A stretch of DNA of 64,000 nt from Sinorhizobium glycinis (GTDB lineage Bacteria > Pseudomonadota > Alphaproteobacteria > Rhizobiales > Rhizobiaceae): the NCBI RefSeq assembly GCF_001651865.1, contig NZ_LPUX01000053.1, positions 124,001 through 188,000 on the forward strand, written 5' to 3'. Below the pieces are notes generated by a model that ran no database searches, was not told the origin of the DNA, and saw only the letters and a list, made by a program, of their open reading frames with translations. Made by a program: the position numbers and the translations under genes. The first letter of the stretch is position 1. Each line of letters starts with the position of its first letter. This document shows, piece after piece, positions 1 to 64,000 of the stretch.

Positions 1-845
<845 letters not shown>

Positions 846-857
846 GGTATCACCTCT

Positions 858-1685
858 TTACCGCGGCTTCTTCGCCGGCTTGGACTTGTCGACCGTCTCG
901 CCTTCGATCTTGGCGTTCTTCGCCGCCGCCTTCCTCGCGGTCGCGGGGGTCTTCAGCGCCGGATTGGTGACGTCTGTGGCGGTCTTCGGCTTGGCGGCAT
1001 TCGATGGGGGCACGCTCACGGCCTCATCCTTGGCCTTGCTTGCGCGAGCCGGCGCCTTCGGCTTTTCAGGCGTTTCCACGAGCTGAAGCGTCGTCAGCCC
1101 GCCTTCCGGCGCGGAGTAGATCCGGTCGACCTGGGGCCCGGGCTGGATTTCGGCACCCTTGCCTGCGTCGAAGCCGTCGATGATCTCCTCGAGTCGCTCC
1201 GGCGTCAGGTCCTCGTAAGCGTCCTTGAAGATCATCACCATCGGCGCGTTGACGCAGGCGCCCTGACATTCGACCTCTTCCCAGGAGAGCGTCCCGCTCT
1301 CGTTCAGCGTGAAGGGCTCGGCGGCAATCTTCTTCTTGCAGAGCTTGATCAGGTCTTCCGCGCCGCGCAGCATGCAGGGCGTCGTGCCGCAGACCTGCAC
1401 ATGGGCGCGCGATCCGACCGGCTTCAGCTGGAATTGCGTGTAGAAGGTCGCCACTTCGAGGGCGCGGATATAGGCCATGCCGAGCATGTCGGCGATGGAC
1501 TCGATGGCCGCCCGCGTCACCCAGCCGTCCTGTTCCTGGGCGCGCATCAGCAACGGAATGATCGCCGACTGTTCGCGGCCCTTCGGGTATTTGTTGATCG
1601 TTGCCTTAGCCCAGGCGGCGTTCTCCTTGCTGAAGGCAAAGCTCGCTGGCTGGACAGTGTCTTCGGCTAGTCGACGAACGGACAT
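858..1685 (-). CDS. nuoE: NADH-quinone oxidoreductase subunit E with long basic C-terminal tail
   Basis: Thioredoxin-fold 2Fe-2S (N1a) subunit of complex I. The cluster cysteines are visible as C99/C104 (VCGTTPC) and C140/C144 (ECQGAC). The core ends near residue 185. About 90 further residues rich in Ala, Lys and Pro follow and look disordered; enterobacterial NuoE is only about 165 residues. I chose ATG 1685 (275 aa) because an AAGGTG site lies about 8 nt upstream. An in-frame GTG at 1697 would overlap that site. The gene follows the 84-residue protein by 16 nt and precedes nuoF by 12 nt. Confidence 0.93.
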
Positions 1686-1701
1686 TCTAGTGGACACCTT
1701 A

Positions 1702-1956
1702 TCAATTAATCGAACCGCACCGCGATTTCGTCAACGTGACGAATTCGCAGGCATAGGCGGACTGGTCTTTCTGCATGAACACGATGTAGCGCGTGCCGTT
1801 GGCGACAGCTGCCTTGATCTCGTATCCCTTCGACAGCAGCGTGGCCATCGAACCGCCGTGCAGCCCCGACGAGGATGTGCTGCCGACATCCTCCTGGGCG
1901 ACGGCAGCTGGGCTGAGCGCAAGAAATCCGAGAACGGCAAGCGGCGCCAGACGCAT
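1702..1956 (-). CDS. small exported protein of unknown function within the nuo operon (84 aa)
   Basis: An 84-residue protein starting [20 protein letters not shown], a clear Sec signal peptide, so the mature part (about 64 residues) should be periplasmic. Two cysteines (C70 and C80) could form a disulfide. Its ATG overlaps the nuoD stop as TGATG, which indicates translational coupling, and nuoE starts 16 nt downstream. I do not recognise a domain. Placement inside the operon suggests an accessory or assembly role for complex I, but that is inference from position only. Confidence 0.8.
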
Positions 1957-3146
1957 CAGCGATCCACCTCGCCGAACACGATATCGAGGGAGCCCAGCAC
2001 GGCCGAGACGTCGGCAAGCTGGTGTCCGCGACAGAGGAAATCCATGGCCTGCAGATGCGCATAGCCCGGCGCGCGGATCTTGCAGCGGTAGGGCTTGTTG
2101 GTGCCGTCGGAGACCAGATAGACGCCGAACTCGCCCTTCGGCGCCTCGACCGCGGCATAGACCTCGCCGGCCGGCACGTGGTAGCCCTCGGTATAGAGCT
2201 TGAAGTGATGGATCAGCGCTTCCATCGAGCGCTTCATCTCGCCGCGCTTCGGCGGCACGATCTTCCCGTCGAGCGAGGAGACCGGCCCGACCTTGGCGTC
2301 GCCGAGCAGGCGGTCGACGCACTGGCGCATGATCCGTGCCGACTGGCGCATCTCGATCATGCGGATCAGATAGCGGTCGTAGCAGTCGCCGTTCTTGCCG
2401 ATCGGGATGTCGAACTCCATGTCCGAATAGCATTCATAAGGCTGCGCACGGCGCAGGTCCCAGGCAGCGCCCGAACCGCGCACCATGACGCCCGAGAAGC
2501 CCCAGGCCCAGGCGTCCTCCAGCTTGACGACGCCGATGTCGACGTTGCGCTGCTTGAAGATGCGGTTGCCGGTCAGGAGCTCGTCGATGTCGTCGACGGT
2601 CTTCAGGAACGGATCGATCCACTTGCCGATATCCTCGACCAGCTCATGCGGCAGATCCTGGTGCACGCCGCCCGGACGGAAATAGGCCGAGTGCATGCGC
2701 GCGCCGCAGGCCCGCTCGTAGAAGACCATCAGCTTCTCGCGCTCCTCGAAACCCCAGAGCGGCGGCGTCAGCGCACCGACGTCCATGGCCTGCGTCGTGA
2801 CGTTCAGGAGATGCGACAGGATACGGCCGATTTCCGAATAGAGAACGCGGATGAGCTGGCCGCGGATCGGCACTTCCGTGCCCGTCAATCTTTCGACGGC
2901 GAGCGCGAAGGCGTGCTCCTGGTTCATCGGCGCAACGTAGTCGAGCCGGTCGAAATAGGGCACCGCCTGCAGGTAGGTCTTCGCCTCGATCAGCTTCTCG
3001 GTGCCGCGATGCAAGAGGCCGATATGCGGATCGACGCGCTCGACGATCTCGCCGTCGAGCTCCAGCACGAGGCGCAGAACGCCGTGTGCCGCCGGATGCT
3101 GCGGACCGAAGTTGATGTTGAAGTTGCGGACGTTATGTTCGGTCAT
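1956..3146 (-). CDS. nuoD: NADH-quinone oxidoreductase subunit D
   Basis: The 49-kDa-type subunit of complex I that helps form the quinone-binding site with NuoB. It is 396 residues long and starts [22 protein letters not shown], the family hallmark containing GPQHPAAHG. It ends with the conserved FGEVDR terminus. nuoC and nuoD are separate genes, as in most alphaproteobacteria, rather than fused as in enterobacteria. The nuoC stop is 56 nt upstream and the stop codon overlaps the start of the 84-aa gene. Confidence 0.97.
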
Positions 3147-3202
3147 ACCGATTGCTCCAGGCCGAACGGCGCCCCCTCGGGACGGCCGCGGGCCGACTTA
3201 TC

Positions 3203-3808
3203 TCACCGTGCCTTCGCCTTCTCGTCGCCGGGCAGCACGTATTCCGTGCCTTCCCAGGGCGAAAGGAAATCGAAGTTGCGGAATTCCTGCCTCAGCTCGA
3301 CGGGCTCATAGACCACCCGCTTGACCTCGTCGTCGTAGCGAACCTCGACGAAGCCGGTCAGCGGGAAGTCCTTGCGCAGCGGATAGCCTTCGAACCCGTA
3401 GTCGGTGAGGATGCGGCGCAGGTCCGGGTGGCCGGTGAAGAGAATGCCGTACATGTCGTAGGCTTCACGCTCGAACCAGTCGGCGCCGGGGTAGACGGAG
3501 GTTGCCGACGGTACGGGCTCGCCGTCACCGGTCGCAACCTTGACGCGGACGCGCAGGTTCTGGCGCGGCGACAGCAGGTGGTAGACGACATCGAAGCGAT
3601 CCGGCCGCTGCGGATAGTCGACGCCGCAGACGTCGATAAAGCTGATGAACCCACACCGCGCGTCGTCGCGCAGGAAGGTCAGCAACTCGATGAGATTTTC
3701 CGCCGTCGCCGTCAGCGTCAGCTCGCCGTATTTGATCGCGGCATCGGCGATCAGCGATCCGCGCGCTTCGCGAAGGTAGGTCGCAAGCTCGTTCAGGGCT
3801 TCACTCAT
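3203..3808 (-). CDS. nuoC: NADH-quinone oxidoreductase subunit C
   Basis: The 30-kDa-type subunit of the complex I connecting module, 201 residues. The conserved segment around [20 protein letters not shown] and the following [19 protein letters not shown] are diagnostic. The gene starts 18 nt after the nuoB stop. The C-terminal tail is short (GDEKAKAR). No separate promoter or terminator is evident, so it is part of the nuoA-F transcript. Confidence 0.97.
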
Positions 3809-3826
3809 TGAAAAGAACCCCCTGCC

Positions 3827-4405
3827 TTAGCGCTCGATCGTGCCGGTCCGGCGGATCTTCTTCTGCAGCAGAAGCACGCCGTAGAGCAGCGCTTCTGCCG
3901 TGGGAGGACAGCCTGGCACGTAGATGTCGACGGGCACGACGCGGTCGCAGCCGCGCACCACCGAATAGGAATAGTGATAGTAGCCGCCGCCATTGGCGCA
4001 GGAGCCCATCGAGATGACGTAGCGCGGCTCGGGCATCTGGTCGTAGACCTTGCGCAGCGCCGGCGCCATCTTGTTGGTCAGCGTCCCGGCGACGATCATG
4101 ACATCGGACTGACGCGGCGAGGCGCGCGGCGCGAAACCGAAGCGCTCGGCGTCGTAGCGCGGCATCGACATCTGCATCATTTCGACGGCGCAGCAGGCGA
4201 GACCGAAGGTCATCCACATCAGCGAGCCGGTGCGCGCCCAGTTGATCAGCTCATCGGTCGAGGTGACGAGGAAGCCCTTGTCGGCGAGCTCGTTGTTGAT
4301 CTCGCCGAAAAATGCGTCATTGCTGCCGATTGGCTTGCCGGTCGCGGGATCGATGATGCCCTTCGGCTGCGGCGCAACGAGCGTGGTGCCGGATGCTAGT
4401 TCCAT
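3827..4405 (-). CDS. nuoB: NADH-quinone oxidoreductase subunit B
   Basis: The PSST-type subunit that carries the terminal 4Fe-4S cluster N2 next to the quinone site. Cluster ligands are visible: the C71-C72 pair (LACCAVEMM), C136 (GSCANGG) and C166 (PGCPPTAEA). I use the ATG at 4405 (192 aa, [16 protein letters not shown]), which overlaps the end of nuoA by 10 nt. An earlier in-frame ATG at 4426 would add seven residues (MEKGSAG) inside nuoA and fits the family less well. Confidence 0.95.
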
Positions 4406-4761
4406 TCCAGCGCTCCCTTTTTCCATTCATAGATAAAGCCGACCGTCAGCACCAGGAGGAAGACCATCATCGACCAGAAGCCGAACCAGCCCAGCTCCCC
4501 GAACGAAACCGCCCAGGGGAAGAGGAAGGCGACTTCCAGGTCGAAGATGATGAAGAGGATCGACACGAGATAGAAGCGGATGTCGAACTTCATGCGGGCG
4601 TCGTCGAACGCATTGAAGCCGCACTCGTAGGCCGACAGCTTTTCCGAATCGGGCGCCTTGAAGGCAACGGCGAAGGGAGCAATCAGGAGTGCCAGACCGA
4701 TCACAAGAGCGATTCCAATGAAAATCGCGATCGGAACATAGGAACCGAGAAGTTCTGTCAT
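4396..4761 (-). CDS. nuoA: NADH-quinone oxidoreductase subunit A
   Basis: A 121-residue membrane subunit of complex I with three hydrophobic helices (near residues 10-32, 66-88 and 92-112) and the conserved [20 protein letters not shown] region between helices 1 and 2. It is the first gene of the nuo operon. About 300 nt without a gene separate it from the upstream tRNA-Asp and presumably hold the operon promoter, though I cannot single out convincing -35/-10 boxes there. Confidence 0.97.
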
Positions 4762-5059
4762 TGTTATCCGTCCCTGCCTGCGAAGCGCACCGGGAGAGGC
4801 GCTTGAACAACGAATGCCGCAGGCCGAAAATCATGTTGCAACGCCAGAGTGGTTAGCGCAGCCCGCGCCCATGCGCAAGCCTCGACGCGGCATTTAAACC
4901 GGTTCGCGCCACAGGTTTGAACGGCACTTTCGCACCGTTGACACACCGAAGCGCGGAATTGCGGGAGCGGACTCATCCCGCTCGCGACAACTGCTCCGAG
5001 ACACATTGCCGCCATGCAAAAACCGGTCTACTTGCCTTGAAGGATGGAAGGAAGAGAAA

Positions 5060-5136
5060 TGGCGCGAGTGACGGGGCTCGAACCCGCGACCTCCGGCGTG
5101 ACAGGCCGGCACTCTAACCGACTGAGCTACACCCGC
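5060..5136 (-). tRNA. tRNA-Asp (GUC)
   Basis: Read on the minus strand this is a 77-nt tRNA gene with acceptor stem GCGGGTG/CACTCGC (one G-T pair), the D-arm AGCTCAGTCGGTTAGAGT, anticodon GTC in CCTGTCACGCC, the T-arm GGTTCGAGCC and an encoded CCA (TGG at 5060-5062). It is identical to the copy at 5206-5282. Confidence 0.97.
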
Positions 5137-5205
5137 GCATCGTGGCCATGGCTGGCCATTATCTCACCATCGACACTCTTTGAGAATGCCAATGCACCAG
5201 AAGAG

Positions 5206-5282
5206 TGGCGCGAGTGACGGGGCTCGAACCCGCGACCTCCGGCGTGACAGGCCGGCACTCTAACCGACTGAGCTACACCCGC
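5206..5282 (-). tRNA. tRNA-Asp (GUC), second identical copy
   Basis: Same 77-nt cloverleaf, anticodon GTC and encoded CCA as the gene at 5060-5136. The two lie in tandem 69 nt apart and were presumably produced by local duplication. The spacer between them is not duplicated. Confidence 0.97.
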
Positions 5283-5688
5283 ATCTCTCGAACTGGCCGG
5301 GGCGCTCGCGCACCCCATTCATCAAAGCGGCCGTGCCGTTTCGATGAGCGGCTAACTAAGCGGTTCGCCTTGGGGTGTCAAGCGTGTTTGAAGACAAATC
5401 CGTGACGGACGGAATTTTGATCCACAGGCCATTCTTAAGAGGAAAATCTGCACGAGGCGAGACGATCGCAGAGCCCCTCTCCGCCGCCCGACACCATCAA
5501 GGCCGCCACCGCCTGCGCGCCCCTCCCCCCGGCGGTTTGTCCACAGCGCCGGCGGTGCGCCATCCCCGAGGGCTTCGCGAGCCGCCCGCAAAAAAATCAA
5601 AAAAATCGCGCAAATCCTCTTGCGGTTTTCGCCGGTAGCGCATAGATCACGCCCACCGACGCGGCGGACAGCGGTTCGACACGCGAAA
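5283..5688. other. gene-free spacer between tRNA-Asp and tRNA-Val
   Basis: 406 nt in which I see no convincing gene on either strand; the open frames lack ribosome-binding sites and plausible composition. It should contain the promoters of the divergent tRNA genes. A weak candidate for tRNA-Val is TTGCGG at 5620-5625 with TAGATC 17 nt downstream at 5643-5648. An A-rich run (5588-5606) lies just upstream of it. Confidence 0.5.
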
Positions 5689-5764
5689 GGGCGATTAGCT
5701 CAGTTGGTAGAGCGCCTCGTTTACACCGAGGATGTCGGGAGTTCGAGTCTCTCATCGCCCACCA
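5689..5764 (+). tRNA. tRNA-Val (UAC)
   Basis: 76-nt tRNA with acceptor stem GGGCGAT/ATCGCCC, D-arm AGCTCAGTTGGTAGAGC, anticodon stem-loop CCTCG-TTTACAC-CGAGG giving anticodon TAC, T-arm AGTTCGAGTCT, discriminator A and an encoded CCA at 5762-5764. Confidence 0.97.
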
Positions 5765-5824
5765 TTTTTCCGAGAGTTTGAAATTGAACACGGGTGGCAA
5801 ACGAGCGTCGCCCACGCGTCCTCG

Positions 5825-6223
5825 TCACTCCCCTCGATACTGCTCATCCGTCACATGTTCGAGCCAATCCACCACCTTGCCATCCAGCGCCTCCTGAATG
5901 GCGATATGTGTCATCCCGGTATCCGCGGCCGCTCCGTGCCAATGCTTTTCGCCCGGCGGGAACCAGACGATATCGCCGGCGCGGATTTCGCGGAGTTCGC
6001 CGCCCCAGCTTTGCGCGAGGCCGCGGCCAGCGGTGACGATCAGGGTCTGGCCGAGCGGGTGGGTGTGCCAGGCGGTACGTGCGCCGGGCTCGAAGGTGAC
6101 CGTCGCTCCGCGCGCCCGGGCCGGCGCGGGCGCCTCGAAGGCCAGGTCGATGCGGACGGCGCCCTCAAAATATTCGGCCGGCCCGCGGGACGAGGGTCTC
6201 GATCCACATTCAAAGATTTCCAT
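5825..6223 (-). CDS. cupin-domain protein
   Basis: A 132-residue single-domain cupin. The metal-binding motif 1 is visible as [14 protein letters not shown] and motif 2 as [10 protein letters not shown], the usual His/Glu ligands of a metal-dependent beta-barrel. The start at 6223 ([14 protein letters not shown]) is fixed by a strong AAGGGAGGT site 6 nt upstream; an earlier in-frame ATG at 6274 has no such site. The sequence resembles the carboxymuconolactone-decarboxylase-associated or quercetinase-like small cupins. The substrate is unknown. Confidence 0.85.
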
Positions 6224-6309
6224 CCGAACCTCCCTTGGCAAATCGCGTCGAAGCGTAGCCTGCGATGCGGGCAACAGCGTGAGCAGCGTAGCGCTTTTCC
6301 GCCCGGTCG

Positions 6310-9300
6310 CTACAGCTTGTGAAGCTTAACCCCCGGGCAGGCGCTGCGGGCGATGTCGCAAAGGTGCTCGTGGTGGGTCAGATAGACCACCTGGCCGACG
6401 CGCGCCATCTCGGCCATCAGCTCGAAGGCGCGGCCGGCGCGGTTGTCGTCGAAAGTCTCCATGATGTCGTCGGCGATGAAGGGCAGCGTCTCGCGGGCCG
6501 CGGCGACCTCGTGGTAGCCGGCCATCCGCAAGGCGAGATAGAGCTGGAAGCGCGTGCCTTTCGAGAGGTCGCCGGCAAGCTTCGAGCCGCCCGCTGCGGT
6601 GTTGGCGATCAGGAATTCCTGGCCCTTGTCCGCCTGGGTGGAGAGACCGGCATATTCGCCGCCGCTGATATGCGAAAAGGTCCGCGAGGCGCGCTGCATC
6701 ATGGCGCTGCGGTGCCGCTCGCGAAACAGCCGCAGCGCATGCTCGGCGGCAAAAACACCCGCTTTGAGCCTCAAATAGCCGACCGCCTTGTGCTCGATGT
6801 CGAGCAGGATGGTTCGCTGCCGCTGTTCGAGTTCGGCGACCCGGTCGCCGCCCTCGATTTCCGCAAGCGCCCTTTCCTTGTTTCGCACCTCCGAATGCAG
6901 CTCGCTGACGTCGCGATCGGCGACATCGATCGCCTCGTCCAGCCGGGTGAGCTCAAGCCTGAGTTCCGGCTCGTCCAGGCCGGCGAGAATGGATTCGGCT
7001 TCTTCGTGGTTGGCGGTGCCGAGCCTGGTCACCAGATCCTGTTCAAGCTCGGCGGACCTCTGCCGTTGCCTTTCCTGCTCACGAACCGCCTCCAGGCAAA
7101 GCCCGGCCTCCTCCAACGTCCCGCATCCGAAGAAGTCGAGGATCGCCTGCCTCATCACCCCATGCTGCCGCTCTTCGTTGCGCAGCAGAAAAAGACCTTC
7201 CTCCAGGCGTGCGACGCTGCTCGAAACATCGAGGCGGCGCTCTTCCTGGCGCTGTGCGGCGGCGATGCGGTCGCGCAGCGACGCATAGAGCGCGAGCGGA
7301 TCGCCCTGCTCTCCGGCTTCGCGGGCGAGATCCGCGATGACCTCGGCAAAGCTCTTCTGGTCCTTGCGCATGCCGCCGATGCGATGGTCGAGCTCGCTCT
7401 TCTTCTGCATCAGCTTGTCGAAATCCTGCAGCACGGCGAGCACCGGGCCGATTTCGTGCGGCGGCGGCCGGTCGGCGCGGCCGGCAAGCCAAGTCGCGGC
7501 GAGCGCCTCCGCCCACTCCTCCTCCCAGCGGACCATGGCGGCCTCGGCGGCGGCGAGAACCGTCTCGCGATTTTCCAGGGCTTCGGAGGCGCGGCGAAGC
7601 TGCGCAACAGCCGCGCTGTGAGCGGCCGATGCACTTTGCGCACGGGAGACGAAATGCTCCGCAGCCACGAGGAGTTCATCCAGGCGGCCCGGCAGGTAGT
7701 CCGCCACGCCGAGCCGCAGCAATTCCTCCCGCAACGCGCGTGTCGCCGCCTGCTCTTCCGACGACGCCCTGTCGCGTGTCTGGCGCTCGGCGCGCAAATC
7801 GGCGCGCAAGGCGAGCGCTGCCGCGCGCGTGGCAAGCCAGGCCTCCAGTTGCGAGACCAGCTTCACGTTGGGTGAGCCGCTGGCGCTTGCGGCAGCGGCC
7901 ACGGTTGTCTCCAGTCGTTGGCTCTCTTCGGAGACCGCCGCCCGCTGAGTCTCGAGTGCCTGAAGACGGGCGCGCCTTTCGGAAAGGGCGAGAGTGAGGC
8001 CGCGCATCTCCGCTACCCGCTCGGCATAGGCCAGACGAAGCGCCACGGCGGCATCGTCCTCCCTCAACGCCGTCTCGAATGCGCGTGCCGTCCCATCGTC
8101 GAGATTGGAACGATGCAATTGCCAGGCAAGATCCCGGCGCCTGCGCAGCTCGCCCGCCGTCGGGTCGTCCACCGCCGCGCCGTCCGCGACCATCGCGGCG
8201 AGGCGCGCCTCATCTCCGGCTTGGCGCTCGCGCTCGTCGGCGATCCGATCGTCGAGCCGCAGCCGCCGCTCCGAGAAAGCAGCTTCCTCCGTTCTCCAGG
8301 TGGCGACAACACCGGGCGCGGGAACGGGAAGCGTCGCCAGCTCATCCGCATCGCCGGCGAAAGGCCGCAGGCTGTCCATTGCATCGGCAAGCGCCGCCTC
8401 CAGCCGGTCGATCTCCCTGGTGGCGGCCTGCTGGCGCAGAAGGCAGTCGCTCTGACGCAGCACATGCAGCCGTTCGACGAGCAGGCCGGTGTCGGCGACG
8501 CCGCCCTTGAGCCGGTCCAGCTCGTGTTCCGACCGAGCGCGATCGCGCCTTGCGCTCTCGAGTTCCTCGCGCGCCGATGCCAGCTTTTCCGAAAGGCCGG
8601 CATGCCGGCGAACCAGCTCCTGCAACCGGGCGGCACGCGCGGTTGGCAGCACCAGTGAAATAGGATCGGCGTTGTCCGCCTCGCCGAGGCGGATGAGGCA
8701 GGCGCGGATCTCGGCCGAGGTCCTTGCCAGTTCGTCGAGTCGCGCCGGCATGTCGCGGGCGGCCGTCTGATAGCGGGCGTCGAGTGCAGAGTCCCGCAGC
8801 GCCTCGAACCGCCCCGCGAGCGCAAGCGCCTGCTCGTCCCGAGGCAGTTCTTCGAGTTCCGCCCGGCGCTGCGCCAGTTCCTCCTCCATTTGCCGAAGCC
8901 GGGTGGCTATTTCCACCTCCTGCCGGCGAAGCGCCGGCAGATCGCTCCACCAGACCTCAGGCGGCACCGGCAGGGCCTCACTCCCCGCAAGCTGTTCCCG
9001 TGCATGGTTGAGCCTTGCCAGGAGCGGCAGGGATTCGAGCTCGGCGCGCAGCCGATCCCGCCGGACGCGCAGTTCGGCGCGCTGCCGCGATGCCGCATCA
9101 TGGCGCTCGCGGGCCTTCGTCAGCGTCTTGCGAAGGTCGGCATATTCGCGCGCATTGACGTCCACTGCCTTGCGCTGGGATTTCAAGGCGTCCAGCTCCG
9201 CCTTCAGTTCCGCAAGCTGATGCTTGCGCGCCTGGGGACGAAAGAAGGCATCCGCTTCGGTGCGCAGATTGGCGAGCACCGCACTGCTGTCCGGCAGGCC

Positions 9301-9765
9301 GGAGCTTGCCGAAAACAGCAGCGACCCGAGCTCCCCTTCGCTCTTCAGGATGGCTTCCCCGCCTTCCTCGATGCTGTCGTCGTCGAGCGAGAACATCATG
9401 CGATAGGTGTCGCGGTCCATCGCACCGAGAGCTGCGGAGAAAAGGTTGTCCGGCAGCGGCTGCTCGTCGGGACCGACAAGGCTGTTTGCGTTGCGTTTGA
9501 TCCGGTAGGCGTGATGCCGCTTTCCGCCGGCCTCCACGATGCCGCCGATCCGCATCGTCTGGTAGGGGTGCAGGAAACCGTAGGGGCTCATACGCTCTAT
9601 GCCGAAGAGCAGATCGAGGAAGCCTGAGAACAGGGTCGATTTACCCGCCTCGTTCGGGCCGTAGATGAGGTGGAAATCAGGCTCTCCCGCCTTTCCGCCA
9701 CCGAAATCGAGGCTGCGCCCGGTGAACTTGCCGTAGCGGACGAGATCCAGCTGTTGCAGCCGCAT
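6310..9765 (-). CDS. SbcC/Rad50-like AAA ATPase of the YhaN type
   Basis: A 1151-residue SMC-like ATPase. The N-terminus has the Walker A motif GPNEAGKST at residues 36-44. A very long charged, Ala/Glu/Arg-rich coiled-coil region (about residues 170-1000) follows. The C-terminus has a signature-like [16 protein letters not shown], then [18 protein letters not shown] (Walker B and D-loop) and YLTHHEH (H-loop). The start at 9765 overlaps the stop of the phosphoesterase gene as TGATG, so the two are translated together. By analogy with SbcCD/Mre11-Rad50 it should gate a nuclease acting on DNA ends. No zinc-hook CxxC is apparent in the coiled coil. Substrate and biological role are unknown. Confidence 0.88.
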
Positions 9766-11045
9766 CAGTCGATACCCTCGACGACGCTGCGGCCATGGAG
9801 ATGCGACAGGACATCGGCGCTTCCCGAGAGGGCAGCGTTCTCCACCAGCGCTTCGAGCATGCCCTCGTCCCCGGCGAGCAGGTGCCGCAGTTCGGCAGGC
9901 AGATGCGGCAGCAGCTCCTCGGCGACGGCGCGCATGTCGGCGCGGTAGGCAAAGGCCGACAACACTTCGGTCTCGACGAGCGCCGTCAGTTCGCCGATCG
10001 GATCGGCAGCGATTGTCCCCGCATGCCTGCTGCAGTTTGCAAACAGGGTCTCGATCTTCTCGATCCAGCATCGGCCGAGCCCGGCGGCGATATTCGCCAG
10101 CTCTGCCTGCAGCAGGTCGAAATCTCGCCGCAGGCGCCAGGAGAGCGGGGTCGCACCGGTCAGCGTGATCCGCAGGATGAGATCGGCTTCCGGCAGGCCC
10201 TTTCGAAGCAGGGCGAGCTGCCGGCCGGCGACGTCCAGCATGCCGCGCCATTCGGCGGTCCCCGTCAGGTCGATCGAGACCCGCTCGAACACCGCGGCGC
10301 CCACCGACCGCTCTTCCAGCGTCACCTCACCGTCGTCGTCGATCGTGACAAGGGTGACGCCCTTCACCCCCGATTCGTTGATATCGCGCCCTTGCGGCAT
10401 GCCAGGCATGACGATGCAAGGGCTCTGGCTGTGGACCTGCCGCTGGTGAATATGGCCAAGCGCCCAGTAGTCGTAGCCATGGCGCTCCAGATCGGCGACG
10501 CTGCATGGCGCGTAGGGATCATGGCCGGCGGACCCGGCGAGACTCGTGTGCAGCATGCCGATGTTGATGGCATCCGCAACGGGGGGATGGAAATGCGGCA
10601 GCAGGCTTTCCGGCGCATGCGGGTCGGCAAAGCTCATGCCGTGGATATGGACGGTTCTGCCGTTCTCCAGCGTCTTGGCGAGCATCGGCTTGCCGCGGCC
10701 CGCGAAGACGTGGACCGACGGAGGCAGCGTCAGCTCGCGCGTCACCTGCGACTGGGCGTCATGGTTGCCGCGGATGACGAAGGTGCGGATGCCGGCCTCG
10801 TCGAGACGGCGGAGCTCACCCGCGAGGAAAAGTGCCGTGTTCATCGAGGTCTGATTGCCGTCATAGAGATCTCCGGCAATCAGCAGCGCATCGACGTTTT
10901 CCGCAATGCAGAGATCGACGATACGCACCAGCGCATTGCGGGTGGCGCCCCTGACGATCGCGGCAAGCTCCTCGTTGCGGAGTGCCAGGCTGCGCAACGG
11001 CGAATCGAGATGGAGATCTGCGGTGTGAACAAATCGGAAGGGCAT
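9765..11045 (-). CDS. SbcD/Mre11-like metallophosphoesterase of the YhaO type (DNA repair exonuclease)
   Basis: A 426-residue calcineurin-like phosphoesterase. Metal ligands are visible: D10/H12 (TADLHLDSP), D59 (IAGDLYDGN), N94/H95 (RGNHDAQ), the later HTSLAGS and GHIHQRQ. The C-terminal third is a separate domain, probably the contact with the partner ATPase. It is the first gene of a two-gene unit with the YhaN-like ATPase. A MarR-family gene is divergent, with a 211-nt intergenic region between them. Confidence 0.9.
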   Translation of the reverse strand: MPFRFVHTADLHLDSPLRSLALRNEELAAIVRGATRNALVRIVDLCIAENVDALLIAGDLYDGNQTSMNTALFLAGELRRLDEAGIRTFVIRGNHDAQSQVTRELTLPPSVHVFAGRGKPMLAKTLENGRTVHIHGMSFADPHAPESLLPHFHPPVADAINIGMLHTSLAGSAGHDPYAPCSVADLERHGYDYWALGHIHQRQVHSQSPCIVMPGMPQGRDINESGVKGVTLVTIDDDGEVTLEERSVGAAVFERVSIDLTGTAEWRGMLDVAGRQLALLRKGLPEADLILRITLTGATPLSWRLRRDFDLLQAELANIAAGLGRCWIEKIETLFANCSRHAGTIAADPIGELTALVETEVLSAFAYRADMRAVAEELLPHLPAELRHLLAGDEGMLEALVENAALSGSADVLSHLHGRSVVEGID

Positions 11046-11203
11046 GGCCGACCATGGCCGGCCCCGCCCCCGTCGTCAACGACGCCGGCGGCCGGGGCCC
11101 AACTCAGCTGTGGGCAACGGCGCGCACGTGTCCAAGCGAGCCGCATCAGCACCCGGGGCAGTTTGCTTTTGAAGAAGGCCTTGTCCATAAGAATCAGGAG
11201 GTT

Positions 11204-11215
11204 TTTGTCGACAAA
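11204..11215. promoter_or_regulatory. perfect palindrome TTTGTCGACAAA, candidate MarR operator
   Basis: A 12-bp perfect palindrome lies 42 nt before the MarR ATG, in the intergenic region shared with the divergent phosphoesterase/ATPase genes. MarR proteins bind short AT-flanked palindromes of this general size near their own promoter. Assignment as an operator is inference from position and symmetry. Confidence 0.4.
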
Positions 11216-11256
11216 TACGGCGTTCACAACTAAATATAGGTCGACTGCCATTTGAC

Positions 11257-11760
11257 ATGGCACCTCACAATATTTCAACGGTGTTCATGAAGACGACATT
11301 CGAAGTCTCCGACAAACTGTTCGAACTCTACCATCGCGTCCATCGCCTGGTAAACGAGTCGATGACCGAGGAAGGTGTATCGCTCGCCAGAAGCAAGTTC
11401 CTGTTCTTCCTGAGCAAGCTCGGCCCCTGCCGCTCCACTGACATTGCCTGCGCGTTGAACTTTGCCCCCAGAACGGTGACGGAGGCTATCGATGGGCTGG
11501 AGCGCGACCGCCTTGTGATGCGCAAGCCGGATCCGGACGATCGCCGCGCAAAGATCGTCTCCATTACCGAGACCGGTCGGGCTGTTCTCCAAGCGGCGGA
11601 ACACCCGCGCAAGCAACTCCTCGAGGAAATCTTCTCGGCCCTCGACGACGAGCAGCTCGATCAGCTCTACGGTATCGTCAGCAAGCTCGTCGACAAGACA
11701 GATGAAATCCGCAAACGCAAGGAAGCAGAGGAAGAGGCTGGCATCGCCGCCGTGCGGTAA
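11257..11760 (+). CDS. MarR-family transcriptional regulator
   Basis: A 167-residue winged-helix regulator. The N-terminal dimerisation helices are followed by the DNA-binding core around STDIACALNFAPRTVTEAID, and the wing is marked by KPDPDDRRAKIVSITETG, which is diagnostic of MarR. The C-terminal helix is long and charged. Neither the ATG at 11257 nor an in-frame ATG at 11287 has a good ribosome-binding site, so the start is uncertain. It is divergent from the YhaO/YhaN-like pair, which it may control; no ligand can be inferred. Confidence 0.88.
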   Translation: MAPHNISTVFMKTTFEVSDKLFELYHRVHRLVNESMTEEGVSLARSKFLFFLSKLGPCRSTDIACALNFAPRTVTEAIDGLERDRLVMRKPDPDDRRAKIVSITETGRAVLQAAEHPRKQLLEEIFSALDDEQLDQLYGIVSKLVDKTDEIRKRKEAEEEAGIAAVR

Positions 11761-11800
11761 GCGGCCGTGCAGAGCTCAGGCCTTCGCGGGATCAAAAACA

Positions 11801-11829
11801 AGAGGCCGGGACGTCATGTCCCGGCCTCT
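11801..11829. terminator. bidirectional intrinsic terminator between marR and the phytase-like gene
   Basis: Perfect 12-bp stem AGAGGCCGGGAC / GTCCCGGCCTCT with a 5-nt loop. On the minus strand it is followed by TTGTTTTTG, and on the plus strand by TCCGTTTTC. The two flanking genes converge on it. Confidence 0.88.
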
Positions 11830-11852
11830 TCCGTTTTCTCCGGGCCCGACGC

Positions 11853-14048
11853 TTACATCGCGTCGATAGCGCCAATGGAGAAGAACAGGGTCTCGCCGGA
11901 CGAGTCGTCGATACCGTCATTGTCCGTGACGACGTAGCCATTTCCAGCTGCGTCGACCGTGAAGCCTTCCACCTTGTCGACCACATAGCCGTTCAGCGAT
12001 TTCAGCTCGGGAATGAGATCGCGCACCTCTTCCTTCTTGACGACCGGCAGTTCGCCGCCGAGCGCGGCAGGCTTCAGATCGGCAAGCGCGACGCGGTAGA
12101 GCTTCTTGAGCTTCGCCGCTTCGCCGACCAGATTGTCGCGCTCGATGAGATAGGCGTGGCTGCCATGGACGGAGATCTCCGAAAGGCCGACCCATCCTTC
12201 CTCGGACTTGTCGAGCGGATAGCGCACCGCGCCCCACTCTTCCGTCGCGGGCTTGTAGGAGACGAGCTTGACGAAGCCCTTCTCGTCGTCCTTCCACTCG
12301 CGCTGAACTGCCATCCAGAGCGTAAGGTCGTCCCCTTCGCCAACCGCCGTGATCCCTTCAAATCCGTAACGAATTTCGTTGGCGACGAGTTCTGCCGGAA
12401 GAGCGATCTCCTGCTTGATTTCACCCTTCTTGTTCACGTGAAAGAGTGCATGGCTGTAAAGCTTGTCCAAATTGCCTTCGGACGCCAGCCAGAATCCGCC
12501 TTCGCCGTCATGGGCGATGCCTTCGATGTCGAGCTTCTGGGCCGGAGCGCCATCGCGGGTAATCGGCAGCGCCTCCGTGATCAGCGCAGGCTTCTGCGTC
12601 GCATCGATCGTGAAGATCGTCGGCTGCGACGAAAGGACGGAATCGTTCACCGCCCGCAGGAAGCCCGGCTTCTCGGCAATCGCCGCAAGGCCGGAAAGCG
12701 CGCCGAAGCCGATCGGCAGACCGTCCTTTTCCGCCGAGCGAATCTGCGGGTAGGCGGCCTCCCCTTCCCCACGTTCGTAGATCATCACATGCGCACGCGC
12801 ACCGCCGTCCTCGACGAGATCGACCTCGTTGGCGGTCGCCAACAGATTGCGGCCGGGAATGGCGACCGCGCCTTCGGGCGAGATGCCGGAGGGCAGAAGC
12901 TGGAGCAGTTCCGGTTCAGTGCCGGTGTCCCTGTAAACGCCGACGATTGAGGCGCGCTCCAAGAGCACGAAGAAGAGCTTGTCGTCGCCGTATTGCGCCA
13001 ATTCCAGACCTTCGGGCTCGATGCCCTTCGCAGACGAACGCTTCTCCGGATAATGGCCGATCCGAGCGATCGCGTGCTCGAGGCTTGCGCCGGACTCGAA
13101 CAAGACCTTGCCGGTCGCGTCGAAGATCGTAAAGCCTCGGGAGCCCCCTTCGTAGTCGCCTTCGTTGGCGACGATAAGACGGTTGTCGTCGAGCCACTTC
13201 ACGGCATCCGGTTCGCGCTTGCGGTCGGCCTGTTCACCAGTAAAGGCGATGGCACCGTCGCGCTTGGTATCGACGTTCTTGAGATCCACCGTGCCGGCGG
13301 AGAAATGCGACTTCACCGTCGCCGACTTTCCGTCGATGACGACGATGTGGTTGTTTTCCTGCAACGTCAGCGCAATCTCGCCCTTGCCGTTGAAGGCGAC
13401 GAACTCCGGTTCCGGATCCGCTCCAGCGATGTCAGCCAGACCGGTGAGCGCCACATGCTTGATTGTCGCGCAATCGGCGGCGCCATCCTTCAGCGACAGG
13501 ATCACCAGATCGCCGGCCGGCAGCTGCGGGACCTGCCCGTCATTGACGTCCTCGTCGCGCTCGTTCTCGATTGCGATTGCGGCAAGCGTCCGGTCCTTGT
13601 TGACCGCGACGGAATCCGGCTGGCCGCCGAGATCGCAAGTGCCTTCGACCTTTTTCGTCGTGACATCGACGACGGCAAGAAGGCCGGAGGGCTTGGTGAA
13701 ACTTTCGCGCGTGTTGACGGCGACCAGCGCCTTCGCTCCGGCGACCGCCACCGAGGTCGGTTCGCCCTCGAAGGACACGACGCCGCCGGCCTTCGGCGTG
13801 CGCGCGTCGGTGATGTCGATGAAGCCGATGCGCTTGCCGGGGCTGTCCGTATAGACGAGCGTCTTGCCGTCCTCGCTGGCGCTAATGATTTCCGCCGACG
13901 TCGGCGCTTCTCGGTCGGCACCTTCGGGGTGGTTGCCGGCGACGGCAAAGGATGCAATGCGGTTGAAGACCTGTTCGGCCTGAGCGGCGGGCGCCGTCGA
14001 TGCGGCGAGCACCGTGGCCAATGCAGCGGTTATGGAAAAAGCCCTCAT
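11853..14048 (-). CDS. exported esterase-like activity of phytase family protein
   Basis: A 731-residue secreted protein. A signal peptide (MRAFSITAALATVLAASTAP, cleavage near AQAE) is followed by a YncE-like beta-propeller half with repeats such as GEPTSVAVAG, GGQPDSVAVNKD and PEFVAFNGKGEIAL. The C-terminal half carries the esterase-like phytase domain, including DIEGIAHDGEGGFWLASEGN, RYGFEGITAVG and VDKVEGFTVDAAGNGYVVTDNDG. Family members are linked to phosphate-ester metabolism, but the enzymatic activity is not well established. It is probably monocistronic, with a terminator 24 nt downstream; the next gene upstream on the same strand is cyclic-free MarR context rather than an operon partner. 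Confidence 0.82.
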   Translation of the reverse strand: MRAFSITAALATVLAASTAPAAQAEQVFNRIASFAVAGNHPEGADREAPTSAEIISASEDGKTLVYTDSPGKRIGFIDITDARTPKAGGVVSFEGEPTSVAVAGAKALVAVNTRESFTKPSGLLAVVDVTTKKVEGTCDLGGQPDSVAVNKDRTLAAIAIENERDEDVNDGQVPQLPAGDLVILSLKDGAADCATIKHVALTGLADIAGADPEPEFVAFNGKGEIALTLQENNHIVVIDGKSATVKSHFSAGTVDLKNVDTKRDGAIAFTGEQADRKREPDAVKWLDDNRLIVANEGDYEGGSRGFTIFDATGKVLFESGASLEHAIARIGHYPEKRSSAKGIEPEGLELAQYGDDKLFFVLLERASIVGVYRDTGTEPELLQLLPSGISPEGAVAIPGRNLLATANEVDLVEDGGARAHVMIYERGEGEAAYPQIRSAEKDGLPIGFGALSGLAAIAEKPGFLRAVNDSVLSSQPTIFTIDATQKPALITEALPITRDGAPAQKLDIEGIAHDGEGGFWLASEGNLDKLYSHALFHVNKKGEIKQEIALPAELVANEIRYGFEGITAVGEGDDLTLWMAVQREWKDDEKGFVKLVSYKPATEEWGAVRYPLDKSEEGWVGLSEISVHGSHAYLIERDNLVGEAAKLKKLYRVALADLKPAALGGELPVVKKEEVRDLIPELKSLNGYVVDKVEGFTVDAAGNGYVVTDNDGIDDSSGETLFFSIGAIDAM

Positions 14049-14195
14049 TCGTCCCTCCTGTCGCGGCGCGCGCCCGGGGATCAGGCATTCTCACACCGCG
14101 GTGCATCCGGAATCGGTACTCGCCACCTTCCGGATGGGAGGCTTGTGCAACCATCCTGTAACAGCCCTATGACAGCGGGGGTTGAAATGAAAAGA

Positions 14196-14214
14196 GGCCC
14201 GGATCGACCGGGCC
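14196..14214 (-). terminator. intrinsic terminator downstream of hupB
   Basis: On the minus strand, GGCCCGG-TCGAT-CCGGGCC (7-bp perfect stem) is followed by TCTTTTCATTT. It lies 133 nt after the hupB stop, leaving an unusually long 3' untranslated stretch. Confidence 0.7.
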
Positions 14215-14347
14215 CCAATCAACCTGCCGACGATCTGCGAGGAGCGCGGCAGATGGAACATGAACTATTTCCGGCCTCTGTAGCGTCGCCACCAGGCAGC
14301 GGCCGTGCGGGCATCGTTGAAGTCCTCGCGGACCCCAACGCGTCCGA

Positions 14348-14620
14348 TTAGTTGACGGCGTCCTTCAGGCCCTTGCCGGCCGTGAACTTCGGCACGTTGC
14401 GCGCCGGGATGTCAACTTCCGCGCCCGTCGACGGGTTGCGGCCCTTGCTCGCTTCGCGGCGGGTCACGGAGAAGTTGCCGAAGCCGACGAGGCGGATGTC
14501 GCCACCGCTCTTCAGTTCGCCCTGAATGGTCTCAAACACTGCATCAACAGCAGAAGACGCATCAGCTTTGGAAAGTCCGGCCTTCTCGGCAACGGCAGCC
14601 ACGAGCTCATTTTTGTTCAT
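14348..14620 (-). CDS. hupB: HU-family DNA-binding protein
   Basis: A 90-residue nucleoid protein starting MNKNELVAAVAEKAGLSK. The HU signature is visible as GFGNFSVTRREASKGRNPSTG, followed by IPARNVPKFTAGKGLKDAVN. The start at 14620 is supported by a GGTGG site just upstream. It bends and compacts DNA as a dimer. Its position next to lon is the usual alphaproteobacterial and gammaproteobacterial arrangement. Confidence 0.97.
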   Translation of the reverse strand: MNKNELVAAVAEKAGLSKADASSAVDAVFETIQGELKSGGDIRLVGFGNFSVTRREASKGRNPSTGAEVDIPARNVPKFTAGKGLKDAVN

Positions 14621-14755
14621 GTTTCCACCCCTTTCATACTGGTTCGAAACGACTGTCTTCTTAAGCCGGGGCCGCTGGCGCATACCCACGTCTTGCCATT
14701 CCCAATTGCGCCGAATCCCTTGAAATGCAAGGCTTAGAGGGTGCTTTTACAACAA

Positions 14756-14782
14756 AAAAGACCGGCAAATGGCCGGTCTTTT
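14756..14782 (-). terminator. intrinsic terminator of lon
   Basis: Inverted repeat AAAAGACCGGC / GCCGGTCTTTT with a 5-nt loop, followed on the minus strand by TTTTTTGTTGT. It lies 59 nt after the lon stop and separates lon from hupB. Confidence 0.88.
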
Positions 14783-14840
14783 CGGTTTTTCGGAGCGAAG
14801 GGCGCAACCGGGACACAGTCCCGGCCCTCTTCATGCACCG

Positions 14841-17258
14841 TCAATGGGCGATCGAGGCACCCGCTTCGTCCTGCGAATCAACCGGCGAAATGGTGCCGGC
14901 CTGGCTTGCCGGATCCCATTCGATCGGCTCGGGACGCCGCATCAATGCGTGTTCGAGCACCTCGCCCATCCGCGAAACCGGGATGATTTCGAGGTTGTTC
15001 TTCACGTTATCCGGGATCTCGGCGAGATCCTTGGCGTTCTCTTCGGGGATCAGCACCTTCTTGATGCCGCCACGCAGCGCCGCCAACAGCTTCTCCTTCA
15101 AGCCGCCGATCGGCAGGACGCGACCACGCAGGGTGATCTCGCCGGTCATCGCAACATCCTTGGAGATCGGAATGCCGGTCATCACCGAGACGATCGCCGT
15201 CGCCATGGCGACACCGGCGGACGGACCGTCCTTGGGCGTCGCGCCTTCCGGCACGTGTACGTGGATGTCGCGCTTGTCGAAGAGCGGCGGCTCGATGCCG
15301 AAATCGATCGCACGCGAACGGACATAGGAGGCCGCCGCGGAAATCGATTCCTTCATGACGTCGCGCAGGTTGCCGGTGACCGTCATGCGGCCCTTGCCCG
15401 GCATCATCACGCCTTCGATCGTCAGCAGTTCGCCGCCGACCTCGGTCCAGGCGAGACCCGTGACAACGCCCACCTGGTGGTCGCGCTCGGCTTCGCCATG
15501 GCGGAAGCGCGGCACGCCGAGGTAGTCGTGAACGTTGTCGGCCGTAACCTCGACCTTCTTGGTCTTGCCCTTGAGGATCTCGGTCACCGCCTTGCGCGCC
15601 AGCTTCATCAGCTCGCGCTCGAAATTGCGAACGCCCGCCTCGCGCGTGTAGGTCTGGATCACCGCCATCAGGGCGCCGTCGGTCACCGAGAACTCGTTCG
15701 GCTGCAGCGCATGGTCGCGGATCGCCTTCGGCAGCAGGTGCCGCTTGGCGATCTCCAGCTTTTCCTCTTCCGTGTAGCCGGCGATGCGGATGACTTCCAT
15801 GCGGTCCATCAGCGGTGCCGGAATGTTCAGCGTGTTCGCCGTGGTGATGAACATCACGTTCGAGAGGTCGTATTCAACCTCGAGATAGTGATCCATGAAG
15901 GTCGAGTTCTGTTCCGGATCGAGCACTTCCAGAAGCGCCGAAGACGGATCGCCACGGAAGTCCTGGCCCATCTTGTCGATCTCGTCGAGCAGGAAGAGCG
16001 GGTTGGATCGCTTGGCCTTCTTCATCGACTGCACGACCTTGCCGGGCATGGAGCCGATATAGGTGCGGCGGTGGCCACGGATCTCAGCCTCGTCGCGGAC
16101 GCCGCCGAGTGCCATGCGGATATATTCGCGGCCGGTCGCCTTGGCGATCGACTTGGCGAGCGAGGTCTTGCCGACGCCCGGAGGGCCGACGAGGCACAGG
16201 ATCGGGCCCTTGATCTTCGAGGAACGGGCCTGGACGGCGAGATACTCGACGATACGCTCCTTGACCTTGTCGAGACCGAAGTGATCGGCGTCGAGCACCT
16301 TCTCGGCGTGATTGAGATCCGTCTTGATCTTCGACTTCTTGCCCCAGGGCAGGCCCAGCAGCCAATCGAGGTAGTTGCGCACGACCGTCGCTTCCGCCGA
16401 CATCGGGCTCATCTGGCGCAGCTTCTTCAGCTCCGCATCGGCCTTCTCGCGCGCTTCCTTGGAGAGCTTCGTCTTGGCGATGCGCTCCTCGATCTCGGCC
16501 ATCTCGTCGCGGCCGTCCTCGCTGTCGCCGAGCTCCTTCTGGATCGCCTTCATCTGTTCGTTGAGGTAGTACTCGCGCTGAGTCTTCTCCATTTGGCGCT
16601 TGACGCGCGAACGGATGCGCTTTTCGACTTGCAGAACCGAAATCTCGCCTTCCATGAAGCCGAGCGCCTTTTCCAGGCGCATCTTCACGCTGGTCGTCTC
16701 GAGCATTTCCTGCTTCTCGACGATCTTGATCGACAGGTGCGAAGCGACCGTGTCGGCGAGCTTGGAATAGTCGTCGATCTGGCTGGCGACGCCGACGACT
16801 TCCGGAGAGATCTTCTTGTTCAGCTTCACGTAGCTTTCGAATTCAGAAACGACCGAGCGGCTCAGCGCCTCGATCTCGACCGGATCCTCTTCCGGCTCGC
16901 GCAGCACATGGGCAACCGCTTCGTAGAAGTCGTCGCGCGAGGTGTAGCGGTCGATCTCCGCCCGGGCGCGCCCCTCGACGAGAACCTTCACGGTGCCATC
17001 GGGGAGCTTCAGGAGTTGCAGCACGTTGGCGATCGTTCCGACGCGGTAGATCGCGGAAGCTTCCGGATCGTCATCCGTCGCATTTATCTGGGTCGCCAGC
17101 ATGATCTGCTTGTCGGTGCCCATGACCTCTTCGAGCGCGCGGATGGACTTCTCGCGGCCGACGAAAAGCGGCACGATCATGTGCGGGAAGACCACAATGT
17201 CGCGCAACGGCAGAACCGGATAGGTCGCGCTTTCGGCCGGAGACGTTTTGTTCGTCAT
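14841..17258 (-). CDS. lon: ATP-dependent protease Lon
   Basis: An 805-residue AAA+ serine protease. The N-terminal substrate domain begins [20 protein letters not shown]. The ATPase core has Walker [10 protein letters not shown] and the following FLLDEIDKM. The protease domain has catalytic Ser in [13 protein letters not shown] (near residue 680) and the downstream Lys region [14 protein letters not shown]. The start at 17258 ([10 protein letters not shown]) is preceded by AAAGGA. It degrades misfolded and regulatory proteins in the cytoplasm. It lies between clpX and hupB with its own terminator. Confidence 0.98.
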
Positions 17259-17654
17259 GTCTTTTCCTTTCCGTCCCGATTTCGGGCCCGTTCCCGGGAG
17301 CCTCAGCGGCACTCCCGGCTGTCAAATTTCCTTCACGAAAGTGGAGTGCAACAGGGGCCATTTCAAGGCCGGGCGCAATCTCCGCCTCCGTGGACAATTC
17401 TTGCTTTCTACGCTGAGAGGCTGATGCCGGCCTTACCTGGCTCCCCGACGCCGGCGCCCAAACGCGTTCCTTTGAATCGTCGTATCATCGCGTTGTTGTG
17501 GAGCATTCGCAATATTCTATTCGATTGACCCCAATCATTTTGGGGCAAATTGCGCAGGCCTTGACCGGAGATCATGAACGCCGCGGACGGGGAATGGCCG
17601 GGACGGCGGCTTCACATCTTCGCGAGCAGCAAAGCTTGCCGGCACGCACGAAAA
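17259..17654 (-). other. lon upstream region, no gene
   Basis: The whole clpX-lon gap (17259-17701) is 443 nt, and I see no supportable gene on either strand. It must hold the lon promoter, probably including a heat-shock element, but no clear sigma-32-type box pair stands out to me. A weak sigma-70-like pair on the minus strand is TTGCGA and GATGAT, 17 nt apart, around 17480-17515. Confidence 0.4.
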
Positions 17655-17674
17655 AGCCCGCACTCGGGCGGGCT
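17655..17674 (-). terminator. intrinsic terminator of clpX
   Basis: On the minus strand, AGCCCGC-CCGAGT-GCGGGCT is followed by TTTTCG. It lies 27 nt after the clpX stop. Confidence 0.82.
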
Positions 17675-17701
17675 CTGTCTGCATGGCGGAGTGCTCGGCG
17701 G

Positions 17702-18979
17702 TCAAGCCGAGACGTTGGTCTTTTCCTCGGAGCGATCCGAGTAGATATAGAGCGGCCGGGCCGTTCCCTTGACCACTTCGTCCGAGATGACCACCTCGCG
17801 AACGCCCTCGAGCGTCGGCAGTTCGAACATGGTGTCGAGCAGGATCTTCTCCATGATCGAACGCAGGCCGCGGGCGCCCGTCTTGCGCACGATGGCTCTC
17901 CGGGCGATTTCGCGGAGCGCGTCCTCGTGGAAGGTCAGCTCCACGTCTTCCATCTCGAACAGCCGCTGGTACTGCTTGACGAGCGCGTTCTTCGGCTCCG
18001 AAAGAATCTGGATCAGTGCATCCTCGTCGAGATCCTCGAGCGTCGCGAGAACCGGCAGACGGCCGATGAATTCCGGGATGAGGCCGAACTTGACCAGGTC
18101 TTCCGGCTCGAGGTCGCGCAGCACTTCGCCGACCCGGCGGTCCTCCGGCGCGCGAACCGTCGCACCGAAGCCGATCGAGGTCTTTTCGCCGCGGGCGGAG
18201 ATGATCTTGTCGAGACCCGCGAAGGCGCCGCCGCAGATGAAGAGGATGTTCGTGGTATCCACCTGCAGGAATTCCTGCTGCGGATGCTTGCGGCCGCCTT
18301 GCGGCGGGACGGAGGCCACGGTGCCTTCCATGATCTTCAGAAGCGCCTGCTGCACGCCTTCGCCCGAAACGTCGCGCGTGATCGACGGATTGTCCGACTT
18401 GCGCGAAATCTTGTCGACCTCGTCGATGTAGACGATACCGCGCTGCGCGCGCTCGACATTGTAGTCGGCGGCCTGAAGCAGCTTCAGGATGATGTTTTCG
18501 ACGTCCTCGCCGACATAACCCGCTTCCGTCAGCGTCGTTGCGTCGGCCATGGTGAAGGGGACGTCGATGATGCGGGCGAGCGTCTGTGCCAGATAGGTCT
18601 TGCCGCAGCCGGTCGGTCCGACGAGCATGATGTTCGACTTGGCGAGTTCCACGTCGCTGCTCTTTGCCGCATGCGCAAGGCGCTTGTAGTGGTTGTGCAC
18701 GGCGACGGACAGGATGCGCTTGGCCTGCTGCTGGCCGATGACGTATTCGTCGAGAACCTTGATGATTTCCTGCGGGGTGGGAACGCCATCGCGGGATTTG
18801 ACCATCGAGGTCTTGTTCTCTTCCCGGATGATGTCCATGCAGAGTTCCACGCATTCATCGCAGATGAACACGGTGGGGCCGGCAATCAGCTTGCGCACTT
18901 CGTGCTGGCTCTTGCCGCAAAACGAACAATAGAGGGTATTCTTCGAGTCACCGCCGTTGCTACCGCTGACCTTGCTCAT
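17702..18979 (-). CDS. clpX: ATP-dependent Clp protease ATP-binding subunit ClpX
   Basis: A 425-residue AAA+ unfoldase. The N-terminal C4 zinc finger is visible (C18, C21, C40, C43). Walker A is GPTGCGKT at 121-128, followed by [13 protein letters not shown] (Walker B). The conserved loop [11 protein letters not shown] and the ClpP-contact region are present. The start at 18979 ([10 protein letters not shown]) has a GGAAGG site. It unfolds substrates for ClpP, encoded 286 nt upstream on the same strand. Confidence 0.98.
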
Positions 18980-19265
18980 TTTCACTTCCTTCCAGCACGC
19001 CGGACACCTTCGGAAAGATATCACGGACCAGTCAATTCGCCTTGCGCGCGCTAAAGGCGCCGCGCAGGCTTCCTGGGAGTACTCCCCGCCTCAGGCCGAT
19101 AACGCCTGATTGCGGTTGCAACGACTCTCCCGTCAAATCCGAACGCTATACCCTAAACACCAGCATAGCATTAACGGTTCATATTAACGGCTTTGCCCTT
19201 CCGATAAAGCCCTCAGCCGTTACAAATGTGTCACAATCGCATCAGCGGCGACACAAAGCCCGATG

Positions 19266-19898
19266 TCAACCGCGTTCACCGCCCTCGGCAGCTTCGCGCG
19301 AAGTGATCACTTTATCGATCAGGCCCCAATCGAGCGCCTCGTCGGCACTCATGAAATGGTCGCGATCGAGCGTCTGGTCGACTTCCTCGTAGGTGCGGCC
19401 GCAATGCTTCACATATACTTCGTTCAGGCGGCGCTTCATCTTGAGAATGTCTCTGGCATGCCGCTCGATGTCGGAGGCCTGCCCCTGGAAGCCGCCGGAG
19501 GGCTGATGCACCATGATGCGCGCGTTGGGCGTCGCAAAGCGCATGTCCTTGTGGCCCGCGGCCAGCAGCAGCGAGCCCATCGACGCTGCCTGGCCGATGC
19601 AAAGCGTCGAGACTGCCGGCTTGATGAACTGCATGGTGTCGTAGATCGCCATGCCAGCCGTCACGACGCCGCCCGGCGAGTTGATGTAGAGGGCGATTTC
19701 CTTCTTCGGGTTCTCCGCTTCCAGGAAGAGCAGCTGCGCGCAGACGAGCGTCGCCATGTGATCTTCGACGGGCCCCGTAAGGAAGATGATGCGCTCCTTG
19801 AGCAGCCGCGAATAGATGTCGTAGGACCGTTCGCCGCGGTTGGTCTGCTCAACAACCATCGGCACCAGCGCCATGGCCGTATCAACTGGATTTCTCAT
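19266..19898 (-). CDS. clpP: ATP-dependent Clp protease proteolytic subunit
   Basis: A 210-residue serine protease. The catalytic triad is visible at S106 (IGQAASMGS), H131 (MVHQPSGG) and D180 (DQTLDRDHF), with the spacing expected for ClpP. It forms the barrel that pairs with ClpX or ClpA. The gap to clpX is 286 nt, long enough for a separate clpX promoter. Rhizobia usually encode several ClpP paralogues; being beside clpX, this is the housekeeping candidate. Confidence 0.97.
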
Positions 19899-20180
19899 AT
19901 CGAACCTTCATAGTCAGGCCCGCAATCCCTTCGCGGACCGGGAATCATCGGATAAGCCTCAGTCCTTACATAGAGTGTCAATGCCCTTCACTTCAAGTCG
20001 CGAACATTCGATAAGCTTAATGGTCGCGGCGCTGCGGGCCAACGTTTTTCATCGACCGCAGCACCCTGCCGATAGAACATTCTTGCAAGGCTGCGGCCCG
20101 ATGGCGCCGCCATTGCGACCTTGCACACAGGCATTGGCGAAGTCGCGGTAAACGATCCGTAAACCCGGCAGCCCCTCCTA

Positions 20181-21758
20181 TCAGAGTTGCGATTCCAACG
20201 GCAGAAAGCGGATCGCCCCGGCAATCAGCCGGCGATGGGCGCCCACATCCGGCTCGCGTCCGAGCAGCCGTATCGCTCCATTCGCCCGATCGCGCCAGAC
20301 GAGCTTTCCTCCCTCGAGCGCCAGCCGATAACTCCTCTCCGGCAGCGTCTCCTCGTCGAAGATCGACTGGAGCTCGGCAGCCAGCGCCTCGTCGGAAAAA
20401 ATGACCCCCATCTCAGTGTTGAGGGAGGCGGAACGCGGATCGAAGTTCATCGATCCCACATAGCCGGATTTGCCGTCGACGACGAAGGCCTTGGTGTGCA
20501 GGCTGGCGTTGCGGGCGCCGAACAGCGACATGCGATGGCGGTCGACCACATCGCCGTATTCCTTGAGTTCGTAGAGATCGACGCCGCCCTGGAGGAGACC
20601 CTTGCGGTATTTCATGTAGCCGCCATGCACGGCCGCGACGTCCGTCGCGGCGAGCGAATTCGTCAGCACCGCCACCCGCACGCCCCTTTTCGCCAGCGCC
20701 GTCAGTTGGCGTGTTCCCTCGGCGCCCGGTATGAAATAGGGCGACATGATGCGCAGGTCGCGCTCGGCGCCGTTGATCAGCGGAAAAAGCTCGCGCAGCA
20801 ACCAGTTCTGCCGCTTCTGCAACAGCGCCTTTTCCGGCGGATCGAAGGCAAGGCGAACGCCGGCGCTGCGGTGAAGCCTGCGGCTGCCCCAATAAGGATG
20901 CGCTGCGGCCTCAGCGTCACTCACCCTTTCCAGATAGAAGCGCGCCGCCGCGGTGCGTGCCAGGTTGTCGAGTGTTTCGCGGAGCGCCGGCAGGTAGTGC
21001 TTGCGCGGGGTCCTGAGCGCCGCGATCGGCAGCACGGATGCGCTGTTCCAGTATTGGTCGAACATGGCCGTGGCCTGATCGACCACCGGCCCAGTCATCC
21101 AGACATCCAGGTCGCGGAAGTTCGACAGTTCGGCGGCATCGAAATAGGCGTCGCCGATATTGCGGCCGCCGGCAATGGCCACCCGACCGTCGGCGATCCA
21201 CAGTTTGTTGTGCATGCGCCGCGTGGCGCTCACGGCGCGCACCGCCATTTCGAAGCCGCGCCGGAAGCGGTCGGTCCGCGCCCGGCTGGGATTGAAGAGG
21301 CGCACGTCGACATTCGGATGCGCATCAAGCGCGATGCATAGCCGGTCGTGGATGCCGGCATTGATGTCGTCGAGCAGCAGCCGCACACGCACGCCACGGT
21401 CGGCCGCCTGGATGAGTTCGCGGGTCAGAAGAAAACCCGTCAGTTCGTCCTTCCAATAATAATATTGCAGGTCAAGGCTGCGGCCGGCCGAGCGCGCCGA
21501 ATAGGCGCGCGCGACAAATGCCTCGATGTTGTCCGAAATCAGGGCGACAGCGCACTGGCCGGGGTTGGCGGCCAGGAGCGACGCAACGTTTTGGTCGATC
21601 CGGGTCGGCGCCCCGGTGAGAGACAGGGCAAAGGATGGCGGCGCCTGCGGACGGCGCCCGAAGACGCCGTAGACATATAATGTCGCCGCAACGACAAAGA
21701 CGAGGAGAACGGTAAGAAAAAGCGCAATCCAGAAGAACATGCACGCCGTCCACAGCAT
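20181..21758 (-). CDS. phospholipase D / cardiolipin synthase-like membrane protein
   Basis: A 525-residue protein with one N-terminal membrane helix (about residues 7-31) and two HKD phosphodiesterase motifs: H183/K185/D190 (HNKLWIADG) followed by GGRNIGD, and H421/K423/D428 (HTKAFVVDG) followed by GSMNFDPRS. Two complete HKD motifs indicate an active phosphatidyl-transfer or hydrolysis site, probably facing the periplasm. It follows the EEP phosphodiesterase gene on the same strand by about 100 nt and may share its transcript. True cardiolipin synthase usually has two N-terminal helices, so I keep the broader name. Confidence 0.88.
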   Translation of the reverse strand: MLWTACMFFWIALFLTVLLVFVVAATLYVYGVFGRRPQAPPSFALSLTGAPTRIDQNVASLLAANPGQCAVALISDNIEAFVARAYSARSAGRSLDLQYYYWKDELTGFLLTRELIQAADRGVRVRLLLDDINAGIHDRLCIALDAHPNVDVRLFNPSRARTDRFRRGFEMAVRAVSATRRMHNKLWIADGRVAIAGGRNIGDAYFDAAELSNFRDLDVWMTGPVVDQATAMFDQYWNSASVLPIAALRTPRKHYLPALRETLDNLARTAAARFYLERVSDAEAAAHPYWGSRRLHRSAGVRLAFDPPEKALLQKRQNWLLRELFPLINGAERDLRIMSPYFIPGAEGTRQLTALAKRGVRVAVLTNSLAATDVAAVHGGYMKYRKGLLQGGVDLYELKEYGDVVDRHRMSLFGARNASLHTKAFVVDGKSGYVGSMNFDPRSASLNTEMGVIFSDEALAAELQSIFDEETLPERSYRLALEGGKLVWRDRANGAIRLLGREPDVGAHRRLIAGAIRFLPLESQL

Positions 21759-21861
21759 CGGCTACGTCCTCAGACGCGCCGTTGCCCCTTTAAAGCCTTG
21801 AATTGATGAGCGATTCTACTTGAAAATCGGTCCCGATTTAAGGGGCTGCGCAGACGGGCCT

Positions 21862-22719
21862 TCACGCCGACTCCAGATCAATCAGCCCTGCGCGGTCATC
21901 GGCGTCGCCTTCCTGCAGAGCGGCCTTCAGATCGATCGACGCCTTGACCGGAAGATGATCCGAGGCCACCCGTGCGAGTGGCGTGTCATGCACCGACACC
22001 GAAGTCACGAGATGATGCGGGTTGCCGAGCACCCGATCGAGCGGAAACAGCGGAAAGCGCGACGGAAAGCTCGCAACCGTCGCATGGGTCGGATCGAAGA
22101 GCGGACTGAGGAAGCTCAGCGAAGAACGCCTGCCCATGCGCCACTCGTTGAGGTCGCCGATGAGCAGCGTCGGCCGGCTGGCGCCATCGGCCGCCACCCG
22201 CAGAATGGTCTCCGCCTGCCGCGCCCGGGAGTGGCGCAACAGGCCGAGATGGGCGGCGATCACGCGGAGCGGCCCGACCTTCAGGTCGAGATCGACGACC
22301 AGCGCGCCGCGCGGCTCGACGCCCGGGAGTTTCAACTGCCGAACGTCCGAAACCGCGCCTTCCCTCAACAAGAGGACATTGCCGTGCCACCCGTGCCCTT
22401 TTTCCGAGAACGGAGAGATCGGCACCGAAACGAGATGGGCCTCACGTCGCAGATGCTCGAGATCCAAGAGCCCGGCGCGTTCGCCAAACCGCTGATCGGC
22501 CTCCTGGAGGGCGACGATATCCGCGCCGATCTCGCCGATGACCTGAGCGATGCGGCCCGGATCGAAGCGGCCGTCGGTGCCCACGCATTTGTGGATGTTG
22601 TAGGAGGCGATCACGATATCGCCGCGGCTCACGGCCGCGTCGCGATTGACCACGGTCGGCCGCCGTTTTCGGATCGCGGCCATGATGCCCGCGGAAAAAC
22701 TGCCCTGCGCTTTTACCAT
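21862..22719 (-). CDS. endonuclease/exonuclease/phosphatase (EEP) family protein
   Basis: A metal-dependent phosphodiesterase fold. Motifs are visible in order: IASYNIHKC, IVALQEAD, the central AAHLGLLRHSRARQ, LLIGDLNEW and the C-terminal ASDHLPVKA. The start is uncertain. I use the ATG at 22719 (285 aa, MVKAQGSFSAG), preceded by GGGAG; in-frame ATGs at 22785 and 22851 would lengthen it. The pairing with a phospholipase D protein is a recurrent arrangement and hints at a lipid- or phosphodiester-related role, but the substrate is unknown. It is divergent from the P450 gene. Confidence 0.83.
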   Translation of the reverse strand: MVKAQGSFSAGIMAAIRKRRPTVVNRDAAVSRGDIVIASYNIHKCVGTDGRFDPGRIAQVIGEIGADIVALQEADQRFGERAGLLDLEHLRREAHLVSVPISPFSEKGHGWHGNVLLLREGAVSDVRQLKLPGVEPRGALVVDLDLKVGPLRVIAAHLGLLRHSRARQAETILRVAADGASRPTLLIGDLNEWRMGRRSSLSFLSPLFDPTHATVASFPSRFPLFPLDRVLGNPHHLVTSVSVHDTPLARVASDHLPVKASIDLKAALQEGDADDRAGLIDLESA

Positions 22720-22900
22720 GCCGCTCCCTGCTGCTGCCGCATCATGCTCAATGAGGCCGATCATTGCCACTGAAAAAGTCGACATTACGGATCTTGTTCG
22801 TTTCGGCTCATGCAGCATCGATTGCGCTTGCCGCAGCCGCCCGCGGAGCAATAGAGATGGACTAGAATATCAATCCGTCCGCTTTCCAAGAGCCGATTTC

Positions 22901-24148
22901 ATGTCCGCAGTCACCGGTATCACCATAGACGGCCCAGCCCGGCGCGTTTCTCTCGACGTCCGCAATCCGGCCTTCTTCCGCAATCCGCTGCCGGCCTATG
23001 CCGCGCTCCATGCGCACTGTCCGGCCTTCTTCTGGGAAGAGCCGCAGCAATGGTTTTTCGCGGGCTACGACCAGGTGAACGCGCTTCTGCGCGACCGCCG
23101 CTTCGGCCGTCAGATCCTGCATGTAGCGACGCGCGAGGAACTCGGCCTGCCCGAGCCGAAACCGCACCTCAACGACTTCGACGCGCTGGAGGCACACTCG
23201 CTGCTCGAACTGGAGCCTCCGGCCCATACACGACTGCGCACCCTCGTCAACCGAGCCTTCGTCTCGCGGCAGATCGAGCAACTCCGACCGGACATCGACG
23301 CGTTGTCTCATGCGATAATCGACGGCTTCGAGAAGGACGGCGAGGTCGAACTGCTGAAGACCTACGCCGAGACGATCCCCGTTACCATCATTGCCCACAT
23401 GCTCGGCATTCCGGTCGGGGCGACCCCTCGCCTTCTCGACTGGTCGCACCGCATGGTGAAAATGTATGTCTTCAACCCGTCCTTCGAAACGGAACTCGAC
23501 GCCAACCAGGCTTCCGCGGAGTTCGCCGAATACCTGAAGGACATCATCGCCGAAAAACGAGCCGAGCCGGCAGACGACCTGCTTACCCATATGATCAGTT
23601 CGGAAAAGGACGGCGAGCGCCTCTCGGAGGCCGAATTGATCTCGACGACGGTCCTGCTTCTGAACGCCGGTCACGAGGCGACCGTTCACCAGATCGGCAA
23701 TGCGGTCAGCACCATCCTGCAATCCGGCCTCTCGCCCGCCACGCTTTTTTCAGGCGAGGAAGCGACGGCGCGAACGGTGGAAGAATGCCTGCGCTTCGCC
23801 GCGCCGCTCCACATCTTCCAGCGCTATGCACTGTCGGATATCGAACTGGAGGACGGCATTGCTCTCAGGAAGGGCGACAAGATCGGTCTGATGCTCGGGG
23901 CGGCGAATGTCGATCCACGCAAGTTCACAGCGCCCGACACGTTCAACCCGGACCGCCACGAGGGCGCCAATGTTTCGTTCGGCGCCGGCCTGCACTTCTG
24001 CATCGGCGCGCCGCTGGCGCGGCTTGAACTCAATCTTTCGCTGCCGATTCTGTTCCGGCGCCTGCCCGGCCTGCGGCTCAAGCACGAGCCGCCGGTCAAG
24101 GACAGCTTCCACTTCCATGGGCTGGAGCGGCTGGACCTCGTCTGGTAG
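22901..24148 (+). CDS. cytochrome P450
   Basis: A 415-residue soluble bacterial P450. The heme-binding loop FGAGLHFCIGAPLARLE has the axial Cys at residue 367. The I-helix oxygen-activation motif is NAGHEAT (255-261), with the conserved Thr, and the ExxR motif of the K-helix is E295-R298. No membrane anchor is present, so it depends on a ferredoxin/reductase pair encoded elsewhere. The substrate cannot be inferred. It sits alone with no obvious redox partner. The start at 22901 (MSAVTGITIDGPARRVSLDV) has only a weak ribosome-binding site. Confidence 0.93.
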   Translation: MSAVTGITIDGPARRVSLDVRNPAFFRNPLPAYAALHAHCPAFFWEEPQQWFFAGYDQVNALLRDRRFGRQILHVATREELGLPEPKPHLNDFDALEAHSLLELEPPAHTRLRTLVNRAFVSRQIEQLRPDIDALSHAIIDGFEKDGEVELLKTYAETIPVTIIAHMLGIPVGATPRLLDWSHRMVKMYVFNPSFETELDANQASAEFAEYLKDIIAEKRAEPADDLLTHMISSEKDGERLSEAELISTTVLLLNAGHEATVHQIGNAVSTILQSGLSPATLFSGEEATARTVEECLRFAAPLHIFQRYALSDIELEDGIALRKGDKIGLMLGAANVDPRKFTAPDTFNPDRHEGANVSFGAGLHFCIGAPLARLELNLSLPILFRRLPGLRLKHEPPVKDSFHFHGLERLDLVW

Positions 24149-24233
24149 CGGACGAAGTCAGGACCGGCGTTCAGGGTCGATTAACCATGAGGGCCTATTC
24201 GGGTCTGAACGGAACCGTGACAGGAGCCTGCAG

Positions 24234-25439
24234 ATGCCGCCGATCAAGTTCACAAGCCTGGTTTTCGTCAGCCTTGCCTTGAGCGGCTGCCAAAGCGATC
24301 TGGCGACGGTCGCCGACGCGGCTTTCAGGACTCCGCCGGGGTTTCCGGTCGCACAACCCGATACTGGCCGGCCGACGACCCCCACAACGCCAACCGATCC
24401 GTCGACCCCGCCGACGGTTCCGTCCACACCGCCAGTCGAGAACGTCGACGCCAAGCCAGACTGCGACGCGGACGTGCAGTCGAAGCTGAAGGCGCCGGGA
24501 ACCGGTCCGATCGCGCTTTCCTGCAGCCTTCGCCTGACTTCTGCCGATGTTATCACCCACCCGCTGGTCTTCGAGGGAAGCGCCGCTTCCGGATCAGTGC
24601 TCGACTGCGGCGGCGGAACGCTCGACGTCAGTGCAGGCGGATCGCGCAAAGAGAAGACCGCCATCGCCGTCCGTTCCAAGAAAACCGGCTCCGGCCCGTG
24701 GGACGCGCCGTCGAGCGTCACCATCCGCAATTGCAAGATCAAGGGCTTTGTCCGCATCTACGGTCTCGGCGAGAACGCCAATGGCGCGGTCATGAAGGCG
24801 TCTTCGAGGAATCCCGACCACACGGCTTTCGCTCAAGCCTCGGCGCCGAAGAACGTGCGGCTTGATAACATCACCTTCGACGCGCCGGATGGCATTCCCT
24901 TCTATGTCGGACCCGGCGTCACCAACGCGGCTCTCGTCAACTCGAAAATCAACGGCCGGTCGACCGCCGTCGCCGTTTATCTCGATGCCGAGTCCGCCAA
25001 CAACACCATCAGCAACAACGTCTTCGGGATCTCCACCGAGAAACGGGAGCTGATCGCCATCGACGGCTCGGCGAACAACAGGATCACCAACAACGTCTTC
25101 GAGCATTCCGACAACGGCGGCATATTCGCCTATCGCAACTGCGGAGAAGGCGGCGTGATCCGCCACCAGAAGCCGCAGTACAATCAGATCATCGGCAACA
25201 CGTTCCGCTACCGCTCGTCCTTCCCCGTGAAGCCGGCCGTGTGGCTGAATTCGCGCAATGGCAGCAGCAGCTATTGCTTCACGGATCCGGCGTACCCGTT
25301 CGGCAGCAGCGCCAGCAATCTCGATTTCGCCCAGAACAACGTGGTGCGCAACAACAGGCTCGAAGGCGGTTCGGACAGCCTCATCCGCAACGATGATCCG
25401 ACAAACGACGTCGGCGGGAACACAGCGACCGGCGGGTAA
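24234..25439 (+). CDS. right-handed beta-helix repeat lipoprotein
   Basis: A 401-residue protein with a lipobox (LALSGC, lipidated Cys19), then a Pro/Thr-rich linker (about residues 48-78) made of PTTP/PSTPP-like units. The C-terminal region has repeated coils typical of a parallel beta-helix: VTIRNCKIKG, VRLDNITFD, AALVNSKING, NTISNNVFG, NRITNNVFEHS, NQIIGNTFRY and NNVVRNNRLEGG. Such folds usually bind or cleave polysaccharides. A catalytic residue set is not recognisable, so function is open. Start 24234 follows AGGAG. It lies 85 nt after the P450 gene. Confidence 0.75.
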   Translation: MPPIKFTSLVFVSLALSGCQSDLATVADAAFRTPPGFPVAQPDTGRPTTPTTPTDPSTPPTVPSTPPVENVDAKPDCDADVQSKLKAPGTGPIALSCSLRLTSADVITHPLVFEGSAASGSVLDCGGGTLDVSAGGSRKEKTAIAVRSKKTGSGPWDAPSSVTIRNCKIKGFVRIYGLGENANGAVMKASSRNPDHTAFAQASAPKNVRLDNITFDAPDGIPFYVGPGVTNAALVNSKINGRSTAVAVYLDAESANNTISNNVFGISTEKRELIAIDGSANNRITNNVFEHSDNGGIFAYRNCGEGGVIRHQKPQYNQIIGNTFRYRSSFPVKPAVWLNSRNGSSSYCFTDPAYPFGSSASNLDFAQNNVVRNNRLEGGSDSLIRNDDPTNDVGGNTATGG

Positions 25440-25464
25440 CAAGCGAGCCGAGAGCTGGCGCGCG

Positions 25465-25809
25465 TCAGAGCCGGATCACATAGTCCTTGCGGGTCGTCTC
25501 GACGACCTCCCAGGTTCCCGCGAAACCCGGCCGCAGGACCATGCTGTCACCGGCCTTGAGGTGGACCGGCTCTCCGCCGTCCTCGGTCACGACCGAATGG
25601 CCGGACAGAACGTGGAAATACTCCCACTCGTCATAGGCGATCCGCCACTTCCCGGGCGTCGACTCCCAGATGCCCGCATAGAGCCCGCCCGGCGCTTCTT
25701 CGAAATTCCAGGTCCGGAACTCCGGGCTTCCGGAAATCAGCCGGTCGGGTGCCGGGGAGTCAATCTCCGGCTCGATCGAAGCAAGGTCGAATTGCAGCAC
25801 GTGACTCAT
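25465..25809 (-). CDS. small cupin-domain protein (DUF861-like)
   Basis: A 114-residue cupin. The central strand DEWEYFHVLSGHSVVTEDGG and the GDSMVLRPGFAGTWEVVE motif match the EutQ/DUF861 type of cupins, which often occur as (S)-ureidoglycine aminohydrolase-like or unassigned proteins. The usual first-motif histidines are largely replaced (DEWEYFHVLSG), so metal binding is uncertain. It converges with the beta-helix gene and is followed upstream by a 54-residue membrane protein on the same strand. Confidence 0.72.
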   Translation of the reverse strand: MSHVLQFDLASIEPEIDSPAPDRLISGSPEFRTWNFEEAPGGLYAGIWESTPGKWRIAYDEWEYFHVLSGHSVVTEDGGEPVHLKAGDSMVLRPGFAGTWEVVETTRKDYVIRL

Positions 25810-25828
25810 GAGGCACCTCCGTCGGCTC

Positions 25829-25993
25829 TCATGGCAGGCTCGGCGGCGAGACGAACTGATAATAGGCCCACACCAGGACCAGCGCAGCTATAACCGCGAT
25901 CCAGGTAAGAGCTTTCCGCTGCAGGAGGCCGGCAGTCCTCTGCTCCTGCCGTGGCTTCCGTCGTTCGAACTTAACGATATTGTCGTCGCTCAT
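25829..25993 (-). CDS. small single-pass membrane protein (54 aa)
   Basis: Reading the minus strand gives a 54-residue protein starting MSDDNIVKFERRKPRQEQRT. One hydrophobic helix (about residues 30-46, WIAVIAALVLVWAYY) precedes a short SPPSLP tail. A good AAGGGGA ribosome-binding site precedes the ATG at 25993. The charged cytoplasmic N-terminus and high-GC3 codons support a real gene. It lies between the cupin and metZ, which starts its 3' end 29 nt upstream. Function is unknown. Confidence 0.68.
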   Translation of the reverse strand: MSDDNIVKFERRKPRQEQRTAGLLQRKALTWIAVIAALVLVWAYYQFVSPPSLP

Positions 25994-26022
25994 GTCGTCC
26001 CCTTAATCGACGGTAGACCTCA

Positions 26023-27306
26023 TCAAATTCTTGCGAGCGCCTGCTGCAGGTCGGCGATGATATCATCGACATCCTCGATACCGATCGACAGGCGGACGAC
26101 GTCGGGCCCCGCCCCCGCCGCGACCTGCTGCTCGGGTGTGAGCTGCCGATGGGTCGTCGAGGCGGGGTGGATGACCAGCGAACGGGTGTCGCCGATATTG
26201 GCGAGGTGCGAGAACATCTCGAGGCCTTCAACCAAGCTCTTTCCCGCCTCGTATCCGCCCGAAAGACCGAAGGTGAAGACCGCGCCCGCCCCTTTCGGCG
26301 AATAGCGCGTCTGAAGCGCATGATTCGGGTCGTCTTCGAGACCGGCATAGCGGACCCAGGAGACCTTTTCCTGCTCCTTCAGCCATCTGGCGACCGCGAG
26401 CGCATTGTCGCAATGGCGCTGCATCCTGAGCGGCAGGGTCTCGACCCCGGTCTGGATCAGGAAGGCATTGAACGGCGAGATCGCCGGGCCGAAATCCCGG
26501 AGACCCAGGACGCGCGCGGCGATCGCAAAGGCGAAATTGCCGAAGGCCTGGTGCAGCACGACGCCGCCATATTCCGGACGCGGCTCGGAGAGGAGCGGAT
26601 ATTTGCCGGATTTCGACCAGTCGAAGGTGCCGCCGTCGACGATGATCCCGCCCATCGAGTTGCCGTGGCCGCCGATGAACTTGGTGAGCGAGTGGACGAC
26701 GATGTCGGCGCCGTGCTCCAGCGGGCGCACCAGGTAGGGTGTCGCCATCGTGTTGTCGACGATGAGCGGCAGTCCGTGCCGGCGTGCGATTTCGGCGATG
26801 GCAGCGATATCGACGAAGACGCCGCCGGGGTTGGCAAGGCTTTCGATGAAGATGGCCGTCGTCCGCTCGTCGACCTGCGTCTCGAAACTTTCGGGCTCGG
26901 CGCAATCCGCCCAGCGAACCTGCCAGTCGAAGGACTTGAAGGCCTGGCCGAACTGGTTGACGGAGCCACCGTAAAGCTGCCTTGCGGCGACGAAATTGTC
27001 GCCTGGGCTCATGATGGTATGAAAGACGAGAAGCTGGGCCGCATGCCCGGAGGCGGTGGCCAGCGCCGCCGTGCCGCCCTCGAGCGCCGCGATGGGCTCT
27101 TCCAGCACGGCCTGCGTCGGATTCATGATGCGCGTGTAGATGTTGCCGAACTGTTGCAGGCCGAAGAGCGCTGCCGCGTGATCCGCATCGTTGAAGACGA
27201 AGCTCGTCGTCTGGTAGATCGGCGTCGCCCGCGCGCCAGTCGTCGGGTCGGGCTGTGCCCCCGCGTGGACGGCGAGCGTGCTGAAGCCGGGGCCGGTGTT
27301 CGTCAT
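26023..27306 (-). CDS. metZ: O-acetylhomoserine aminocarboxypropyltransferase / sulfhydrylase-type PLP enzyme
   Basis: A 427-residue Cys/Met-metabolism PLP enzyme. It starts MTNTGPGFSTLAVHAGAQPD. The phosphate and stacking regions (YTRIMNPTQAVLE, ASGHAAQL) are present, and the PLP lysine lies in VHSLTKFIGGHG. The length and the LYGGSVNQFGQAFKSFDW segment fit O-acetylhomoserine sulfhydrylases, which make homocysteine or methionine from O-acetylhomoserine and sulfide or methanethiol. Start 27306 has GGAG. It lies 24 nt after the CoA-binding protein gene and is probably cotranscribed. Confidence 0.92.
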   Translation of the reverse strand: MTNTGPGFSTLAVHAGAQPDPTTGARATPIYQTTSFVFNDADHAAALFGLQQFGNIYTRIMNPTQAVLEEPIAALEGGTAALATASGHAAQLLVFHTIMSPGDNFVAARQLYGGSVNQFGQAFKSFDWQVRWADCAEPESFETQVDERTTAIFIESLANPGGVFVDIAAIAEIARRHGLPLIVDNTMATPYLVRPLEHGADIVVHSLTKFIGGHGNSMGGIIVDGGTFDWSKSGKYPLLSEPRPEYGGVVLHQAFGNFAFAIAARVLGLRDFGPAISPFNAFLIQTGVETLPLRMQRHCDNALAVARWLKEQEKVSWVRYAGLEDDPNHALQTRYSPKGAGAVFTFGLSGGYEAGKSLVEGLEMFSHLANIGDTRSLVIHPASTTHRQLTPEQQVAAGAGPDVVRLSIGIEDVDDIIADLQQALARI

Positions 27307-27329
27307 TCTTTTCTCCAGAGCTTTGTCGG

Positions 27330-27758
27330 TCAGCCGATCAGGCGCGGATATTCGATGGCCGGGCAACGGTCCATGACCACGTTGATGCCGGCCGCCTCGG
27401 CCTTGGCGGCTGCCTTGTCGTCGCGGACCGACAATTGGCCCCAGATCACCTTGGGCAGATTCGGCAGCGCGAGGATTTCGTCGACCAGTGCCGGCAAGGC
27501 GTGGGCGGCGCGAAAGACGTCGATCATGTCGATCGGCTCGTGGATATCCGCGAGCCTTGCCACAATGGGCTGGTCGAGGATCGTCCGGCCCGCATGGCCG
27601 GGATTGACCGGGATGACGCGGTATCCCTTGCGCAACAGGAAGGCCATGACGCGGTGGCTCGGCCTCTCCGGCTTCGGAGACGCGCCGACGAGAGCAATGG
27701 TCCTGGTCTCCCGTAGGATTTCGGCGAGGTAGTGATCCGGGTAGACATCGTGGTTCAT
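27330..27758 (-). CDS. CoA-binding protein (YccU type)
   Basis: A 142-residue Rossmann-like CoA-binding domain protein. The nucleotide loop is TIALVGASPKPERPSH, and later conserved segments are GYRVIPVNPGHAG, IDMIDVFR and the C-terminal DRCPAIEYPRLIG, containing a conserved Cys. It is the first gene of a two-gene unit with metZ, 24 nt apart. That pairing is common in rhizobia and suggests a link to sulfur amino acid metabolism, but its biochemical role is unknown. Confidence 0.88.
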   Translation of the reverse strand: MNHDVYPDHYLAEILRETRTIALVGASPKPERPSHRVMAFLLRKGYRVIPVNPGHAGRTILDQPIVARLADIHEPIDMIDVFRAAHALPALVDEILALPNLPKVIWGQLSVRDDKAAAKAEAAGINVVMDRCPAIEYPRLIG

Positions 27759-27972
27759 GCTTGCACGTCCAAGTGTCGTTGTTCGCTGGCACGGATAGTT
27801 GGCGTCCCACGGCAACGAGTCAACCGAGCCTGTGTCCGCATCCGGGCCTTTGCACCGTTTCCTCGCCGGTTGCCACTGCCTCAACGCCGATCCTGCGAAT
27901 CCGGTTGCATTTCGCGTGACGCAAAGCGACAAACGCAGAGAATTCCTTGCAAATCTCCCGCAGAGGTCCGTC

Positions 27973-28809
27973 TTGCCGCTTGATGTCATTGCGCTCGTGC
28001 TCTTCGGGGCGCTGCTGCACGCGATCTGGAACGCGCTCGTCAAAGCGGGCTCGGAAAAGTCGCTGGATGCCGCCATGGTGGCGCTTGGCGCCGCCGTCGT
28101 GGCGCTGCCTTTCCTGCCCTTCCTGCCACTGCCCAAGTCCGATGCCTGGCCCTACATCCTCGTCTCGGCAGTCCTGCAGTTCGCCTATTTCCAGCTCGTG
28201 GCGGCCTCGTACCGCGCCGGTGACATCGGCCTCGTCTACCCGCTGATGCGCGGCGTGGCGCCGCTGATCGTCGCCGCCACCAGCAGCATCGTCGTCGGCG
28301 AACATCTGAGCGGGGGAGCTCTCGCCGGCATCCTGACGATTTCAGCCGGCGTGCTGACGCTCGCCTTGGAGTCGCGCAACGGCGGCAGACAGGCCATCGC
28401 ACTGGCGCTCTCAAATGCCTGCGTCATCGCCAGCTACACCTTCGTCGACGGCATCGGCGCGCGGCTCTCCGGCAATGCGATCTCATACACGCTGTGGATG
28501 GCGCTGCTGCCGCCCGTCCTTCTCTTTGCCTGGGCCTTCGCGAGCCGCGGAGTCAAGCCGGTGCTGAAGCACGTCCATCACCACTGGTGGCGCGGCCTCA
28601 TCGGCGGCGCCGGCTCGATCGCCGCCTATGGCCTGGCGCTTTGGGCGATGACCAAGGCGCCTGTCGCGACCGTCGCCGCGCTACGAGAGACCGCCATTCT
28701 CTTTGCCGTGGTGATCTCCGTCATCTTCCTCAAGGAACGGGTCAGTGTCTGGCGCATTGCCGCGGCCTGCGTAATCGCGCTTGGGGCCCTGCTGCTGAGG
28801 CTTGCTTAG
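27973..28809 (+). CDS. DMT-superfamily (EamA) transporter
   Basis: A 278-residue integral membrane protein with about ten hydrophobic helices in two EamA repeats, each carrying the typical terminal helix near LVYPLMRGVAPLIVA and ALRETAILFAVVISVIFLKE. I propose a TTG start at 27973 (TTG CCG CTT GAT), preceded by AGAGG 6 nt upstream. The upstream in-frame sequence is hydrophilic, has no ribosome-binding site and is unlikely to be translated. The substrate is unknown; members move metabolites or drugs. It is divergent from the CoA-binding protein gene. Confidence 0.83.
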   Translation: MPLDVIALVLFGALLHAIWNALVKAGSEKSLDAAMVALGAAVVALPFLPFLPLPKSDAWPYILVSAVLQFAYFQLVAASYRAGDIGLVYPLMRGVAPLIVAATSSIVVGEHLSGGALAGILTISAGVLTLALESRNGGRQAIALALSNACVIASYTFVDGIGARLSGNAISYTLWMALLPPVLLFAWAFASRGVKPVLKHVHHHWWRGLIGGAGSIAAYGLALWAMTKAPVATVAALRETAILFAVVISVIFLKERVSVWRIAAACVIALGALLLRLA

Positions 28810-28856
28810 GTCGATTGAGCAGTATGCCGTAGAGAGCTGACGATCGCGTGGCCGCA

Positions 28857-29051
28857 CCCCCCTCTGCCCTGCCGGGCATCTCCCCCACAAGGAGGGAGAT
28901 TGGCAGGACGCAGTTCTGCACTTCATCTTTGCGACAATATTGGTCTTACTGCTTAAGATCGGTCGCGCGGCAACGTCGCGAACAGAGGAAAGCGTTGAGG
29001 GTGTCCGATCTCCCTCCTTGTGGGGGAGATGCCCGGCAGGGCAGAGGGGGG
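28857..29051. repeat. intergenic element with perfect 44-bp terminal inverted repeats
   Basis: The left arm 28857-28900 and right arm 29008-29051 are exact reverse complements (44/44), separated by a 107-nt spacer with no gene. Arms begin CCCCCCTCTGCCCTGCCGGG. The arms resemble the palindromic intergenic repeats common in Rhizobium and Sinorhizobium. It sits between two convergent genes (DMT transporter and crotonase), so it could act as a bidirectional terminator. No flanking direct repeat of target-site type is obvious. Confidence 0.88.
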
Positions 29052-29114
29052 TCTTTCGCACCCACCTTGAGCGTATCCCGCATGCGGGTGACACTCCCTC
29101 GCGGTCCGCACGAT

Positions 29115-29936
29115 TTAGTCTTCCTTCCACTCCGGCAGGCGCTTGCCAAGGAACGCACCGATCCCTTCCTGCGCGTCGCTTGCCAGCATGTTCTCGACCA
29201 TCACGCCGACCGCATAGTCATAGGCGTCGGCGATCGTCATGTCGGCCTGGCGGTAGAAGGCTTCCTTGCCGATCTTCAGCGCCTGCGGCGACTTGGAGGC
29301 GATGACGGAGGCGTATTTGTCGACCACCTGGCGCAGATATTGCTGCGGCACGATGCGGTTGACGATGCCGAAGTCCTTGGCGGTGGAGGCATCGATCGTC
29401 TCGCCCGTCAGCAGCATCTCCATCGCCTGCTTGCGATGCGCGGCGCGCGACAGCGCCACCATCGGCGTCGAACAGAAGAGGCCGATATTCACGCCCGGCG
29501 CGCAGAAGGTCGACGTGTCGGTGCAGATTGCGAGGTCGCAACTTGCAACCAGTTGGCAGCCGGCCGCGGTTGCGAGGCCATCGATCTCTGCGATGACCGC
29601 CTGCGGCAGCTTCGTGATCTTCAGCATGATATCGGCCGCCAGGCGGATTGCGCGTTCAAAGAAAGCCTTTCCGCCATCCTCATCGGCGCGATGCAAGGTC
29701 ATCTCTTTGAGATCGTGACCGGCAGAGAAGACCTTGCCGGAGGCGGCTATCGCGACAACCTTGATATCCTTCGCCACGGCAACAGCGTCGAGTTCGGCCG
29801 CGAGCGCCTGCATGAGCGCGATCGACAGTGCGTTGGCTGGAGGATTGTTGAGCGTCAACCGCAAGACTGCACCATTCGTCTCCCGCAGCAACAGCCCGTT
29901 CGGCTCTTCCTTTTTGAATGCAACGACATCCGCCAT
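29115..29936 (-). CDS. enoyl-CoA hydratase/isomerase family protein (ECHDC3-like)
   Basis: A 273-residue crotonase-fold protein. The CoA-binding FSAGHDLKEM and the oxyanion-hole region IDGLATAAGCQLVASCDLAI are present. The segment where active hydratases carry a catalytic Glu reads FCAPGVNIGLFCSTPMVALS, a pattern I associate with the ECHDC3 branch, not with classical EchA/FadB. Hydratase activity is therefore doubtful. Start 29936 is preceded by GGGAG. It is divergent from the thioesterase gene with a 150-nt intergenic region. Confidence 0.87.
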   Translation of the reverse strand: MADVVAFKKEEPNGLLLRETNGAVLRLTLNNPPANALSIALMQALAAELDAVAVAKDIKVVAIAASGKVFSAGHDLKEMTLHRADEDGGKAFFERAIRLAADIMLKITKLPQAVIAEIDGLATAAGCQLVASCDLAICTDTSTFCAPGVNIGLFCSTPMVALSRAAHRKQAMEMLLTGETIDASTAKDFGIVNRIVPQQYLRQVVDKYASVIASKSPQALKIGKEAFYRQADMTIADAYDYAVGVMVENMLASDAQEGIGAFLGKRLPEWKED

Positions 29937-30086
29937 GGTCTTCTCCCGTTCGCCGTACGTCGGCCCGTGGTACGCCGCGGCTACCGGTCTTTCAACCCCG
30001 GCGGCGTCTCCGCCTACGACCATTTTCCGCCTTGCATCGCCAGCGCCGACGTCCTGTAACAGGAAGCCGCGGGAGGAGAAACAAAT

Positions 30087-30530
30087 ATGACCTTGCAGCC
30101 GATCATGACCGTAGAGGAGCTCAATCGCTTCCTCGACACGGATTTCCCGCAGGTCCACACGGACGGCAAGATCTTCGCCGTCACGGATACCGGCCCGGGC
30201 TATGCGACGATGCGGCTCGACCCGAACGAGCGCCATATCCGCCCCGGAGGCACCGTATCCGGGCCGACGCTGTTCGCGCTCGCCGACGTCTCGGCCTACA
30301 TCGCGCTGATTGCCCATATTGGCCCGGTCGCGCTCGCAGTAACCACCAACCTCAACATCAACTTTCTCAGAAAGCCCGATCCCGAACCCCTCGAATGCAC
30401 CTGCCGGATCCTGAAGCTTGGCAAGCGGCTCGCGGTTCTGGACGCTTCGATCAGGCCCGTCGGGGAGGTCGAATTGGTGGCTCACGCCAGCGCGACCTAT
30501 TCGATTCCGCCGCAACAGCGTGTGGTATAA
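30087..30530 (+). CDS. PaaI-family (hotdog-fold) thioesterase
   Basis: A 147-residue hotdog protein. The conserved region IRPGGTVSGPTLFALADVSA and the following TTNLNINFLRKP are typical of PaaI-type acyl-CoA thioesterases. The active-site Asp is probably the one in ALADVSA. It is divergent from the ECHDC3-like gene, and both presumably act on acyl-CoA compounds, though which ones cannot be said. The start at 30087 (MTLQPIMTVEELNRFL) follows GGGAGGAG, a very strong ribosome-binding site. Confidence 0.88.
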   Translation: MTLQPIMTVEELNRFLDTDFPQVHTDGKIFAVTDTGPGYATMRLDPNERHIRPGGTVSGPTLFALADVSAYIALIAHIGPVALAVTTNLNINFLRKPDPEPLECTCRILKLGKRLAVLDASIRPVGEVELVAHASATYSIPPQQRVV

Positions 30531-30595
30531 TGAAACCACATAGATAAGCCACTGATTTCCCTTGGGGTTTTGTGACGACGCAGAAAACTCGGCCC

Positions 30596-30624
30596 TTGAC
30601 CTTGTTTTCGCTCTTCCGTATAAG
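30596..30624 (+). promoter_or_regulatory. sigma-70-type promoter of rplM-rpsI
   Basis: TTGACC at 30596-30601 and TATAAG at 30619-30624 are separated by exactly 17 nt, the closest match to the vegetative consensus seen in this window. The predicted transcript would have a leader of about 105 nt before the rplM ATG, which could include an autoregulatory site. Confidence 0.75.
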
Positions 30625-30736
30625 CTGCCGCAGATCGCGGTCCGCTTCGGGCCGCCTTCTTTTTTGACCTCATCTGGTCAAAGCAAGCAACAAGAAACGC
30701 CCGGCCCGAAACCGGGTCCAACGAAAGAGTTTAGAT

Positions 30737-31201
30737 ATGGCAACCTTCGTTCAGAAGCCTGCAGAGGTGGAGAAGAAGTGGATCCTCATCGACGCCGAAG
30801 GCCTCGTTGTCGGTCGCCTCGCTTCCATCATCGCAAACCGCCTGCGCGGCAAGCATAAGGCCACCTTCACGCCCCACGTCGACGACGGCGACAACGTCAT
30901 CGTGATCAACGCCGAGAAGGCCGTCCTCACCGGCAAGAAGTACACCGACAAGAAGTACTACTGGCACACCGGCTATCCCGGCGGCATCAAGGAGCGCACC
31001 GCGCGCCAGATCATCGAAGGCCGCTTCCCGGAGCGCGTCATCGAGAAGGCCGTTGAGCGCATGGTTCCGCGTGGCCCGCTCGGCCGCCGCCAGATGAAGA
31101 ACCTGCGTGTCTACGCCGGTTCCAACCACCCGCATGAAGCACAGCAGCCGACCGTCCTCGACGTCGCCAAGCTGAACAGCAAGAACACAAGGAGCGCCTG
31201 A
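30737..31201 (+). CDS. rplM: 50S ribosomal protein L13
   Basis: A 154-residue ribosomal protein. Family segments are visible: [34 protein letters not shown] and [18 protein letters not shown]. It starts at 30737 ([15 protein letters not shown]). rpsI begins 2 nt after the stop, so the two ribosomal genes form the usual L13-S9 operon. A strong promoter lies 113 nt upstream. Confidence 0.98.
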
Positions 31202-31203
31202 TA

Positions 31204-31671
31204 ATGGCTGACCTTTCCGCTCTCAAGGATATCGCCACGACCGCGGAACCGGCCGCTCCGGTTCACGTCAAGAAGGTCGATGCGCAGGGTCGCTCCTACG
31301 CGACCGGCAAGCGCAAGGACGCCGTCGCCCGCGTTTGGGTCAAGGCCGGCTCCGGCAAGATCACCGTCAACGGCAAGCCCTTTTCGGCTTACTTCGCCCG
31401 TCCGGTTCTGCAGATGATCCTGCAGCAGCCGATCGTCGCGGCTGCCCGTGACGGCCAGTTCGACATCGACGCAACCGTTGCCGGCGGCGGCCTCTCCGGC
31501 CAGGCCGGTGCCGTTCGTCACGGTATCGCCAAGGCTCTCACCTACTTCGAACCGGGCCTGCGCTCCGTTCTGAAGCGTGGCGGCTTCCTCACCCGCGACA
31601 GCCGCGTGGTCGAGCGTAAGAAGTACGGCCGTGCAAAGGCACGCCGTTCGTTCCAGTTCTCGAAGCGTTAA
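31204..31671 (+). CDS. rpsI: 30S ribosomal protein S9
   Basis: A 155-residue ribosomal protein with an N-terminal alphaproteobacterial extension (about residues 1-28). The core is [20 protein letters not shown], and the C-terminus ends with [13 protein letters not shown], the tail that reaches the P-site tRNA. It is the second gene of the rplM-rpsI operon and is followed by an intrinsic terminator. Confidence 0.98.
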
Positions 31672-31694
31672 TCGCTCACAGAATTGCGAGATCG

Positions 31695-31719
31695 AAAGGC
31701 GGGGCTCAGCTCCGCCTTT
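31695..31719 (+). terminator. intrinsic terminator of rplM-rpsI
   Basis: AAAGGCGGGGC and GCTCCGCCTTT pair over 11 bp with one G-U and a 3-nt loop, followed by TTCTTTT. It lies 23 nt after the rpsI stop. Confidence 0.88.
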
Positions 31720-31750
31720 TTCTTTTGCGGATCGATCATGGGAGTATCGG

Positions 31751-32086
31751 ATGCCCTTCGCCAAATTGCCTGCCCCGCCCTACTACGTCGTCTGCTTCTC
31801 TTCCGCCCGAACCGAAGGCGACAACGGGTATGGAGAGATCGCCGACGCCATGGAGGAATTGGCACGGGAGCAGCCCGGCTTTCTCGGTATAGAGAGCGTT
31901 CGCGGCAATGACGGCTTCGGGATCACCAATGCCTTCTGGCGCGATGAAGACTCCATCAGAGCCTGGAAACGAAACGTGGATCATCTCGCCGCGCAAAAAC
32001 AGGGCCGTGCGGAATGGTACAGCCACTACGAGGTGCGCGTGGCGCGGGTCGAACGCGCCTACGGCTTCAGCAAGGCAGAGGGTTGA
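31751..32086 (+). CDS. antibiotic-biosynthesis-monooxygenase-like (ABM) protein
   Basis: A 111-residue dimeric alpha/beta-barrel protein. The pattern YYVVCFSSART, EQPGFLGIESVRG, FWRDEDSIRAWKRNVDHLAA and WYSHYEVRVARVERAY matches small ABM/heme-degrading-type proteins. The start at 31751 (MPFAKLPAPP) follows GGGAG. The agmatinase gene begins 2 nt after its stop, indicating cotranscription. The actual substrate is unknown; many such proteins have no demonstrated oxygenase activity. Confidence 0.82.
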   Translation: MPFAKLPAPPYYVVCFSSARTEGDNGYGEIADAMEELAREQPGFLGIESVRGNDGFGITNAFWRDEDSIRAWKRNVDHLAAQKQGRAEWYSHYEVRVARVERAYGFSKAEG

Positions 32087-32088
32087 AG

Positions 32089-33045
32089 ATGGCCCCGAAA
32101 ACCATCGATCACGCGATTACCGCCGGTTCGCTGCACAGTGCCGCCACCGACCCGACGCATGCCGGCGTGCTTTCCTTCATGCGCCGCAAATATTCGAAGC
32201 AGCTTGAAGGCGTGGATGCCGTCGTCTGGGGCATTCCCTTCGACGCCGCCACCTCGAACCGACCCGGCGCCCGCTTCGGCCCGCAGGCGATCCGCCGCGC
32301 CTCGGCGATCTTCGACAACGATCCGCAATATCCGTTCCAACGCGATCTCTTCGCCGACATGGCGACGATCGACTACGGCGACTGCCTGCTCGACTACGGC
32401 AACCATGCCAAGACACCCGGCTCGATCGAGCGGGAGGCGGCAAAGATCCTGAAATCGGGCGCCTACCTGCTGACGCTCGGCGGCGACCACTTCGTCACCT
32501 ATCCCATCCTCAAGGCGCATGCGGAACTCCACGGCCCCCTCGCCCTCGTGCAGTTCGACGCTCATCAGGACACCTGGCCGGATGAGAAGGGCCGCATCGA
32601 CCACGGCTCCTTCGTCGGCCGCGCCGCGCGCGAGGGGCTGATCGACGTCGACCGCTCGATCCAGATCGGCGTCCGAACGCATGCGCCCGAAGACTGCGGC
32701 ATCCGCATCGTCTACGGCTACGAAGTCGAGGAGATGCGTGCCGAGGAGATCGCAGACACGATCGTGCGACATGTCGGCAGCCATTCGGCCTACCTGACCT
32801 TCGACATCGACTGCCTTGACCCCGCCTTTGCGCCCGGCACCGGCACGCCGGTCGCCGGCGGTCCGTCGAGCGCCAAGATACTCTCGGTACTGCGCAAACT
32901 GGGCGCGCTCCACATCGCCGGCAGCGACGTGGTCGAGGTAGCGCCTGCGTATGACCACGCCGACATGACCGCCATTGCTGGGTCGACTATCGCAATGTAT
33001 ATGCTGGGTCTCAGGGCCGAGTGGCTCGCGGAGCGGCGCGGCTGA
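32089..33045 (+). CDS. speB: agmatinase / ureohydrolase-family protein
   Basis: A 318-residue ureohydrolase. The Mn-binding motifs are visible: LTLGGDHFVTYP, FDAHQDTWP and LTFDIDCLDPAFAPGTGTP. Agmatinase cleaves agmatine to putrescine and urea. Related enzymes acting on guanidinobutyrate or proclavaminate cannot be excluded from motifs alone. It is cotranscribed with the ABM-like gene, and argC follows 78 nt downstream on the same strand. Confidence 0.88.
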   Translation: MAPKTIDHAITAGSLHSAATDPTHAGVLSFMRRKYSKQLEGVDAVVWGIPFDAATSNRPGARFGPQAIRRASAIFDNDPQYPFQRDLFADMATIDYGDCLLDYGNHAKTPGSIEREAAKILKSGAYLLTLGGDHFVTYPILKAHAELHGPLALVQFDAHQDTWPDEKGRIDHGSFVGRAAREGLIDVDRSIQIGVRTHAPEDCGIRIVYGYEVEEMRAEEIADTIVRHVGSHSAYLTFDIDCLDPAFAPGTGTPVAGGPSSAKILSVLRKLGALHIAGSDVVEVAPAYDHADMTAIAGSTIAMYMLGLRAEWLAERRG

Positions 33046-33123
33046 TGCCCTGAGAAATCGAATCAATTCTATGCCAGATCGATTCCGGAAAACTCCGTAA
33101 CCATCTGCGGGAGCAGGAAAATC

Positions 33124-34056
33124 ATGAAACCGAAGATCTTCATCGATGGCGAACACGGCACGACGGGCTTGCAGATCCGTGCGCGCATGGCCGGTCGCTC
33201 GGATCTCGAGCTCCTGTCGATTCCGGAAGCGGAACGCCGCAATGCCGCGATGCGCGAAGATCTGCTGAACGGCGCAGACATCGCCATCCTTTGCCTGCCG
33301 GACGACGCCTCGCGCGAGGCGGTCGCCATGGTCGCCGGCAACAACCGGGTGCGAATCATCGATACGTCGACCGCGCATCGCGTCGCGCCGGACTGGGCCT
33401 ACGGCTTTGCCGAGATGGACAAGGCACAGCCCACCAAGATCCGCGACGCGCGCCACGTCTCCAATCCCGGCTGCTACCCGACCGGCGCGATCGGCGTGAT
33501 CCGGCCCTTACGCCAGGCAGGCATCCTGCCGGACGGCTATCCGGTGACGGTCAACGCGGTCTCGGGCTATACCGGCGGCGGCAAGCAGATGATCGCGCAG
33601 ATCGAGGACGAGAACCATCCCGACCGCATCAGCGCGCCGCACTTCCTCTATGGCCTCCCTCTCAAGCACAAGCACGTGCCGGAAATGAAGATGCACGGCA
33701 TGCTCGAGCGCGCTCCGATCTTCTCACCGTCGGTCGGCAAGTTCCCGCAAGGCATGATCGTGCAGGTGCCGCTCTATCTCGACGATCTCGCCGCCGGCGC
33801 GACGCTGGAGAGCATTCATGGCGCGCTCGTGCAGCATTACGCCGGCCAGTCGATCGTCGAGGTGGTCCCGCTTGCCGAAAGCGCAAAGCTTGGCAGGATC
33901 GACGCGGCGGAGCTTGCCGGCAAGGATACTATGAAGCTCTTCGTCTTCGGCACCCCGGGTGGCGCCCATGTGAACCTCGTCGCCCTGCTCGACAATCTGG
34001 GCAAGGGCGCCTCGGGCGCCGCCGTCCAGAACATGGACCTGATGCTCTCTGCCTGA
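33124..34056 (+). CDS. argC: N-acetyl-gamma-glutamyl-phosphate reductase (short type)
   Basis: A 310-residue enzyme of arginine synthesis. The NADP loop is [18 protein letters not shown], and the catalytic Cys is residue 117 in SNPGCYPTG. At 310 residues it belongs to the shorter ArgC class rather than the 340-residue enterobacterial type. Proximity to agmatinase may reflect related arginine/polyamine metabolism. It ends at a terminator shared with the convergent ctaA. Confidence 0.95.
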
Positions 34057-34071
34057 CAAAAGGCTCAAAAA

Positions 34072-34107
34072 CGGAAAACCCGGCAGCCTTCACTGCCGGG
34101 GTTTCCG
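34072..34107. terminator. bidirectional intrinsic terminator between argC and ctaA
   Basis: CGGAAAACCCGGCAG and CTGCCGGGGTTTCCG form a 15-bp stem with one mismatch and a 6-nt loop. T-rich tracts follow on both strands (TTTG on plus, TTTTTGAGCC on minus). argC and ctaA converge here. Confidence 0.85.
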
Positions 34108-34128
34108 TTTGTCCAATGCGACGGCCGG

Positions 34129-35232
34129 TCAGTCGCGGACTTCGATGGCTGTGGGCCTCGGATATTCGCCTATGAAACCGCGCCAATGGGCGATCGCGAA
34201 GCCGAGCACCACAAGCGCGCCCGCCTGGTGCAGCACGCCCCAGCCGATCGGCACCTGCAGGAGAAGCGTGGTGATCCCGACCACCGCCTGGATGGTGACC
34301 AGCGCAAAGAGAAGCACGGAACGGCGTGCGTGCGTGGTGCCCGGCGCGGCCCTGAGGGCCACCACCATATGCGCGAGGACGAGTGCAAACAGCAGGTAGG
34401 CGCCGGCGCGGTGCAGGAATTGCACGGTCTTCGGATTCTCGAAGAGATTGATCCAGGCAGGCTGCTGCACGAAAAGATCGACGGGCACGACGGCGCCATC
34501 CATCAGTGGCCAGGTGTTGTAGCTCAAGCCTGCGTCGAGACCGGCGACCAGAGCGCCGAGATAGATCTGGAAGAGGCTCATCGCGGCGATGATGCCGGCC
34601 ATCGTTTGCGACCTTCTCGTCGGCGCCGCGTCGCCGGAATGCGGCGAAAGCCCGCGATAGATCCACATGCAGGCGGCAAAGATCAGACAGGCGATGACGA
34701 GATGCGTGGCCAGTCGATATTGGCTGACTTCGGTCCGTTCGACGAGGCCCGAGGAAACCATCCACCAGCCGATGAAACCCTGAACGCCCCCGAGCGCCAG
34801 GATGCCGAGGAGCGGCAGCCGCAGTCGCCGCTCGACCCGTCCGGCCAGCCAGAAGAAAAGAAGCGGCAGGGCGAAGACCACGCCGATTCCGCGCGCGAGC
34901 AGCCGGTGCGCCCACTCCCACCAGAAGATCGTCTTGAACTCGTCGACCGTCATTCCCTTGTTCATCTGTTCATATTGAGGAATGCGCTGGTAAAGGCGGA
35001 ACTCCTCCTCCCACTCTTCCGCGGACAAGGGCGGAACGACGCCGTGGATCGGCTTCCATTGGGTGATCGATAGGCCGGACTCGGTCAAGCGCGTCGCGCC
35101 GCCGACAATCACCAGTGCAAACAGGGCAAACAGGACGACGGCGAGCCAGCCGCGGATCTGTCGGCGATTGCGCTCGGTTCTGTCGATCTCGCTCCGCAGC
35201 GTCCGTTCCGTTGCCAGGTCGGCATGCGCCAT
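34129..35232 (-). CDS. ctaA: heme A synthase (COX15/CtaA family)
   Basis: A 367-residue integral membrane enzyme that converts heme O to heme A for aa3-type oxidase. About eight helices are visible. Conserved His-containing segments include [45 protein letters not shown] and [18 protein letters not shown], the expected heme ligands. The start at 35232 ([15 protein letters not shown]) follows AGAGGAAG. It is convergent with argC and divergent from the DUF2842 gene. Confidence 0.94.
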
Positions 35233-35445
35233 AACGTCTTCCTCTTTGCCAGCGGCAGCCCCGTAAAGAACGGGTTGCCTGCCGAGCCGGTCCGAAAGCC
35301 GTTGATTTGCACCAGAGCGCCGTGCAAAACAAGACCGAAGCCTTTGCGGCATGCCGTCGCGGCCGATTCCAGGTTGAGCGGGATGCGGCGAGCCGCACCC
35401 GCTTTTTCATCATCCCGCCCGATGCCGTCATCCGAAAGAAATCCG

Positions 35446-35658
35446 ATGCCCATACGCCTCAGAAAACTCATCGGCACCATCCTCATCATCATCCTCGTCA
35501 TCTTCTATGCGCTGGCGGCGGTCACCTTTGCCTCCCTTCTCCTCGGCGCGTCACCCTGGTGGGTCCATCTGCTCTATTTCTTCTTCACCGGGCTCCTATG
35601 GATCCTTCCCGCGATGCTGATCATCAAATGGATGGAAAAACCCGCAAACAACCGCTGA
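35446..35658 (+). CDS. DUF2842-type small membrane protein (70 aa)
   Basis: A 70-residue protein starting MPIRLRKLIGTILIIILVIF. It has two hydrophobic helices (about residues 8-31 and 38-61) and ends with KWMEKPANNR, a pattern typical of the alphaproteobacterial DUF2842 family. The ATG at 35446 has a purine-rich GAAAGAAA site. The metallophosphoesterase gene starts 17 nt after its stop. Function is unknown; neighbours of this family are often cytochrome oxidase assembly genes, as here. Confidence 0.82.
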   Translation: MPIRLRKLIGTILIIILVIFYALAAVTFASLLLGASPWWVHLLYFFFTGLLWILPAMLIIKWMEKPANNR

Positions 35659-35675
35659 CCAACCGAGGCGCTGCA

Positions 35676-36416
35676 ATGAAGATCGCCGTCATCTCCGATA
35701 TTCACGGCAACGATCTGGCGCTCGAGGCGGTGCTGGCGGATATCAGCGCCCAAGGGATCCAAGACGCCGTCAATCTCGGCGACCATCTGAGCGGCCCGCT
35801 CAATGCCGCGCGCACCGCCGACATTCTGATCGGCCGCAAGGTGCCGGCGATCCGCGGCAATCATGATCGCTATCTTCTGACGCTTGACCCTCGCGAAATG
35901 GGACTGTCCGACCGTGCGGCATACGACGAGCTCGAGCCGCGCCACACGGACTGGCTCGCTACACTGCCGGAAACACTCGCCTATCGCGACACGGTCTTCC
36001 TCTGCCACGGCACGCCCGCAAGCGACGAGACCTATTGGATGGAGGCGTTGACGGCCGACGGCATCGTCCACATGGCGGCGCGTGCGGCGATCGAACGTTT
36101 CGCCGAGGGTATCGGCTACCCGGTGATCCTCTGCGGACACACCCACATTCCGCGGGCGGTGCGGCTGGCGAACGGGCGCCTCCTCGTCAATCCCGGCAGC
36201 GTCGGCTGCCCCGGCTACGACGATGACCAGCCGGTGGCACACAAGGTCGAAACCGGCTCGCCGGACGCGCGATATGCCATCCTGGAACACAATGGCGTCG
36301 ATTGGAGCGTCACTTTCCGCTGCGTGCCCTACGACCACATGGCGATGTCGCGCCTTGCTGCGGATCGCAACCGGCCGGAATGGGCAAGAGTGCTCGCGAC
36401 CGGCTTCCTGGATTGA
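35676..36416 (+). CDS. YfcE/MJ0936-type metallophosphoesterase
   Basis: A 246-residue calcineurin-like phosphoesterase. Metal ligands are D8/H10 (VISDIHGN), D36 (NLGDHLSG), N62/H63 (IRGNHDRY), then LCHGTP, LCGHTHIPRAV and the GSVGCPG loop. It is probably a small-molecule or nucleotide phosphodiesterase rather than a DNA nuclease. It is likely cotranscribed with the DUF2842 gene 17 nt upstream. No substrate can be assigned. Confidence 0.88.
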   Translation: MKIAVISDIHGNDLALEAVLADISAQGIQDAVNLGDHLSGPLNAARTADILIGRKVPAIRGNHDRYLLTLDPREMGLSDRAAYDELEPRHTDWLATLPETLAYRDTVFLCHGTPASDETYWMEALTADGIVHMAARAAIERFAEGIGYPVILCGHTHIPRAVRLANGRLLVNPGSVGCPGYDDDQPVAHKVETGSPDARYAILEHNGVDWSVTFRCVPYDHMAMSRLAADRNRPEWARVLATGFLD

Positions 36417-36418
36417 GG

Positions 36419-36547
36419 CTACCGCGTCGTTTCGAGTGCCTCAGTGTCGGGGCGGGTGATCGCCGCGATGTGGAGCGGGAGCTTGGCGCCAGGGTCCGGC
36501 AGGGCATGGCTCATCAGCAGCTCCACCATTCGAGTACTTCGCGACAT
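36419..36547 (-). CDS. possible small protein (42 aa), convergent with the metallophosphoesterase
   Basis: An open frame of 42 codons starting MSRSTRMVELLMSHALPDPG with codon choice like neighbouring genes (for example GAG CTG CTG ATG AGC, ATC GCG GCG ATC ACC CGC). No clear ribosome-binding site or domain is seen. A longer start at 36631 (70 codons) is possible. The rest of the 309-nt gap 36417-36725 shows nothing else. It could equally be a gene remnant. Confidence 0.28.
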   Translation of the reverse strand: MSRSTRMVELLMSHALPDPGAKLPLHIAAITRPDTEALETTR

Positions 36548-36725
36548 TCGTACCGGCTGCGTGATGTAACGCCCCAGCGACGATTTCCAAGCCGCGGATG
36601 AACCGCTCGCTTCATGCTTTGCTAACCGCATTTACCGGTCGCGGAAGAAGCCACGACGGCTTTAATGGGATTTAGCGATTTTTGCCGCCCAATCGAGACA
36701 CCACGCATGCTGAACGACCCGAGAG

Positions 36726-37970
36726 ATGGCCAATCCCTGTTTCACCCTTGCCGCCCCGAGCGGGCATTCGACGTGCGACCGTCCGACGCACCCGGTTGCC
36801 CAAAGTCGCCACGCAGACCGGATCACGCTTTCCGTTCATCGTGACATGTCGGAGCTTGAGGCGGACTGGCGGGCGCTCGATACAAACAAGCTGAACTCCT
36901 TGCACCAGAGCTTCGATTGGTGCGCCGCCTGGAAGAGCGCGCATGAGAGCCAATTGCTGGTGGTGCGCGGCGGCATTGGCGGGCAACCGCTTTTCCTCCT
37001 GCCATTCGAGATCGAACGCGGTCGCTTGTTCCGCACCGCCAGGCTGATCGCTACTGGGCACAGCAATCTCAACACCGGGCTATTTGCCGCCGAGATCGAA
37101 CGCGTGCCGCGGGACGAACTCTTCCGCTTGCTGACCGGAGGAATTCGCCGCGCACTTCGCGCATATGCCGATGTCGTCGCTCTGGAAAAAACGCCGGCAG
37201 CCTGGCGCGGCCTGCCCCATCCCCTCGCCGTCCTGCCCGCGATCTCCAATCCGAACGCCTCTTTCCAGCTCGGGCTCGCCGGCGACATGGAGCGTACGCT
37301 TGTCCAGCTCAACGCAAAACGCCGGCGCAAGAAGATGCGTCTCTCCGAAAGGCGTCTCGCGGAACTCGGCGGCTACGACTACGTGATCGCCCGTGAGCCG
37401 GCGGAAGCGCATGCGCTGCTGGATGCCTTCTTCCGACAGAAGGCCGCGCGCCTGGAGGCCCAGGGCCTGCCGGACGTCTTCGACGACCCGCAGACGCGCG
37501 CCTTCTTTCGCCTGTTGATCGAACGGCAGTCCGCCGGCGACAGGCTGCTCGAACTCAACGCGATCCGCCTCAAGGGCGAGCATCAGGGCAGGATCATCGC
37601 CGTGACCGGGCTGTCGCGAAAAGGCGACCACGTCATCTGCCAGTTCGGTTCGATCGACGACGCGATCGCTGCCGACAGCAGCCCCGGCGAGCTGCTGTTC
37701 TACCGGGTGATCGAACGACTCTGCGGCGAAGGCGTCGCACTCTTCGATTTCGGCATCGGCGACCAGCCCTACAAGCGATCGTGGTGCACGATGGAGACCG
37801 CCTTGCGGGACATCACCCTGCCGCTGACGGTGCGCGGATATGGGGCAGCCGGCCTGCACCGTGCCATCGTCCGCGCCAAGCGCGCCATCAAGGCCAACCG
37901 CACCCTTTATGCATTCGTGCAGCGACGACGGCGCCAGTTGCGGGCCACTGCAGAAATCGCGGAAGATTGA
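36726..37970 (+). CDS. GNAT-fold acetyltransferase-like protein (BioF2/cellulose-synthesis type)
   Basis: A 414-residue protein of the GNAT/FemAB-like group (PF13480 type). The signature region includes LNAKRRRKKMRLSERRL, then the C-terminal half with GRIIAVTGLSRKGDHVICQF and VALFDFGIGDQPYKRSWC. Such proteins are regularly encoded in exopolysaccharide and cellulose loci and may modify the sugar polymer. It opens the surface-polysaccharide locus and converges with the Wzc-like gene. The N-terminal 34 residues are poorly conserved-looking, so the real start may be downstream. Confidence 0.8.
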   Translation: MANPCFTLAAPSGHSTCDRPTHPVAQSRHADRITLSVHRDMSELEADWRALDTNKLNSLHQSFDWCAAWKSAHESQLLVVRGGIGGQPLFLLPFEIERGRLFRTARLIATGHSNLNTGLFAAEIERVPRDELFRLLTGGIRRALRAYADVVALEKTPAAWRGLPHPLAVLPAISNPNASFQLGLAGDMERTLVQLNAKRRRKKMRLSERRLAELGGYDYVIAREPAEAHALLDAFFRQKAARLEAQGLPDVFDDPQTRAFFRLLIERQSAGDRLLELNAIRLKGEHQGRIIAVTGLSRKGDHVICQFGSIDDAIAADSSPGELLFYRVIERLCGEGVALFDFGIGDQPYKRSWCTMETALRDITLPLTVRGYGAAGLHRAIVRAKRAIKANRTLYAFVQRRRRQLRATAEIAED

Positions 37971-37977
37971 GGCCGCT

Positions 37978-40110
37978 TCAGGCCGCGCGGCGGTCGCGAA
38001 GGTCGGGACCGCTTTCGCCGCCACCGGTCATCAGCACGATGTCGCGGTAGCCGGCCTCCCCGAAGCTTGTCAGTTCTTCGATGATCTTTTCCTCGCTCAC
38101 GGACGGCGCCGAAACGATGATTTCGACCTCCTCGCGTCGAGCCACCTTGGCGACGGCAGTTGCGTCGGCCGCACCGCATTCGACCAGCACCACGTCATAG
38201 GCGTTCCTCAGTGCGTCGATGATCATCTGCAGGCGCTCGATGCCGCGCATCGCCGCGTGGGGGTCGGCGTCGCCTTGCGGGATGATATGGGCCTCGGAAA
38301 ATCTGTCCGCATGGATCGTGTCCGTGAACGCGACCTCGCCAGACAGCAGGTTCGTTATTCCGGGCAGATGCGGCGACTGGGCCATCAGCCGCGTCGGGCA
38401 CGCGGAGCCGGAAAGGTCGATGACCACAACCTTGCGTTCCTCTTCGGCGAGCAGACGCGCCAGCATCACAGTTGCCGTCGATCCCTCGTCCCCTCCCGGT
38501 GAGACCGAAACGGCGACCCGAATGTCGTTGCCGAGCAGATGCTCGGCCACCGACTCGATCGAGAAGTCGTGCTCTGCAGCAATGCTTGGCTCTTGCTCCT
38601 CGCGCTCCCTGCCGGCGGGTCCTTCGGCCGCGGCAACGGGTGCCGGCGCCTCGTCCGCGACATGCGGCGTTGTCGGAGTAGCAGTCTCGGACATCTTTCC
38701 GGAACCCGAGACCGGCCTCAGAGCCCTGCCGCTGAAGAGTTCGCCCAGCATGATGACGACGCAGGTGATCAGGAAGCTTGCAAGCGCCGCTACGATCGTG
38801 ATCGGCACCACCTTGGGAAAGCTCGCAACGGTTGGAACCACGGCGTTCGAAATCACCCGGGCATCGGCAGGCGTTGCGTTCGCGGCGGTTCGCGATGTCG
38901 CTTCGCGGTAACGGGCGAGATAGGTCTCCAAAAGCTGACGCTGGGCCGCCGCCTCGCGCTCCAGCGCGCGGAGCCCCACCTCTTCCTCGCCGGCTTGCGC
39001 CGACTGGGCCTTCAGCGCGTTCAACTGCTGAAGCAATTGCTGTTCGCGAAGCTGACCCACCTTCGCCTCGTTGTCGAGGCTGGAGAGGATTTTTCGCGTC
39101 TCCGCACGAATCTGCGCCTGGATGCCCTCGAGCTGTGATTTCAGCCCCTTTAGTCGCGGATGGCCATCAAGCAGCGCTGTCGACATATCGGCGATCTGGG
39201 CCTGCAGACCCGCCTGGTTCTCCTTCAGTCGCTGGATCATCGGCGAGCCCACGATGTCAGTGAGCGTATCGACCGAGCGGCCGTCGGCAAGCGCTGCGCG
39301 CACGCCCTCGGCGCGCGCCGCCGCATTCGCCCTTTCCCCCCGGACCCGCGCCAGCTCGGTTGAGATGTCGGTGAGCTGCCGGGTCGCGAAATTCTCCGTC
39401 TCGCCGGTCGGAAGCAAACCGGATTCGGCACGATAGGCGGCGACCCTGGCCTCCGCCTCGCGAACCTTTTCCCGCAGATTGGCGATTTCCGGCTCCAACC
39501 AGCGGCTGGCTTCGGAGTTGGAGTCGAGCTTCGCACCGCTCTGCAGCGAGAGATAGACTTCGGCCATCTCATTTGGAATTGCAGCGGCGAGCTTTGGATC
39601 CTTGGAGGTGAACGCAATGGCGATCACGCGCGACTTCTCGACCTGATAGACCTGCAGCTTGGTGTTGAACTCCTTCAGTATCCGCTCTTCCGGCGGCAGA
39701 TCGAGCGGATTCTTCTTGAGCCCCAGCATGACCAGGAGATCGGAAATCGCGGAGGGCTGCGCAGACGGATCGAACTCCTCCAGCTCGTGCAGCTTCATAT
39801 TGCGGGCGACCTGCTTGATGAGGTCGGCGGAGCGCAGCACCTGCACCTGGCTGGCGATACCGGACTCGTCGAAAATCCGGTCCGAGCCCGTCTGGGAAAG
39901 CTGGTTCGGGCCGCTGAATTCCGGCTCGCGCGACTCGATCAGGACGCGCGTTTCACTCTCATAAGCCGGCGCGATCATCTTCGCCGCGCCAAAGGCGATC
40001 GCAGCGGCACCGACTGTCGCGAGCATGACGCGGGCGCGACGCTGCCAGATGGCGCGAAAGAGCCCGCCGAGATCGATATCCACATCCTGCTGACCGCCGA
40101 CGCCCGACAT
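37978..40110 (-). CDS. Wzc/ExoP-like polysaccharide copolymerase with degenerate nucleotide-binding domain
   Basis: A 710-residue inner-membrane protein. TM1 lies near residues 28-47 and TM2 near 435-457, with a Wzz-type periplasmic region and long coiled coil between them. The cytoplasmic C-terminal domain is ParA/BY-kinase-like: a Walker A-like SPGGDEGST at 537-545 lacks the P-loop lysine; VVVIDLSGS (561-569) replaces Walker A'; VVLVECGAAD (640-649) is in the Walker B position. There is no C-terminal tyrosine cluster. It probably controls chain length and export without kinase activity. It is divergent from the OPX gene across a 209-nt promoter region. Confidence 0.87.
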   Translation of the reverse strand: MSGVGGQQDVDIDLGGLFRAIWQRRARVMLATVGAAAIAFGAAKMIAPAYESETRVLIESREPEFSGPNQLSQTGSDRIFDESGIASQVQVLRSADLIKQVARNMKLHELEEFDPSAQPSAISDLLVMLGLKKNPLDLPPEERILKEFNTKLQVYQVEKSRVIAIAFTSKDPKLAAAIPNEMAEVYLSLQSGAKLDSNSEASRWLEPEIANLREKVREAEARVAAYRAESGLLPTGETENFATRQLTDISTELARVRGERANAAARAEGVRAALADGRSVDTLTDIVGSPMIQRLKENQAGLQAQIADMSTALLDGHPRLKGLKSQLEGIQAQIRAETRKILSSLDNEAKVGQLREQQLLQQLNALKAQSAQAGEEEVGLRALEREAAAQRQLLETYLARYREATSRTAANATPADARVISNAVVPTVASFPKVVPITIVAALASFLITCVVIMLGELFSGRALRPVSGSGKMSETATPTTPHVADEAPAPVAAAEGPAGREREEQEPSIAAEHDFSIESVAEHLLGNDIRVAVSVSPGGDEGSTATVMLARLLAEEERKVVVIDLSGSACPTRLMAQSPHLPGITNLLSGEVAFTDTIHADRFSEAHIIPQGDADPHAAMRGIERLQMIIDALRNAYDVVLVECGAADATAVAKVARREEVEIIVSAPSVSEEKIIEELTSFGEAGYRDIVLMTGGGESGPDLRDRRAA

Positions 40111-40319
40111 GCCCTACCCCAAAAACTTCCGCGTTGCCTGGAAGGTAAAGGAACATGGTAACGCAACGGTTAATCGTCGGCACAACCGTGAGGTGTCCGC
40201 CTCGGCGACGGATCGGACGCAGCCGTGCCGGCGAATTCCACCGGGAGTTTACCGGCTATTAACCCTAACGGATCGATAACATCGCGGAGAGGTGATCATT
40301 TCCGGAGCCGAAGACCCGC

Positions 40320-40895
40320 ATGTCGACCGCAGGCAAGAAGACAGCACGCGCTTTCGCCGTGGCAATATTGTCGGCGCTCGCCAGCGGCTGCACGAGCTAT
40401 CAGCCGGCTCCCAAGGCCTTCAGCGAGGCGACGATCCAGCCCTACAGGCTGGACAGCGGCGACCGCCTTCGCGTCACCGTGTTCGAACAGCCGGGCCTTA
40501 GCGGAACCTACACGGTCGACCAGGCCGGCTATGTCGCCTTCCCGCTGATTGGAGCGGTGCCGTCACGCGGCCATACGCTTCCGGAACTGGAGGGGATGAT
40601 CGCATCCAAGCTGCGCGAAGGCTTTTTGCGCGATCCGGACGTGACGATCGAAGTCGACCGCTACCGCTCGGTCTTCATCATGGGCGAAGTGGGCCAGTCC
40701 GGCCAATACAGCTACGTTCCGGGTATGACCGTGCAGAACGCCATCGCGGTCGCTGGCGGCTTTACCCCCCGCGCGAACCAGACGAATGCCGACATCACCC
40801 GCAAGATCAATGGCCGCATCATAACGGGCCGCGTGCCGATCACCGATCCGGTGCTTGCGGGCGATACGATCTACGTTCGCGAACGGCTGTTCTGA
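40320..40895 (+). CDS. outer-membrane polysaccharide export lipoprotein (Wza/OPX family)
   Basis: A 191-residue export protein. The N-terminus has a lipoprotein signal with likely lipidated Cys24 (ALASGC). The poly-export domain is YRLDSGDRLRVTVFEQPGLS followed by VDQAGYVAFPLIG, and one SLBB domain starts at VFIMGEVGQSGQYSYVPG. It is much shorter than Wza (about 380 residues), which suggests a periplasmic/outer-membrane OPX without the Wza membrane barrel. It precedes the GT4 glycosyltransferase by 4 nt and forms a polysaccharide operon with the next three genes. Confidence 0.9.
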   Translation: MSTAGKKTARAFAVAILSALASGCTSYQPAPKAFSEATIQPYRLDSGDRLRVTVFEQPGLSGTYTVDQAGYVAFPLIGAVPSRGHTLPELEGMIASKLREGFLRDPDVTIEVDRYRSVFIMGEVGQSGQYSYVPGMTVQNAIAVAGGFTPRANQTNADITRKINGRIITGRVPITDPVLAGDTIYVRERLF

Positions 40896-40899
40896 GCCC

Positions 40900-42072
40900 A
40901 TGTCGAACCAGCGGCCCTTGCGCATTCTCCATTGCTTCAGATCGCCGATCGGCGGCATTTTCCGCCACGTTCGTGATCTCGCAGAGGCGCATGCGGAAGC
41001 CGGGCATCAGGTGGGAATTCTCTGCGACAGCACCACGGGCGGCTCCTACGAGGACGCGCTCTTCGACGAGATCCGACCGCTTTTGGCTCTGGGTGTCGTC
41101 CGCACGCCGATCCATCGCACGATCGGGCCTTCGGATCTTCGCGCGCTCTGGCGCAGCTACAATGAAATCAGAAGCTTGCAACCGGATGTACTGCACGGGC
41201 ACGGCGCCAAGGGCGGCGCGCTCGCACGCATCATCGGTTCAGCGCTGCGGGTCAACAAGTATCGCGTAGCCCGCCTCTATTCGCCCCATGGGGGCAGCCT
41301 CCATTATGACCGGAGATCGGTGGCCGGCAGCGCCATCTTCCGGATGGAGCGCTTGCAGGAGCGTCTCACCGACGCGCTCGTCTTCGTCTGCGATTTCGAG
41401 CGGCAGACCTATTTCGCCAAGGTCGGGCGGCCTGCGGGGCGCAACGAGCTGATCTATAACGGTATCGGCGACACGGAGTTCGCGCCGGTCGCAGCCGGGC
41501 GGGATGCGGCCGATTTTCTCTATATAGGCATGATGCGGGATCTGAAGGGCCCGGATGTCTTTATCGAAGGCGTTGCAAAGGCGGAGGATCTTGCCGGCCG
41601 GCCGCTCTCGGCCCTGATGGTCGGCGACGGTCCGCAGCAATCCCGATATGAAGACATGATAACCCGCATGGGGCTCGGCAATCGCGTCAGGATGCTCCCG
41701 GCGATGAAGGCTCGCGACGCGTTTGCCCTTGCCCGCACCGTCGTGATCCCCTCTCGCGCAGAATCGATGCCCTACATCCTTCTCGAGGCGCTCGCCGCCG
41801 GAAAGCCGGTCATCGCATCCCGTGTCGGCGGCATGCCGGAGGTGCTGGGTGCCGACAGCGGAGCCCTCGTCGAGCCGACAGATGCAAGGGCGCTAGCCGA
41901 GGTCATGGCGGCCGCAGCCGTCGACCAGGACTGGGCTGCCCGGACGATGCCCGATGCGGAGCGATTCAAGTCCCGTTTCTCGGCTGCCGTGATGACCAGG
42001 CGCGTCATGCAACTTTATCGCGAACTCACAGAGGAATCGCTGTTCGCCGAGGCACGTCTTCGTACAACGTAA
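40900..42072 (+). CDS. GT4-type glycosyltransferase
   Basis: A 390-residue GT-B fold enzyme. The N-terminal acceptor-side loop is HCFRSPIGGIFRHVRDLA. The donor-site region has LIYNGIGDTEF, DFLYIGMMRDLKGPDVFIEG and the EX7E-like VIPSRAESMPYILLEALAAGKPVIAS, the nucleotide-sugar binding signature of GT4. It adds a sugar to the growing polysaccharide repeat in the cytoplasm. Start 40900 lies 4 nt after the export lipoprotein stop. Donor and acceptor cannot be inferred. Confidence 0.92.
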   Translation: MSNQRPLRILHCFRSPIGGIFRHVRDLAEAHAEAGHQVGILCDSTTGGSYEDALFDEIRPLLALGVVRTPIHRTIGPSDLRALWRSYNEIRSLQPDVLHGHGAKGGALARIIGSALRVNKYRVARLYSPHGGSLHYDRRSVAGSAIFRMERLQERLTDALVFVCDFERQTYFAKVGRPAGRNELIYNGIGDTEFAPVAAGRDAADFLYIGMMRDLKGPDVFIEGVAKAEDLAGRPLSALMVGDGPQQSRYEDMITRMGLGNRVRMLPAMKARDAFALARTVVIPSRAESMPYILLEALAAGKPVIASRVGGMPEVLGADSGALVEPTDARALAEVMAAAAVDQDWAARTMPDAERFKSRFSAAVMTRRVMQLYRELTEESLFAEARLRTT

Positions 42073-42128
42073 GCGTTTCTTAGTGGCTTCGTGCTATCCG
42101 GGCGAAGGGACAGCGCCGGAAAGCCACC

Positions 42129-43691
42129 ATGAACCAGTTTGACAGGCCCGAAACCTTCGATACCGAGGCCATTCGCAAGAAGGTCGCCGATATCCGGACG
42201 ATCTCTCCCGTCGAAAAGAAGGCCGAGAAGAACCCGACGCCGCTCAACCCGCTGGCCCGCCAGATCGCGCTCCAGTTCCGCGCCGATACCTATACGCCGT
42301 CCATGATGACCGGCCTCATCCGGCTGCTCGATCTCTGCGCCCTCTTTGCAATCGGCTATGCCATCAATACGCAATATGTCCGTCCGGCGCTTCAGGACTT
42401 GCCCGTCTACCTCGCCATTCTCGCGCTCGGCTCGGCGCTCGCCGTGATCGCCATGCAGAGCGCCGATACCTACCAGGTACCGGCACTCCGGGCCTGGCTG
42501 CGGATGACGCCCCGCATTCTGGCCGCCTGGACGGCGACCTTCGGCACGATCGCGCTTGTCCTGTTCTTTCTGAAATCGGGCCATCTCTATTCGCGCGTCT
42601 GGGTCGGCGGCTGGTTCGTCGCCGGTGCGCTCTTCCTGGTCGCCGAACGCGCCTTCATCGCCTACTCGATCCGGCATTGGTCACGCAACGGTACGATGGA
42701 GCGCCGCGCGGTGATCGTCGGCGGCGGCGCTCCGGCAAAAGACCTGATCCGTACCATCGAGCACCAGCCGGACAACGACATCCGCGTTTGCGGCATCTTC
42801 GACGACCGCGACGAGCGGCGCTCGCCGCACGTGATCGCCGGCTACCCGAAGCTCGGAACCATTGACGAACTCGTCGAATTCGCGCGCCTCGCCCGGATCG
42901 ACATGCTGATCTTTTCGCTGCCCCTGACGGCGGAGAAGCGCATCCTCGAACTTCTGAGGAAACTCTGGGTGCTGCCGGTGGACATTCGCCTCGCCGCCCA
43001 TGCCAACAATCTGCGCTTCCGGCCGCGCAGCTACTCCCATGTCGGCCAGGTGCCGATGCTCGACATTTTCGACAAACCGATTGCCGATTGGGATTCCGTC
43101 GCGAAACGATGCTTCGACATCTTCTTCAGCATCGTGGCGCTCGTTGTGCTCTGGCCCGTCATGCTGATCGCCGCGATCGCGGTCAAACTCACCTCCCCCG
43201 GCCCGATCATATTCAAACAGCACCGCCACGGCTTCAACAACGAGGTCATCGAAGTCTACAAGTTCCGCTCGATGTACACGCATATGAGCGATCCGACGGC
43301 CCGCAACGCGGTCACCAAGGGGGATCCCCGCGTCACGCCTGTCGGCCGTTTCCTGCGCAAATCCTCGATCGACGAACTGCCGCAGATCTTCAACGTGCTG
43401 AAAGGCGAGCTCTCGCTTGTCGGACCGCGCCCGCATGCCGTTCTCGCCCAGACCCACAACCGCACCTATTCGGATGTCGTAGAGGGTTACTTCGCCCGTC
43501 ATCGCGTCAAGCCCGGCGTCACCGGCTGGGCACAGATCAACGGCTGGCGCGGCGAGATCGACAATGACGAAAAGATCCGCTTCCGCACCGCCTTCGACCT
43601 CTACTACATCGAGAACTGGTCGCTGCTCCTCGACCTCAAGATTCTGTTCCTAACGCCCATCCGGCTGCTCAACACGGAAAGCGCGTATTGA
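42129..43691 (+). CDS. undecaprenyl-phosphate sugar-1-phosphate transferase (WcaJ/PHPT type)
   Basis: A 520-residue initiating transferase. Four N-terminal helices (roughly residues 58-190) are followed by a Rossmann-like domain (RRAVIVGGGAPAKDLI) and then a fifth hydrophobic segment and catalytic domain: KRCFDIFFSIVALVVLWPVM, YKFRSMYTH, FLRKSSIDELPQIFNVLKGE, SLVGPRPHA and GVTGWAQINGWRGE. It transfers a hexose-1-phosphate to undecaprenyl phosphate to start repeat-unit synthesis. It lies 56 nt after the glycosyltransferase, and its stop overlaps the next start. Confidence 0.95.
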   Translation: MNQFDRPETFDTEAIRKKVADIRTISPVEKKAEKNPTPLNPLARQIALQFRADTYTPSMMTGLIRLLDLCALFAIGYAINTQYVRPALQDLPVYLAILALGSALAVIAMQSADTYQVPALRAWLRMTPRILAAWTATFGTIALVLFFLKSGHLYSRVWVGGWFVAGALFLVAERAFIAYSIRHWSRNGTMERRAVIVGGGAPAKDLIRTIEHQPDNDIRVCGIFDDRDERRSPHVIAGYPKLGTIDELVEFARLARIDMLIFSLPLTAEKRILELLRKLWVLPVDIRLAAHANNLRFRPRSYSHVGQVPMLDIFDKPIADWDSVAKRCFDIFFSIVALVVLWPVMLIAAIAVKLTSPGPIIFKQHRHGFNNEVIEVYKFRSMYTHMSDPTARNAVTKGDPRVTPVGRFLRKSSIDELPQIFNVLKGELSLVGPRPHAVLAQTHNRTYSDVVEGYFARHRVKPGVTGWAQINGWRGEIDNDEKIRFRTAFDLYYIENWSLLLDLKILFLTPIRLLNTESAY

Positions 43692-44938
43692 TCGCCGCCA
43701 ACGCCCCTCCGTTCGCCATCATCCGGCCGCAGCTCGCCGCGGTTTCGATCATCGGCTCCGGCTTGGTCACGATCGGCGTTTTCCTGTCGGGTTTCGTCAT
43801 TGCGGAGCCCGCGCCCTATGAAGTCTTCATGGCCGGCCTCATCGGCCTCTGGTTCCTGTTCGGGCTGAAGATTTCACGCTCCGTCGCTCCCCTTCTCGCC
43901 CTGCTCACGCTCTTCATGGTCGGTGGCATCCTGTCGCTGACGGTAATGGCCGAACTCGCAACCGCACCGATGTACATGGCCGTTTCCGGCTTCCTGGCAC
44001 TTACGGCGGTCTTCTTCGCCGCGATTGTCGAGGATCGCCACCAGCGCCTGCGGTTGATCTTCGACGCCTGGGTCTCGGGCGCGGTCATCACGGCCCTTCT
44101 CGGTATTCTCGGCTATTTCGGCGCAATCCCCGGGGCGGAAAACTTCACCCTTTACGACCGTGCCAAGGGTGCATTCCAGGACCCGAACGTGTTCGGGCCG
44201 TTTCTCGCCGCGCCGGTGCTCTACCTGGTGCATGGCCTGCTGACGCAGCCGATCCGGCGCGCTCCGTTGAAAATCGCCGGTCTGATTGTCTTGACCCTCG
44301 GCGTCTTCCTCTCCTTTTCCCGCGCTGCCTGGGCGCTCAATCTCTTTTGCGTCGTCGCGCTGATCTTCGTCATGCTCCTCAAGGAGCGCAGCGGCCTGTT
44401 CCGGCTCAGAATTCTCGTAATTGCACTCTGCGGCGCCCTCTTCATCATGGCCGCACTCGCCGCCGCGCTGCAATCGGAGCAGGTGGCGACACTGTTCTCG
44501 AGCCGCTCGCAACTCGTGCAGGATTACGACGGCGGGCACCTCGGGCGTTTCGACCGGCATCGGATCGGCTTTCTGATGTCGATGGAAAGCCCGCTCGGCA
44601 TAGGGCCGCTGATGTTCGGCACCATCTTTCTGGAGGACGAGCATAATGTCTGGCTGAAAAGCCTCACGTCCTATGGCTGGCTGGGCTTCGTCACCTACGT
44701 GACGCTGATTGCATGGACGCTCACACTCGGCTTCCGCTTCCTTCTGCTCGACCGGCCCTGGCAGCCCTATCTGATGATTGCGTGGGTGACGCTGCTCGGC
44801 CATGTCGGAATCGGCAATGTCATCGACACCGACCACTGGCGTCATTTCTATATGCTGCTCGGAACTGTTTGGGGATGCGCCGCGCTCGAATACCGCAGTC
44901 GGCGGCAGGTCGGTGCCGAAGGGCCCGCCCTGCCATGA
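43688..44938 (+). CDS. Wzy/O-antigen ligase-like polysaccharide polymerase
   Basis: A 416-residue integral membrane protein with about ten helices and the O-antigen ligase/polymerase pattern: a long periplasmic loop with RFDRHRIGFLMSMESPLGIG and the EDEHNVWLKSLTSYGWLG region. It should polymerise or ligate the repeat units built by the upstream enzymes. The start appears to be TTG at 43688, overlapping the transferase stop by 4 nt (TTGA), which indicates translational coupling; no ATG lies near the true N-terminus. Confidence 0.88.
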   Translation: MIAANAPPFAIIRPQLAAVSIIGSGLVTIGVFLSGFVIAEPAPYEVFMAGLIGLWFLFGLKISRSVAPLLALLTLFMVGGILSLTVMAELATAPMYMAVSGFLALTAVFFAAIVEDRHQRLRLIFDAWVSGAVITALLGILGYFGAIPGAENFTLYDRAKGAFQDPNVFGPFLAAPVLYLVHGLLTQPIRRAPLKIAGLIVLTLGVFLSFSRAAWALNLFCVVALIFVMLLKERSGLFRLRILVIALCGALFIMAALAAALQSEQVATLFSSRSQLVQDYDGGHLGRFDRHRIGFLMSMESPLGIGPLMFGTIFLEDEHNVWLKSLTSYGWLGFVTYVTLIAWTLTLGFRFLLLDRPWQPYLMIAWVTLLGHVGIGNVIDTDHWRHFYMLLGTVWGCAALEYRSRRQVGAEGPALP

Positions 44939-44967
44939 AACCGAGAGTTTAGGCCCAGACGCGGGAA

Positions 44968-45008
44968 GCGGGCCTCGAAGGCGCCATGGGGCGCCCGGCG
45001 AGACCCGC
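44968..45008. terminator. large imperfect hairpin between convergent genes
   Basis: GCGGG-CTCG-GGCGCC and its complementary arm GGCGCC-CGAG-CCCGC pair around an ATGG loop, with small internal mismatches. It has no U tract, so it may be a weak or factor-assisted terminator for the polymerase gene and the convergent 70-aa gene. Confidence 0.5.
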
Positions 45009-45026
45009 GTTCGCCGCTCTCCTGGC

Positions 45027-45239
45027 CTAGTCTTCGGCAGCCGGCTGTTCTTGCTGCAGCTTCTGCTGCAGGAGAAGCTCGTCGGCCGGCTTTGACTGTT
45101 CGGTCTCGGTCACGCTGGCCGTCGTGATCTCCTTGTCTACCGGGTCCGCCGAGGCCGTGGTGTTGTGGCCGAGGCACGCGGCTGATGCTGCCGTCGCGGA
45201 AAGCGCGAGGGCGGCTGCAAGTACGAGGATGCGCTTCAT
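45027..45239 (-). CDS. small exported protein of unknown function (70 aa)
   Basis: A 70-residue protein with a clear signal peptide (MKRILVLAAALALSATAASA) and a mature part of about 50 residues that is polar and Gln/Glu-rich (LLLQQKLQQEQPAAED). One Cys follows the likely cleavage site by two residues (ACLG), so a lipoprotein is also possible. The start at 45239 follows GGAG. Convergent with the polysaccharide polymerase; no domain recognised. Confidence 0.7.
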   Translation of the reverse strand: MKRILVLAAALALSATAASAACLGHNTTASADPVDKEITTASVTETEQSKPADELLLQQKLQQEQPAAED

Positions 45240-45434
45240 AGGGCTTCTCCTGTTGTTGCGGGCGTAGTGTATCCGCGCCCCTGCCGCCGTCCAAATCACA
45301 AAACCGTTCGCTCCAGTGCTTCTGGCACCACTCCGGCTTTCCCAAAGCTGCGGGAAGCACCGGCGAGAATCCATTTTCCCCTTGCGCCGCCCGTATGTTC
45401 CGACTAATGAGAGCGGGCTTGTAACAAAGCGGGT

Positions 45435-45511
<77 letters not shown>

Positions 45512-45672
45512 TTTATTCCCCGAATCATGATTAGTTCGCGTGCGTTCTCGCCGACTTGTCGGTGGGCTCTGGACCGCCGGTGCAGGCCGGCGGCAGCGCG
45601 CCGAGTGGGCAAGAGTTCACGCGCCGAAAGCCATGTTCGCCACAACTTACCAAGTGGTCCGGCGACCAGCCG

Positions 45673-46203
45673 TCACCGCACCTGGTCGAGCAGGCGCTTG
45701 CACTCCAGAAGATCGTAAAGCGCTTCCTGCAGCAGCGCCCGGTCCTCCTTGCTGACGGAGGTCTTGCCGATCGATACTTCCGCATCGTCGCTGCTGGCGC
45801 CAAAGGAGAAGAAGCGTCGACTTGCCGGCGCCTTGGGGCGGCCGACGATCTGGTCCTCATCGGCGACACCGATCTTCGGCGCCGGCGGTTCTTCGTGGCT
45901 GGAAGCCGCAAGCGCCTCGACGGTGGCGAGGTCGCCGCTCGCGATCGCCGCGACAAACTTGTTGCCGTTGGCCTTCAGAAGCTTCTGCACGCCCTTGATC
46001 GTGTAGCCGTGATCGTAGAGCAGGTGGCGAATGCCCTTGAGCAGATCGACGTCCTCGGGCCGGTAGTAGCGTCGGCCGCCGCCACGCTTCATCGGCTTGA
46101 TCTGCTGGAAACGCGTCTCCCAGAACCTCAGCACATGCTGCGGCAGGTCGAGTTCGTCTGCGACCTCGCTGATGGTGCGGAAGGCGTCCGGGCTTTTTTC
46201 CAT
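45673..46203 (-). CDS. MerR-family transcriptional regulator
   Basis: A 176-residue regulator with an N-terminal winged helix: [40 protein letters not shown], then [20 protein letters not shown]. The C-terminal half is low in complexity and lacks effector cysteines. This form is the one conserved beside ihfA in alphaproteobacteria. The start at 46203 ([10 protein letters not shown]) follows GGGGA; a longer in-frame start at 46287 lacks support. It follows ihfA on the same strand by 135 nt, and its target is unknown. Confidence 0.9.
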
Positions 46204-46311
46204 GTCGTCCCCATCTCCATATTCACGCAACGGCAACCGCCCGCAATGACAGGATTCGTGAGCGATGATCGCACGAATCAGGTCCATTTCAATGGCTTAT
46301 GGATGGGTTTT

Positions 46312-46328
46312 CAACCACATTGTGGTTG
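46312..46328. promoter_or_regulatory. palindrome CAACCAC-ATT-GTGGTTG upstream of merR
   Basis: A perfect 7-bp inverted repeat with 3-nt spacer lies 10 nt beyond the ihfA stop and 108 nt upstream of the merR start. It could be an operator for the MerR protein or a short transcription-pausing hairpin; it has no U tract. Assignment is tentative. Confidence 0.35.
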
Positions 46329-46338
46329 CGGGCGCGCC

Positions 46339-46677
46339 TCAGGAGGCGGTGCCGGTCTGCTTCTGCTTGGCCTTGCGGGTGATATGCGCCTTCAAGACCC
46401 GCTGCTTCAGCACGTTGGACGCCTTGAACGTCATCACCCGGCGCGGCGAGATCGGCACTTCCTCCCCCGTTTTGGGGTTGCGCCCGATGCGCTCGTTCTT
46501 GTCGCGTACCTGGAAGGTTGCAAAAGAAGACAGCTTCACGCTCTCGCCGCGAACGATTGCGTTGCAGATCTCGTCGATGACGGTCTCCACCAACTCGGCA
46601 GACTCCGTCCGAGACAAACCGACCTTGCGAAATACCGACTCAGCCAAGTCTGCTCGCGTTACTGTTTTTCCGCTCAT
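46339..46677 (-). CDS. ihfA: integration host factor subunit alpha
   Basis: A 112-residue DNA-bending protein of the HU/IHF fold. It starts [20 protein letters not shown]. The IHF-alpha core includes [20 protein letters not shown] and the beta-arm Pro region [20 protein letters not shown]. The C-terminal tail ([12 protein letters not shown]) is longer than in enterobacteria. It lies downstream of fabH on the same strand, the usual plsX-fabH-ihfA-merR order. Confidence 0.96.
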
Positions 46678-46769
46678 CTTCCCCCACCGATGTCTGGCAC
46701 GCCGATCAGCGATGGAAGACTATTGCCCTTGCCTTTTTCGGTCAAGCGCCTGCGGTCATTCAATTATTT

Positions 46770-47741
46770 TTACCAGCGGATGAGAACGGAACCCCAGGTG
46801 AAGCCACCGCCCATGGCTTCCAGCATCACGAGGTCACCCTTCTTGATGCGCCCGTCGGAGGCGGCGGCGTCGAGCGCGAGCGGGATGGAAGCGGCCGACG
46901 TATTGCCATGCAGGTCGACCGTCACCACAACCTTTTCGTTCGGAATGCCCAGCTTCCTCGCCGAACCGTCGATGATGCGCCGATTGGCTTGATGCGGCAC
47001 CAGCCAGTCGACGTCGTCCGCAGTCGTTCCCGTGGCCTCGAAGGCCGCCTCGATCACGTCGGTGATCATGCCGACGGCATGCTTGAAGACCTCGCGCCCC
47101 TCCATGCGGAGATGACCGACGGTGCCGGTCGTCGAGGGGCCGCCGTCGACATAGAGCTTGTCGCCATGGATGCCGTCGGAGCGCAGTTGCGCCGTCAGCA
47201 CGCCGCGATCGGCCTTGGTGCCTTCGCCCTTCTGCGCTTCGAGGATGATGGCGCCGGCGCCATCACCGAAGAGCACGCAGGTCGTACGGTCCGACCAGTC
47301 CAGAATGCGCGAGAAGGTCTCGGCACCGATGACCAGGGCGCGTTTGGCGAGACCGCCGCGGATATAGGCGTCGGCCGTCGCGACGGCATAGACGAAGCCA
47401 GAACAGACCGCCTGCAGGTCGAAGGCCGCGCCATGGCGCATGCCGAGGCGGTTCTGGATATTGACGGCGGTCGCCGGGAAAGTGTTGTCGGGGGTCGAGG
47501 TCGCAACGATGATCAGGTCGAGATCATCGGCCGTCAGGCCGGCCCTATCGAGAGCCGCGCGCGCCGCCCCCTCACCGAGAGAAGCGGTCGTCTCGCCCTC
47601 GCCGGCAATGTGGCGCTGGCGGATGCCGGTCCGCTGCACGATCCATTCGTCGGACGTGTCGACCCTGGATTCCATTTCCTTATTGGTCATCACCCGCTTC
47701 GGCAGCGCTGCACCGAAGCCGCGAACGACAGAACGGATCAT
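46770..47741 (-). CDS. fabH: beta-ketoacyl-ACP synthase III
   Basis: A 323-residue condensing enzyme that starts fatty-acid elongation from acetyl-CoA and malonyl-ACP. The catalytic triad is visible: C113 (LQAVCSGF), H250 (VPHQANRRI) and N280 ([10 protein letters not shown]). It starts [20 protein letters not shown] and ends with [13 protein letters not shown]. It lies 18 nt after plsX and is cotranscribed. Confidence 0.97.
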
Positions 47742-47759
47742 CTAATCAAACCTCTTCAA

Positions 47760-48803
47760 TCATGCCGGCGGCAGGGCTTCGGTCGGCTCGGCGCCGTGAT
47801 AGCGTGCGAGGTCGGCCTCTATCTTGGCCTTCAGGCCGTTCTTCACCATGTCGTAGCCGACGTCGATCGCGGCGGCGAAGCCTTCCGCATCCGTGCCGCC
47901 GTGGCTCTTGATGACCACGCCGTTGAGCCCGAGGAACACGCCGCCATTGACCTTGCGCGGGTCCATCTTCTCGCGCACCCGGTCGAAGGCAGCCTTGGCG
48001 AAGACATAGCCGATCTTCGCCAGAAGCGTACGCGACATCGCGGCCCGGAGATATTCGGCAATCTGGCGGGCCGTGCCCTCGGCCGCCTTCAGCGCGATAT
48101 TGCCGGAAAAGCCTTCGGTGACGACGACGTCGACGGTGCCGCGGCCGATGTCGTCGCCCTCGACGAAACCGTAGTAATCGATCCCCTCGATATTGGCCTC
48201 ACGGATGAGCCTGCCGGCCTCCTTGACCTCTTCCTGTCCCTTGATCTCCTCGACGCCGACATTCAGAAGGCCGACGGAGGGGCGTTCGACCTCGAAGAGG
48301 GCACGGGCCATGGCACCGCCCATCAAGGCGAAGTCCATCAACTGCTGCGCGTCGGCGCCGATCGTCGCGCCGACATCGAGCACGATGCTCTCGCCCTTGA
48401 GCGTCGGCCAGATGGCCGCGATCGCCGGACGCTGAATGCCCTGCATGGTGCGAAGGCAGAAGACCGACATGGCCATCAGCGCGCCCGTGTTACCGGCCGA
48501 GACTACCACATCGGCCTCGTCGGCATTGATGGCGTCGATCGCTTTCCACATGCTCGACTTGCCGCGGCCGCGCCTCAGCGCCTGGCTCGGCTTCTCGTCC
48601 ATGCCGACGGCGATTTCACAATCATGAAAAGTGCTGCTCGTCTGAAGCTTCGGGTACTTGGAAAGGAGTTCGGCGCAACGCGCTTCCTGGCCGAACAGGA
48701 CGAACTTAATGTCCGGGTGACGTTCGAGCGCCCTGGCAGCGCCGGGGATGACGACCTCCGGACCATAGTCGCCCCCCATAACGTCAAGTGAAATTCTGAC
48801 CAC
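47760..48803 (-). CDS. plsX: phosphate acyltransferase PlsX
   Basis: A 347-residue acyl-ACP:phosphate acyltransferase that supplies acyl phosphates for phospholipid synthesis. Family hallmarks are [42 protein letters not shown] and [18 protein letters not shown] choose the GTG start at 48803, so the protein begins at the conserved [18 protein letters not shown] lies about 11 nt upstream. Upstream ATGs (48839, 48854) would add a non-conserved basic stretch. First gene of the plsX-fabH pair. Confidence 0.93.
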
Positions 48804-48892
48804 GCGTGTCTTATCCCTTTTTCCCGCCACGCGACGCATTCCGCCGCTGCGCAATCTTCACGCAACGGCCATCCGTCCTTCCTTCTGACACC

Positions 48893-48996
48893 TACAGCGC
48901 CGCGCGCCTTACCAGGCGCGCAATGGTCGCTGTAGCACTTTGAATTGCTGCATGTCTTCGTCCTTAAATCGAGGTCGATTTAAGGAGACATGCAGT
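48893..48996. repeat. two-hairpin intergenic repeat, copy A (upstream of plsX)
   Basis: About 104 nt. The first hairpin pairs TACAGCG with CGCTGTA around an inner GCGCGCCT/AGGCGCGC stem. The second pairs TGCATGTCT with AGACATGCA and TTAAATCG with CGATTTAA. It is homologous to copy B at 53192-53294, with compensatory changes in both hairpins. It occupies much of the 301-nt gap 48804-49104, which holds no gene. Confidence 0.88.
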
Positions 48997-49104
48997 GGGC
49001 CAGCATGCAGCGTGTCGGCACAGCGGCCCCTTCGGCTGGAGTCGGGCCAAAATACTGCTTTTCGTCTGCGTGACAACCGAATTGTAAGCCCGGCCGACTC
49101 CGTT

Positions 49105-49656
49105 TCAATCCTTTTTCAAATCCTTCAGGACCGCGAACGGGTTGGGCCGCTTGTCATCCGCCGCCGAGCTTTCGATGCGCTCGCCGAAGACGGCGCCCTC
49201 CTTGCGGGGATAGGGATCGATCGCCAGCGCCACATGCTCGCTGACGACCACGCCCACGTCGATCGTATCGCCGGAAAAAGTGTCGGGAATGTCCGGCCCG
49301 CCCGGATCGAGGATCATCTCGCCGCCGTCATTGTCGGCTTGCCGCGCCAGGCGGGAGCCCTCCGGCACGAAGATCGCCTCTACCGGCTCGGATATCTCCG
49401 ACTCCACGGGGTCCAGGGTGACGACGCAGGTCTGGACGAGCTCGGCCCGCACCTCGCCCTTGATCTTGACCCCGTCCTTTTTCCAGCGACCGATCTGCAG
49501 GTCGGCGACAAGCGAGCGAACCTCATTGACCTTCCAAAGTGCAGCGAGTTCCCTTCGCTCGGCCTCGCTGGCAGACAGACGCACGCCGACCGGATTGGCC
49601 GAAATATGCCCTACATTCACCGGGTAGGAAAATGCCGGTTTGTTTTCGTGCCTCAT
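49105..49656 (-). CDS. DUF177 (YceD-family) protein
   Basis: A 183-residue YceD/DUF177 protein. The conserved features are a central C-containing region RAELVQTCVVTLDPVESEI and an acidic stretch leading to the C-terminal RPNPFAVLKDLKKD. In many bacteria it precedes rpmF and takes part in 23S rRNA accumulation; here rpmF is absent nearby. It sits between the bc1 chaperone gene and plsX on the same strand. Confidence 0.9.
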   Translation of the reverse strand: MRHENKPAFSYPVNVGHISANPVGVRLSASEAERRELAALWKVNEVRSLVADLQIGRWKKDGVKIKGEVRAELVQTCVVTLDPVESEISEPVEAIFVPEGSRLARQADNDGGEMILDPGGPDIPDTFSGDTIDVGVVVSEHVALAIDPYPRKEGAVFGERIESSAADDKRPNPFAVLKDLKKD

Positions 49657-49722
49657 GACAAAGATCCTTTCTGCAGCACCGCGCCTCTAACGATGCTAAG
49701 ATGCCGCTGCGTTGCCGAGCGC

Positions 49723-50262
49723 CTATTGGCTCCCTGCCGGCGGAACGCGCAACTGTCCCGTTTCTACCAGCTCTTCCGGGACCTCCGCGAGTGCGGCTTC
49801 TACGGAAATGAGATAGCGCGCCAAGCCTGCCATCGGCGGCGCATCTTCTTGTTGCGGATGGAAATTGCGCCGCAGCGCGCCGGAAAGCGCCTGCCTGTCG
49901 CCGTTCTCGAGCGCCGCCGCATAGGACTCCAACCGGCCGTAGAACATGCCGGCGAACTTCTTCATCTTCTTCGGCACGCTGACATCGCCGACGCCAAGCT
50001 CGCGGATCGAATGGTCGACATCCTCGAAGAAGGCATCGACGATCTCCTGCGCGATTTCCTGGCCGGTGCGTGCCGAGGCCCGGGTGCGGCGGAAATAGAG
50101 GATCAGGATCGCCGACAACATCTCGAAACGGCCCATCACCGTGTCCGGCACATCGAGGTCGCTATAGAGAAACGGCTGGCGCGCCGCCGCGGTCAGAAGC
50201 CCATACTGGCGCTCCACAATCGCAATGTTGCCGCTTTTTCTCTTGAACAGTCCAAAAATCAT
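49723..50262 (-). CDS. ubiquinol-cytochrome c chaperone (CBP3-like) family protein
   Basis: A 179-residue helical protein starting MIFGLFKRKSGNIAIVERQY. The segments LYSDLDVPDTVMGRFEMLSA and DAFFEDVDHSIRELGVGDVS, then KKMKKFAGMFYGRLESYAAAL, are characteristic of alphaproteobacterial CBP3-type proteins thought to help assemble the cytochrome bc1 complex. It is divergent from bamE and is followed by the DUF177 gene 66 nt downstream, a conserved alphaproteobacterial order. Confidence 0.9.
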   Translation of the reverse strand: MIFGLFKRKSGNIAIVERQYGLLTAAARQPFLYSDLDVPDTVMGRFEMLSAILILYFRRTRASARTGQEIAQEIVDAFFEDVDHSIRELGVGDVSVPKKMKKFAGMFYGRLESYAAALENGDRQALSGALRRNFHPQQEDAPPMAGLARYLISVEAALAEVPEELVETGQLRVPPAGSQ

Positions 50263-50399
50263 AACAAAGCCCAGCCGTGGCTTTCTCGATTCACGGGCAC
50301 GCGCCCATGACGTTATTGCATGATAGCCGAAGCTGGTTTACCGAAGCAGGCACGAATTGCAATGGCGCATATGCCATCGTTACTCCAGGGGAGCAGTCT

Positions 50400-50906
50400 T
50401 TGACGAAGCGGTATCTGACATCAAACCTGAAAGTTCTTGGCCGTGCCGTGGTCGTGGCTTCCCTATGCACTGGAGTGCTTGGCGGCTGCCAGGCAATGGA
50501 TGTTGGCGAAGTCCTGCACCAGGGCTATGTCGTCGATCAGGAAACGCTGAACCTCGTTCCCGTCGGATCGAGCCGGGAACAGGTCATGCTGTCGCTGGGC
50601 ACCCCGTCAACCACAGCGACTTTCGACAACGAGGTGTTCTATTACATCTCGCAGAAGCGCAAGCGGCCGGTTGCCTTCATGAAGCCGAAGATCATCGACC
50701 AGTCGATCCTCGCCGTCTATTTCGACAAGGAAGGCGTCGTCAGCCAGCTTGCCCACTACACCATGAAGGACGGCAAGGTCTTCGACATGCTGTCGCGCAC
50801 GACGCCGACGGGCGGCAAGGAAACGAGCTTCCTCGGGCAGTTGCTGAGCGGCCCGGGTGCCGGACAGGCAGCGGCGCGAAATCTCTTCAAGGATTTTGGT
50901 AAGTAA
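50400..50906 (+). CDS. bamE: outer membrane protein assembly factor BamE
   Basis: A 168-residue SmpA/OmlA-domain lipoprotein of the BAM complex. I use the TTG at 50400 (TTG ACG AAG CGG), preceded 7 nt upstream by AGGGGAG. The protein then begins with a standard lipoprotein signal and lipobox GVLGGC (Cys30). The core is LVPVGSSREQVMLSLGTPST, VFYYISQKRKRPVAFMKP and ILAVYFDKEGVVSQ. Upstream in-frame ATGs give a hydrophilic extension that would mask the signal. Divergent from the bc1 chaperone gene. Confidence 0.9.
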   Translation: MTKRYLTSNLKVLGRAVVVASLCTGVLGGCQAMDVGEVLHQGYVVDQETLNLVPVGSSREQVMLSLGTPSTTATFDNEVFYYISQKRKRPVAFMKPKIIDQSILAVYFDKEGVVSQLAHYTMKDGKVFDMLSRTTPTGGKETSFLGQLLSGPGAGQAAARNLFKDFGK

Positions 50907-50923
50907 ACACGCCTCAAAACACA

Positions 50924-50956
50924 AAAGACCCGCGGAACCAGGTTCCGCGGGTCTTT
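50924..50956. terminator. bidirectional intrinsic terminator between bamE and hppA
   Basis: AAAGACCCGCGGAACC and GGTTCCGCGGGTCTTT are perfectly complementary (16 bp, the loop opening at the centre), flanked by A/T-rich tracts (GCTTTTGCGG on plus, TTTTGTGTTTTG on minus). bamE and hppA converge here. Confidence 0.9.
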
Positions 50957-50972
50957 GCTTTTGCGGTCTCGG

Positions 50973-53108
50973 TCAGGCGAGCACGGCCAACAGCAGCAGT
51001 GCCACGATGTTGGTGATCTTGATCGCCGGATTGACGGCCGGACCGGCCGTATCCTTGTAAGGATCGCCGACCGTGTCGCCGGTGACCGACGCCTTGTGCG
51101 CCTCCGAGCCCTTCATGTGACGCGTGCCGTTCTTGTCGACGAAACCGTCCTCGAAGCTCTTCTTCGCATTATCCCAGGCACCGCCCCCGGAGGTCATCGA
51201 AACCGCCACGAACAGGCCGTTGACGATGACGCCAAGCAACGAGGCGCCGAGCGCCGCAAAGGCCGAGGCTTTCGACCCGGAAATCAGCAGCACGCCGAAA
51301 TAGACGACGATCGGTGCCAGCACCGGCAAGAGCGAGGGAATGATCATCTCCCGGATCGCCGCCTTGGTGAGCATGTCGACGGCGCGGCCATAGTCCGGCC
51401 GGTCCTTGCCTTCCATGATGCCCGGCTTTTCCTTGAATTGACGGCGCACTTCCTCGACGACGGCGCCCCCTGCCCTTCCGACGGCGGTCATGGCAATGCC
51501 GCCGAACAGATAGGGAATGAGACCGCCGAAGATCAGCCCGGCGACGACATAAGGGTTCGAGAGATCGAACGATATCGTGCCGACGTCGGCGAAGTAGGGA
51601 TGCTTGTCGCCATTCGCGGCGAAATAGGTGAGGTCGTTGGAATAGGCCGCGAACAGCACGAGCGCACCGAGCCCCGCAGAGCCGATCGCGTAGCCTTTGG
51701 TCACCGCCTTCGTCGTGTTGCCGACCGCATCGAGGGCGTCGGTCGACTTGCGCACCTCGGGCGGCAGGTGCGACATCTCCGCAATGCCACCGGCATTGTC
51801 GGTGACCGGGCCGAAGGCATCGAGCGCGACGATCATGCCGGCGAGGCCCAACATGGCCGTGACGGCGATCGCAGTCCCGAAAAGGCCGGCGAACTGATAG
51901 GTCGTGATGATGCCGCCGACGATGACGATTGCCGGCAAGGCGGTCGATTCGAGCGAGACGGCCAGGCCCTGGATCACGTTGGTGCCGTGACCGGTGACCG
52001 AGGCCTGCGCGATCGAGTTCACCGGCCGCTTGTTCGTGCCCGTGTAATATTCGGTAATCACGACGATGAGCGCGGTGACGACGAGGCCGATGATGCCGCA
52101 CGCGAACAGGGCCCAGCCGGTGACGTCCTGGCCTGCAACGGTTCCAATCGAACCCCAGCCGATCGTCAGCGACGTCGCGGCGCCGAGACCGAAGATCGAT
52201 AGTGCGCCCGTAACGATCAGTCCCCGGTAGAGCGCTCCCATGATCGAACCGTTGGTGCCGAGCTTGACGAAAAAGGTGCCGATGATCGAGGTGATGATGC
52301 AGGCGGCGCAGATCGCCAGCGGATAGACCATCACGGTCGCGAGCACCGGCGCACCGGCGAAGAAGATAGATGCGAGCACCATGGTTGCCACGACGGACAC
52401 CGCGTAGGTCTCGAAGAGGTCCGCCGCCATGCCGGCGCAGTCGCCGACATTGTCGCCGACATTGTCGGCGATCGTCGCCGGATTGCGCGGATCGTCTTCG
52501 GGGATGCCGGCTTCCACCTTGCCGACGAGGTCACCGCCAACGTCGGCGCCCTTGGTGAATATACCGCCGCCGAGGCGGGCGAAGATCGAGATCAGCGAAG
52601 CGCCGAAGCCGAGTGCGACAAGTGAATCGATGACCTCGCGCCCGGCCGGTTCATGGCCGAGGCCGACGGTGAGTATGAAGTAGTAGACCGAGACGCCCAA
52701 GAGAGCGAGGCCGGCCACCAGGAGTCCGGTGATCGCACCGGATTTGAAGGCGATTTCAAGACCGGAGGCGAGGCTGACCGAGGCGGCCTGGGCCGTGCGG
52801 ACATTGGCCCTGACCGAAACATGCATGCCGATGAAGCCGGCCGCGCCCGAAAGCACCGCGCCGATCAGGAACCCGATGGCGGCCGCACTCGAGAGCAGAA
52901 CCCATGCGGCGATGAAGACGACGACACCGACGATGGCAATGGTTGTGTACTGACGGGCGAGGTAGGCCTGTGCCCCCTCTCTGATAAAACCTGCGATCTC
53001 CTGCATGCGGGCATTCCCCTGGTCGGCGGCCAGCACCGACTGTGTCGCCCAGATGGCGTAGGCCACCGAAAGCAACCCGCATGCGATAACGCCCAAAAGT
53101 ATGGTCAT
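50973..53108 (-). CDS. hppA: membrane-bound proton-translocating pyrophosphatase (K+-independent type)
   Basis: A 711-residue integral membrane H+-PPase with about 16 helices. Catalytic motifs are visible: [20 protein letters not shown] (pyrophosphate/Mg site), [18 protein letters not shown], and the late [13 protein letters not shown]...[13 protein letters not shown] region. The [10 protein letters not shown] segment has Lys where K+-dependent enzymes have Ala, indicating the K+-independent, proton-pumping class. In related bacteria it sits in acidocalcisome-like granules. It is monocistronic, with a repeat copy in its upstream region. Confidence 0.96.
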
Positions 53109-53191
53109 TTCGCACTTTCCTCCGTTTAAACCCGCGGCCTCAACTCCCTGCCGCAGGCCCCTCTACACCGCGAATCGCATACCGCCTCCTC

Positions 53192-53294
53192 TACAGCGCC
53201 GCGCGTCCGATTGGACGCGCAAAGGTCGCTGTAGCACTTTGGATTGCTGCATGATTTTGTCCTCAAATCGTTTCCGATTTGAGGAATCATGCAA
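53192..53294. repeat. two-hairpin intergenic repeat, copy B (upstream of hppA)
   Basis: About 103 nt, homologous to 48893-48996. First hairpin: TACAGCG/CGCTGTA around GCGCGTCC-GATT-GGACGCGC. Second: TGCATGATT/AATCATGCA and CAAATCG/CGATTTG. Differences from copy A fall in complementary positions of the stems. The containing gap 53109-53411 shows no gene. Confidence 0.88.
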
Positions 53295-53411
53295 GCGGCA
53301 TCCCCTCACGGCGCGGCCAGAGTGCGGTTGCGAATGTGGATCGTCAAGCCCCTGAAAATGCGGAAGGCTTCCCCCTGATGGTCAGGTTTCGTCAGGAAAG
53401 CGGGAGCGGCT

Positions 53412-54641
53412 TCAGGCTGCAGCTCTCTTGCCTGCACGCATCAGCAGAAAGAGGAGCAAGAGGCAAAGGCCCGCCACCGGCCAGATGACGGCATTGAGCA
53501 TGTCCCAGCCGTATACGGCCAGAACTTTGCCGGAGGCGAAAGACGAGCCGGCGACGGTTGAAAACAGCACCAAGTCGTGGAAGCCCTGGACCTTGTCCGC
53601 CTCGTGCGGGCGGTAGCTCTGGGCAACGATTGCCGTCGCACCGATGAAGCCGAAGTTCCAGCCGAGCCCGAGGAGAACCAGCGCGCCCCAGAAATTCCAG
53701 AGCGCCACGCCCAGATGGGCGACGGCCGCACAGCCCATGAGCAGCAAGAGCCCACAGGCGACGACGCGCTCCGCGCCGAAGCGGCTTATCAGCCAGCCGG
53801 TGGCGAAGCTTGGAGCGAACATGGCAAGCACGTGCCACTGGATACCGAGCGTCGCGAGATCGCTCGAAAAGCCGCAGTCGACGACCATGGCAACCGGGGC
53901 GCCGGTCATCATGAAGGTCATCAGCGCATAGGAGGAGATGCCGCAGACCATTCCGGTCAGAAAGCGCTGGCTGCCGGCGATCTCGCGGAGCGACCGGGCC
54001 GGCAAGCCCGCTTGCACGGAAGACGCCGCCGTGGTCTCCGGAAGCCGCAGGGGCATGAAGAAGAGAAGGGCGAAGAGGCAGACGGGGATGAGAGCGACGA
54101 AAGCGCCGGCGAACCAGACAGGTGCGAAATAGTCGCCGGCGAAGATGACGATCTGTGGCCCAAGGATCGCCGAGACGATGCCGCCGCCGAGAATCCAGGA
54201 AATCGCCTTTGCCTTGTAGAATGACGGCGATGCATCCGCGGCGGCGAACCGCAGTTTCTGGGTAAAGCCGCTCGAAGACCCGAGAATGGCCAATCCGGCG
54301 GCGAAAAGCCAGAAACTCTCCTGGAAAAGCGCGGCCGCAGTGATCGTGCCGCCGATCACGGCAATCGTCGCGCCGGTCATGAATGCAAAGCGCCGCCCGA
54401 CCGATCTCGACAGGATCGCCACCAGGATGACGCCAAGCGCCATGCCGACATTGAACGCGGTCAGAGGCGCGGTCGCGAGCGACTTGTCGTCGCCGAGCAA
54501 TTGATGGCCGGCAATACCGCCGACGGCGAAGCTGATCGGCCCAACTACGCCGAGCAAGGCCTGTGCGACGGTCAGTAAAAGAACGTTGCGGCGGGCATCG
54601 CGAAAAACCGTTCCGATGTCGTCAGCGGCCGCAACAAACAT
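53412..54641 (-). CDS. major facilitator superfamily transporter
   Basis: A 409-residue membrane protein with about 12 hydrophobic helices. The MFS loop 2-3 motif is visible in degenerate form as LSRSVGRRFAFMTG, with the corresponding ISRFGAERVVACG in the second half. The start region (MFVAAADDIGTVFRDARRNV) is short and cytoplasmic. The gene begins 6 nt after the nusB stop, so it may be part of the ribH-nusB transcript. Substrate is unknown. Confidence 0.88.
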   Translation of the reverse strand: MFVAAADDIGTVFRDARRNVLLLTVAQALLGVVGPISFAVGGIAGHQLLGDDKSLATAPLTAFNVGMALGVILVAILSRSVGRRFAFMTGATIAVIGGTITAAALFQESFWLFAAGLAILGSSSGFTQKLRFAAADASPSFYKAKAISWILGGGIVSAILGPQIVIFAGDYFAPVWFAGAFVALIPVCLFALLFFMPLRLPETTAASSVQAGLPARSLREIAGSQRFLTGMVCGISSYALMTFMMTGAPVAMVVDCGFSSDLATLGIQWHVLAMFAPSFATGWLISRFGAERVVACGLLLLMGCAAVAHLGVALWNFWGALVLLGLGWNFGFIGATAIVAQSYRPHEADKVQGFHDLVLFSTVAGSSFASGKVLAVYGWDMLNAVIWPVAGLCLLLLFLLMRAGKRAAA

Positions 54642-54647
54642 GAGGGG

Positions 54648-55130
54648 CTATTTCCGCCTTTCGCCGCGGATCTGCTTGGCGATCCGGTCGAGGACGGCGT
54701 TGACGAGCTTCGGCTCCTCGTCCTCGAAGAAGGCCTTGGCGATCTCGACATATTCGGTGACGATCACCGGAACCGGGACGTCCTTGCGCTCCAGCAGCTC
54801 GAAGGTGCCGGCACGCAGAATGGCGCGGACGGTGGAATCGAGCCGTGAAAGCGCCCAATCGTCCTGCAGGGCCGATCCGATCAGCGGGTCGAGTTTGCGC
54901 TGGTCGCGCACGACCCCGGAGACGATCGACCGGAACCAGGAGGCGTCTGCCTTGAGATAAGTCTCGCCGTCCAGTTCCTGGCCGAGCCGATGCGCCTCGA
55001 ACTCCGCAACGATCTCGAGGACGCCTGTTCCGCCGATTTCCATCTGATAAAGCGCCTGAACGGCCGCAAGACGCGCGGCACCGCGCTGGTTGACCTGCTT
55101 CTGCGGCTGATCCGAGGGAGTGTTCGTCAC
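54648..55130 (-). CDS. nusB: transcription antitermination protein NusB
   Basis: A 160-residue all-helical factor for rRNA transcription antitermination. Hallmarks: [80 protein letters not shown]. It overlaps ribH by 4 nt (ATGA), so its translation is coupled to the lumazine synthase gene, a linkage conserved in many bacteria. Confidence 0.97.
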
Positions 55131-55588
55131 TGTTCTTTACTCAGCTTGTTCTTCAGTTCGATCATGGTCAGCGCGGCGCGCGCGGCAAAGCCGCCCTTGT
55201 CGCCTTCCGACCGGCGGGCACGCGCCCACGCCTGTTCCTCATTCTCCACCGTCAGGATGCCGTTGCCGAGAGCCAGGCTTTCGCTCACGGCAAGATCCAT
55301 CAAAGCGCGCGCGGACTCGTTGGCGACGATGTCGAAATGGTAGGTTTCGCCGCGGATCACCATGCCAAGCGCAACGAAGCCGTCATATTCGATGCCGCCG
55401 TCGTCGGCGCCGTCGAGCGCCATGGCGATGGCCGCGGGAATTTCCAGCGCCCCCGGGACCGTGACAATATCATAGGCCGCACCAGCTGCGTCGAGCGCAT
55501 GTTTCGCTCCGTCGAGCATTGCATCCGCCATTTCGTCATAGAAGCGCGCTTCCACAATCAGGATGCGGACGGGCTTGGTCTTCGCCAT
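55127..55588 (-). CDS. ribH: 6,7-dimethyl-8-ribityllumazine synthase
   Basis: A 153-residue riboflavin-pathway enzyme that joins the 4-carbon product of RibB with the pyrimidine from RibD. Signature segments are [33 protein letters not shown] and the phosphate site/catalytic His [20 protein letters not shown]. Rhizobia often carry two such enzymes. Its neighbour nusB is coupled downstream. The rest of the rib genes (ribD, ribE) lie 7 kb away, beyond a plus-strand gene block. Confidence 0.96.
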
Positions 55589-55833
55589 GGATCACCTGTC
55601 TTGAAATATCGGCCGGGCTTGGCCGGCGCAGGCGGCGGTCAAACCACGGCCTGCGCCGAATGGCAAGCAAATTCCTCCTTGCGGTGGTCATTTGCCGCGC
55701 CACGCGGCGCTCCAGGCCACACGAAGACAATTCCGGCGTATACTAGTATTTAAACCTCAAGTATATTGCAGCCGATTCTGCAAGGTGAAGCTGTCCATTC
55801 TGACGAAGGGCAGCCACGGCCGGGAGGAAAGCC

Positions 55834-56379
55834 ATGACGGAAGTCCAAAAGCCGATCGTCAGCCTGAGCGAGCTTGGCCTCAATCACTGGCACAGAGGCT
55901 CCTTCTTCGAATCGCGCGACGCCTCGTTCGGCGCGCTTCTTGGCCTGAAGGACCTCGGCATCAGCTATGGCGAGGTGCCGCCCGGCAAATCCGGCTGCCC
56001 CTTTCACAACCACCATGTCGAGGAAGAACTGTTCGTCATTCTCGAGGGAGAGGGAACATACCGCTTCGGCGGAGAACGCTACGCCGTCGGCCCCGGCGAC
56101 GTGCTCGGCGCACCGGCCGGCGGCCCCGAGACGGCGCATCACCTGATCAATACCGGAACACTGCCGCTCAAGTACCTGTCCATATCGACCATGGCGGCGA
56201 CGGAAATCTGCGAATATCCCGATTCCGGGAAGTTCCTGGCCAGGACCCGGCGGGCCGACATAGGCGAGACTTCGTTCGACTTTATCGGCCGCCCTCGATC
56301 GGCAACGGACTATTGGGACGGCGAGCCGGGCTGTGCTCCGGACCTGACTCCACTTCCCCTATCAGCCAAACCGGAGTGA
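55834..56379 (+). CDS. cupin-domain protein
   Basis: A 181-residue cupin. Motif 1 is GCPFHNHHVEEELFVILEGEG and motif 2 is VGPGDVLGAPAGGPETAHHLIN, so the metal ligands (three His and a Glu) appear intact. The C-terminal 50 residues (beginning about LARTRRADIGETSFDFIG) form a short extension. A strong GGGAGG site precedes the ATG at 55834. It overlaps in transcription with the GNAT gene whose start is 2 nt after its stop. Substrate is unknown. Confidence 0.87.
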   Translation: MTEVQKPIVSLSELGLNHWHRGSFFESRDASFGALLGLKDLGISYGEVPPGKSGCPFHNHHVEEELFVILEGEGTYRFGGERYAVGPGDVLGAPAGGPETAHHLINTGTLPLKYLSISTMAATEICEYPDSGKFLARTRRADIGETSFDFIGRPRSATDYWDGEPGCAPDLTPLPLSAKPE

Positions 56380-56381
56380 AA

Positions 56382-56918
56382 ATGCATCGTGTGCCCGTAA
56401 TCGAAACCGAGCGGCTTCTACTGCGCCCCTACCGGCGCGACGACTTTCCCTCCTACAGCGCGCTCTTCGGGGACGAGGAGGTGACGCGTCACGTAGGTGG
56501 CGTTCCCTACACGCGCGAACAATCCTGGACTCGCTTCTTGCGCCAGGTCGGGATGTGGCACTATTTCGGCTTCGGTTTCTTCGCGATCCAGGAGAAGGAG
56601 GGCGGTGCGTTCATCGGCGAAGCCGGCTTCCACGATCCCCATCGCCAGATCACACCATCGCTCGAGGGAACGATGGAGATGGGCTGGGCGCTTTCGCCGA
56701 AGAGCCATGGCCGCGGCCTCGCGTCGGAGGCCGTCTCCGCCGCACTCGCCTGGGGCGACCGCGAGTTTCCTTCCCTCAGAAAGACCTGCATCATCGAGCC
56801 AGGCAACGGGGCTTCGATCAGGGTCGCGCTCAAGCACGGGTTCAAGGAATTCTGGCGCACGACCTATCACGGCAGACCGATGCTCATGTTCGAGCGGCGG
56901 CTAGCTGGCGCAGCCTGA
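56382..56918 (+). CDS. GNAT-family N-acetyltransferase (RimJ/RimL type)
   Basis: A 178-residue acetyltransferase. The family pattern is IETERLLLRPYRRDDFPSYS, FFAIQEKEGGAFIGEAGFHD, then the acetyl-CoA loop SPKSHGRGLASEAVSAALAW and NGASIRVALKHGFKEF. It belongs to the RimJ/RimL-like group acting on proteins or small amines. It starts 2 nt after the cupin stop (GGAG, 5 nt spacing), so the two form a small operon. Confidence 0.88.
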   Translation: MHRVPVIETERLLLRPYRRDDFPSYSALFGDEEVTRHVGGVPYTREQSWTRFLRQVGMWHYFGFGFFAIQEKEGGAFIGEAGFHDPHRQITPSLEGTMEMGWALSPKSHGRGLASEAVSAALAWGDREFPSLRKTCIIEPGNGASIRVALKHGFKEFWRTTYHGRPMLMFERRLAGAA

Positions 56919-56924
56919 TCCGAA

Positions 56925-56945
56925 CGCCGGGCTTCGGCGCTTTTG
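56925..56945 (+). terminator. probable intrinsic terminator of the cupin-GNAT pair
   Basis: CGCCG-GGCTT-CGGCG followed by CTTTTG, immediately after the GNAT stop. The stem is short (5 bp), so confidence is moderate. Confidence 0.5.
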
Positions 56946-57245
56946 CATGCCCCCTCGGCATCGGCGAACATGAACAATTTTTAATTATTTTCAGCGGCTT
57001 ACGTCATCGAAAGGGCCACATTCCGGCTCAGTTTCGTAACCGTTGGCACGGCGCGGCACCCGACAGCGAAAGGGCAAACGCCGCCTCAACCAGTCGAAAC
57101 AGTCCAGCGCTCTCGCTGCGGATGGCCCCACCCGCAAACGGTCCGTGCTGGCCATGCGGAGCTCGCCCGACCGGCTCAGCAATCGCAACGAGTCACGCGT
57201 TCGATCGACCGGCCGGGCCGAGCCGCCAACCAAAGGAGCATGACA
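56946..57245. other. gene-free stretch upstream of the small exported protein
   Basis: I see no supportable gene or RNA here. It begins with an AT-rich segment (TTTTTAATTATTTT near 56978) unlike the surrounding high-GC sequence and ends with an AAAGGAG ribosome-binding site for the next gene. A promoter is expected but no good box pair is evident. Confidence 0.5.
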
Positions 57246-57596
57246 ATGAACCGCATTGCGACTTTCTCCATCATCGCCGCCCTCTCCACACTGAGCTTCG
57301 GCGGCATCACCTATGCCACCGACGCCAAGATGAACTGGCCGAGCCACATCGACCAAAGCGTTCGCAACTTCAAGGGCGACAACGTCAGGATCGTCGACGT
57401 CGATACGTTGAAGCAGGAGAACCAGACCCGCATGTGGATCGATGAGGCCTCGGCGGAACAACGCGCCAGCCTGCTTGCCGCAGTCGAGGCCAACAGGCCG
57501 TTGTCCGCCAAACTGAAGGCGCAAAACGTCGAGATGAACAACATCGCCGGCGCCGAGGAAGCCGCCGATGGTGGTTTGACAATCTACGTGCGCTGA
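57246..57596 (+). CDS. small exported protein of unknown function (116 aa)
   Basis: A 116-residue protein with a signal peptide (MNRIATFSIIAALSTLSFGG, cleavage near YATDA). The mature region contains VRIVDVDTLKQENQTRMWID and ends GGLTIYVR; I recognise no domain. The ATG at 57246 is 7 nt after AAAGGAG; the ATG at 57240 would be only 1 nt away, so I prefer 57246. It lies between the GNAT and AraC genes, on the same strand. Confidence 0.75.
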   Translation: MNRIATFSIIAALSTLSFGGITYATDAKMNWPSHIDQSVRNFKGDNVRIVDVDTLKQENQTRMWIDEASAEQRASLLAAVEANRPLSAKLKAQNVEMNNIAGAEEAADGGLTIYVR

Positions 57597-57618
57597 TCTC
57601 GTCGAAAAAGCGGTAAGG

Positions 57619-57649
57619 GGGCTGGGAAACGGCGTGGGTTTCCCAGCCC
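57619..57649 (+). terminator. perfect 12-bp hairpin after the 116-aa gene
   Basis: GGGCTGGGAAAC and GTTTCCCAGCCC pair with a 7-nt loop, 22 nt after the stop codon. There is no downstream U tract, so it may terminate weakly or protect the 3' end. Confidence 0.55.
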
Positions 57650-57779
57650 GCCGCGTGGAGGCGTCCTCAATCGAGGGATGCCGCCCGACATTTCGCCCAC
57701 TGCAACTGCAGTAAGCGCGTTTCAATTGCGCAACCGACAAAGTATAGTTCGCCTGCAGTTCGACTGTTGGGGGGCGCCA

Positions 57780-58682
57780 ATGAGTGGGAAACTTGGGCAG
57801 CGCTTGGGCAGGTTCGTGGGGCTGGATGAGCCTCCCACTCTAACCACCCGTTACCTGCAATTGGCAGAAATCTCAGGTAGCCGGCACTGTTGGAACGACT
57901 CCGCAGCCGCGGCGCCCGTCCGAATGGAAACCAGCAATGGTTATCTGCTTTGCCTCCAGCGGCGCGAATTGCCCGCCATTCCGTATTGGGTAAACGGCAA
58001 GCCAGTCGCCATGATGCCGCTTGATCGAGGGCAGTTCCTATTTCTCGACCTGAACGAGGAGCACGCCTCGGTAACGCGTGGAACGGTGGATTGCGTCTCC
58101 ATGTACACGCCGCGCGAGGCGCTTCGTCAGTTCGAGCAGGAGCACGATCTGAAATCGGTAGGAGAGCTTCGGACGGCCAACGGTGTGGCTTTCAGCGACA
58201 ACATCATCAGGAATCTCGCAGGATGCCTGGCTCCTGCATTCGAGCGCCCGGAAACCACGAGCCGCCTTTTTGTCGATTACATCGCTCTGGCGCTGCTCAC
58301 TCATCTCACCACCCATTACGCAGAGAACCCTGCCGTCGCGCGTCCGACAGGAGGACTGGCGCCGTGGCAGGAACGCCGGGCGAAGGAGATGCTGCTGGCC
58401 CATATGGACGGAAAGGTCGGCCTCGATGAACTCGCCCGCGCCTGTCGGCTCTCGCGCAGTCATTTCGCCCGCGCCTTCAAGGCAACGACCGGAACGTCTC
58501 CTCTGCAGTGGCTGCTCGCGCGGCGTATAGAACGCGCGCAGGAGCTCCTCCTCAAATCAGACTTGCCAATCGAGCAGATCGCAAGTCGCTGCGGCTTTGC
58601 GGATCAAAGTCACCTCACCCGCAGTTTCGTCAAAGCCATGAATGTAACGCCCGGCCATTGGCGCCGCCTTCGTCTCTCGTAG
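57780..58682 (+). CDS. AraC-family transcriptional regulator
   Basis: A 300-residue regulator. The N-terminal sensing half contains MMPLDRGQFLFLDLNEEHAS. The C-terminal double HTH is typical: DELARACRLSRSHFARAFKA, TGTSPLQWLLARRIERAQEL, then IEQIASRCGFADQSHLTRSF. I choose the ATG at 57780 (MSGKLGQRLGRFVG) because GGGGGG lies 4 nt upstream; an earlier ATG at 57678 is also open. It lies 205 nt before the aldehyde oxidoreductase operon on the same strand and probably regulates it. Confidence 0.9.
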   Translation: MSGKLGQRLGRFVGLDEPPTLTTRYLQLAEISGSRHCWNDSAAAAPVRMETSNGYLLCLQRRELPAIPYWVNGKPVAMMPLDRGQFLFLDLNEEHASVTRGTVDCVSMYTPREALRQFEQEHDLKSVGELRTANGVAFSDNIIRNLAGCLAPAFERPETTSRLFVDYIALALLTHLTTHYAENPAVARPTGGLAPWQERRAKEMLLAHMDGKVGLDELARACRLSRSHFARAFKATTGTSPLQWLLARRIERAQELLLKSDLPIEQIASRCGFADQSHLTRSFVKAMNVTPGHWRRLRLS

Positions 58683-58887
58683 ATAGATCCAACCTCCGGT
58701 TCACGCGTAAGTATCGGCGGCCTGTCGCGCTGATGGGAGACAGCACTCTCGTACAAAAAACAGCACTCTGATCACTGGCGGGCATCAGGGAAATAAATAG
58801 CGTTTCATCCGAAGCCGTGGGCATCGCGGACAGGAATGCATGTTCCCTTAGATCGCAGCCGTCGCACCGCATTCTCAGGAGGATCTG

Positions 58888-59523
58888 ATGATCGACCGAG
58901 AGCCAACATCCAGCAATGCAGAAGCAGGTTCGCGGCCCGTCCCGACCCTGCCAATCTCGCGCCGGACGGTGCTTCAAATGACAGGAGGCGCCGCTTCGCT
59001 CGTGACAATCCCCAACATGTCCGCCCAGTCGGCCCCTGCTCCTGGCCAAATCGGCAAAGCCCTCGAACGGGTCCGTTTGATCGTCAACGGTGAGGCACGA
59101 GAACTCGAGCTCGATCCTCGGCAATCCCTGCTCGATGTGCTGCGCGAAACTCTCGACCTCACCGGTACGAAAAAGGGCTGCAACCAGGGTGCCTGTGGTG
59201 CCTGCACTATTCTTCTCAACGGCAGGCGGGTCGTTTCCTGTCTGACCCTGGCCGCCATGCACGACGGCGCCGAAATCACGACGATCGAGGGCCTTGCCAA
59301 GGGCGAAGAACTCCATCCGCTGCAGGCGGCTTTTATTCAGCATGAGGGGCTGCAATGCGGCTACTGCACTCCCGGCCAGATCATGTCGGGCGTCGGCTGC
59401 ATCGCGGAAGGCCACGCGGGCTCGCCTGAGGAAATCCAGTTCTGGATGAGCGGCAATATCTGTCGGTGCGGCGCCTATCCGGGGATCGTCGCGGCGATAG
59501 CGGATGCAGCGGAGAGGACCTGA
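58888..59523 (+). CDS. paoA: aldehyde oxidoreductase 2Fe-2S subunit with Tat signal (PaoA/YagT type)
   Basis: A 211-residue iron-sulfur subunit. A twin-arginine motif (ISRRTVLQM, residues 23-31) precedes a hydrophobic stretch, so the folded complex is exported to the periplasm. The plant-type cluster cysteines are C98, C103, C106 and C118 (GCNQGACGAC), and the second cluster is C157/C160 (CGYCTPG) with C192/C194 (ICRCG). Together with the two following genes it matches the PaoABC periplasmic aldehyde oxidoreductase. It starts 2 nt before nothing else in frame; paoB follows 2 nt after its stop. Confidence 0.9.
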   Translation: MIDREPTSSNAEAGSRPVPTLPISRRTVLQMTGGAASLVTIPNMSAQSAPAPGQIGKALERVRLIVNGEARELELDPRQSLLDVLRETLDLTGTKKGCNQGACGACTILLNGRRVVSCLTLAAMHDGAEITTIEGLAKGEELHPLQAAFIQHEGLQCGYCTPGQIMSGVGCIAEGHAGSPEEIQFWMSGNICRCGAYPGIVAAIADAAERT

Positions 59524-59525
59524 CA

Positions 59526-60503
59526 ATGCTCCCCTTCACTCTCGAGAAGGCGCAGACGGTCGAGGAGGCGATGGCGGCCGCCACAGCCGGCGCGCGCTTT
59601 ATCGCCGGCGGAACCACGCTTGTCGATCTCATGCGCGAGGAGGTGGAGCGTCCTGAACGGCTCATCGACATCAACGCACTTCCATTGGCCGACATCCATG
59701 TCGAAGGCGACGCTCTCGTAATCGGCGCGCTCGCTCGGATGGCTGACGTCGCGGCTCACCCGGAGGTGCAGGCCCTTCAACCGCTCATCGCCGAGAGCCT
59801 GATCGAGGGCGCCTCGCCGCAACTCAGGAACATGGCCTCGATCGGCGGCAACTTGCTCCAGCGCGTCCGCTGTCCCTATTTCCGGATGCTCGACGCGCCC
59901 TGCAACAAGCGCGAGCCGGGCTCGGGCTGTGCGGCGATCGACGGTCTCCATGCCGGGCATGCCATTCTCGGCACGAGCAATCATTGCTTAGCAACGCATC
60001 CTTCGGACCTCGCGGTCGCTCTCGTCGCTCTCGACGCGACCATGCGGGTCATGGGTCCGCAGGGGGAACGCAACTTTCCGGTGGAGGACCTCTACCGTCT
60101 GCCAGGCGATACGCCGCATCTCGAACACACTTTGTTGCCGGGCGAGCTTATCATTGACGTGCATGTTCCAGCAGGAGCCTACAGCCGCCGCGCGCGCTAT
60201 CTGAAAGTGCGCGATCGGGCCTCCTATGAATTCGCGCTCGTCTCGGCGGCGGCTGCGCTGGACATCGAAGGCGGCCGGATCCGCGAGGCGCGGCTCGCCG
60301 CCGGCGGCGTGGGCACGCGGCCCTGGCGCCTACGCGCCGTGGAGGAGGCGCTGATCGGCAAGGCACCGGACCGCCCGGCGTTTGAGGCGGCCGCTCGATT
60401 GGCGGTGCAGGACGCCCGGCCGCTGAAGCACAACCATTATAAAGTCGAGCTCCTGCCACGGACGATCGTCCGGGCGCTCGAAATGACGGGAGAAGTCGCA
60501 TGA
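59526..60503 (+). CDS. paoB: aldehyde oxidoreductase FAD-binding subunit (PaoB/YagS type)
   Basis: A 325-residue FAD subunit of the xanthine dehydrogenase family. The FAD loop is ARFIAGGTTLVDLMREEV, and SIGGNLLQRVRCPYF marks the family. Four cysteines (C116, C126, C135, C154) in the inserted loop match the extra 4Fe-4S cluster site reported for PaoB, which most relatives lack. Its start follows the paoA stop by 2 nt, and its end overlaps paoC by 4 nt (ATGA). Confidence 0.9.
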   Translation: MLPFTLEKAQTVEEAMAAATAGARFIAGGTTLVDLMREEVERPERLIDINALPLADIHVEGDALVIGALARMADVAAHPEVQALQPLIAESLIEGASPQLRNMASIGGNLLQRVRCPYFRMLDAPCNKREPGSGCAAIDGLHAGHAILGTSNHCLATHPSDLAVALVALDATMRVMGPQGERNFPVEDLYRLPGDTPHLEHTLLPGELIIDVHVPAGAYSRRARYLKVRDRASYEFALVSAAAALDIEGGRIREARLAAGGVGTRPWRLRAVEEALIGKAPDRPAFEAAARLAVQDARPLKHNHYKVELLPRTIVRALEMTGEVA

Positions 60504-62719
60504 CAACGAGTGTCATCGGAAAACCGCTGCCCCGAGTGGACGGGCGCGCCAAGGTGACCGGGGGTGCGCGATACGCGGCGGATTTCAATCAGCCGGGCCA
60601 GGTCTATGCGGTGATCGTCAGCGCCACTGTCGGCCTTGGCCGCATCGCCGGCATCGACAGCGCCATGGCCGAATCCATGCCCGGCATCATTGCGGTAATT
60701 ACGCATCAGAACGCGCCTCGCCTGCCCTATGGCGAGCATAAGAGCTACATTGACCCTGCGGTCGGAGAGCGGCTCCATGTGCTGCAGGACGACCGCGTGC
60801 GCTTCTACGGGCAACCGGTGGCAATCGTCGTCGCCGACACACCCGACCGTGCCGAACGGGCCGCCTCGGCGCTGGAGGTCGTCTACGAAGCGGAGCGGCC
60901 GACCGTCGATCCGTCCGACCCGACAGTAACACCGATCGTTCCGGAAGCGGCCGCGGGACACGCCGACACTTCGCGCGGCGACGCGGATGGCAGGCTTGCC
61001 GGTGCGCCCGTGAAGATCGACCAAATCTACGAGATTGCGCGGGAAAACCATAACCCGATGGAGCCGCATGCGACGATCGCCGCCTGGAGCGGCGATCGTC
61101 TCACGCTTTGGAGCAAGAGCCAGTTCGTCGTCAATGAACAGGCGGAGATCGCAGCGATATTCGGCATTCCGGCCGGGAATGTGCAGGTCATCTGTCCCTT
61201 CATCGGCGGCGCCTTCGGCACGAGCCTCAGGACATGGCCGCATGTAACCCTTGCTGCCATGGCGGCGCGGCAGACCGGGCGAGCCGTCAAGCTCGTGCTG
61301 ACGCGCAAGCAGATGTTCTTCACCACCGGTCACCGGCCGCGCACGCTGCAGCGAGTGGCGCTCGGCGCAACGGCGGACGGCAAGCTGACAAGTCTCCTCC
61401 ATGAGGGTTCTGGCGAAACCAGCCGCTACGAACAGTTCACGGAGGCGCTTACCAGCGCCAGCGGCTACATGTATTCCTGTCCGAACGTGCGCACGCAGTA
61501 CAGACTGCGGCAGCTCGACATCGGTACGCCGAATCATATGCGCGGGCCCGGCGAGGCGAGCGGCATCTTTGCGCTCGAATGTGCATTGGACGAACTGTCC
61601 TACGTCCTCGGGCTCGATCCTGTCGAACTGCGGCGGCGTAACGAACCTGAAATCGACGAGAGCGAGAACAAGCCCTTCTCCAGCCGCTCGCTGATGAAAT
61701 GCTACGAACTCGCCGCCGGGCACTTCGGTTGGTCACGCCGAGCTCCGGAGCCGCGCTCCATGCGCGACGGACGTCTCCTGATCGGCATGGGGATGGCCTC
61801 GGCCACCTATCCGGCCTACCACGCGCCCTCCAGCGCACGCGTGCGCCTGCTCCCTGACGGCACTGCCGAAGTCGCCGTGGCGGCGAGCGACATGGGTCCG
61901 GGGACCTATACGTCGATGACACAGGTGGCTGCCGAAACGCTCGGCCTGCCGATGGACCAGGTGCGTTTCAGCCTTGGCAGCTCGGATTTTCCGCCTGCTC
62001 CGTCCCATGGAGGCTCATGGACAATGGCCTCCGTCGGCTCGGCAATTCGGGCCGCCTGCATCGCGGTGCAGGAGAAAGCTGCGAGGCAGGCTGTTGCCGA
62101 CCAGCGACTGCCGGTGTTCGGCGCGGCGCTCGACGCTATCGAATGGACTGACGGCCGGCTGCGCCGTCCGGGCGACCTGTCGGCAGGCCAATCCTACGGA
62201 GAGGTCGTTTCGAGTCTCGGGGCGCCGATCGAGGCCGAGGCCTCCTCGCAGCGAGACAAGGACGCGGCCGAGCGCTATTCCATGCATTCCTTCGGAGCAG
62301 TGTTTGTCGAGGTCGCCGTCGATCCTGACGTCGGTACGATCCGCGTGCGCCGCGCTGTCGGCGCCTACGGCATCGGCCGCGTCGTCAATCCACGCCTTGC
62401 CGCGAGCCAGTGTACCGGCGGCATGATCGGCGGAATCGGCATGGCACTCATGGAGCGGACCGTTCTCGACCCGCGCGACGGGCGCCCGGTCAACGCCCAC
62501 ATGGCTGACTACCTTGTGCCGGTAAATTTAGATATCCCGCGGCTTGAGGCGTACTTCGTCGAGGAGGTCGATCCGCACGTCAACCCGCTCGGCGTCAAGG
62601 GACTTGGCGAGATCGCCCTCGTCGGCATGGCCCCGGCGGTCGCCAATGCCGTCTTCCACGCGACCGGCAAGCGCGTGCGCACCCTGCCGATCCGAATAGA
62701 GGATGTACTGACTGCTTAG
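60500..62719 (+). CDS. paoC: aldehyde oxidoreductase molybdenum-binding subunit (PaoC/YagR type)
   Basis: A 739-residue molybdopterin subunit. It begins MTTSVIGKPLPRVDGRAKVT, the usual opening. Cofactor-binding segments include FIGGAFGTSLRTWPHVTLAA, MRGPGEASGIFALECALDEL and the catalytic Glu704 in GLGEIALVG near the C-terminus. It oxidises aldehydes with electrons passed to the FAD and 2Fe-2S subunits. No XdhC/PaoD-type chaperone gene is present in this window, so maturation must use a factor encoded elsewhere. Confidence 0.92.
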   Translation: MTTSVIGKPLPRVDGRAKVTGGARYAADFNQPGQVYAVIVSATVGLGRIAGIDSAMAESMPGIIAVITHQNAPRLPYGEHKSYIDPAVGERLHVLQDDRVRFYGQPVAIVVADTPDRAERAASALEVVYEAERPTVDPSDPTVTPIVPEAAAGHADTSRGDADGRLAGAPVKIDQIYEIARENHNPMEPHATIAAWSGDRLTLWSKSQFVVNEQAEIAAIFGIPAGNVQVICPFIGGAFGTSLRTWPHVTLAAMAARQTGRAVKLVLTRKQMFFTTGHRPRTLQRVALGATADGKLTSLLHEGSGETSRYEQFTEALTSASGYMYSCPNVRTQYRLRQLDIGTPNHMRGPGEASGIFALECALDELSYVLGLDPVELRRRNEPEIDESENKPFSSRSLMKCYELAAGHFGWSRRAPEPRSMRDGRLLIGMGMASATYPAYHAPSSARVRLLPDGTAEVAVAASDMGPGTYTSMTQVAAETLGLPMDQVRFSLGSSDFPPAPSHGGSWTMASVGSAIRAACIAVQEKAARQAVADQRLPVFGAALDAIEWTDGRLRRPGDLSAGQSYGEVVSSLGAPIEAEASSQRDKDAAERYSMHSFGAVFVEVAVDPDVGTIRVRRAVGAYGIGRVVNPRLAASQCTGGMIGGIGMALMERTVLDPRDGRPVNAHMADYLVPVNLDIPRLEAYFVEEVDPHVNPLGVKGLGEIALVGMAPAVANAVFHATGKRVRTLPIRIEDVLTA

Positions 62720-62782
62720 CTTGCCCTTCGCATCCACTGGAGCGCATCGACCCTTTGGCCAACCGGCCGTCGACAGAAAGGA

Positions 62783-63403
62783 TCACTCCCCCTTCGGAGC
62801 CGGAAATTCGGCAAGCCTAGCGGCATAGCGCGCCATGGTGTCGACCTCGAAATTGACGTGGTCGCCGGCCCTGCGCTCGCCCCAGGTGGTGACCTCGAGC
62901 GAATGGCGAATCAACAGCACGTCGAACTCGGCGCCATCCACCCGATTGACGGTGAGCGATGTACCGTCGAGTGCAACGGAGCCTTTCGGCGCGACAAAGC
63001 GGGCGAGATGTTCCGGTGCCCTGAGCCGGAATCGCACGGCGTCGCCTTCCGCCTCGACGGCGAGGATTTCCGCCTGGCCGTCCACGTGGCCAGAGACGAT
63101 GTGGCCGCCAAGCTCGTCGCCGATCTTCAGCGAGCGCTCGAGATTGATGCACGTCCCCTCCCGCCAGTCGGAAATCGTCGTCAGCCTCAGGGCCTCTTCC
63201 CAGGCCTCGACTTCGAACCACCGATCGTTGCTGCCGGCCTCCGGCAGCGCCGTCACGGTCAGGCACACGCCGGCATGGGCGATCGAGGCGCCCATGTCGA
63301 TCGTCGTCGGATCATAGCTGGTCGCGACGCGAAGCTTGATGCCTTCCCTGAGCGCCGTGACCTTCTCCACGGTACCGATATCGGTGATTATGCCTGTGAA
63401 CAT
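62783..63403 (-). CDS. ribE: riboflavin synthase (alpha-chain type)
   Basis: A 206-residue enzyme that makes riboflavin from two lumazine molecules. Its two homologous lumazine-binding barrels are visible: MFTGIITDIGTVEKV with SIAHAGVCLTV, then GGHIVSGHVDGQAEI with VALDGTSLTVNRV. It overlaps the 3' end of ribD by 16 nt, showing translational coupling. ribH, its usual neighbour, is 7 kb away here. Confidence 0.96.
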   Translation of the reverse strand: MFTGIITDIGTVEKVTALREGIKLRVATSYDPTTIDMGASIAHAGVCLTVTALPEAGSNDRWFEVEAWEEALRLTTISDWREGTCINLERSLKIGDELGGHIVSGHVDGQAEILAVEAEGDAVRFRLRAPEHLARFVAPKGSVALDGTSLTVNRVDGAEFDVLLIRHSLEVTTWGERRAGDHVNFEVDTMARYAARLAEFPAPKGE

Positions 63404-64000
63404 CCGGTATCTCTTTCGTAATCCTCGAAAATGTCGTCCCCGTACCGGGCCGCGCGCTCAAGCGAGAATCCCGCCGGTACGGTCGCCCGATCAAATGGGG
63501 ATCGGATACCCTCTTCGCCAATGGTCGCCGGGCCTGTGTAAAGCAGAATTCGATCGACGAGACCCGCATCGAGAAACTGGCGCGCCGCCCGCGCCCCGCC
63601 TTCGACGAGAAGCGAGGAAATGCCGCGCGAGGCGAGTGCGGTTAGGAGGTCTTGGACGGTGTCCGCATTCAACACTTCGACGCCAGCAGCTTCAAGGGTT
63701 TTTCGACGTGCGGCGTAATCGCCCCCTCTCCCCGCCTGCAGGGAGAGGGGCAAACTGTTCTGCCCCTCATCCGCCCTTCGGGCACCTTCTCCCCGCTCGC
63801 GGGGAGAAGGGTACGCCGCGTCGCCGGCGACGACGATCAGCGGAACGTTGCGCGCCGAGCTCACCAGTTTCGACCCCACCGCCAGATCGAGACGACGATC
63901 AAGGACGATGCGGATCGGCGAACGCTCTTCAAGCCCGGGTAACCGGACGGTGAGTTCCGGGTCGTCGGCATTTGCCGTGCCGACCCCGACGAGGATGGCA
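63388..64000 (-). CDS. ribD: RibD reductase domain, partial, with in-frame repeat insertion
   Basis: C-terminal part of the bifunctional riboflavin-specific deaminase/reductase; the gene runs off the right edge, so the N-terminal deaminase domain is not seen. The visible reductase begins AILVGVGTANADDPELTVR and includes IRIVLDRRLDLAVGSKLV and the late SLLVEGGARAARQFLDAGL. Between VVAGDAA and RRKTLEAAGVEV there is an extra stretch of about 35 residues (YPSPRERGEGARRADEG...) encoded by palindromic DNA (see the repeat entry). The frame stays open across it, so the protein may be functional with an added loop. Confidence 0.92.
   Translation of the reverse strand, partial: AILVGVGTANADDPELTVRLPGLEERSPIRIVLDRRLDLAVGSKLVSSARNVPLIVVAGDAAYPSPRERGEGARRADEGQNSLPLSLQAGRGGDYAARRKTLEAAGVEVLNADTVQDLLTALASRGISSLLVEGGARAARQFLDAGLVDRILLYTGPATIGEEGIRSPFDRATVPAGFSLERAARYGDDIFEDYERDTGCSQA
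63722..63812. repeat. palindromic (RIME-like) element inserted in frame within ribD
   Basis: Two hairpins: CCCCTCTCCC (63723-63732) with GGGAGAGGGG (63741-63750), and CCTTCTCCCCGC (63785-63796) with GCGGGGAGAAGG (63799-63810). Between them is GCCCCTCATCCGCCCTTCGG-type sequence. Its length and composition resemble rhizobial palindromic repeats that are normally intergenic. It corresponds to about 35 extra residues in RibD. Confidence 0.82.

Follow-up and report, generated by a model that had tools for sequence, protein, structure and literature searches.

Palindromic repeats that lie in frame within protein genes are already known in Rickettsia, Wolbachia and other genera, and the ribD case described here adds to that kind. 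Passages of two papers describe RPE and their Wolbachia equivalents as palindromic repeats of 100–150 bp, found in frame in conserved protein genes, at a position that orthologues from related species share (PMC2229807, PMC3767692). A guanylate kinase with an RPE is reported in one of these passages to be translated and active (PMC2229807). According to a preliminary description of our locus, in-frame repeats are best known in Rickettsia. They are indeed known there, but part of another source also reports them beyond Rickettsia (PMC3733652). These GTAG/CGTC-tagged REPs in ORFs are short palindromes and dimers within genes, many of which encode 20–30 residues; they occur in several other genera, and the genes concerned include uvrB of R. 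conorii and uvrA genes elsewhere (same part of PMC3733652). Intragenic repeats have also been described in enterobacteria (in a passage of PMC2759123). For S. meliloti, excerpts name the Rhizobium-specific intergenic mosaic elements (RIMEs) as repeats of this species (PMC2245857) and describe transcribed REP elements (PMC2873474). Our literature search, which covered open-licence papers, returned no title or abstract on in-frame palindromic insertions in rhizobial proteins.

We analyzed a stretch of 64,000 nucleotides of Sinorhizobium glycinis, hereafter the window, which ends within ribD (Table 1). The ribD frame overlaps that of the riboflavin synthase gene by 16 bases, and the order nrdR-ribD-riboflavin synthase is also annotated in S. 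meliloti Ak57. The domain spanned by Pfam RibD_C carries an insert of two GC-rich hairpin units, A and B, of 87 bp in total. The stem of unit A is perfect over 12 bp. A longer form of unit B, with a middle palindrome, is retained in the genomes G024, G001 and G003. RNA folding of positions 63700–63830 gave −75.7 kcal/mol, whereas shuffled sequences averaged −53.8 (z −5.7) and 0 of 200 were as good; DNA folding of the hairpin stretch gave a z of −5.1. The preliminary description had placed two strong hairpins inside the coding region; folding bears them out, and their coordinates were right within a few bases. It had also stated that the frame is intact on both sides. The frame is indeed open either side of the insert, between VVAGDAA and ARRKTLEAAGVEV, and the whole gene reads without a stop.

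Table 1. Coordinates of the ribD locus and of other features in the window (positions are those of the window unless a contig is given)
Feature	Position	Strand	Basis and remarks
ribD, 3′ part (reductase domain)	63388..64000	-	Open frame; RibD_C PF01872 on the window fragment, 88 bits
ribD, full gene	G000:C53:187391-188578 (5′ part beyond the window)	-	Full frame, 396 aa, stop-free
Unit A, in frame	63760..63810	-	Hairpin 63785-63810 and tail 63760-63784; reads PSPRERGEGARRADEGQ; called from sequence, folding, genomic copies and genus alignment
Spacer between units A and B	63750..63759	-	CAGTTTGCCCCTCTC across the spacer
Unit B hairpin, shortened copy	63724..63749	-	Sequence, genus alignment
Riboflavin synthase gene, directly downstream of ribD	62783..63403	-	Open frame
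103-base repeat, two copies	48892-48994 and 53191-53293		81% alike, two inverted repeats each
tRNA-Asp genes	5060-5282		Two in tandem, nearly identical

RibD has 396 residues in this genome compared to 364–367 in insert-free members of the genus with the same C-terminal ending, and the net gain from the insert is about 29–32 residues. Counted by hand on the alignment, the insert site corresponds approximately to residues 255–262 of B. subtilis RibD 2b3z, which presumably form a loop. The natural length at the site ranges from 8 to 29 residues among the other-genus rows listed, a variation that indirectly supports the surface-loop position proposed in the preliminary description. Elsewhere in the window, the 103-base repeat has a sequence unlike that of the ribD element, and the open frames adjoining its copies are presumably plsX and a proton pyrophosphatase.

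The insert DNA is confirmed as a member of a repeat family, far beyond chance. Searching the genome of the window with the 98-base stretch yielded at least 98 pieces at E ≤ 0.001, two being those of ribD itself; this count may be a lower bound, 40 of the 166 first-look candidates having been scored. The 26 pieces that we read with their flanks consist of two half-units, A ending with GATGAGGGGCA and B starting with TGCCCCTC or similar. Usually B precedes A (order B-A), with about 17 bases between them; this arrangement gave 30 exact-pattern matches in this genome and 0 with the backward-read pattern as a control. The A-B order of ribD is rare: its exact pattern, although shorter and thus more permissive, has only 2 matches, in ribD and at C53:875624 (G000:C53:875624-875644). 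The preliminary description is corrected on this point, as the insert consists of two half-units in an order that is rare in its own genome. One near-full-length B-A copy with two hairpin units is present on pSymB of S. meliloti 1021. Among the described RNA families of Rfam, a single chance-level match was obtained and rejected (MIR918, 23 bits versus a gathering score of 268). No match to the insert peptide was found by tblastn in the plasmid collection. A scan of the peptide against NCBIfam, which may lack models for some RPE, returned 0 families at E ≤ 10 with HMMER filters that drop weak matches.

ribD was present in all 33 genomes of the genus that were searched, and 17 of them carry the insert, with a recognisable unit A in 14 and shortened remnants in 3. 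The site, orientation, frame and codon junction are identical in all of them. RibDs without the insert (16 genomes) are continuous across the site. With names given by inference, Ensifer sp. IC3342, S. kostiense, E. aridi and S. saheli carry the insert, and S. americanum, S. terangae and S. psoraleae are insert-free. At the family level, 148 of the 151 genomes searched gave a RibD, 3 of them from this genus. None of the 30 RibD loci read from other genera (27 from this search and 3 Rhizobium-type loci) has the insert. With 16 of the 33 genomes and all 30 of these loci lacking the segment, and with the segment itself palindromic and copied elsewhere, neither of the refuting conditions set in the preliminary description holds. 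This agrees with its proposal that a palindromic repeat was captured in frame as protein sequence in a tolerated position: copies elsewhere are many, insert-free RibDs are continuous, the frame is kept and the peptide is relaxed (see below). However, the insertion looks old and not strain-specific.

The subtype of repeat found in ribD has a distribution of its own. Its 24-nt form (AAGGTGCCCGAAGGGCGGATGAGG, with at most 1 mismatch) has 9 copies in the 33 genomes, 6 in ribD, 2 in uvrB and 1 elsewhere, while a 23-nt form occurs in all 33 genomes, with 66 copies in the genome of the window. In the family sample, the 24-nt form is found exactly in 28 of 151 genomes and 23 of 109 genera, this genus included. 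Since within the genus it is nearly confined to ribD and uvrB, the coding copies appear to be fossil remains of an older element, whose subtype is scarce elsewhere in the genus. Peptides fitting the ribD subtype were also observed in L075 (Pseudoxanthomonas sp. Root630, gammaproteobacterial) and in L073 and L074 (Rhizobium and Pararhizobium records), which hints at a wider range of the repeat, at transfer or at contamination.

The second coding host is a protein that we take to be UvrB, a name given from its sequence and not drawn from a family search. It was matched in 32 of 33 genomes; 30 loci were taken, of which 18 tails were aligned and 12 dropped because a motif was not found. Unit A lies in the tail, between two LFRK motifs and in the same frame as in RibD, in 7 of the 18 aligned genomes; the genome of the window is among the 11 without it. 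The tail itself is variable and probably disordered. Repeat-unit loci in UvrB tails are L056 (G024:C24:75945-76010), L174, L176, L177 and L189, and further repeat-like stretches seem to be present in the tail, e.g., PPGASGHPSHKGEG. Long frames with the peptide (623 aa in both G013 and G014, 616 aa in G013, 437 aa in G014, 870 aa in G024, and others) were left out of the genic-insertion count, as frames that may not be genes.

Very probably, one palindromic repeat inserted in an ancestral Sinorhizobium ribD and was then inherited, drifting and being eroded or lost in frame, as a tolerated passenger. The repeat, with its two half-units, would have entered the reductase domain once, in the Sinorhizobium ancestor, at a point where RibD proteins vary in length anyway. 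Its longest surviving form in ribD is about 130 bp and stop-free in three of the six frames, so that the gene would have been able to stay open after insertion. The repeat would presumably be translated, giving a linker rich in Arg, Gly and Glu. It would since have passed down with ribD while its peptide drifted almost freely, with length changes seen only in multiples of three, through about three whole deletions and at least three partial ones. The insert has no known job; it would be tolerated, neutral for the enzyme, and lost whenever a deletion happens in frame. A single old insertion is supported by the agreement of 17 of the 33 genomes in site, orientation and frame. It is also supported by the insert lengths, which are multiples of 3 in 17 of 17 cases, whereas the spacers of the 30 B-A copies in the genome of the window spread 9/6/15 over the residues 0/1/2 mod 3. 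The same explanation draws support from the second core gene, uvrB, with unit A in the same frame, and from the record of S. meliloti Ak57, where an insert-bearing RibD of 401 residues is annotated as one CDS.

To what extent the peptide or the nucleotides are selected bears directly on this explanation. Differences were computed for eight genome pairs, four close and four distant. In the close pairs, the insert has an nd of 22.5 and an sd of 9.5, against 56 and 112 in the rest of RibD (Fisher p 6e-5, with counts rounded to 23/9). In the distant pairs, dN/dS of the insert is 0.26/0.55, 0.23/0.29, 0.37/0.48 and 0.26/0.22. These high ratios indicate that the peptide is close to unconstrained, although several pairs have a lower dS in the insert than elsewhere in the gene. 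An adaptive new peptide, with a function in RibD as linker or site of interaction, is thus very improbable; persistence over a long time in many lineages would fit such a role, but the GDAxx-GDYxx segment ranges from 66 to 153 nt (22 to 51 residues) and the RibD tree has about three losses. The third codon positions are more difficult to account for. Over 13 genomes (G018 left out), unit A shows 1.18, 1.00 and 0.76 changes per site at codon positions 1, 2 and 3. It thus lacks the codon periodicity of the rest of RibD (351 codons), where the values are 0.59, 0.36 and 2.48 and where 0 of 335 windows of 17 codons have as few third-position changes. The five codons directly preceding unit A reach 4.0 changes per third position (14 genomes). 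Pure neutral drift does not predict these slow third positions, which it leaves unexplained. Gene conversion from resident copies as the cause of the slow unit A tail is disfavoured, and these copies are unlikely to have refreshed it, as they belong to another subtype (G018 being an exception). The segment could instead be retained for a DNA or RNA hairpin role, e.g., in mRNA stability, in ribD-riboflavin synthase coupling or in binding of a chromosome protein, with the peptide as a by-product. Selection at the nucleotide level on such a domesticated function would explain the slow third positions together with the relaxed peptide, yet we consider it unlikely. The segment is absent in 16 of 33 genomes, and covariation in the unit A stem is not above that of shuffles (78 of 500 reach the score), so that RNA-structure selection on the stem is unsupported by this test. 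In S. meliloti Ak57, the unit A tail is kept but the stem is interrupted at some points. No slow-down is seen at the right end of the RibD insert (2.12 changes per third position over 8 codons), nor in the UvrB copy, which has 17 third-position changes in 17 codons against flank values of 0.88 and 1.07 per site.

The one old insertion that we favour must also be weighed against a hot spot at which inserts arose independently or were replaced by gene conversion. The distribution is patchy, and insertion hot spots are discussed for the Rickettsia elements in a passage of PMC3767692. On the RibD tree, built with the insert left out, parsimony requires just 1 gain plus 3 losses; with loss forbidden, it requires 7 gains. 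The clades relevant here are well supported, with 94 for ten insert-free genomes beside G027 and 99 for five beside G000; the deep nodes of this tree are weak, and several nodes in both trees have low support (28–81). On the tree of five neighbouring genes, a single gain would entail 7 losses, gains alone would number 8, and a mixed history takes 5 steps, the cheapest at equal costs; this tree is more favourable to a hot spot. Because the latter tree fits a single insertion worse, it leaves room for recombination of ribD or some repeated gain, which may have occurred. Short recombination tracts moving the insert between species were considered and are disfavoured, the adjoining codons being highly diverged. 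The insert of G018 also speaks for repeated events: it has three single-base differences that leave the total frame unchanged, and its subtype differs from that of the other ribD inserts. At least one replacement or conversion event is therefore likely, and this insert was probably replaced or converted. However, orientation, frame and codon junction are alike in all 17 genomes, flanking residues are held in common, and G000, G003 and S. meliloti Ak57 all have CAGTTTGCCCCTCTC in the spacer. At the place of GGAGAGGGGGTGATACG in G009, its sister S. americanum (G002) retains GGAGAGGG and then TGACTATG; this short stretch matches the right edge of unit B of G009 and is a possible deletion scar. 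A hot spot would also have to account for a ribD subtype that is almost missing elsewhere in the genus, and we regard it as improbable. Taken together, the lengths in multiples of three, the RibD tree, the possible scar and the common spacer favour one old insertion that was later eroded and deleted in frame, and on the RibD tree this insertion looks as old as the base of the genus.

The ribD element can be placed among the systems introduced above. RIME1 has a two-palindrome layout. Like RIMEs, the ribD element belongs to a rhizobial repeat family; unlike RIMEs, which are intergenic by name, the ribD copy is coding and does not share the intergenic location of RIME1. With the coding palindromic repeats it has in common a palindrome with other genomic copies and an in-frame position in a conserved protein whose insert-free orthologues are continuous. 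Like RPE, the repeat is palindromic, in frame and at the same site in orthologues of related species, but its hosts are soil bacteria with genomes of 6–7 Mb. Compared in length and layout, it differs from the GTAG/CGTC REPs in being longer and in having two units. The section of PMC3733652 on REPs within ORFs mentions neither ribD nor uvrB of Sinorhizobium.

Our results suggest that palindromic repeats of rhizobia, although commonly regarded as intergenic, can persist for a long time as parts of the core proteins RibD and UvrB. They also suggest that such an element can be traced across a genus from its gain through in-frame erosion to its loss. The coding copies keep a subtype that has otherwise nearly vanished from the genus, and genes can in this way serve as archives of vanished repeats. 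As S. meliloti is easy to manipulate, the translation of the insert and its harmlessness are directly testable in a free-living model bacterium.
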